Source of the DNA: a virus
Virus record (IMG/VR): IMGVR_UViG_3300005294_000069
Span: 1-26,463 of that record
Length of the DNA: 26,463 nucleotides
Direction: 5' to 3' (one strand)
Below are positions 1 through 26,463 of the stretch, piece by piece (position 1 is the stretch's first letter; each line of letters opens with the position of its first letter). The notes under the pieces were generated by a model that did not search any database, was not told the origin of the DNA, and was given only the letters and a program-made list of their open reading frames with translations. The position numbers and the translations under genes are program-made.

Positions 1-2
1 GA

Positions 3-57
3 GCCGGCCGGCCGGCCGCATGTCCGGCCGGAGGCTCCGGAGGCTCCTGGAGGCTCC
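3..57. repeat. GC-rich short direct repeats
   Basis: Bases 3-18 are GCCGG-type repeats. The 9-bp word GGAGGCTCC then occurs three times (30-38, 39-47, 49-57), and the CGGCCGGAGGCTC block recurs near 114-126. The stretch 1-152 holds no convincing gene: its plus-strand ORFs are proline/arginine-rich frames typical of such sequence. It lies downstream of the minus-strand gene ending at 153 and also contains the hairpin at 73-106. No function can be assigned. Confidence 0.6.
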
Positions 58-72
58 CTGTCGAACGGCTTG

Positions 73-106
73 CCTCCGTCCGGTCTCCCCTTCAACCGGA
101 CGGAGG
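73..106 (-). terminator. Perfect 12-bp inverted repeat, terminator-like
   Basis: CCTCCGTCCGGT (73-84) and ACCGGACGGAGG (95-106) are perfect reverse complements separated by a 10-nt loop. The hairpin begins 47 bp past the stop codon of the minus-strand gene at 153-404, where a terminator would be expected. No U-tract follows on either strand, so a classical intrinsic terminator is not proven. It could also be a protein-binding site or an RNA 3'-end stabiliser. Confidence 0.5.
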
Positions 107-152
107 ACTCGGCCGGCCGGAGGCTCGAACCAAAGAGGGAAAGTACCGAGCC

Positions 153-404
153 TCAGACATCGGGAGGAGGCTTGCGCCAACGAGACCGAGCGCCGGCCGC
201 GGAGAAGGCTCTCCGCCGCTCCGGCGTGATCTCGGCTCGAGCTTTCGACATGCCGAGCCGTCGAGCCAATCGAGCGCGAGCGGCCGAGAGGACAATCGAT
301 CGGACGGCTCCCGCATCGAGGGAGCCGTACGCGAGCTCGATATCCAGGAGCTCGGCCGGCGACAGTCCCTCGAGAATGCTTGACATGTCTAGGTATCTAA
401 CCAT
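153..404 (-). CDS. Small basic hypothetical protein (83 aa)
   Basis: I do not recognise the family. The N-terminal part (residues 7-50) looks helical with a leucine-rich start. The C-terminal part carries a basic motif around residues 59-77 (TPERRR...AAGARSRW) of the kind seen at the ends of small phage DNA-binding proteins. The gene is divergent from the HTH gene starting at 431, with only 26 bp between start codons, which suggests a regulatory pair. Two starts are possible, residue 1 (position 404) or the ATG at residue 7 (386); neither has an ideal ribosome-binding site. This frame reads more like a protein than the overlapping minus-strand frame at 92-316, but confidence is moderate. Confidence 0.5.
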   Translation of the reverse strand: MVRYLDMSSILEGLSPAELLDIELAYGSLDAGAVRSIVLSAARARLARRLGMSKARAEITPERRRAFSAAGARSRWRKPPPDV

Positions 405-430
405 ACCTTATCCGGCACTGGAGGCACCCC
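405..430. promoter_or_regulatory. Divergent intergenic spacer with RBS of the plus-strand operon
   Basis: Only 26 bp separate the two divergent start codons. The plus-strand gene at 431 has a good Shine-Dalgarno sequence, GGAGG, six bases before its ATG. Any promoters must lie inside this spacer or inside the opposing gene. No clear -35/-10 pair is obvious. Confidence 0.5.
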
Positions 431-952
431 ATGATAAAGCGCTCCCGGCCGGCTCCGGACGTGTCCTCGGATTCGGCTCAAACATGGATGCTTATCGGCT
501 TGCGATCTCAGATTGCCGAGACTGCCGAAGATCTCGAGCGGCTCCGCGCCATGCTTACAGATATCGAGTCCGGTGCCGTCTCTCTCTCGATCGAGAATGG
601 CAAGCCGTTGCCGAAGCTCCTCGAAGTCGAGCCGCCGGCTCCTCCGGAGAGTTTCCTCAAGACCAAGAAAGGGAGACCGCCTCGAACAATGGACTCGGCC
701 GAAGTTGCCAAGCTCCTCGGCATTACCGCGAAAACCGCGACCAATCTAGCGGCCAACAAGAAACTCATTCCGATCGGGAAACGAGGCTTTCGAAACGTGT
801 TCGAGCGGAGAGCCGTGCTCGAGTACGCAAAGACTCGAAAGCCTCGACAGCAGAAAAAGAAGATGTCTCCGGCGACTCTGGCAATCCTTCGCAAGAATGC
901 CGAGTACGCTCGATCCGTAAAAGCGGCCAGGAAAGCCGCGGGACTCGAATAA
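431..952 (+). CDS. HTH DNA-binding protein with AT-hook-like motif (173 aa)
   Basis: This is probably a DNA-binding regulator or excisionase-like protein. Residues 22-48 look like a short coiled coil that could mediate dimerisation. Residues 79-85 (KKGRPPR) resemble an AT-hook core. Residues 88-135 form a MerR/excisionase-type helix-turn-helix with wing (SAEVAKLLGIT...IGKRGFRNVFERRAVLEY). The basic tail (145-172) resembles tails of small phage DNA-binding proteins. The start is fixed by a GGAGG box. It is first of three plus-strand genes, and its TAA is followed immediately by the ATG of the next gene. It runs opposite to the whole structural operon, so a role in switching or controlling neighbouring transcription is plausible but inferred. 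The long overlapping plus-strand frame 70-975 is a shadow. Confidence 0.8.
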   Translation: MIKRSRPAPDVSSDSAQTWMLIGLRSQIAETAEDLERLRAMLTDIESGAVSLSIENGKPLPKLLEVEPPAPPESFLKTKKGRPPRTMDSAEVAKLLGITAKTATNLAANKKLIPIGKRGFRNVFERRAVLEYAKTRKPRQQKKKMSPATLAILRKNAEYARSVKAARKAAGLE

Positions 953-1180
953 ATGCCGGATTACGATCGCAATGAGATTCTCCGTCGAGCCTCCCTCGCA
1001 CGATCGCAGTACAAGGGAGGTGATATCTATTTTAAATTCACATGCGAGAAGTGCGGAGAGCGATGCACATTCGATCAGCCGAATTATCTATTCGAGTTCG
1101 GCGAGTGCTGTGCATGCGGACATTCGCAGAAGATTACACAAGCCGGCTTTGCTCTCATGGCTCGAATCCTCGCACCTTGA
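953..1180 (+). CDS. Zinc-ribbon-like small protein (75 aa)
   Basis: This is a small protein with cysteines spaced as in a zinc ribbon. A CEKCG knuckle lies at residues 31-35 and a CCACGH knuckle at 52-57, with one extra Cys at 38. The intervening 16 residues are aromatic-rich, fitting a beta hairpin. The family is unknown to me; such proteins bind nucleic acid or act as adaptors in transcription complexes. The gene starts directly after the stop codon of the HTH gene (TAAATG), so the two are almost certainly co-translated. Function is inferred from the Cys pattern only. Confidence 0.75.
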   Translation: MPDYDRNEILRRASLARSQYKGGDIYFKFTCEKCGERCTFDQPNYLFEFGECCACGHSQKITQAGFALMARILAP

Positions 1181-1249
1181 GAACGGCTCTCGGACTCCTC
1201 GTCCTCCTCCGGATACTGGCTCGGATTCTCGTTAGAGATTCACGAACCA

Positions 1250-1456
1250 ATGGATCGGAGTTCCCTTGATCCGGTACGTCGCGATATTCCGGACGAAACA
1301 ATCGGCGTGAGAGTAGGCCACTTCAAGCATATGGACTTCGCTTTCGTTAGTGTCGCGTTGTTAATCGTCGTCCTGTTACTGAATAAACGAATCAAGATTG
1401 TTCGTGAACGAATTACCGCGCTCGAGCGCGAAGTATTCGAGCGCCGAAAATCTTAG
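1250..1456 (+). CDS. Single-helix membrane protein (68 aa, or 41 aa from internal ATG)
   Basis: A hydrophobic segment at residues 30-43 (FAFVSVALLIVVLL) is followed by a strongly charged amphipathic tail (NKRIKIVRERITALEREVFERRKS). This topology, one transmembrane helix plus a short charged coil, is found in small phage holin- or spanin-like proteins, but no specific family is recognisable. An internal ATG at 1331 would give a 41-aa protein starting right before the helix; neither start has a strong Shine-Dalgarno box. Its stop codon (1454-1456) overlaps the stop codon of the convergent 880-aa fibre gene. It is the last of the three plus-strand genes. Confidence 0.6.
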   Translation: MDRSSLDPVRRDIPDETIGVRVGHFKHMDFAFVSVALLIVVLLLNKRIKIVRERITALEREVFERRKS

Positions 1457-4095
1457 GCTCCGTTCCAGTGTCCCATATTCCCGAAGCCGGAGACTTTCTT
1501 CTCCGTTGAGAACTCCTTCGAGAGCCGCTCTCCTCGAGCACAGTCCCTCGAATACTCGAACGCAACGAAGTACTTATCGCGTAAATCCCAGGTAGACGGC
1601 TCTCCGACAATCCGGTTGACGTCTCCAACATCCGTCGTCCCTTCCGCACTCGGACCGCCGATGCAATCCGAAACGACGAGCGCTTCGTCTTTGTCCGGCG
1701 AATCCTGCCAGAGAATCCCGTCGAGATTCCCTCCGGCCGCATGCCACCAATCCGGCTCTCCGCCTCCGCCGTCATGCTGATAGTGCGGCCAACCAGTGAT
1801 CCGCTCAGGCGGGAAGTGACAGAACACGAGCCGATCGGAGCCAACGATCGATCGAATGTGCTTGAGGAGTCGATGATTGGCGTCTCCGTTCCAGGTCCAC
1901 CAATTCGAGTAATTCGCGTTGATCTGCGGGAACTCCCAACCGTTCACGAACATCCGGATACGAGGGACGAGATCGGGAAGATGAGCGGAGAGCCAGGACT
2001 TGGCCCACTCCTCCGAGAAGCCTTCTCCGTCCCACACTTGATCGGTAATGCAAAAGAACGCGACCACGAAGCCTTGAGCTTGTACGCGATCGATGAGCTC
2101 GAGGAATGCCGGCCAGCGGTCTCCGGAGAAGTCGAATGAGGGATTCGAGCCGTAGGCGCCCCAAGCGGCAAATGGTAGATGTGTCTGTCCTCGTTCCCTC
2201 ATCCACGCGAGATATTGATCCTGTTTCTCCTGGCTCCATCCAGGGAACATAAATGCCATCTCGAAGCCGGGAGCGGCCAAAAATTCCGACTTCCAATTGA
2301 GTGCCGCCTCGGTCGTTGGCAATCCGCCTGAGAGCGGAGGAGCAATCGGCTCCGGGAGGCTCTCCGCCTCGATGCCTTTCTCGAGCGTAAACGAGCTCCA
2401 ATCGTCGATCCGATCGCCGTTGACCGAGACGCCTCCGCCTCCGCCGTCAACCGTCCACAGGTAGCCGTGCGCGCCCTTGATTGCGTACCGTCCGTCTGAC
2501 TGCTCGAGGAGATTGAACCGCTCCCACTCGCCAACACTCGAGCGGTTTGCCATGAGAGAGCCGGTAGTGATATCGGCCGAGAGGTATTGTCCGTTCCAGG
2601 AGCGGAGCGCGATCGGACCGTCCTCGAGCGGCTCCACAATGAACGACTCCCAAATACCGGGAGCTCCCGGCCGAGTCGCGTTGACTTCTTGTCCTCCGCC
2701 GTTTTCAGCGCAGAACCAAAAGCCGTTGACGGTCCGGAAGGCGACCGTCTCGATCATCTCGGTATCATCGTCGGCCGTAATGATGCGCTTTTGTCCGGTC
2801 TCGACTTTGCCTCCCGGCCCAATGAACCTAGCCTTGATCTCGAACTCTCCAGGAGTTGTGAGCTCGTAGGTATGATCCGGATCGGAGGCAGGATTTTTCG
2901 CATCGACAGCAAGAGCGCCTCCATTGGGTCCGATGAGCCACTCGACGGAATCGATCGGGCCGGAGCCGGCTTCTTTCTTCCACTTCGCTTTGACCTTGAA
3001 TGGCACCGTGCCGACTGTCGGGAGGTAGCTTTCGATCGTGCCTTTCGGTTTGGCCGGCATAGGAGGCTCCGGAGGAATCGGATCGGGAGGTATAGGTTCG
3101 GGAGGTATAGGTTCGGGAGGTATAGGAGGCTCTGTCTCGTCCGGATCGACAACGAGACCGAGTGTGAGACCTGAGACATTGATCGAGAGAATCGCGAGCT
3201 CGCCGAGTGCGCTGCCGCCGGCCACGAGCAGCCGTCCGTCTATCGGCGATTGGCAGCAATCGAACTCGGCAAAGCCGATCGGGAGTTCCACGGTTGCTAC
3301 TTCGTCCGGAGCCGCGCCGAGCTCGCGAATCAGGAGGATCGGCCGGTCGGAGGTTGGATAGTTCGAAGCCGTCAGCACATACCGGACGGAGCCGAGATCG
3401 ACAACTCGAGGGATGCCCTCGACTCGCCAGGGCGTACACGTCACGTCGTACGCTTCTCCGTCTCCTGGAGAGAGGACTCCGGCCGGTCCGTAATAACCAA
3501 CCCCGACGATGCCGTCCGGATGTTTGGCCCAAAATTGAGGATACTGCGGCAGAGAGCCGGACTCCGAGGAGACAATCCAGCGGCTTTGAGAGGGATTCCA
3601 CCGATACCATTCGAGCCGCATGCCGCCGATGTCTCGAGCTGTGACGAGCCAGTCTCCGGCAAGCTGAGACGCGGCTCCGTAGACTCCCGTTTCGACATAA
3701 GCCGCGGTCTCGAGCGTTCCCGCTGCAAGCCTCAGTCCCTTCGAGAGCCAGGACGACCAGCGGCCGCGGCCGGCATCGAACTCGTTGCCGCAGACAAGGG
3801 ACTCATCGAGCGGCCGGCTCGAGACGCTCAAGGTATCGCCGATCGGACACGTCCAGAGTTGCGCCGTATCCGGTCCGGTTGACCGCTGCCACACCAGAGA
3901 CCGATTGTCGAGAAAGCGGAGCGTCCGGCTCGGAGTTGTCGCAACGACCGAGATGCCATGCTGAGGATTGATGAGCCTAAGCGTCTCATTCCCGCAACAC
4001 ACGTACCCTGTCGCCGGCTCGAGCCGCGGGAACCAGCCATCGAGGAACGGAGCAATCCAACTCTCGAGCGCCGAGCGCGGAGCTCTTTTGCTCAT
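1453..4095 (-). CDS. Multidomain tail fibre / receptor-binding protein with glycosidase-like C-terminus (880 aa)
   Basis: This is a likely host-recognition protein at the distal tail. Residues 1-315 look like beta-propeller or WD-like sheets with many Trp/Gly turns. Residues 322-346 are a proline hinge of PPEPI-type repeats. Residues 350-440 resemble a PKD/Ig-like fold (VGTVPFKVKA...TTPGEFEIKA). Residues 447-575 resemble a fascin-like beta-trefoil with repeated 'W-G-Y-L' strands. Residues 595-880 resemble a TIM-barrel glycoside hydrolase or phage carbohydrate-binding domain (FMFPGWSQE, NGWEF at 718-722, GILWQ near 793-797). W720/E721 are candidates for catalytic or sugar-binding residues, but catalysis is not shown. 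Its ATG overlaps the stop codon of the membrane gene upstream (ATGA). It is the last gene of the minus-strand operon. Fold assignments are by eye and need structure prediction. Confidence 0.85.
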   Translation of the reverse strand: MSKRAPRSALESWIAPFLDGWFPRLEPATGYVCCGNETLRLINPQHGISVVATTPSRTLRFLDNRSLVWQRSTGPDTAQLWTCPIGDTLSVSSRPLDESLVCGNEFDAGRGRWSSWLSKGLRLAAGTLETAAYVETGVYGAASQLAGDWLVTARDIGGMRLEWYRWNPSQSRWIVSSESGSLPQYPQFWAKHPDGIVGVGYYGPAGVLSPGDGEAYDVTCTPWRVEGIPRVVDLGSVRYVLTASNYPTSDRPILLIRELGAAPDEVATVELPIGFAEFDCCQSPIDGRLLVAGGSALGELAILSINVSGLTLGLVVDPDETEPPIPPEPIPPEPIPPDPIPPEPPMPAKPKGTIESYLPTVGTVPFKVKAKWKKEAGSGPIDSVEWLIGPNGGALAVDAKNPASDPDHTYELTTPGEFEIKARFIGPGGKVETGQKRIITADDDTEMIETVAFRTVNGFWFCAENGGGQEVNATRPGAPGIWESFIVEPLEDGPIALRSWNGQYLSADITTGSLMANRSSVGEWERFNLLEQSDGRYAIKGAHGYLWTVDGGGGGVSVNGDRIDDWSSFTLEKGIEAESLPEPIAPPLSGGLPTTEAALNWKSEFLAAPGFEMAFMFPGWSQEKQDQYLAWMRERGQTHLPFAAWGAYGSNPSFDFSGDRWPAFLELIDRVQAQGFVVAFFCITDQVWDGEGFSEEWAKSWLSAHLPDLVPRIRMFVNGWEFPQINANYSNWWTWNGDANHRLLKHIRSIVGSDRLVFCHFPPERITGWPHYQHDGGGGEPDWWHAAGGNLDGILWQDSPDKDEALVVSDCIGGPSAEGTTDVGDVNRIVGEPSTWDLRDKYFVAFEYSRDCARGERLSKEFSTEKKVSGFGNMGHWNGA
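3073..3127 (-). repeat. 15-bp tandem repeat encoding a proline hinge
   Basis: Three to four copies of a 15-bp unit (plus-strand core GGTTCGGGAGGTATA, first copy diverged) encode successive PIPPE/PIPPD pentapeptides in the 880-aa fibre. The copies are nearly identical at DNA level, which points to recent expansion by slippage. The product should be a stiff, extended polyproline linker between the N-terminal and the PKD-like domains. Confidence 0.75.
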
Positions 4096-4277
4096 CGCGT
4101 CCTAAGCGGAATATCGAGGAATGGAAAGAAGACGGAGAGGAGCCAGAGCACAACGACGATCACCACGACCAGATGGATCAATCGCTTGATCGTCGCGTCA
4201 ATTGGTAGGACTGACTCAACGAGATAGAGGAGGAGTCCGACGACGATCAGGACGACAACGATCGATAGCAGCGTCAT
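4092..4277 (-). CDS. Two-helix membrane protein, Thivi_2564-like, possible holin (61 aa)
   Basis: Two hydrophobic helices (residues 3-20 and 34-51) flank a short charged loop (DATIKR) and the protein ends with a basic tail. The sequence pattern MTLLSIVVVLIVVG...IKRLI...VVVIVVVLWLL matches what I remember of the small Thivi_2564 family of membrane proteins of unknown function. The start is well supported by AAGGGAG six bases upstream. Two helices in 61 residues also fit a class II holin, and the position next to tail-fibre genes is a usual place for lysis genes, so holin is a reasonable inference but not demonstrated. The stop overlaps the ATG of the 880-aa fibre. Confidence 0.85.
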   Translation of the reverse strand: MTLLSIVVVLIVVGLLLYLVESVLPIDATIKRLIHLVVVIVVVLWLLSVFFPFLDIPLRTR

Positions 4278-4467
4278 GGTTGCTCCCTTCTATCGGCCAG
4301 GATTCCGCACGAATCGATCGCCAACATTCTCCCGTCGAGACATAGATCACGAAGCGGATCGGCCCATGCCGAGGACAGACTCGACAACGAGTCCCGATCG
4401 GATAGCGGCCGCGATCGTACTCAGGAGGCAATGCGCGAGCGTCCTGTGCCTCGAACTCGAACTCCAT
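4216..4467 (-). CDS. Possible small overlapping gene (83 aa)
   Basis: This ORF fills the otherwise empty gap between the DUF1064 gene and the membrane protein gene. The ATG at 4467 has GAGG nine bases upstream; the longer start at 4488 has no ribosome-binding site. Residues 1-60 look protein-like (EFEFEAQDARALPPEYDRGRYP..., then CRVCPRHG and GECW, which could be half of a metal site). The last 20 residues are arginine/proline-rich and overlap the membrane-protein gene by 62 bp, so the tail may be incidental. It overlaps the DUF1064 gene by 47 bp. No family recognised; reality is uncertain. Confidence 0.4.
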   Translation of the reverse strand: MEFEFEAQDARALPPEYDRGRYPIGTRCRVCPRHGPIRFVIYVSTGECWRSIRAESWPIEGSNHDAAIDRCRPDRRRTPPLSR

Positions 4468-4783
4468 ACTCTGTAACCTCGATGCCATGAATGGCTAGCA
4501 TGAGCTTCCGTTTGAGCCGATACGATTCCTTGAGTCGCGTTGCCTCGGATTTTACGTCCTCAACAATCATTCGGCGCGACTCATCGAAGTATCGAAAGTC
4601 GGCCGTATAGGTACAGATAAGGATCTCGCCGATTCGGAGCTCAAATCTCGGATGTACCTCGAGCTTTGCGACAAGTCCGGCTCTCTCGAGAAGCCGGAGC
4701 TCCTGATATCTCCGAGCCTCGAGCCTCGAGTCAAATCTATGCCCGTCGAGGACAGTTACGAGATTGCCGTACTTGCTACGCAT
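4421..4783 (-). CDS. DUF1064-family predicted nuclease (120 aa)
   Basis: This matches the phage DUF1064 pattern: KYGN at residues 4-7, the 'DG..FDS.LEARRYQEL' segment (13-29), 'AGLVAKLEVHPRFEL' (35-49), 'YTADFRY' (59-65), 'VEDVKSEATRL..SYRLKRKL' (74-93). The family has the restriction-endonuclease fold, with the acidic residues of the E/D...D...ExK-like arrangement (E22, D62, E75-K78) as likely metal-binding and catalytic residues. Such proteins are usually found in replication or recombination modules as resolvase-like nucleases; here the gene sits between two tail-fibre genes. Its ATG overlaps the TAA of the upstream fibre gene (TAATG), so translational coupling is likely. Confidence 0.85.
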   Translation of the reverse strand: MRSKYGNLVTVLDGHRFDSRLEARRYQELRLLERAGLVAKLEVHPRFELRIGEILICTYTADFRYFDESRRMIVEDVKSEATRLKESYRLKRKLMLAIHGIEVTEYGVRVRGTGRSRIAS

Positions 4784-6495
4784 TAGCTCGACGTTCCCGT
4801 CACAGTTACCTGATTCGCGCCGGCCGGAGTACTTGCCGAGCTCGAGATCGTGAGTGTCGCAGTCCCGCCGCCAGTGACAGACGGCGGATCGAAGCTCTCG
4901 GAGGTTCCCGTCGAGGCGCCGGCAACCGAGAAGGTCACGACTCCGGCAAAGCCTCCGGCCGGAGTGACAGTTACCTGATAGGCAACCGACTTCCCGATCT
5001 CAAGCGTGTGCTTGGAGGGAGAGACGGCAATCGAAAAATCCGGAGGCTCGGCGCATTGCGCGTCAACGGCACTCTTGATGTTGAATTGAGCGGTTGCGTT
5101 ATGCGTCACTCCGGCACAGTTTCCGGAGACCGTGATCGTGTTCTCTCCTGGAGGAGTCGCCGCACTCGTTGTGATTGTCAGTGTCGAGAATCCTTCGCCT
5201 GTAATCGCCGGAGGATCGAACATCTCGGACGTTCCCGTCGAGGCGCCGGAGACCGACAGCGCAACCAGCCCGCCGAAGTTCCCGATCCGCGACACATTGA
5301 CCTGATACGCGGTCTGCTCCTCGACGGCGATCGTTTGAATCGACGGCGAGAGCGCGAGCGAAAAATCCGGATCGGGAACGATTGCCGCGTCCGTTACGAC
5401 CATTTCAACAATCGTGCTATGGCTCATCGGTCCGGTCTCCGGAGGGATGATCTCATCCGGAGGGATGATCTCGTCCGGAGGCTCCGGAGGGACAATCTCT
5501 CCGCTCGACACAAGCGGGAATCCGGCACTCCGGTTGCCATCGCTATCAGTGACAAAGACCCAAATCGCCGATCCCTCCTCGAGTCCTCCGAGATTGAGCG
5601 TGACCCCGATCGAGGAGTCCTGCCACGAGCTCGCCGGCTGATACTCGAGGAGTGAACAGTCCTCGTATCGCTCCCGATTGCCGAGCTCGACTCGAGCCCA
5701 CGAATCGTCCACCACGATATCGGAGTAATAGAGCGGCATCGATCCGCCGCTGTAGCCCCATGAATCCCAGAAGCCGATCACATACGGCCGCTTCGCTTGA
5801 TGTCCGGCCGAGTCGCCGGAGACGTTGGTCTGTACGGCCGTGTCGCTCAGGATCGGAGTGTTATCGACGCGGATCTTAAATGTCCCGTCCCTGGCATCGA
5901 GCGCGGAGTTCTCTCCGTATTCACACATGAACCGATGCCAGGAGCCGAGAGAGAATGTCTGATCGAGCCAGGGAACGCCGTTGATATACGCCTCATCGTT
6001 GCCTGATTCGTGCTCAAAGGCTCTTTTCCAGTTCATATTGTCGTAACTGTGTAAGACAGCATCGACGTTCGTATAGTTGCTGCCAGTCGGAAAGAACCGA
6101 ACGATCTTGATATTGGCGAGTCCGTCATCATTGCCGCCGTACGGACTCGTTCCCCAGTGCCAGGACTCCGGGAGATAGACAAACCACGAGACAAACCAGC
6201 GATGTGCCGTTCCTTCGTTGTACTGGAACGAACACCATTGACCGTCCGAGCCGGAATTTTTCGAGTAGTCGGCTTTGGCCGAGTGACTCCGCCGAGGACG
6301 GACGATCGCCGTCTCGTTGTACTCCATCTCTCCGCCGGAGGCGTTATTCGTGAGCCGGCTTGTTTTCTGTCCTCCCTCGAACTTCTCGAAGACGAGCGGC
6401 GCGGCCGTCGGCTTGTTCGAGAAGCCGGAGCCGGAGATCTGGAGCACGTTGCCTTCCGCCGTCTCTCCTGTGAGTCCTGTGATCGTTGGCATCAT
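4783..6495 (-). CDS. Jelly-roll / Ig-repeat tail protein (570 aa)
   Basis: This is a probable tail spike or adhesin-like fibre. Residues 3-26 resemble an IPT/TIG strand pair (TITGLTG...LQISGSGFS). Residues 32-330 look like a concanavalin- or polysaccharide-lyase-like beta jelly roll (aromatic-rich, with WHWGTSPYGGNDDGLANIKIVRF-like strands). Residues 335-353 are a proline hinge (PPEPPDEIIPPDE). Two homologous Ig-like repeats follow at 377-473 and 486-570; they share DFS-A-SPS, Y-V-V, G-V--SV-GASTGTSE-FDPP and TLTI motifs. The second repeat stops before the last strand present in the first. The gene starts directly after the lipoprotein stop (TAGATG); either of two adjacent ATGs could be used. 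A sugar-binding or sugar-degrading role is inferred from folds only. Confidence 0.85.
   Translation of the reverse strand: MMPTITGLTGETAEGNVLQISGSGFSNKPTAAPLVFEKFEGGQKTSRLTNNASGGEMEYNETAIVRPRRSHSAKADYSKNSGSDGQWCSFQYNEGTAHRWFVSWFVYLPESWHWGTSPYGGNDDGLANIKIVRFFPTGSNYTNVDAVLHSYDNMNWKRAFEHESGNDEAYINGVPWLDQTFSLGSWHRFMCEYGENSALDARDGTFKIRVDNTPILSDTAVQTNVSGDSAGHQAKRPYVIGFWDSWGYSGGSMPLYYSDIVVDDSWARVELGNRERYEDCSLLEYQPASSWQDSSIGVTLNLGGLEEGSAIWVFVTDSDGNRSAGFPLVSSGEIVPPEPPDEIIPPDEIIPPETGPMSHSTIVEMVVTDAAIVPDPDFSLALSPSIQTIAVEEQTAYQVNVSRIGNFGGLVALSVSGASTGTSEMFDPPAITGEGFSTLTITTSAATPPGENTITVSGNCAGVTHNATAQFNIKSAVDAQCAEPPDFSIAVSPSKHTLEIGKSVAYQVTVTPAGGFAGVVTFSVAGASTGTSESFDPPSVTGGGTATLTISSSASTPAGANQVTVTGTSS
5438..5473 (-). 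repeat. Two 18-bp tandem repeats encoding an acidic proline hinge
   Basis: TCCGGAGGGATGATCTC(A/G) occurs twice head to tail (5438-5455 and 5456-5473) and encodes two PPDEII-type hexapeptides in the 570-aa protein. As in the 880-aa fibre, a nearly perfect DNA repeat builds a polyproline linker between domains. Confidence 0.7.
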
Positions 6496-6693
6496 CTACT
6501 CCGACTTCCATCTATTAGGGACGCACGAATAGCCACAAATTCCATCAGGCAGACAGTTAACGTCGATGAGCGCTCTCGGCGGCAATCCATCGACGCATCT
6601 CGGCACGGCCGCACAACGCATTCGCCCGCGGAACGAGGTACAGCCGGAGACCGACAGCAGCACACACAAGCACACGCCGAGGACTCGGCTCAT
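6496..6693 (-). CDS. Small Cys-rich lipoprotein, candidate o-spanin (65 aa)
   Basis: The N-terminus is a lipoprotein signal peptide: basic start (MSR), hydrophobic core to residue 17, and lipobox SVSGC with lipidated Cys18. Thr at +2 would send it to the outer membrane. The mature part is about 47 residues with five further cysteines (CAA, RC, NC, GIC, SC) and a PP pair. Small outer-membrane lipoproteins encoded just after a small membrane-anchored coiled-coil protein are the arrangement of two-component spanins (Rz/Rz1). The cysteine content is higher than usual for Rz1. The alternative is a secreted host-modifying lipoprotein. Its stop directly abuts the ATG of the 570-aa gene. Confidence 0.8.
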   Translation of the reverse strand: MSRVLGVCLCVLLSVSGCTSFRGRMRCAAVPRCVDGLPPRALIDVNCLPDGICGYSCVPNRWKSE

Positions 6694-6696
6694 GGT

Positions 6697-6987
6697 TCAC
6701 TGTCCGGCCGGCTTCTCCGGAGTCTTAAATGTCCGAGTCTGCCAATCGAATACCGAGCCAGGAGGCGGAGAGAGCCGCTCGCGAAATTTCGCCTCGAGCC
6801 GTATCCGTTCGGTCTCGAGCTGCATGTTCGCAAGCTGCATTGTGAGCCGAGCGACTTCGGCTTTGAGCTGCAGGGCATCGGCTTCCGAGGCTTCACAGGG
6901 CAAGAGCGGCTCCGGCTTCTCCTGAGCGATCGCCAGTCCAAGCATCAACGCAAGCGCAACGAGACTGCCGCCGAGGAATCGCATCAT
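6697..6987 (-). CDS. Exported or membrane-anchored coiled-coil protein, candidate i-spanin (96 aa)
   Basis: The start is set at one of the paired ATGs (6987 or 6984), just inside the upstream stop; the longer frame to 7047 only adds sequence overlapping the previous gene. Residues 4-21 (FLGGSLVALALMLGLAIA) are a hydrophobic anchor or cleavable signal with an AIA-Q site. Residues 34-72 are a charged heptad-like helix (LQLKAEVARLTMQLANMQLETERIRLEA in outline) that should form a coiled coil. The C-terminus is proline-rich. Length and topology fit an Rz-like inner-membrane spanin followed by the lipoprotein gene four bases downstream. If the signal is cleaved the protein would be periplasmic and the spanin model would weaken. 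Confidence 0.8.
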   Translation of the reverse strand: MMRFLGGSLVALALMLGLAIAQEKPEPLLPCEASEADALQLKAEVARLTMQLANMQLETERIRLEAKFRERLSPPPGSVFDWQTRTFKTPEKPAGQ

Positions 6988-6988
6988 C

Positions 6989-7552
6989 TCAGGCTCCCGG
7001 CTTGACTCTGATATTCGTTGGCGGAGTCGGAGGAGGGAGAGGAGCACCAGTGACGATCACTGGCGCATTCGCGAGCTCCGGAGGGAGTGCATAAATGTCC
7101 CAGAGCCTCAGCATGTAACTCTGTATCGTGTCGTCCGTCACGTCGAGCGGTACGCATGTATCCGAGGCAATGATCGGAGCCATATCGGCAGACCATTTAG
7201 GCGCATTCGCAATGACCTGAGACGAGAAGCGGAGCCGCGCCGTATGTCTGTCCCTGGAGAGTTGTTTGGTTCCCTCGTTGGCATTCGGATCGCCGGCCGG
7301 ACGAATGACATCACACAGGGTCTTAATCACTTGCTTTCCGGAGCTCGACGCCATTGTTGATTGCGTCGAGACTTGACAGCACATGTCCGGAGGCTCTCCT
7401 TGAGCGATGATTGATTGCTGCTGAGCGGCGACTCCCACTCGAGCAATGAACTCCGGATCACGGCCCATTGTGGCACGGTCGATATACGTAACCTGTGCCG
7501 AGCTCGAGGAGGCAGAGAGGAGGAGCAGTCCAAGTGCTGTAACACTTCGCAT
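6989..7552 (-). CDS. Secreted protein of unknown function (187 aa)
   Basis: The start at 7552 is chosen because it gives a textbook Sec signal peptide (MRSVTALGLLLLSASSSSA, cleavage before Q20); the longer frame to 7705 overlaps the preceding gene and has shadow-like composition. The mature protein has four cysteines (a CC pair near residue 59 plus two singles), consistent with disulfides, and ends with a proline-rich segment (PLPPPTPPTN). I recognise no domain. It follows the LamG fibre-like gene with an 8-bp gap and precedes the coiled-coil gene, within a run of four exported products. Confidence 0.8.
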   Translation of the reverse strand: MRSVTALGLLLLSASSSSAQVTYIDRATMGRDPEFIARVGVAAQQQSIIAQGEPPDMCCQVSTQSTMASSSGKQVIKTLCDVIRPAGDPNANEGTKQLSRDRHTARLRFSSQVIANAPKWSADMAPIIASDTCVPLDVTDDTIQSYMLRLWDIYALPPELANAPVIVTGAPLPPPTPPTNIRVKPGA

Positions 7553-7560
7553 GATCAATC

Positions 7561-10260
7561 CTATTGACACGTTGTCTCTCTGAGCAGTCCGTTGGCAAAC
7601 GTTAATTGACAGACTCCAACGTTCACAATGCGATTCACAAGCACTCCGCTTGGTGCCTTCTGTATCTCTCCGGCATGATTGCCCGTCCGAACCTGGACTA
7701 ACCAATCGAAGTTCGCTTCCGTCTCTGTTGTGAACGGTACGCCCGATAACGTCGGACTCTTGAGAACCAGTTCGCTCGCCGTTAATACGGATCGAGACGG
7801 AGCCGGATAATCATGAATCAGTAACAGACTCGATCCGGATTGCGTCGAAAATGTCGAAGTAAACAATCGGACGCGGCTCGAGCAATTATTGACAACCGTC
7901 CAACCGAGATCCAACACTCCACCATTCCCGCTCGTGCCGTATCCGAACACGTACGGATCACACGTTCCAGGGAGATCCCATTTCACGCCACGCGAGCCGC
8001 TATAGCCAGAACCAAACGTATTGACGATTGTCAGGCCGAGGTTATCAATCGTGAGATCGCCGGTCTTGACGATGAGATCCGAGCCGTCCCAACGGACTCT
8101 GTTTCCCGCCGGATCTCCGACTCTGAATGTCGCAGTCCCGACTCCGAGCGGTCCTCCACTATTGGCAAACCATAATCCCTTACCAGCGTCGAGCGCGGTA
8201 GGCGCCGGATTGCCCATCGCGAAGCTATCGCCTTTCATAACCAGAGTTTCAACGGTTTTGTTGCGAAACGCGAACTTCGAGCCGGTAGCAATCAAGTTCG
8301 CATCGTTCGGATCGCCGAGTGCGAGTCCGTACGTTGTCGTCGTAAAACCGTAGTCTCCGAGAAGATTGCCGAGGAGCGCTCGAGGAGCAATGTCGTTGTA
8401 GGTATTCGATTGCCGAATCATGACCGCGACAGACGGTCCGGCCGAGTTTGCATTGCCTGTGCTCGTCGAGTTGCTTGTCCTCCTCGCATAGTGAGTCGCA
8501 ATCCGATCGCCCGGTATCACTCGATTCCAGATCGCGAGCTCGTCAACATAGCCAGGGAAGCTAAAGCCAACCATTAAGTCAGCCGTCCCCGCGCTAATCG
8601 TTGGTGAAGCCGGATAGATACCCTGTCCCACTTGTGCGCCGTTCTTGTAGCAGATCACTTGCCGCGCCGAGGCGTCTCGAGTAATGGCAATGTGAGTGTA
8701 ATTGTTTGCTGTCAGTGTGCAACCAGCAGACCCGAAGGAATGGTACGTTGTACCGTCCCCGAAATAGAGATTAACCGTGCCATTAGATATCCCGACGTTA
8801 AATTCGCGAATCGGAGTGGCTGCAGTGCCAGCCGTCGTTAGCAGCCACGAAAAGTTATTTGTCCCGTCCCAATAGGTAATAAACTCAAGCGTCAAGTCGG
8901 CCGCATAGTTCGGAAGTGACGCTCGAGGAACCATAAAGTAGCCGGCGAGTCCTGGAACGATCGTCCCTCCTGTCAGGAATGCTGGATCGGAGTTTGTCGT
9001 TCCGACAGCGGCAACCGTGTTTCGATACCATTGGACTCCGCCGGGAACACTGCCCGTCCTCCCGTATCCGGAGGAATCGAGCATCGTCAAATCGCCGTTG
9101 CCATTCGGCCCGATGCCGGCCGCGCCAGTCGGCCCGTTCATGCGGTAATACTGCTGCGGCTTGTCGCCGAGGACATAGCCGGCATAGCCATTCGAGATCG
9201 TGGATCGCTGCGAATAGAGATCGAGGAATCCATCTCCTGTCTGTCCGGAATTAAAGATCGTGTCTCCGGCTGAGAAGGCATTCGCCGGAGAGCCGTCAAG
9301 CGCTCGAGTCACGAAGTAGCGATAGTCCTCTCCAGGAGCATCGCCACAGGAGAGGCGACAATCGAGCGTCACGCTATCAATTCTGATCCATTCAACCTTG
9401 CCGGCTGTCTCGAGCAGTACCATGTCAAAGGCTTTTGCAAACGGATGCTTGACATGAAACATGGTATCGCCGGCCGCAAGATCTCGAGTTAGGACCGTTG
9501 CGGAGGCTCCAATCAGTTGCCTCCCGTTTGTCGAGGCTAGCGTGTCCTGAGCGACGAGCGTCTCAACGAGGAGTTCCGCGGCAGAGAGTGTCAGCCATTT
9601 CCGATTCGGGAGACCGAGGCTCCCGGAATAGCTCGCCCCTGGCATAAACACGCGCTGTCCTGTGAGCTCCGCCACGACGTGATTGGCCGCTTGCGGAGGC
9701 ACGGCCGCGGCCGCTCGAGTCGTATCATTCGCATAGAACTTCCACGTATTCGAGGACGTTGCCAGAGAGAACCATTGCGCTCCAGGCTCCATACCAAGCG
9801 CAAAATCATAAAGATTCGTTCCGACGTTCGGGAAGAGCACGATTCGCGTTCCCTGTGAACGAGTCGGACTCGAGGGAGGATTAACGAGATTTGTCGGAAA
9901 GGTTAAGAATGTCGAAGTCGAAGCATTGCCGATCGAGAGAGACGTTCCGGAAAAGCTCCAGATTGCTGTGATGTTCGCGGCCTGATTCGATCGGAGGATC
10001 GTTGTGAGCCGGCCGAGATCGCCGCTCGCGTTCCTGGCTAATGCGTCCTCGGTTCCAGAAAAATCCGGAAGCGTCCCAATGAGCCGCATCGGCGAGAGCA
10101 TCCCGGTAAAGGAGTCCGCTCCGACAACGAGCGACTGCCGAGCAATCACGCGATCGTTGGCGCTCGTCGTTGTCTGCGCCTCGAGCCTCGAGGCGCCGAG
10201 GACAAGGAGACTAGACAGGATGCACGTTGCCAGTCGCCAGAACATCCGTTGCCGCATCAT
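7561..10260 (-). CDS. LamG-containing fibre-like protein with Sec signal peptide (899 aa)
   Basis: The start is at one of two adjacent ATGs (10260/10257) behind AAAGG; upstream sequence in frame (to 10740) overlaps the tail-hub gene and reads as shadow. Residues 6-28 form a signal peptide (FWRLATCILSSLLVLGASRLEA, cleavage before Q29). Residues 365-595 match a LamG/concanavalin-like domain (MLDSSGYGRTG, YVDELAIWNRVI--DRIATHY). Around 630-745 there is a beta-rich segment of the type common in phage tail fibres (GLALGDPN...FAFRNKTVETLVMKGDSFAMG, ending DGSDLIVKTGDLTI). Cysteines fall in spaced pairs, including one at the extreme C-terminus, as in extracytoplasmic proteins. Position after the hub suggests a tail fibre, but the signal peptide argues for export from the cell. 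Overlap with the hub gene is 50 bp. Confidence 0.85.
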   Translation of the reverse strand: MMRQRMFWRLATCILSSLLVLGASRLEAQTTTSANDRVIARQSLVVGADSFTGMLSPMRLIGTLPDFSGTEDALARNASGDLGRLTTILRSNQAANITAIWSFSGTSLSIGNASTSTFLTFPTNLVNPPSSPTRSQGTRIVLFPNVGTNLYDFALGMEPGAQWFSLATSSNTWKFYANDTTRAAAAVPPQAANHVVAELTGQRVFMPGASYSGSLGLPNRKWLTLSAAELLVETLVAQDTLASTNGRQLIGASATVLTRDLAAGDTMFHVKHPFAKAFDMVLLETAGKVEWIRIDSVTLDCRLSCGDAPGEDYRYFVTRALDGSPANAFSAGDTIFNSGQTGDGFLDLYSQRSTISNGYAGYVLGDKPQQYYRMNGPTGAAGIGPNGNGDLTMLDSSGYGRTGSVPGGVQWYRNTVAAVGTTNSDPAFLTGGTIVPGLAGYFMVPRASLPNYAADLTLEFITYWDGTNNFSWLLTTAGTAATPIREFNVGISNGTVNLYFGDGTTYHSFGSAGCTLTANNYTHIAITRDASARQVICYKNGAQVGQGIYPASPTISAGTADLMVGFSFPGYVDELAIWNRVIPGDRIATHYARRTSNSTSTGNANSAGPSVAVMIRQSNTYNDIAPRALLGNLLGDYGFTTTTYGLALGDPNDANLIATGSKFAFRNKTVETLVMKGDSFAMGNPAPTALDAGKGLWFANSGGPLGVGTATFRVGDPAGNRVRWDGSDLIVKTGDLTIDNLGLTIVNTFGSGYSGSRGVKWDLPGTCDPYVFGYGTSGNGGVLDLGWTVVNNCSSRVRLFTSTFSTQSGSSLLLIHDYPAPSRSVLTASELVLKSPTLSGVPFTTETEANFDWLVQVRTGNHAGEIQKAPSGVLVNRIVNVGVCQLTFANGLLRETTCQ

Positions 10261-11878
10261 TGCCTTTGACTTGCAGAACATAGAAATGATCGGTGGTCGC
10301 GTTGAACGGAATCGAGACCGTTGTCCACGTTCCGGCAGAGATATTGAGCATCGGCCCGGTTGCGGGAGTTCCCGCCGTCTTATCGACAATTTGCACGTTG
10401 GCAAGGTTCGAGGCTCCGTAGCGAGCCAGGACGCGGACATCGGCAACGAGCGGCACTCCCGTAGGGAGCTTGATAAATTGCGCGTCCGGCACCTCCTGCC
10501 AGGCCGTACCAGTGGCGCCGACCGTTGTTGAGCCTCCCAGTGACGCCACGAAGTAGGACGGTCCGGCCGGACCGGCCGGAGGAATGACCGTCCCTCCGGC
10601 GACACTGGCACTCGAGGAGCTCCCGGTCTGCATCGCCGCGTCCCAAAAAGCAATCCAATTGCCTTTGGTCTCGTTCCCTTCGACGAGATCCACTCTCGAG
10701 AGGAGCCAGGGATTCCCGTTCGATCGCTCCGTGCCGACATGCTGTATTTGGACGTTGGTTACGAGCATCGGCACGGCACTGAGACCATACAGAGAACACG
10801 TCACAAAGACCGTCATTCCCGGTTGGAGACCGAATTTATACGTGAGGACGGAGAATGTCCGCGGCAGTCCCTCGAGCCTCCTGAGCGCTCCATTCGCAAG
10901 AGACTGCGCCGTCTCATAATCGAACACGTCTGGATACTCAAGTTTGGTCGCGCTCTCATTCGCCCCAGATACCGAGTCGGCATGTACGGCTCCCGGCCAA
11001 TTGGCCGCAAAGGGAGCCGTCTCGATCACGTTTGCGGCTCCAAGGAGCGGTTGATCCGCTCGTTGGTTTAGCGAGTTGTCCTCCGGATTGTACGTCCACG
11101 TCCACGCCGAATCCGGATATGTTCCAACGACATGTAGAACCCCATCCACGAATACCTGAGAGACCGTAGACGCCACGAAGTAAGGCAACGGATAGAGACG
11201 TGTTCCATTACCTTTCGTCTTGTACGTGACATCCGAAGCCGAGCCGGAGCCAAACAGTACCCAGACTCGATTGATGTAGTTGGCCCGCGTCCGTTTTTGT
11301 TGAATCCCATCGGCAAGAATATTGGACTCGTCGAGCGCAAAGGGAGCCGCTCGGCTCCCTCCTGGAAACATGCCGAGTTGCTTTTGTGGGTTGACCTCCC
11401 AGAAGTATCCGGTTTGCGTCGAGAGATCGTCGAGGACTTCGCGGAGCTTCTTCCACGGGTAGGCCGTCGCCGGAAGGATCGGTCCGTCCGGTTGCGTCGG
11501 ATTGATCGTGACTCCGATCAGGACGAGTTGTCGGTCTCGTATGAGCTGCAATCGCTCCTTCAGTGTCTGCTGAGGACACAAGCCATTGAGCATCGGCCCG
11601 TCTGCCAGGACGGCATAATTGCCGGCTCGGACCTTACAGACGACATCGCGATCGTCGCCTCTCCCGATCTCGTCCGCATCGTAGACAATGCCGCCGAAGA
11701 GCGGCAGACCGTCTACCCAGAGAATCACATCCTGTTCAATCTGAGGACGAGGACTCGGACTGAAGAGATCGAAGGAGAGTGTCTGTCGAGCCGAGATCGG
11801 CCAGTCCGAGTGTAAGGACTTGGCTCGGAGGGACGTGTCTTGTACCTCGACGCCATTGATCGTCAGTTGAACAATCAT
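10211..11878 (-). CDS. Tail hub / tail-associated protein with C-terminal beta-sandwich (555 aa)
   Basis: This is probably the baseplate hub at the tail tip (gp27/Tal-like role), placed directly after the tape measure as in most siphophages. The N-terminal 375 residues are beta-rich with hub-like features (MIVQLTINGVEV start, FDLFSP, WVDGLPLFGGIVYDADE at about 54-70, LQPGMTVFVT near 351-360). A PPAGPAGPS linker near residue 435 leads to a C-terminal 115-residue beta-sandwich resembling carbohydrate-binding modules. The start overlaps the tape-measure stop as ATGA. The assignment rests on synteny and general pattern, not on a signature motif. Confidence 0.8.
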   Translation of the reverse strand: MIVQLTINGVEVQDTSLRAKSLHSDWPISARQTLSFDLFSPSPRPQIEQDVILWVDGLPLFGGIVYDADEIGRGDDRDVVCKVRAGNYAVLADGPMLNGLCPQQTLKERLQLIRDRQLVLIGVTINPTQPDGPILPATAYPWKKLREVLDDLSTQTGYFWEVNPQKQLGMFPGGSRAAPFALDESNILADGIQQKRTRANYINRVWVLFGSGSASDVTYKTKGNGTRLYPLPYFVASTVSQVFVDGVLHVVGTYPDSAWTWTYNPEDNSLNQRADQPLLGAANVIETAPFAANWPGAVHADSVSGANESATKLEYPDVFDYETAQSLANGALRRLEGLPRTFSVLTYKFGLQPGMTVFVTCSLYGLSAVPMLVTNVQIQHVGTERSNGNPWLLSRVDLVEGNETKGNWIAFWDAAMQTGSSSSASVAGGTVIPPAGPAGPSYFVASLGGSTTVGATGTAWQEVPDAQFIKLPTGVPLVADVRVLARYGASNLANVQIVDKTAGTPATGPMLNISAGTWTTVSIPFNATTDHFYVLQVKGNDAATDVLATGNVHPV

Positions 11879-14800
11879 CTCGAGATGCCGTACGGCGCGA
11901 TTGCTCCCGGCATGTTCCGTGCTGTGACGGTTGCGAGCTCTCGGCCGTCAACTTGAACGGAGATGTTGCTATTGACGGCGACTCCGGAGAGATCGGTTGT
12001 GATGTTCGTTCCCGCCAGAGGAGCCGGCGGAGAGTTGATCGCATCGTACCGATAGGGAATCGAGATCGTTGGCACTTTGATTCCGCCGAGCGCTCTCTCG
12101 ATGCCGGAGGCTCCGGCTTCGGCTCCGGCCGGCAAGTCGTCCGTCATGACGGAGACGAGCTTGTCGATCCGCTCAACGAGCTTCTCAACGGCGATCATCA
12201 TCTGATCCTGTTTGGATCGGAACTGATCGCCAACCACGTTGTTGGCGATGCCGAACTGGAGCACTTCCATTGTGGCTTCGTCAACGGCAAACCCTTGATC
12301 CTGCCAGAGCTCGTAAATCGTCTGGAGCGGCCGCTGTAAGGCTTGAACGGCTTTGACGCTTCCGGCTCCAGAGCCCTCGATCGTGTGGAAGGTCTCCGCG
12401 ACTTGTCCGGAGAGGCCGGCGAAAATGTCCTGATTCATGCGGCCGCTATTCGCGAGACCGACCATGATGTCGGCGACTCCCTCGGCTCCCTGGATCATCG
12501 GCCCGGTAAACGTGCTCGTCACAAGCATCATCTGAGCATTGAGCTCGGCGAATGCGGCTCCTCCTGAGAGTCCGGTTGCTGCCAGTTGCGCTTGAAATGC
12601 CGTCATCGCCGGAGCCAGAGCCGCGAAGGCTTCCGTTGAGGACAGCCCTTGCTCCCGGAAGTTTTCGAACACAGCACCGAACGAGAGCCCCATTGCCGAG
12701 GCAGCACTCTGGGAGCCGACTTTGGCATTCTCGAAAAACTTCGACAGACCGTCCGCGGCCGTTTGTGTCGAGGCTTGGAGAAAGGCGAACATGTCGCCTT
12801 TCAAGGCTTCTTTCCCTCCGAGCTTGTCCATCTGTTTGAGGAGCTCCGGAGAGAGGAGCGTCTTTTCCTTCGCGACTTTGCCGAGGGACTTGGCGAATCC
12901 CTCCATCTCTTTCGAGGCTTCTTCGACGGACTTGGTAAAGGCTTTCGTCGCCGCATCGAACTTCTTGAGCGTATCGGCTTTCATCACACTGTCGAGAGAG
13001 ACGCCGGCTTGTTTCGCGGTCTCCTCGAGCGCTTTGAGTCCTCCGGCCGCTTCAATCCATTCGGCTCGCGCTTTCTTTGTTTGACTTGCCTGAGACGGAC
13101 CGAACAATCCGCCGATGAAAGAGCCGAGCGCTCCGCCGGCAATCGTGCCGAGAATAGGGACAACCGATCCGAGTGTCGATCCGAGTGTCCCGCCGATCGT
13201 GCTTGCTACGGTCTTGGCGAGTCCTTGAACGAGATTGCCGCCGATTGCCGATCCCATCGAGCCGCCGACTTGCTGCCCGACCGTATCGCTCTTTATGAGC
13301 TTCGAGCCGAGCGCGGCAATGCCAACGGTTGCGCCAGTCGCGATCGCTCCGCCGATTGCTCCCTTCACACCTTTCGCGCCGAAGATCTTCTCAATCTGCT
13401 GCATGAACGGCGCGGCTGCTGTCAATGCGAGCTTCGCGCCGATCGAGGCGCCGACATCTCCGCCTCCGGACAGTCCCTTAAGAATCAGATTGCCGAGATC
13501 TTTTCCGAACTCGGCGCCGAAGACCTGGCCGGCTTCTTTCCCGACTTGCGCGGCTTCCGGGATGATCTTTTTCATCTCGTCCACATGACGAGACATCGAA
13601 TCCGTGACCCAGTCCGGCATCGCGAATGCTTCGAACGGGAACGCCGGAGCCGCTTTGATGTCGGGAAGAATGAAGGATTGCGGAATCGTGTTGAGCGCTT
13701 TAACGAAGTTCGGAATCTTGATTGAGCCGAGATCGGCAATGATCAGATTGACGAGGGACATCTTCTCGGCCAGCGCCTCGGCTCCGCGGCCGGACGCAAC
13801 CATTGCGTCATGTCCGGCTTTCATCGCATTCGCGAGCTCTTCTTGCTTGTCCTTCGTGAGCTTTGAAATGTTTTTGAGATCGCCGAGTGCGCTCAGATAG
13901 AGCTCGGCTTTCTTGATTGCCTCCTCGCCGAACATCGAGGCTTTTAGATCCTTGAGCGCCTCGGCCGCTTTATCAATTTTTGGAGCCGCGCCGAGTGCGC
14001 CGTCTCCGGCTTCGGAGAGATTCCGTCCGAGATTCGCGACAGGCGGAGCGGCCGCGGTTGCTGTCCCTGCCAGGAGCTTGATCCGCTCGTCTGTCTTTTC
14101 AATCCTGACCCTGAGCGCTTCGGCCGCTCCGTCCGCCAGTCCGAAGGCTTTGCCGAATGCGGGAATCTTCTGGACTCCCTCGACAATCGAGAGAAGGAAC
14201 TCGAGAAAGACCTTTTGCGCTCGAGCCGTGATCTCGAGCATTTTTGTAAACGCCGAGACCAACGGCGGAATCACGGCTTGTGCAAGCTGTCCGAGGCTTT
14301 TCATCAACTCGACGAGGAGCGGGAGGATCGGCTTCAGTGCATTCGCAATCAAGGCAAACATCTGAGCCTTGAGTACATCCATCTGATCGCCGAACTCGTC
14401 GGCCGCGGCAATGGTCTCGGTATCGAGAAGAATGCCGAGCCGCTCCGCCGATTGCGCCGTCTCAACAAATTCCTTCGTCAGTCCTGGCAGTGCCTCGGCT
14501 CCGGCTTTACCAAAGAGCGCGACAGCGATCGCCGCTCGTTTGCCGGCCGAGTCCACGGTATCCATTCCCTGGCCGACTTTGTAGAACACCTCCTCCGGCT
14601 TGAGTCCTTGAATGTCCTTGACCGAGATGCCGATCTCTTTGAGTGCCGCGGCCGCTCCCTTATCGCCTTTGGCGAGATTCACTCCGAGCTTTTGAATCGC
14701 CGTTGTCAGTGTCTCGAGTGGGATGCCGGATTGGCCAGCCGCAAAGCCGAGCTCCTGGAGTGCCTTTGTCGAGATGCCAGTCTTTGCCGAGAGATCCGTC

Positions 14801-15030
14801 AGATGCCCGCCGACGCTAATCAGTTGATTGCCGAGATTGAGGATTGCGGAGATCGCTTTCTCGGCTCCCATTGCGGCCAGATTGCCGAGAGCCACTGTCG
14901 CGACTCCGGCCGAGCCTGTCATCTTCTTACCCATTTTCTCGACTTGGCTTGACGCATCGTCAAGCTGTTTCGAGAACTCGGCCAGAGAGGCTTGGATCTT
15001 GACGACGAGCGTAGCGATTTGCCCTGCCAT
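11875..15030 (-). CDS. Tail tape measure protein (1051 aa)
   Basis: This is the longest gene in the window and lies between the tail chaperone and the hub. The N-terminus is helical/coiled (QASLAEFSKQLDDASSQVEKMGKKM), followed by the typical 'DLSAKTGISTKALQELGFAAGQSGI' segment (about 79-105). Gly/Ala-rich hydrophobic stretches occur at about 560-590 and 610-670 (GGAIATGATVGIAALG, STIGGTLGSTLG, GGALGSFIGGLFGP), as expected for segments inserted in the host membrane during DNA entry. The protein sets tail length; at roughly 0.15 nm per residue it predicts a tail near 150-160 nm. No lysozyme or peptidase motif was seen. It starts 5 bp after the chaperone frameshift product ends. Confidence 0.95.
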   Translation of the reverse strand: MAGQIATLVVKIQASLAEFSKQLDDASSQVEKMGKKMTGSAGVATVALGNLAAMGAEKAISAILNLGNQLISVGGHLTDLSAKTGISTKALQELGFAAGQSGIPLETLTTAIQKLGVNLAKGDKGAAAALKEIGISVKDIQGLKPEEVFYKVGQGMDTVDSAGKRAAIAVALFGKAGAEALPGLTKEFVETAQSAERLGILLDTETIAAADEFGDQMDVLKAQMFALIANALKPILPLLVELMKSLGQLAQAVIPPLVSAFTKMLEITARAQKVFLEFLLSIVEGVQKIPAFGKAFGLADGAAEALRVRIEKTDERIKLLAGTATAAAPPVANLGRNLSEAGDGALGAAPKIDKAAEALKDLKASMFGEEAIKKAELYLSALGDLKNISKLTKDKQEELANAMKAGHDAMVASGRGAEALAEKMSLVNLIIADLGSIKIPNFVKALNTIPQSFILPDIKAAPAFPFEAFAMPDWVTDSMSRHVDEMKKIIPEAAQVGKEAGQVFGAEFGKDLGNLILKGLSGGGDVGASIGAKLALTAAAPFMQQIEKIFGAKGVKGAIGGAIATGATVGIAALGSKLIKSDTVGQQVGGSMGSAIGGNLVQGLAKTVASTIGGTLGSTLGSVVPILGTIAGGALGSFIGGLFGPSQASQTKKARAEWIEAAGGLKALEETAKQAGVSLDSVMKADTLKKFDAATKAFTKSVEEASKEMEGFAKSLGKVAKEKTLLSPELLKQMDKLGGKEALKGDMFAFLQASTQTAADGLSKFFENAKVGSQSAASAMGLSFGAVFENFREQGLSSTEAFAALAPAMTAFQAQLAATGLSGGAAFAELNAQMMLVTSTFTGPMIQGAEGVADIMVGLANSGRMNQDIFAGLSGQVAETFHTIEGSGAGSVKAVQALQRPLQTIYELWQDQGFAVDEATMEVLQFGIANNVVGDQFRSKQDQMMIAVEKLVERIDKLVSVMTDDLPAGAEAGASGIERALGGIKVPTISIPYRYDAINSPPAPLAGTNITTDLSGVAVNSNISVQVDGRELATVTARNMPGAIAPYGISR

Positions 15031-15035
15031 GCCTT

Positions 15036-15709
15036 CTACTTTTTGGGAGTCGGAATCAGATGTGCAACGTCCGGATCTGTGACGGTCGGAAGTTTCACGA
15101 AGTCGGAGAGCTTTCTCTTTCTCTTACTGTAGGGAGCCGTAAACCACAGACCGAGGAGTCCGATTTGCTGCCAGGAGTCGCGCTCTTTCAGTAGTGCGCC
15201 ATACAGCACATGCGAGAACTCCCAAGGAGTCAGCTCGGCAAACTCCCACGGCAACAAGCCGACTCGTTGAAACGCAATCTTCGACGCCCAACGATAGGCT
15301 TGCGAGAACGTTAGTTGACGTTCTTTCGATCCGAACTCGTCGAGCCGTCCTCGTCCTCGACTAAAAAAGCGTCGTCCTCATCGGCTTTGCCGCCGAGTCC
15401 CTGCAGGATGCCGCATGCGTTGAGCGCCTCGAGCGCGACTTTATACAAGTCGTTGAGAGCGCCTCCGGTCTCGATGTAGCGATCGATCAACTTGACGACT
15501 TGCGCGAGTGTGATCTTGGGAGCCGCATGCCGGAGTCCGTAGGTAATGAGGAGTCCGCAGATCTCGAAGTCCGATTGCGTCGAAAAGAGATTGCGGACTC
15601 CCTTACCTTGTTCGCGCTCGAGTGCCAGGAGTGATCCGTACGTGAAGCGGAGTCCTCCCGGCCAACGAGCTCCCTCGAGTTCTGGCAGAGGGAACGATTC
15701 CGAGCTCAT
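15036..15709 (-). CDS. Tail assembly chaperone fusion product made by -1 frameshift (about 224 aa)
   Basis: This is the gpGT-like long form. Ribosomes that slip -1 at TTTTTTA (15368-15362) leave the 132-residue frame after residue 116 and continue into an open frame that runs to 15036. The -1 frame is open through the whole overlap; its extension begins SRGRGRLDEFG, continues through QAYRWASKIAFQRVGLLPWEF, and ends ...IPTPKK. It has no convincing start of its own; the apparent initiator at 15257 is a TTG in the middle of a continuous conserved-looking segment (GLLPWEFAELTPWEF). Position between tail tube and tape measure is exactly that of lambda G/GT. The C-terminal part should bind the tail tube while the N-terminal part binds the tape measure (established for lambda). 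Confidence 0.85.
15311..15709 (-). CDS. Tail assembly chaperone, short form (132 aa)
   Basis: This is the G-like chaperone that coats the tape measure before tube polymerisation. The N-terminal part contains GGLRFTYGSLLALEREQGKG (19-38), typical of tail chaperones of this type (a 'GAM-like/TAC' helical fold). The C-terminus is an acidic tail (DEDDAFLVEDEDG). The start overlaps the tail tube stop (ATGA at 15706-15709). The frame ends in TAA at 15311-15313, downstream of the slippery site at residues 114-116. Function is assigned from synteny and the frameshift architecture. Confidence 0.9.
   Translation of the reverse strand: MSSESFPLPELEGARWPGGLRFTYGSLLALEREQGKGVRNLFSTQSDFEICGLLITYGLRHAAPKITLAQVVKLIDRYIETGGALNDLYKVALEALNACGILQGLGGKADEDDAFLVEDEDGSTSSDRKNVN
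15339..15368 (-). promoter_or_regulatory. Programmed -1 frameshift site (T TTT TTA) with following stem-loop
   Basis: The heptamer TTTTTTA lies at 15368-15362 in the correct register (zero frame GCT TTT TTA GTC, codons 114-117), a perfect X XXY YYZ slip site of the U UUU UUA type. A 6-bp inverted repeat, GTCGAG (15361-15356) and CTCGAC (15344-15339), follows with an 11-nt loop. It begins immediately after the slip site, closer than the usual 5-9 nt, so its stimulating role is uncertain. Confidence 0.8.
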
Positions 15710-16218
15710 CTCCGCCCCTTCTCTTTCGTCTCTCGAGCCACGCGAGCGTCGAACTCCTGATCGCTCTCTCCTTCGCGGCGAGTCGTTGTGACAGTGAACG
15801 CTCCCGCGGTCTCGCCGTCGATCGCGAGTTCGGCGGTATACGTGATCACGTCGTCAACATTCGAGCTCGGTCCGGAGTAGGACTTGACTGAACATGTGCC
15901 AGTGATTTTCAGTCCTCCGGAGAGATTGCCTCCCGGTCCGTACTCGTACGTCAGGCCGGAGAGTCCGTCAACGTCCCGCCAGAACTCATCGGCCAGTGCA
16001 CTCCACTTGCCGCCGACCGAATAGGTAATGGTTTTGAATCCTGGGATGATTTTCTTGGCCGTCGCTCGGAAGTTCGTGCCGTCGAGCTCGTCTGCCTCCG
16101 AGCTCGGATCGATCGAGTCGAGATAGTTTGAGATGTCCTCCGGCACGGTCGGAGTCAGACTCGTTCCGAGTGCGAAGTAGGTGAGGATACCAGCAACGGG
16201 ATCAGCGGTAGCAGGCAT
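15706..16218 (-). CDS. Major tail (tube) protein (170 aa)
   Basis: The beta-rich sequence and length fit a siphophage tail tube protein that forms stacked hexameric rings around the tape measure. The pattern SEADELDGTNFRATAKKIIPGFKTITYSVGGKWS (39-72 in outline) and the later GLTYEYGPGG...LKITGTCSV...DDVITYTAEL strands are typical of tube proteins with the sheet-forming fold shared with gpV and TP901-1 MTP. AAAGGA precedes the ATG by about ten bases. The stop overlaps the chaperone start. The C-terminal tail (EFDARVARETKEKGRR) is charged and probably flexible. Confidence 0.9.
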   Translation of the reverse strand: MPATADPVAGILTYFALGTSLTPTVPEDISNYLDSIDPSSEADELDGTNFRATAKKIIPGFKTITYSVGGKWSALADEFWRDVDGLSGLTYEYGPGGNLSGGLKITGTCSVKSYSGPSSNVDDVITYTAELAIDGETAGAFTVTTTRREGESDQEFDARVARETKEKGRR

Positions 16219-16238
16219 GACGGATCGTCCTTTCGATG

Positions 16239-16454
16239 TTACGCGGCCGTGGTTTGTCTCTCGAAGTACATGAGACAGGACTTGCAGAACTTCCGATGAG
16301 GATCACTGAACGAGGACGCATCGACTTCGAACTCCTCCGGATGAGAGCATTCGCTTGGATTCGTTGAGCTCCTGGCCGGCTCCTCCGCATCGGAGAGGAG
16401 GAGTCCGAGCGCTTGAACGAGTGCCAGGGAGATGAGCCGATCTCTCTCGTTCAT
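16239..16454 (-). CDS. Small Cys/His protein in the tail module (71 aa)
   Basis: The N-terminal half (residues 5-22) is a hydrophobic/amphipathic helix (RLISLALVQALGLLLSD). The C-terminal half has a Cys-x-His at 36-38 and a Cys-x2-Cys at 57-60, a possible zinc site across a 20-residue loop. I know no family. It is inserted between tail terminator and tail tube, with its ATG overlapping the terminator stop (ATGA), so it is expressed with the tail genes. A role as an accessory tail factor or internal regulator is possible; nothing in the sequence decides. Confidence 0.75.
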   Translation of the reverse strand: MNERDRLISLALVQALGLLLSDAEEPARSSTNPSECSHPEEFEVDASSFSDPHRKFCKSCLMYFERQTTAA

Positions 16455-16894
16455 ACGACATAGCCTCTCATCCGAACTTGCGTCGGTTGCTGCCAGTAGT
16501 TTTTGGCGCCGATCGTTGTGGCAATCGGCTCGAGCGACGACTCGACATCGAGCACGAAGGCTCGGCCGGCGAGTCCTGGCAGGACGTCCGATCGGTAATG
16601 CGTGAGCTCCCGAATCCTCGATGTGAGGCTTGCCAGGAGCGCCAGTCCTGGCAAGTCAACCGTCGGCCGCACGATAAACGTCGCCAGGGAGCCGAACGTG
16701 CCTCCCATCTGAGAAAACGGGAACTCCGAGGAGGAGATGAGTTGAATGTAGGGAGGCGCCAGCCCTTGCGGAACTTGTGAATAGACCGCGGCTCGATTGT
16801 TGAGGAGTGCGAGGAGCTCCGTATCGGCGCGATAAAGCGCGACAAGAAAGGACAGACCAGAAGAGAGCATCGATCGAGCCGGAGCGACTGGCAT
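16451..16894 (-). CDS. Tail terminator / tail completion protein, DUF3168-like (147 aa)
   Basis: The start at 16894 gives MPVAPARSMLSSGLSFLVALYRADTELLALLNNRAAVYSQVPQGLAPPYIQL in outline, which matches the pattern of tail completion proteins (ring that ends tail growth and joins the neck). The key signatures are 'L..LL..RaavYs.VPQGlApPYIqL' (about 25-50), followed by alternating beta strands and 'VRMRGYVV' at the end. The longer frame to 17227 only adds antisense-like Arg/Ser sequence overlapping the neck gene and is rejected. One base separates it from the upstream stop codon. Confidence 0.85.
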   Translation of the reverse strand: MPVAPARSMLSSGLSFLVALYRADTELLALLNNRAAVYSQVPQGLAPPYIQLISSSEFPFSQMGGTFGSLATFIVRPTVDLPGLALLASLTSRIRELTHYRSDVLPGLAGRAFVLDVESSLEPIATTIGAKNYWQQPTQVRMRGYVV

Positions 16895-16895
16895 C

Positions 16896-17342
16896 CTAGC
16901 CTCCGCTCGCAAGACTGGACTCGAGCCGTTGGCCGGCTCGGCCAAGTGCGGCGATATAGAACGAGAGCATCGTCTCGGCTGTCTCGGCAATGAACTTATT
17001 CGGCGGGATGTTTTTCTTCGAGCCGTTGTGAACGAACCTGCCATAGACGTGTGGATGCCGATGCGAGGAGGCTCCGCCTCTCCTCGAGACTTCTTGTCCG
17101 TCAAATCCGACTCGGCCGATAAGTCCTCGAGAGCCGATAAAGAAGATGATCGAGGCTTTGAGATCGCCTTCAATGAACGGAGCTCGAGCTTTCGAGCGCT
17201 GGACGAGCGCGTTGCCAGTCTCGGCAATGGCTCGATTGCACTCCTCCGTCATCTCCCGCTTGGAGACTTCTTTCATGACTCGTTGGAGTTGCTCGAGTCC
17301 CTCTACCTCAATTGAGACTTTCGAGCGGCCTGTCTTTGCCAC
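16896..17342 (-). CDS. HK97 gp10-like neck/tail protein (148 aa)
   Basis: This matches the HK97-gp10 pattern: an N-terminal 'SKVSIEVEGLEQLQRVMKEVSK' (7-28), 'A.....ALVQRSKARAPFIEGDLKASI' (44-65), 'GFDGQ...YGRFVHNGSKKNIPPNKFI' (78-117), then a C-terminal helix. The protein belongs to the head-tail joining set. It starts with GTG (17342) behind GGAGGAGA, and overlaps the head-closure gene by 40 bp. Conserved 'YGRFVHNGS..IPPNKF' is the family hallmark (usually Y..ye.GT....P.PFm). Confidence 0.9.
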   Translation of the reverse strand: MAKTGRSKVSIEVEGLEQLQRVMKEVSKREMTEECNRAIAETGNALVQRSKARAPFIEGDLKASIIFFIGSRGLIGRVGFDGQEVSRRGGASSHRHPHVYGRFVHNGSKKNIPPNKFIAETAETMLSFYIAALGRAGQRLESSLASGG

Positions 17343-17695
17343 TGTTCGATCTCCTCCTCGTCCTCGAGTCGCCGCTCGACGGCATCGATCTCGATCGTGC
17401 GTCGCCGACTGTCCGGATCTCTAATTCCTGTGACTTCGAGCACTCGGAGCTCGTCCGGCTCGATCGTCAAGACGTCCTTTTCGTGCACGTCGATCCGGTA
17501 CGTGGTTTCGATCGTCCAGCTCGTCGAGGCTTGTTCTCCTCCGACCGAGAAGGACTCCGAGGAGGCAACGGCTCGGACGCGAGCGTAAAAACTCGAGACT
17601 TCCGTCCACGATTCCGGAATCATGCCGCCCTGTCCGTCCTCGATGTAGACGGCTCGAAGAAGCCGAACGAGCGTTCTGGCTTGGCCGTGTTGCAT
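17303..17695 (-). CDS. Head closure / head-tail adaptor (130 aa)
   Basis: The size, order and strand pattern match SPP1 gp16-like head-tail joining proteins: 'RLLRAVYIEDGQGGMIPESWTEVSSFYARVRAVASSE' (10-47 in outline), central 'TTYRIDVHEKDVLT' and 'LRVLEVTGIRDPD.RRR' near 84-100. These form the ring between connector and tail terminator. The C-terminal 25 residues are a highly charged extension (EDEEEIEQWQRQAARKS) overlapping the start of the gp10-like gene. It begins three bases after the connector gene stop. Confidence 0.85.
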   Translation of the reverse strand: MQHGQARTLVRLLRAVYIEDGQGGMIPESWTEVSSFYARVRAVASSESFSVGGEQASTSWTIETTYRIDVHEKDVLTIEPDELRVLEVTGIRDPDSRRRTIEIDAVERRLEDEEEIEQWQRQAARKSQLR

Positions 17696-17698
17696 CGC

Positions 17699-18280
17699 TC
17701 ATCCGGAGATGGACAGAACGACATACGGGAGGACTAATTGCTCGACTCCCTCCGGAATCAGAGACGCGACTCCTCCGCCTCCGGCCGAATCTGTCGCCGC
17801 CTCGGTATGCTCGAAGTAATGCCCAACGAGGAGCCGCATCGCCTGCAGGAGCGACGGCGGAACCGCGGCCGGCTCATACCCTGCCGAAAAGTCGATGCTG
17901 ACTGGAGAGCCTGTCGGCACCGAGGATGGGATCGACTCCGCATCCACGATCACGGCTCCGAGCTCGCCGTGAGGAATGACGGCATAGGAGACTGGAACGG
18001 GAGTCCCTCCGGAGTCGTAGGCCGTAACGGCCGAGACTGCAAGGACTGGAGGACGAGGCAACCGAACCAGTCCACTCCATGCCACATGCCCGACTGAAAA
18101 CGAATACTCATTCTGCCGAATGGCTCTCCCGGTTCTGTCCTCGATCACAGTCTCGGCGACAGGAATGAGATCGGACAATCGCTCATCATGGTCGCTCGTT
18201 GTCTCCAGGCGGAGATACCGCTTCACGTCCTCGAGTGTCAGCACCGAGGAGCCGTAGGCGACGAGCTTGAGAGACGACAT
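17699..18280 (-). CDS. Head-tail connector, HK97 gp6-like (193 aa)
   Basis: The N-terminus has the classic Phage_connect_1 signature 'LEDVKRYLRLETTSDHDERLSDLIPVAETVIEDRTGRAIRQ' (16-56 in outline), the helical core of the gp6-type adaptor ring under the portal. Beta strands follow (LPRPPVLAVSAVTAYDSGG), and a C-terminal helix around 'LLQAMRLLVGHYFEHTEA'. The gene lies directly after the capsid gene, as in HK97. The start is ATG at 18280 with a purine-rich stretch (GGGAAAGAGA) upstream. Confidence 0.92.
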   Translation of the reverse strand: MSSLKLVAYGSSVLTLEDVKRYLRLETTSDHDERLSDLIPVAETVIEDRTGRAIRQNEYSFSVGHVAWSGLVRLPRPPVLAVSAVTAYDSGGTPVPVSYAVIPHGELGAVIVDAESIPSSVPTGSPVSIDFSAGYEPAAVPPSLLQAMRLLVGHYFEHTEAATDSAGGGGVASLIPEGVEQLVLPYVVLSISG

Positions 18281-18307
18281 ATCCGATCTCTTTCCCGTTC
18301 CCAGACC

Positions 18308-19576
18308 TTACCGCGCCGGCTTCCGAGCCTCTCCGCCTCGAGTCACAGCGATACCGTCGAGACCGGATGCCGTGCCGAATGCCGGAGGACGAGTGACCAC
18401 GAGGACGAGCCTCGACTCCGCTCGGATCGTGGTGAGGTTACGGACGAAGTTGTCTTGATCCTCGTTCGATGCCGAGACCGTCACGTTATGTCCGCGAAAC
18501 ACGATCGAGTACATCGAGAAGGCACCAACGAGCGCCGTTCCCGCCGCAATGAACGGAGTCGTTGCCACTCGCCGGCCCCAGAGCCGCATCGGGAACGGAT
18601 CGAGCGGCGAGAGTCCTGGCACGAGCGGCAAGCCGGCGGCATTCTGCTCCGTCAGCACGAGCGCCCAGGTTTCCGGATTGAGGACGATGCCGTCAACGAA
18701 TGCCATGCCGGACGATTCGACTTTGGCAATCGCAGACAGGATTGTTACGGACATCGGCTCGCCGGCATTCGCAACGTCGCCTTGCTTCCCTGGCATCGGG
18801 AGAAAGCCGAGCATCGCCGGAGCCGTGCCTGTCCCGTTGACGACTTGATCGTCCTCTCTCTGGCGTACGCCGAACGCAAGCTGAGAGTTGAGATAGCCTC
18901 GGAGCGCCGAAGCGTCCTCGAGGAGTTGATCGGGAACTCGGAGCCAATGCGCGATCGTCACGAGCGGGAAGTACGTTTGTGCGTACGTCCAGCTTGCTTC
19001 CGGCTTGAGCGCTCCAGGCGCAACGGGCTGAGCCGAGGACGTAAGCGGAGCGGTCTCGATGAGCGCCGGCACCATGCCGCCGTCGGCTCGAGCCTGAGCC
19101 GGCAGATCCGCGACATAGCTGTACTGGTAGGACGGAGGAGCCGGCATGAGTGCGCCCGATGCCACGCCGCCGGCCGGATAGGAGACGATCGCCTTCGTGT
19201 CGATCGTGCTCGCAATCTTGAACCGTCCCTGAAACGACCGAGACTGGATGAGGGACTTGTACTCCTCTCCCTCAACGAAGGCATCGCCGATCGTGAGTTG
19301 TTCGGACGAGCTCCTCGAGCTCGAACCATTGCTCCGGCCGGCCGGCTTGGCCGACATCTCGCCGGCTTTTGTCAGAGCGGCCGAGAACCGGGAGCCGAGC
19401 TCGAGTTGATGCTCGATCCTCGAGAGTTGCGCCTCGTCGGCTTTGACTTCAGCATCGAGCGCGGAGAGCTTCTCGAACTTGTCCTCCGGTACGGCTCCGC
19501 CGTTTGCCGCCGTAAGGATCGCTTGCGCCTCCTCGGAGTGTCCCTTGATACGGATACGGAGTTCGTCGGCTGTCAT
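18308..19576 (-). CDS. HK97-fold major capsid protein (422 aa)
   Basis: Residues 1-80 form a charged helical delta-domain that serves as internal scaffold (EKLSALDAEVKADEAQLSRIEHQLEL). A Ser/Gly/Arg-rich linker at about 78-92 is the probable region cleaved by the prohead protease. The remaining sequence fits the HK97 core: 'EGEEYKSLIQS' E-loop-like segment, 'ETAPLTSSAQPVAPGALKPEA' , 'VTIAHWLRVPDQLLEDASALRGYLNSQLAFGVRQREDDQVVNGTG' and 'GIVLNPETWALVLTEQ', then 'LWGRRVATTPFIAAGTALVGAF'. These last segments are hallmark motifs of this capsid family. GAGG lies eight bases before the ATG. No separate scaffold gene is present, consistent with the delta-domain type. Confidence 0.96.
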   Translation of the reverse strand: MTADELRIRIKGHSEEAQAILTAANGGAVPEDKFEKLSALDAEVKADEAQLSRIEHQLELGSRFSAALTKAGEMSAKPAGRSNGSSSRSSSEQLTIGDAFVEGEEYKSLIQSRSFQGRFKIASTIDTKAIVSYPAGGVASGALMPAPPSYQYSYVADLPAQARADGGMVPALIETAPLTSSAQPVAPGALKPEASWTYAQTYFPLVTIAHWLRVPDQLLEDASALRGYLNSQLAFGVRQREDDQVVNGTGTAPAMLGFLPMPGKQGDVANAGEPMSVTILSAIAKVESSGMAFVDGIVLNPETWALVLTEQNAAGLPLVPGLSPLDPFPMRLWGRRVATTPFIAAGTALVGAFSMYSIVFRGHNVTVSASNEDQDNFVRNLTTIRAESRLVLVVTRPPAFGTASGLDGIAVTRGGEARKPAR

Positions 19577-19599
19577 TGGTCGATCCTCGAGACACGGCT

Positions 19600-20217
19600 T
19601 TACCGTGTCCTGGCTAGACGCGCCGTCCAGGCGGAGACGAGCGCTTTTTGACCGGCCGGTATGCGGCCGATCGCATTTTCCTGAATCTTTTTTGCGAGCC
19701 TCTCAACGAGGACTTCTATGATGTCGTCCTTCTCGAGTGACTTTAAGTCGATGAGTCGCGTCTCCGGATTCTGGCCGGCGATGCACGGCCCGCACTCGAG
19801 GAGTTCGATCTCCTTGAGCTCTCGGACGATCTCTCCGCTGTCGGTCTCGAGAAACGCAAACTCTCGAGCAATGAATCCGATCGAGAACTCGGCAAGGGAC
19901 TTCGCTTGCATGCGCCGGAACACATGCGCGACAGGAGGAAACTCGAGATCGAGTGACGCATCGACAACGAGCCCTTCGCCGGTCTCCTCGGCTTTCGTGA
20001 CTTCGCCGAGGAGCGCTCCTGGCTCGTTCCAGTTATGCGAGAGGACAAGCGGAATCGGCCGATCCGAGGCTTGCCAGTCGGAGAGTGTCTTTGTGAAGGC
20101 TCCCGGCAAAATGACATCGCCGCCCCGATCCACGTTCCCTGTGACAGCGACGAGCGCTTGGATCTTGCCTTCGTGATCGACTTCGACCGAGGAGGCACGC
20201 TTAAATTCGATTCGCAT
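19600..20217 (-). CDS. HK97-family prohead protease (205 aa)
   Basis: This serine protease (U35/S78 type) degrades the capsid delta-domain during head maturation. Typical features are 'FKRASSVEVDHEGKIQALVAVTGNVDRGGDVILPGAFTKTL' (start of the fold), catalytic His61 in SHNW and catalytic Ser112 in EFSIGF. The sequence after residue 125 (VRELKEIELLECGPCIAGQNPETRL) is the usual continuation toward the last strands. The C-terminal 40 residues are basic. Its ATG overlaps the portal stop (TAATG), and the capsid gene follows after 23 bp. Confidence 0.95.
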   Translation of the reverse strand: MRIEFKRASSVEVDHEGKIQALVAVTGNVDRGGDVILPGAFTKTLSDWQASDRPIPLVLSHNWNEPGALLGEVTKAEETGEGLVVDASLDLEFPPVAHVFRRMQAKSLAEFSIGFIAREFAFLETDSGEIVRELKEIELLECGPCIAGQNPETRLIDLKSLEKDDIIEVLVERLAKKIQENAIGRIPAGQKALVSAWTARLARTR

Positions 20218-21527
20218 TAGTGCACCGCTCCCTCACTAGCCGGAGCCGGCTTCTCTGTCTTTGTGAACGGCACCGGGAGCTCCGGAGTACCGAGTTGAAT
20301 GTTGAGAGGGACGGCAGGAACGTCGTAGATCTCATTCTCGATCCGAGGCAAATTGAGCCGCGCTCGAGCCTCGTTGACTGTGAGCACTCCCGTTCCGCCT
20401 GTCAGCGCTTGCAGCGCCGTCGCTTGCTCCTCGAAACTTCCTTGGAGCTTCTCGGCAATATTGAACTCCAGGTAAACCCCGGTCTTGTCCTTGAACTCCG
20501 GCAGCAAGTCGGCTTCGATCCGCTGCTCGAACATGGCCAGCATCGGTCCGAGGCAGTCCTGGTACAGCATTCGATGCTGCTCGACAATGTTTGAGTACGT
20601 CGCATTCTCGAGGATGCCAACCATTGGAGGCGGAATCATGAATGCGGCCGCAATCGCATCCCGGACGAAGCGCCGAGCCTCGTCGAGTTGAGACTCCTCG
20701 GCCGAGTACGAAAGCTGCCGATACGTCATGCCGTCCTCGAGAACGGCTGTCTTGCCCTGATTCCCTAAGCCCTGGTAGAACTCGCGCCAGTAGCCAAGCC
20801 ACTCATCCCGTTGTTCTGGCGTCCATCGGCCGGCATCCTTCGGCCGCTCGACAATGCCGGAGATTCGCGCCGAGTTGGCCCAATACCAGAACCGATAGCG
20901 AGCGGCCGCGTACTCCTCGTCAAGCAGCGGCTTGAGGCTCTCGAGTGTGGAGAGTCCGTCATACGTCGCGAAGTGGACGATATCTTTCGGCTTGACCGTC
21001 ACGTCCTGATCGGCAATCCGAATCACGAAGGAATCGACGCGGAGAAAGCCTCGAGCCTGTATGTCTCGAGGAGGGACTCTCCAGAGAGAGAGCCGCTCGA
21101 AGTGATTCGGATCGCGGACTTTCAACCAGAACGCATGTCCGTAAATCAGAAAGTCAGTGACGGTATCGACGAGGAGATCGTAATAGGTGTCGTCGGTGTC
21201 TGCGTTAGGCTTCTCGAGGAGTTTGGCGAGTGGATGCGTCCGGAGCCGGACTCTCGAATCGTCGTCCTCACGTCTAAAGACATGGCAGGGAAGCTGAGCG
21301 ACATTCCTGGCAATGAAGTCGATACAGATCCGGACAAAGGGTTGCGTTCGGTAATACTTTTCGTAGGACTGCGAGTAGTACTCCCTACTTGCGCCCCAGT
21401 ATCCGGACGTACCGGCCGAGCCATAGCCTCCCGTTGAGGATTGCGTCGGAGCTTTGCCGAGGACGCCGGCTCGAGTAAGTGTGGTTTTGAAGGAGGCCCA
21501 GAGCCGAGAGAGGAATCCGCCGTCCAT
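20217..21527 (-). CDS. HK97-family portal protein (436 aa)
   Basis: This forms the dodecameric DNA gate at the capsid vertex. Recognisable portal segments are 'YRTQPFVRICIDFIARNVAQLPCHVFRR' (59-86), 'HPLAKLLEKPNADTDDTYYDLLVDTVTDFLIYGHAFWLKVRD' (about 97-138), 'IAAAFMIPPPMVGILENATYSNIVEQHRMLYQDCLGPML' (the stem/crown helix region) and 'TGVLTVNEARARLNLPRI' near the C-terminus. The start at 21527 lies 60 bp after the small HTH gene. The protease start overlaps its stop. Length is normal for the family. Confidence 0.96.
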   Translation of the reverse strand: MDGGFLSRLWASFKTTLTRAGVLGKAPTQSSTGGYGSAGTSGYWGASREYYSQSYEKYYRTQPFVRICIDFIARNVAQLPCHVFRREDDDSRVRLRTHPLAKLLEKPNADTDDTYYDLLVDTVTDFLIYGHAFWLKVRDPNHFERLSLWRVPPRDIQARGFLRVDSFVIRIADQDVTVKPKDIVHFATYDGLSTLESLKPLLDEEYAAARYRFWYWANSARISGIVERPKDAGRWTPEQRDEWLGYWREFYQGLGNQGKTAVLEDGMTYRQLSYSAEESQLDEARRFVRDAIAAAFMIPPPMVGILENATYSNIVEQHRMLYQDCLGPMLAMFEQRIEADLLPEFKDKTGVYLEFNIAEKLQGSFEEQATALQALTGGTGVLTVNEARARLNLPRIENEIYDVPAVPLNIQLGTPELPVPFTKTEKPAPASEGAVH

Positions 21528-21587
21528 AGGACGGAGATTGTCAGTCTGTAGAGAAGGAGCCGATCGAGAGTGAACGATTCTGAATGA

Positions 21588-21758
21588 TTATCTTCGAGTT
21601 CTCTCGAGCCTCGAGAGCCGGACGCGAACAAGAGTCTTGGGAGCCAATCTTCGCACGTCTAAATATCCTCTCCTCATCCAGCGTCGGACCGTTTGAGCAT
21701 CGACTCCTTGAGAGTACGCGAGCTCTTTGACTGTCATGTACCGATTGTTTCGTGACAT
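21588..21758 (-). CDS. Hidden small HTH (excisionase/MerR-like) protein (56 aa)
   Basis: This short gene between terminase and portal is easily missed. Translation from the ATG at 21758 gives a compact winged-HTH: 'YMTVKELAYSQGVDAQTVRR' is the helix-turn-helix, 'WMRRGYL' the recognition-helix end, and 'LAPKTLVRVRLSRLE' the wing and C-terminal basic part. This is the form of excisionase or MerR-type DNA-binding domains. A strong Shine-Dalgarno (GGAG, seven bases before ATG) overlaps the terminase stop region. It lies inside the 240-bp gap that would otherwise be empty. Role unknown: it could regulate late genes or assist packaging by binding DNA. Confidence 0.8.
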   Translation of the reverse strand: MSRNNRYMTVKELAYSQGVDAQTVRRWMRRGYLDVRRLAPKTLVRVRLSRLERTRR

Positions 21759-21767
21759 CAGCACTCC

Positions 21768-23279
21768 TCAGACGGTCATGAGCTTGACCGATGCCGGAGC
21801 CGGCAGTCTCATAACTCCATCGAGCGCCATCACAAGCGCGATGATTCCGTCGATCTTCTCTCGAGACTTCTTCCGATCCGGCTTGATATTCCCTGCCGCG
21901 TCAGTTGCTGCCACCGTATGGCCGGCTTGCCAGGAGAGGATCGGATTCCCGCCTGTCGAGAGCTCGCCGGAGAGGACAAGCCGCTCGAGCTCCTTCGCGG
22001 GAGCCGTCATACTCGCGAATCCCTGAGACATCGGAAGCACTGGCAAGCGCTCGTCGGCAAGTTCGGTCATAAGCTGGTGCGCTTGGAATAGCCGATCGAC
22101 GTTGAGCCGCTCGACGAGGAGCCGGCCGGCATCCTCGAGGATTTGCTTCTTGACGAATGCATAATCGACGGTTGCTCCCGGAGTGACCGAGAGGAAGCCG
22201 AGATCTCTCCAGGCGCGATAGAGACTCCCGTTCCGAGGATCTTTGAGCTTCTCTTCCGGAATCCAGAACCGAGCGATCGCCTTCGTGCGGCCGTTGATCC
22301 GAGCGGCCCAAACAAGCGCTGTCATGTCCGAGACGGCCGAGAGATCGAGCCCTCCGGCGACATAGTGTCCCCTAAAATCCTCGAACGAGACAGGATCAAT
22401 CGTGGTTGTCTGGAATCGCTTGATATCAAGCCATACATCGGACGTTTCGGTCCAGATATTGAGGTACAAGCGCTTGAGTGCGGCCAGTCGAGCCGGCGAG
22501 AACCGAGCGGCTTGGAACTCCCGCTCATAAAACGATCCTTTGACCGTCACATCAAAGGACGGATTCGCGGCTTTCCATGTCTCCTCGAGGAATGGATCGT
22601 CGTCCTTCTCGGCGCCGTACCAGACGAAGTGAAACGATCGATCGCTAATCCGTCCCTCTTCGACGGCTTTTCCGTATTCGAAGAGCTCGTAGCAGAGAGA
22701 CGCGGAATCGAAGCCGGCAGTCGTAAAGGCGAGGACGAGCGGCTGTCTTCTGGCTCCCTGTGCTGTCGTCAACGTGTCCCAGAGTTCCCGATTGTCCTGG
22801 GTATGGAGCTCGTCGAAGATCACGGCATGCGGATTGAGCCCATGCTTTTGTTGCGCATCGGCCGATACGACTTCGTAGGTGGAATTAGTTGGGAGATGAA
22901 AGATGATTTCCTTCTGAATGTCGCACTCGGCCGCAAGTGACGGATTCGCATGAAGCATTCGCTTTGCCTCCTCGAATACGACGCGACCCTGTATCTTGTC
23001 GGAGGCAACGGCCAGGATCTCGGCATTCGGCTCCGAGTCGTTCATGAGGAGATGCAAGCCTAAGCCGGCCGCAAGCGGAGATTTTCCCTGCTTCCGCGGC
23101 ACGCCGATCAAGGCAGTCCGGATGATTCGGAGTCCGTCCTCGTCCACTCGATCGAAGATCGGCCGAATCACGCGATCTCTCTGCCAGGGAAGGAGCACGA
23201 ACGGACGGCCCGTCCAGTGTCCCTTTTGCAGTGTCAGGAGCCGCTCGAAGAATCGGAGGACTCGACTCGATCTCTCCAC
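21768..23279 (-). CDS. terL: Large terminase subunit (503 aa)
   Basis: This is the ATP-driven DNA packaging motor and nuclease. With the GTG start at 23279, the Walker A-like motif GVPRKQGKS is at residues 59-67, Walker B VIFDE at 153-157, the first nuclease aspartate at about D312 (GGLDLSAVSDMTAL) and a late one at about D477 (KIDGIIALVMALDG). 'FTTAGFD' near 185-191 fits the ATPase coupling motif region. A longer ATG start at 23402 would add 41 Arg/Ser-rich residues and overlap the small terminase gene by 169 bp; that segment reads like an out-of-frame copy of the small terminase, so the shorter form is preferred, although neither start has a strong ribosome-binding site. P27-type small terminase upstream fits the Terminase_1-like family. 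Confidence 0.95.
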   Translation of the reverse strand: MERSSRVLRFFERLLTLQKGHWTGRPFVLLPWQRDRVIRPIFDRVDEDGLRIIRTALIGVPRKQGKSPLAAGLGLHLLMNDSEPNAEILAVASDKIQGRVVFEEAKRMLHANPSLAAECDIQKEIIFHLPTNSTYEVVSADAQQKHGLNPHAVIFDELHTQDNRELWDTLTTAQGARRQPLVLAFTTAGFDSASLCYELFEYGKAVEEGRISDRSFHFVWYGAEKDDDPFLEETWKAANPSFDVTVKGSFYEREFQAARFSPARLAALKRLYLNIWTETSDVWLDIKRFQTTTIDPVSFEDFRGHYVAGGLDLSAVSDMTALVWAARINGRTKAIARFWIPEEKLKDPRNGSLYRAWRDLGFLSVTPGATVDYAFVKKQILEDAGRLLVERLNVDRLFQAHQLMTELADERLPVLPMSQGFASMTAPAKELERLVLSGELSTGGNPILSWQAGHTVAATDAAGNIKPDRKKSREKIDGIIALVMALDGVMRLPAPASVKLMTV

Positions 23280-23662
23280 GTTCCCGACTGTTTCTCCAGA
23301 GCGCGATCGGCTTTTTGCTGGTTCATAACGTGCCGCGCCGAGAGTGGAGACAGTCCGAGATGCCGAGCGGCCCGATCGACGAGCTCGTACGTCGATCGCC
23401 ATACTCTTAAAATGTTCTTGTCATAAGGACTCTTGTCGAGCGCTTTGTCCGCTTTCGCGTACTTCGTCCACGCGTTGCAGTAGGCGAGGAGAAAATCTCT
23501 GACAGTCTCGAGCCGTACCTGTTTGGCCACGATCGGCGCCGTCTCGATCCACTTGAGCCGCGCTCCTCGAGACATGCCAGGAGGCGGCTCGAGGTACTCC
23601 GGCTCGATCGTCCGCTCGATTCGTCGCGGAGCTCGCCGGCCGGCTCCAGGTTTGCGGCCCAT
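23234..23662 (-). CDS. terS: Small terminase subunit, P27 family (142 aa)
   Basis: This is the DNA-recognition subunit of the packaging motor. The P27 pattern is visible: a basic N-terminus (GRKPGAGRRAPRR), 'PPGMSRGARLKWIETAPIV' (27-45), 'DFLLAYCNAWTKYAKADKAL' (56-75) and 'LVDRAARHLGLSPLSARHVM' (93-112), the classic ending of the core. The Ser-rich acidic tail (ESSDSSSGS) is typical for the large-subunit contact. Its ATG overlaps the upstream stop (TGATG). It probably binds a pac or cos site nearby. Confidence 0.92.
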   Translation of the reverse strand: MGRKPGAGRRAPRRIERTIEPEYLEPPPGMSRGARLKWIETAPIVAKQVRLETVRDFLLAYCNAWTKYAKADKALDKSPYDKNILRVWRSTYELVDRAARHLGLSPLSARHVMNQQKADRALEKQSGTWRDRVESSDSSSGS

Positions 23663-23919
23663 CAGTTGATCGAGTCTGAGGACATGTAGACCGTTTTGTT
23701 GACCGCAACATCGCAGTCAGGAAAAAACAAGCGGAATAACGCTTTGACAATCTCGATCTTGACCGCCTCGGATTGCTGAGCGTCGATCCTCGAGACCGCC
23801 AGCAGGAGAATGAGCGTCCAGTCCTTCGGATGGAGTCCCTCGTCCGTCATCGCGTTGACGAGCTCAACGATATGGATCGAGGCTTTGATCCTGAGCGCCT
23901 CATACTCCGCGCTATTCAC
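23662..23919 (-). CDS. Small helical hypothetical protein (85 aa)
   Basis: It starts with GTG at 23919 behind GAGGAG (eight-base spacing). The sequence is mostly helical with a hydrophobic core segment (WTLILLLAVSRIDAQQSEAVKIEIVKALFRLFF, about 34-66) but no clear transmembrane helix. Its stop overlaps the start of the small terminase, so it is translationally coupled to packaging genes. I recognise no family; a packaging accessory role is only suggested by position. Confidence 0.8.
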   Translation of the reverse strand: MNSAEYEALRIKASIHIVELVNAMTDEGLHPKDWTLILLLAVSRIDAQQSEAVKIEIVKALFRLFFPDCDVAVNKTVYMSSDSIN

Positions 23920-23931
23920 GGTTTGTGCTCC

Positions 23932-24651
23932 TCACAAATCACTCGCAATCAACAATCGCGGAATCTCGGTTGCGAATCTCCGAGCGGCAATCTCGCAATA
24001 GCGCTCCTCGATCTCGCATCCAACGGCTTTGCGTCCCTCGATCGCGGCCGCAATCAACGTCGAGCCACTGCCGGCAAACGGATCATAAACAGTCTCACCT
24101 ATTACCGAGGAGCTTTCGATCATCTGGCGGAGGATCTCGATCGGCTTCTCTGTCGGATGATTAACGATTCCAGTGGCATTCGCCCGAACTGATCGGAGGA
24201 TTGAACCACGGCGCAATCGTGCCGTCAGATTGCCTCTCCCTTTCCCCGGTTCGCTCGTTGGCGGAATGTGAACGGCAAACGTGATCGGCTCATGTTGCGG
24301 AGCCCAGGGTGAGCTGAGATCTCCGAGTCCAAGCAATTCCTTATCCCAGATAAGCTCACAATGTCCGATTAATGGAAGGGACGTGAGATCAATACGGCCG
24401 AACACGTACACATGCCGTTTGACCTTGAGTCCGGCGATCGCGAGCTTGAGCCGCTCGACGATCGCCGCTCGATCGTCAGTGCTTCGGCCGTCTCCGGCAA
24501 TATCGCCCCATAGCGTCCTGGATTCATAAGCCGAGGCGTACTCGACTCCGTACGGAGGATCTGTCACGAGGAGATCGCACTCGATCGACAAGTCGATACA
24601 GTCTCCATGATAGAGACGGATTCCATCAGCGTCGTAATAGAAACGGCTCAT
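23932..24651 (-). CDS. DNA methyltransferase, beta class N4/N6 type (239 aa)
   Basis: This transfers a methyl group from S-adenosylmethionine to adenine N6 or cytosine N4. Motif IV DPPY is at residues 31-34 and the SAM-binding motif DPFAGSGST at 190-198, preceded by HPTEKP (165-170). Catalytic motif before SAM motif makes it beta class. The target-recognition region lies between (about 60-160) and is short. No restriction endonuclease is next to it, so it is an orphan, probably protecting phage DNA from host restriction or marking DNA. The start overlaps the stop of the Cys/winged-helix gene (ATGA), and the stop lies 12 bp before the next gene. Confidence 0.93.
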   Translation of the reverse strand: MSRFYYDADGIRLYHGDCIDLSIECDLLVTDPPYGVEYASAYESRTLWGDIAGDGRSTDDRAAIVERLKLAIAGLKVKRHVYVFGRIDLTSLPLIGHCELIWDKELLGLGDLSSPWAPQHEPITFAVHIPPTSEPGKGRGNLTARLRRGSILRSVRANATGIVNHPTEKPIEILRQMIESSSVIGETVYDPFAGSGSTLIAAAIEGRKAVGCEIEERYCEIAARRFATEIPRLLIASDL

Positions 24652-25010
24652 TGTCGAGGCTCGACAACTCGGTAAAAGAACAATCCCGATCGATCCTGAG
24701 CTCGAATCCGCTCCACCGTATGTCCTCCGAACTTCTCCTTACGGAGATCACGGAGCCGCGCCGATACCGAGGCTTCAGGATCTCCGGTCCGCTCGGCAAT
24801 CTCCCGGAGTGAAAACCAGGAGCCGGATTGCATGACGGTCCAGACTCGTTTGGTCTGAGCATTCAATCGCGCTCGATCGTGCTCCGGCTCATAGGTCTCT
24901 CCGTCGTAGTCCGGCTCCTCGGCTTCTCGAGCTCCCTGCCTCCCGCAGCAATACCTGTAGTGCTCCTCCTCATCGGCATTGCCTCCGCAAAAGAGACAGA
25001 CATTCTCCAT
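24648..25010 (-). CDS. Cys-motif plus winged-helix DNA-binding protein (120 aa)
   Basis: Residues 5-22 hold C-x2-C...CC (CLFCGGNADEEEHYRYCC), a likely zinc knuckle. Residues 52-118 fit a winged helix-turn-helix: 'TKRVWTVMQSGSWFSLREIAERTGDPEASVSARLRDLRKEKFGG' contains the recognition helix (SVSARLRDLR), followed by a wing (RAQDRSGLFFYRVV). It is probably a DNA-binding regulator. Its ribosome-binding site, GAGGAG seven bases before the ATG, lies within the last unit of the NNNTG array, so array and gene are physically linked. The stop overlaps the methyltransferase start. Confidence 0.88.
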   Translation of the reverse strand: MENVCLFCGGNADEEEHYRYCCGRQGAREAEEPDYDGETYEPEHDRARLNAQTKRVWTVMQSGSWFSLREIAERTGDPEASVSARLRDLRKEKFGGHTVERIRAQDRSGLFFYRVVEPRQ

Positions 25011-25409
25011 CGTTCACTCCTCGCCGTCACGCCACAGCATTCCAGATTCACGTCACATCTCGCCGTCACTACACTGCACACCACCGCACCCCACGGCAGA
25101 ACTCGCCGCCACGCCAGTACAGACCACCACGCTTCACGGCACGTCACATCACTTCTCGCCGTCACGACACATCACTTCACCACAGCTCACGGCACTGCAC
25201 TTCTCGCCGTCACACCAGCGCAGGACATCCCACGGCACAGCGGCTCACCACTCGCCGTCACGACACTACATCGCACGACATACTCACCGCAGCGCACCTC
25301 AGGCCATCCCAGAACTCGCCGTCACAACACATCACGACAACTCAGTGCACCCCACTTCTCGCCGTCACAGCACGGCATAACAGCGCATTACGGCACTTCT
25401 CGCCGTCAC
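25011..25409 (-). repeat. Pentamer array (NNNTG)n with ACGGCGAG punctuation
   Basis: The only gene-free stretch over 300 bp in the window. On the minus strand it parses into eight blocks of 5-nt words, 60 of 63 ending in TG; the word before TG ends in G in 40 cases, C in 12, A in 7, T in 1. Each block ends in the octamer ACGGCGAG, always preceded by GTG (11-mer GTGACGGCGAG; one variant GTGGCGGCGAG). The 11-mers lie at 25399-25409, 25358-25368, 25315-25325, 25251-25261, 25203-25213, 25155-25165, 25102-25112 (variant), 25059-25069 and 25020-25030. Blocks hold 7, 7, 11, 8, 8, 9, 7 and 6 words. The exceptions are a 2-nt shortened word and two TG-to-CG changes; two further words are 6-mers that keep their TG. 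Plus-strand ORFs across it are artefacts of the CANNN rhythm. The first octamer contains the stop of the upstream gene; the last supplies part of the next gene's ribosome-binding site. Confidence 0.9.
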
Positions 25410-25792
25410 GTCTGATCGTCAGTCTCTCCGCGAACGAATGCGCCATCAGTAACGGCCGGCTCGATGCCAAGTCCAATCGTCGATCGCAAGAGCGGCGATC
25501 GAGGGACAGGTATTCTCCGATCGCGGCCGAACTTCGCGACGAGGCTCCAGTATTTGAGCTCGATCTCGGCCGCTCGCCACAAGCCCTTAATCGACATGTT
25601 CATTTGCTCGGCTTGTTTCCCTGTCAAGACACCTTGATCGACGGCATCAAAGACTTGTTCACTCTTTCTGTGTATTGCCTCGACTGTCCGAATCTCTGGA
25701 GCTTCCGGCCGCAACACTGATCGATTCTGCAAGCGGCTCGACTGTGTATGCGTACCGTCCTTCTCCGTCACCGCGCTCTCCTGCATAGCCAT
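25406..25792 (-). CDS. Hypothetical helical protein (128 aa)
   Basis: The ATG at 25792 is chosen because GGAGG lies exactly five bases upstream; upstream TTG/ATG (25810/25804) lack this. Residues 1-45 are polar and probably disordered. Residues 48-95 look like a helical unit (HRKSEQVFDAVDQGVLTGKQAEQMNMSIKGLWRAAEIELKYWSLVAKFG in outline) similar in style to phage proteins of unknown function. The C-terminus is Pro/Arg-rich then acidic. The first 134 bases overlap the C-terminal coding region of the 245-aa gene in another frame. The TGA stop falls inside the first 11-mer of the array. No family recognised. Confidence 0.7.
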   Translation of the reverse strand: MAMQESAVTEKDGTHTQSSRLQNRSVLRPEAPEIRTVEAIHRKSEQVFDAVDQGVLTGKQAEQMNMSIKGLWRAAEIELKYWSLVAKFGRDRRIPVPRSPLLRSTIGLGIEPAVTDGAFVRGETDDQT

Positions 25793-26396
25793 GTACACCT
25801 CCATACTCAAACAGGGTTTGTAAGTCGCTCAGAGAGAATGAGGAGCCGAGCACTTGCACATCGAACACGAGACTTGCGCCGTTGACGTATTCGATATTCT
25901 TGAGAAACGAGAGTGATTGTCCTCGGACCGTGCCGCGGCAGGCTTTATCGAAGGAGCCGTCCGAGACTTGAATACGATCGCCGTCTTTGAGGATCGGAAT
26001 CCAGTATGGAGACTGCGGCAGATAGACGCCATTGATGCAACGGACGGCGTAGCTTTTCAGTCCTTCGATCTTGCCGACATACAAACTCGAGATCTGCCGA
26101 GCGCAGTCCTTCATGTGCGCTCGAATCGTTCCGGCTCTCATGACGAGATCGCCGTTGAACCGTTGAAAGACAAGCATCGAATGTTCGGAATCGTCCGAGA
26201 GCGCTCCCTCGACGGTTGTTAGTACCTCCTCGTTGATCTCGTCGATGCTCCTGGCTCCGGCCGGACGTGCTGTCGGCCGTCTCGATTCGAGCCACGGCTT
26301 GATCAGGACAGGATCGGCAGGGACCGAGCCGCATAACTTCGTCAGAAAGTCCCAACGTACGCGGTAGCGAGTCCACAACGGTTTGACTTTCGACAT
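25659..26396 (-). CDS. Unrecognised 245-aa protein with Gly-rich loop
   Basis: The start is well defined by GGGAGGA four bases before ATG. Mixed alpha/beta sequence. Notable segments are 'MLVFQRFNGDLVMRAGTIRAHMKDCARQI' (about 74-102), 'GVYLPQSPYWIPIL' (about 123-136) and 'LQTLFEYGGVHGYAGERGDGEGRYAYTVEP' (192-221 in outline). The 'GG..GyaGeRGdGeGRY' loop resembles Gly-rich loops of RAMP-like folds and of a group of unannotated phage proteins, but this is a weak, memory-based resemblance. The C-terminal 30 residues are Ser-rich and overlap the next gene. It is the first complete gene of the minus-strand block in this window; role unknown. Confidence 0.8.
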   Translation of the reverse strand: MSKVKPLWTRYRVRWDFLTKLCGSVPADPVLIKPWLESRRPTARPAGARSIDEINEEVLTTVEGALSDDSEHSMLVFQRFNGDLVMRAGTIRAHMKDCARQISSLYVGKIEGLKSYAVRCINGVYLPQSPYWIPILKDGDRIQVSDGSFDKACRGTVRGQSLSFLKNIEYVNGASLVFDVQVLGSSFSLSDLQTLFEYGGVHGYAGERGDGEGRYAYTVEPLAESISVAAGSSRDSDSRGNTQKE

Positions 26397-26463
26397 ACTG
26401 TCCTCCCTCTTTGGTTGACTCCCTCCGATTTGCTCCCTAATACTCCAAAAGTCTGCGCGAGGC
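26397..26463 (-). other. Leader of the 245-aa gene at window edge
   Basis: Contains the strong Shine-Dalgarno GGGAGGA (26401-26407). A minus-strand frame entering from the right ends in TAG at 26437-26439 and could be the last eight codons of an upstream gene. The frame of the 245-aa gene is also open to the window edge, so an extended start outside the window cannot be excluded. No promoter is evident. Confidence 0.4.

Follow-up and report, generated by a model that had tools for sequence, protein, structure and literature searches.

What kind of element is an intergenic stretch of phage DNA in which TG recurs every 5 nt while letters in between vary? The stretch lies on the minus strand of the 26,463-nt viral sequence analyzed here over its full length (the window), a fragment of a tailed phage with terminase, portal, and capsid genes. 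The initial annotation had described eight pentamer blocks and nine boundary copies at 25011–25409. Parsing of the minus strand confirmed this architecture and corrected its extent to about 25015–25411 (Table 1). Eight of the nine boundary octamers are ACGGCGAG, each within an exact GTGACGGCGAG, and the ninth is GCGGCGAG. The blocks are 33, 35, 56, 40, 40, 45, 35, and 31 nt long, giving units of 41, 43, 64, 48, 48, 53, 43, and 39 nt when the octamer is included. The 63 pentamers of the array follow the form NN-[G/C/A]-[T/C]-G, with G at position 5 in 63/63, T at position 4 in 61/63, and G at position 3 in 42/63; position 1 is A17/T16/C17/G13 and position 2 is A15/G17/T16/C15. The three off-register blocks carry insertions of 1 or 3 nt, where indels of 1 to 2 nt had been proposed.

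Table 1. Features of the array locus and nearby predicted target sites. On the minus strand, the higher coordinate is the first base; guide and target functions are predicted.
Feature	Position	Strand	Basis
Putative guide array, 8 NN-STG blocks and 9 GNCGAG boundaries	25015–25411	−	Parse, TG lag-5 test, recurrence in ~40 viral contigs; co-directional with vipr
Guide block 1, register break = 3-nt insertion	25366–25398	−	Parse
Guide block 2: AA GG CA AG TC AT TT	25323–25357	−	Parse
Guide block 3: TT GG GC AG CG CG (+1 nt) GT TC CG TA TC	25259–25314	−	Parse
Guide block 4: TG AG CT CC GG TC CG GT	25211–25250	−	Parse, target scan
Guide block 5: AA CA CC AG TG AA AT TC	25163–25202	−	Parse, target scan
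Guide block 6: AA AT AC CC AA TG GT TA GC	25110–25154	−	Parse, target scan
Guide block 7: TT CC GG CG GT CA TA	25067–25101	−	Parse
Guide block 8, 1-nt insertion	25028–25058	−	Parse
Boundary octamer 1, ACGGCGAG	25399–25406	−	Sequence
Other boundary octamers	25358–25365, 25315–25322, 25251–25258, 25203–25210, 25155–25162, 25102–25109 (GCGGCGAG), 25059–25066, 25020–25027	−	Sequence
vipr-like RAMP gene, 245 aa, G-loop EYGGVHGYAGERGDGEGRY	25659–26396	−	Family alignment, AF2 model, Cas7/Csm3 fold matches, array neighbor in relatives
Small accessory ORF, vap candidate, between vipr and array	25406–25810	−	Homologs in ~half of related loci
Downstream neighbor, possible winged-helix protein	24648–25010	−	Subthreshold matches; starts at array end
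Predicted target site of L076 guide 1, within window vipr G-loop codons	25765–25793	−	19/20, 1-nt skip = wobble
Predicted target site of L013 guide 13, antisense, VTDPPYGV motif of DNA methyltransferase gene	24545–24567	+	16/16

The autocorrelation of TG positions, suggested earlier as a check, bore out the periodicity: 48 of the 75 TGs recur at lag 5, compared to a mean of 13.1 and a maximum of 24 in dinucleotide shuffles (n = 2000), and the lag-5 count is at most 6 in any 400-nt stretch elsewhere in the window. The array is flanked by the accessory ORF and the downstream neighbor, with the vipr-like gene upstream, all on one strand. The TGA stop of the accessory ORF is inside the first boundary word GTGACGGCGAG and so within the array. 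Open frames cross the array, yet the boundary word sits in differing frames because block lengths vary by steps of 5, and a coding repeat was rejected. The view that satellites, canonical CRISPR arrays, and iterons do not account for the array was likewise upheld. A short proline-rich coding repeat (PPEPI) is present elsewhere in the window, at 3064–3126, within an 880–amino acid ORF. In a search of 14 loci against Rfam, neither hammerhead nor other known RNAs were found at gathering score.

No close DNA relatives were found among GenBank phages. Pattern scans detected the same array architecture, with other N letters, in ~40 viral contigs; it was present in unrelated contigs, and the broader of the patterns yielded 40 stretches of viral DNA. 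Across 39 arrays (2866 pentamers), the information per pentamer position is 0.02, 0.00, 0.17, 1.29, and 1.87 bits. The pentamer had been written as NNNTG; positions 1 and 2 carry no information, and position 3 is biased. The octamer is conserved in the window, as originally described, but the consensus over the 39 arrays is NN-G-N-CGAG: the related arrays fix only G-N-CGAG, preceded by the “AC” dinucleotide, of which the first base varies. Blocks mostly contain 5 to 8 pentamers over the 39 arrays and up to 11 in the window, and arrays hold up to about two dozen blocks. Since the relatives keep the register with different N letters, rather than having unrelated sequence or a lost register, the proposal that TG spacing is selected while letters vary is supported.

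In one related array (L031:8243–8569), there are paired block duplications, with one duplicate deviating at N positions only. Block duplications such as those in L031 fit a functionless variable tandem repeat growing by slippage. This origin is strongly disfavored and extremely improbable, given that all four bases are used equally at NN while position 5 is ~99% G across many unrelated phages, and given the linkage to a RAMP gene and the target matches described below.

We refer to ORF 25659–26396 as vipr, after the VIPR system considered below. A vipr homolog adjoins 34 of the 40 nonredundant arrays and is on the array strand in 34/34 cases. The remaining six comprise four arrays cut at the sequence edge (L055, L071, L080, and L086) and two with no such neighbor (L014 and L033). 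Most of these loci were located by DNA pattern alone; all five viral homologs of the window ORF have an array immediately downstream. The order is reversed in L061, L067, and L081, where vipr is downstream of the array. When a genome collection was scanned with the array pattern, four contigs were retrieved, one of which (L053, a Dehalococcoidia MAG) has both array and vipr; a TG-rich tandem repeat downstream of two ribosomal protein–like genes in an Actinomycetaceae MAG (L052:1220–1488) was judged a false positive. The same collection scanned with the vipr protein alignment gave no matches.

By sequence, Vipr matched no family above threshold, with weak subthreshold matches to Csm4 and Cas6. 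For the window protein, the best PDB matches of the AlphaFold2 model (pLDDT of 75.6) are Cas7/Csm3 RAMPs: type VII Cas7 (8yhd, Z of 13.1) and Csm3 (6nbt, Z of 12.0, 3.1 Å over 149 residues). The family alignment reveals a conserved KDC motif in addition to a glycine-rich loop, YGGxHG...R..G.G.Y. From the fold matches and this loop, the window Vipr is predicted to be a RAMP (RRM core, G-loop). The small vap-like gene beside vipr is absent from about half of related loci, and a search with peptide patterns revealed no homologs of the small ORF. Its product has a helical model of low confidence (pLDDT of 64.7) with no family match above threshold. On the other side of the array, ORF 24648–25010 possibly encodes a winged-helix protein, judging from subthreshold matches.

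A pentamer array upstream of a putative regulator could also be a TRAP-like RNA site, where UG triplets separated by 2 nt are bound by a ring-shaped protein that regulates the helix-turn-helix gene downstream. TRAP sites have the form (G/U)AG-NN, and both the period and the triplet-plus-2 layout of the array resemble them. We consider such a site highly improbable, as the model of the neighboring gene product matches RAMPs, single arrays hold up to about two dozen blocks, and target information resides in the NN letters. What the computations establish is that the array accompanies a RAMP-fold gene on the same strand and combines a constant triplet (mostly GTG or CTG) with a free dinucleotide.

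The information in the dinucleotides was assessed by searching with the array guides, with arrays masked, at skips of 0 to 3 nt between dinucleotides and with reversed-order controls. Strong matches outside arrays were obtained under the 1-nt skip only. The sole skip-3 match below 1e-3, a 16/16 match of a window guide, was the array matching itself through incomplete masking. The guide L076_1 (CA GG TA GC GG GA CG AG GA GG) matches the codons of H-G-Y-A-G-E-R-S-D-G in vipr of other phages, with 20/20 letters in three of them and 22/22 when the boundary dinucleotide is included. It has 0 to 3 mismatches in 21 of 47 records, compared to none for the reversed pattern, and 3 mismatches to vipr of its own phage. 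When the whole viral collection was scanned exactly with guide L013_2, three matches were returned, each of them antisense within a major capsid gene, at NNLLAIRAE; all three are in wobble phase and two are 20/20. With both guides, the skip falls on the wobble position of the codon. Statistics are weaker for the methyltransferase match of L013_13, for L013_7 at the end of the capsid gene matched by L013_2, for L082_7 in a prohead protease–like region of two phages, and for L074_6 in a capsid region. Overall, strong targets were found for 3 of 96 long guides in the 1.3 Mb searched, with many matches coming from L076_1 alone, compared to 0 to 1 strong guides in 40 controls with shuffled dinucleotide order. 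The sister-array dinucleotides, with one target base skipped, thus spell conserved vipr, major capsid, and methyltransferase codons of other phages, and the 1-nt-skip reading at the codon wobble position holds for these arrays. Guides 4, 5, and 6 of the window had 3, 18, and 0 exact matches in the viral collection, with no convincing target among them: the guide 5 matches show no common location, and most are out of phase; of the guide 4 matches, one from an AT-rich phage (L140) is in wobble phase and was ascribed to chance.

These results also bear on the proposal that the double helix is read, with a multimer contacting TG/CA at each half helical turn of a protein-binding array such as a centromere-like, packaging, or replication site. 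The strict 5-nt spacing and the intergenic location near terminase genes fit such a site, but it accounts neither for the strand shared with the RAMP gene in 34/34 cases nor for gapped wobble-phase matches to rival genes. Moreover, dinucleotides are kept between phages while constant letters drift: arrays L044 and L083, from different phages, have a common guide in which 14/14 N letters are identical and three constant letters differ. Also consistent with a code, L082 contains two guides with the first eight dinucleotides in common. We regard a DNA-binding array as very improbable. The evidence favors reading at the RNA level, because the array strand is that of the RAMP gene and the dinucleotides act as a guide code. 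The multimeric reader proposed at the outset is compatible with RAMP oligomers.

The statement that no element of this kind had been described is superseded by a preprint of April 2026 on VIPR (PMC13142463, bioRxiv 2026.04.26.720920). VIPR is presented there as an ancestral RAMP with vap genes, the products of which are predicted to interact with DNA, and vrRNAs composed of GGY/NN pentamers. The vrRNAs read DNA through NN, with one base skipped, mostly at the codon wobble position, and act against rival phages and satellites (PMC13142463). The preprint has seven types, some with “a related consensus” and “staggered arrays,” and type II guides of 9 to 16 repeats that carry an invariable structured tail at the 3′ end (PMC13142463).

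Our inspection of the type II locus of Escherichia phage SUSP1 confirmed the GGY/NN repeats. The SUSP1 and window loci share a phage-encoded single small RAMP, a small neighbor gene, and an intergenic pentamer-repeat RNA (predicted in the window) whose constant triplets alternate with hypervariable NN. With the sister arrays, SUSP1 shares 1-nt-skip decoding, wobble-phase targets, and guides directed at rival phages as well as at other vipr genes. In contrast, the triplet is GGY in SUSP1 and STG here; SUSP1 guides have 9 to 16 pentamers and a structured 3′ tail, whereas blocks here mostly have 5 to 8, are arranged head to tail, and are separated by the GNCGAG boundary. Sequence similarity between the two Vipr proteins is negligible. 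A long structured 3′ tail was not found in the guides described here, which show the GNCGAG boundary only. Because of the short blocks and this boundary, we did not assign the array to VIPR type II. The STG triplet marks a VIPR variant and is compatible with membership; the tail-less STG form may be among the seven types, since the preprint cites a related consensus and staggered arrays (PMC13142463).

Two other guide systems are similar in part. Class 1 CRISPR-Cas (type III/VII Cas7, Csm3) shares the RAMP fold (fold only), an array of short guides, and a short fixed handle. It has conserved direct repeats around free spacers, whereas here only GNCGAG is fixed, the rest is pentamer-periodic, and the guide is gapped every 5 nt; in an unsystematic look at the window, other cas genes were not noticed. 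TIGR-Tas likewise has tandem guide arrays borne by phage. It differs from the window array in that Tas uses a domain of the Nop5 type and the dual spacers are contiguous.

Taken together, fold, anatomy, and code point to VIPR, and the window array very probably encodes the guide RNAs of a VIPR system of a phage, in which Vipr would silence competitors. By analogy, the array would be transcribed together with vipr, and the transcript would be cut or would end near GNCGAG, producing short guides of 5 to 11 pentamers each, with one block corresponding to one guide. Vipr subunits may align along this RNA, each of them holding the constant triplet of one pentamer and displaying its dinucleotide. 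Such a complex would bind double-stranded DNA of the competitor without cutting it and block its transcription. As the predicted target phages come from metagenomes, competition between phages is presumed.

Tentatively, and with the odds somewhat against it, the locus could represent an undescribed VIPR subtype with an STG/NN-reading RAMP, short head-to-tail guides, bare GNCGAG as the sole processing signal, and a vipr-versus-vipr guide aimed at rival G-loop codons. The STG arrays, which come from metagenomic phages, independently support the gapped 1-nt-skip code of a single VIPR preprint (PMC13142463) and suggest that the skip rule would be a property of the RAMP rather than of the GGY letters. 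The compact array form offers testable processing. The vipr-directed guide is aimed at the one motif that is hard for rival vipr genes to alter, and synonymous changes would provide no escape because the skip falls on the wobble base.

Toward one end of the genome record of Microcystis phage Mae-JY09 (L050:2962–3708), a distant vipr-like gene was detected, followed by CC-rich noncoding DNA; no clear 5-nt array was seen in this phage, and the locus may represent a further VIPR form that uses a different constant motif. In another contig (L012:14–1636), the ORF of the terminase large subunit appears to contain an intein-like insert (GCFTGDTRIALLDG ... FVHNS).
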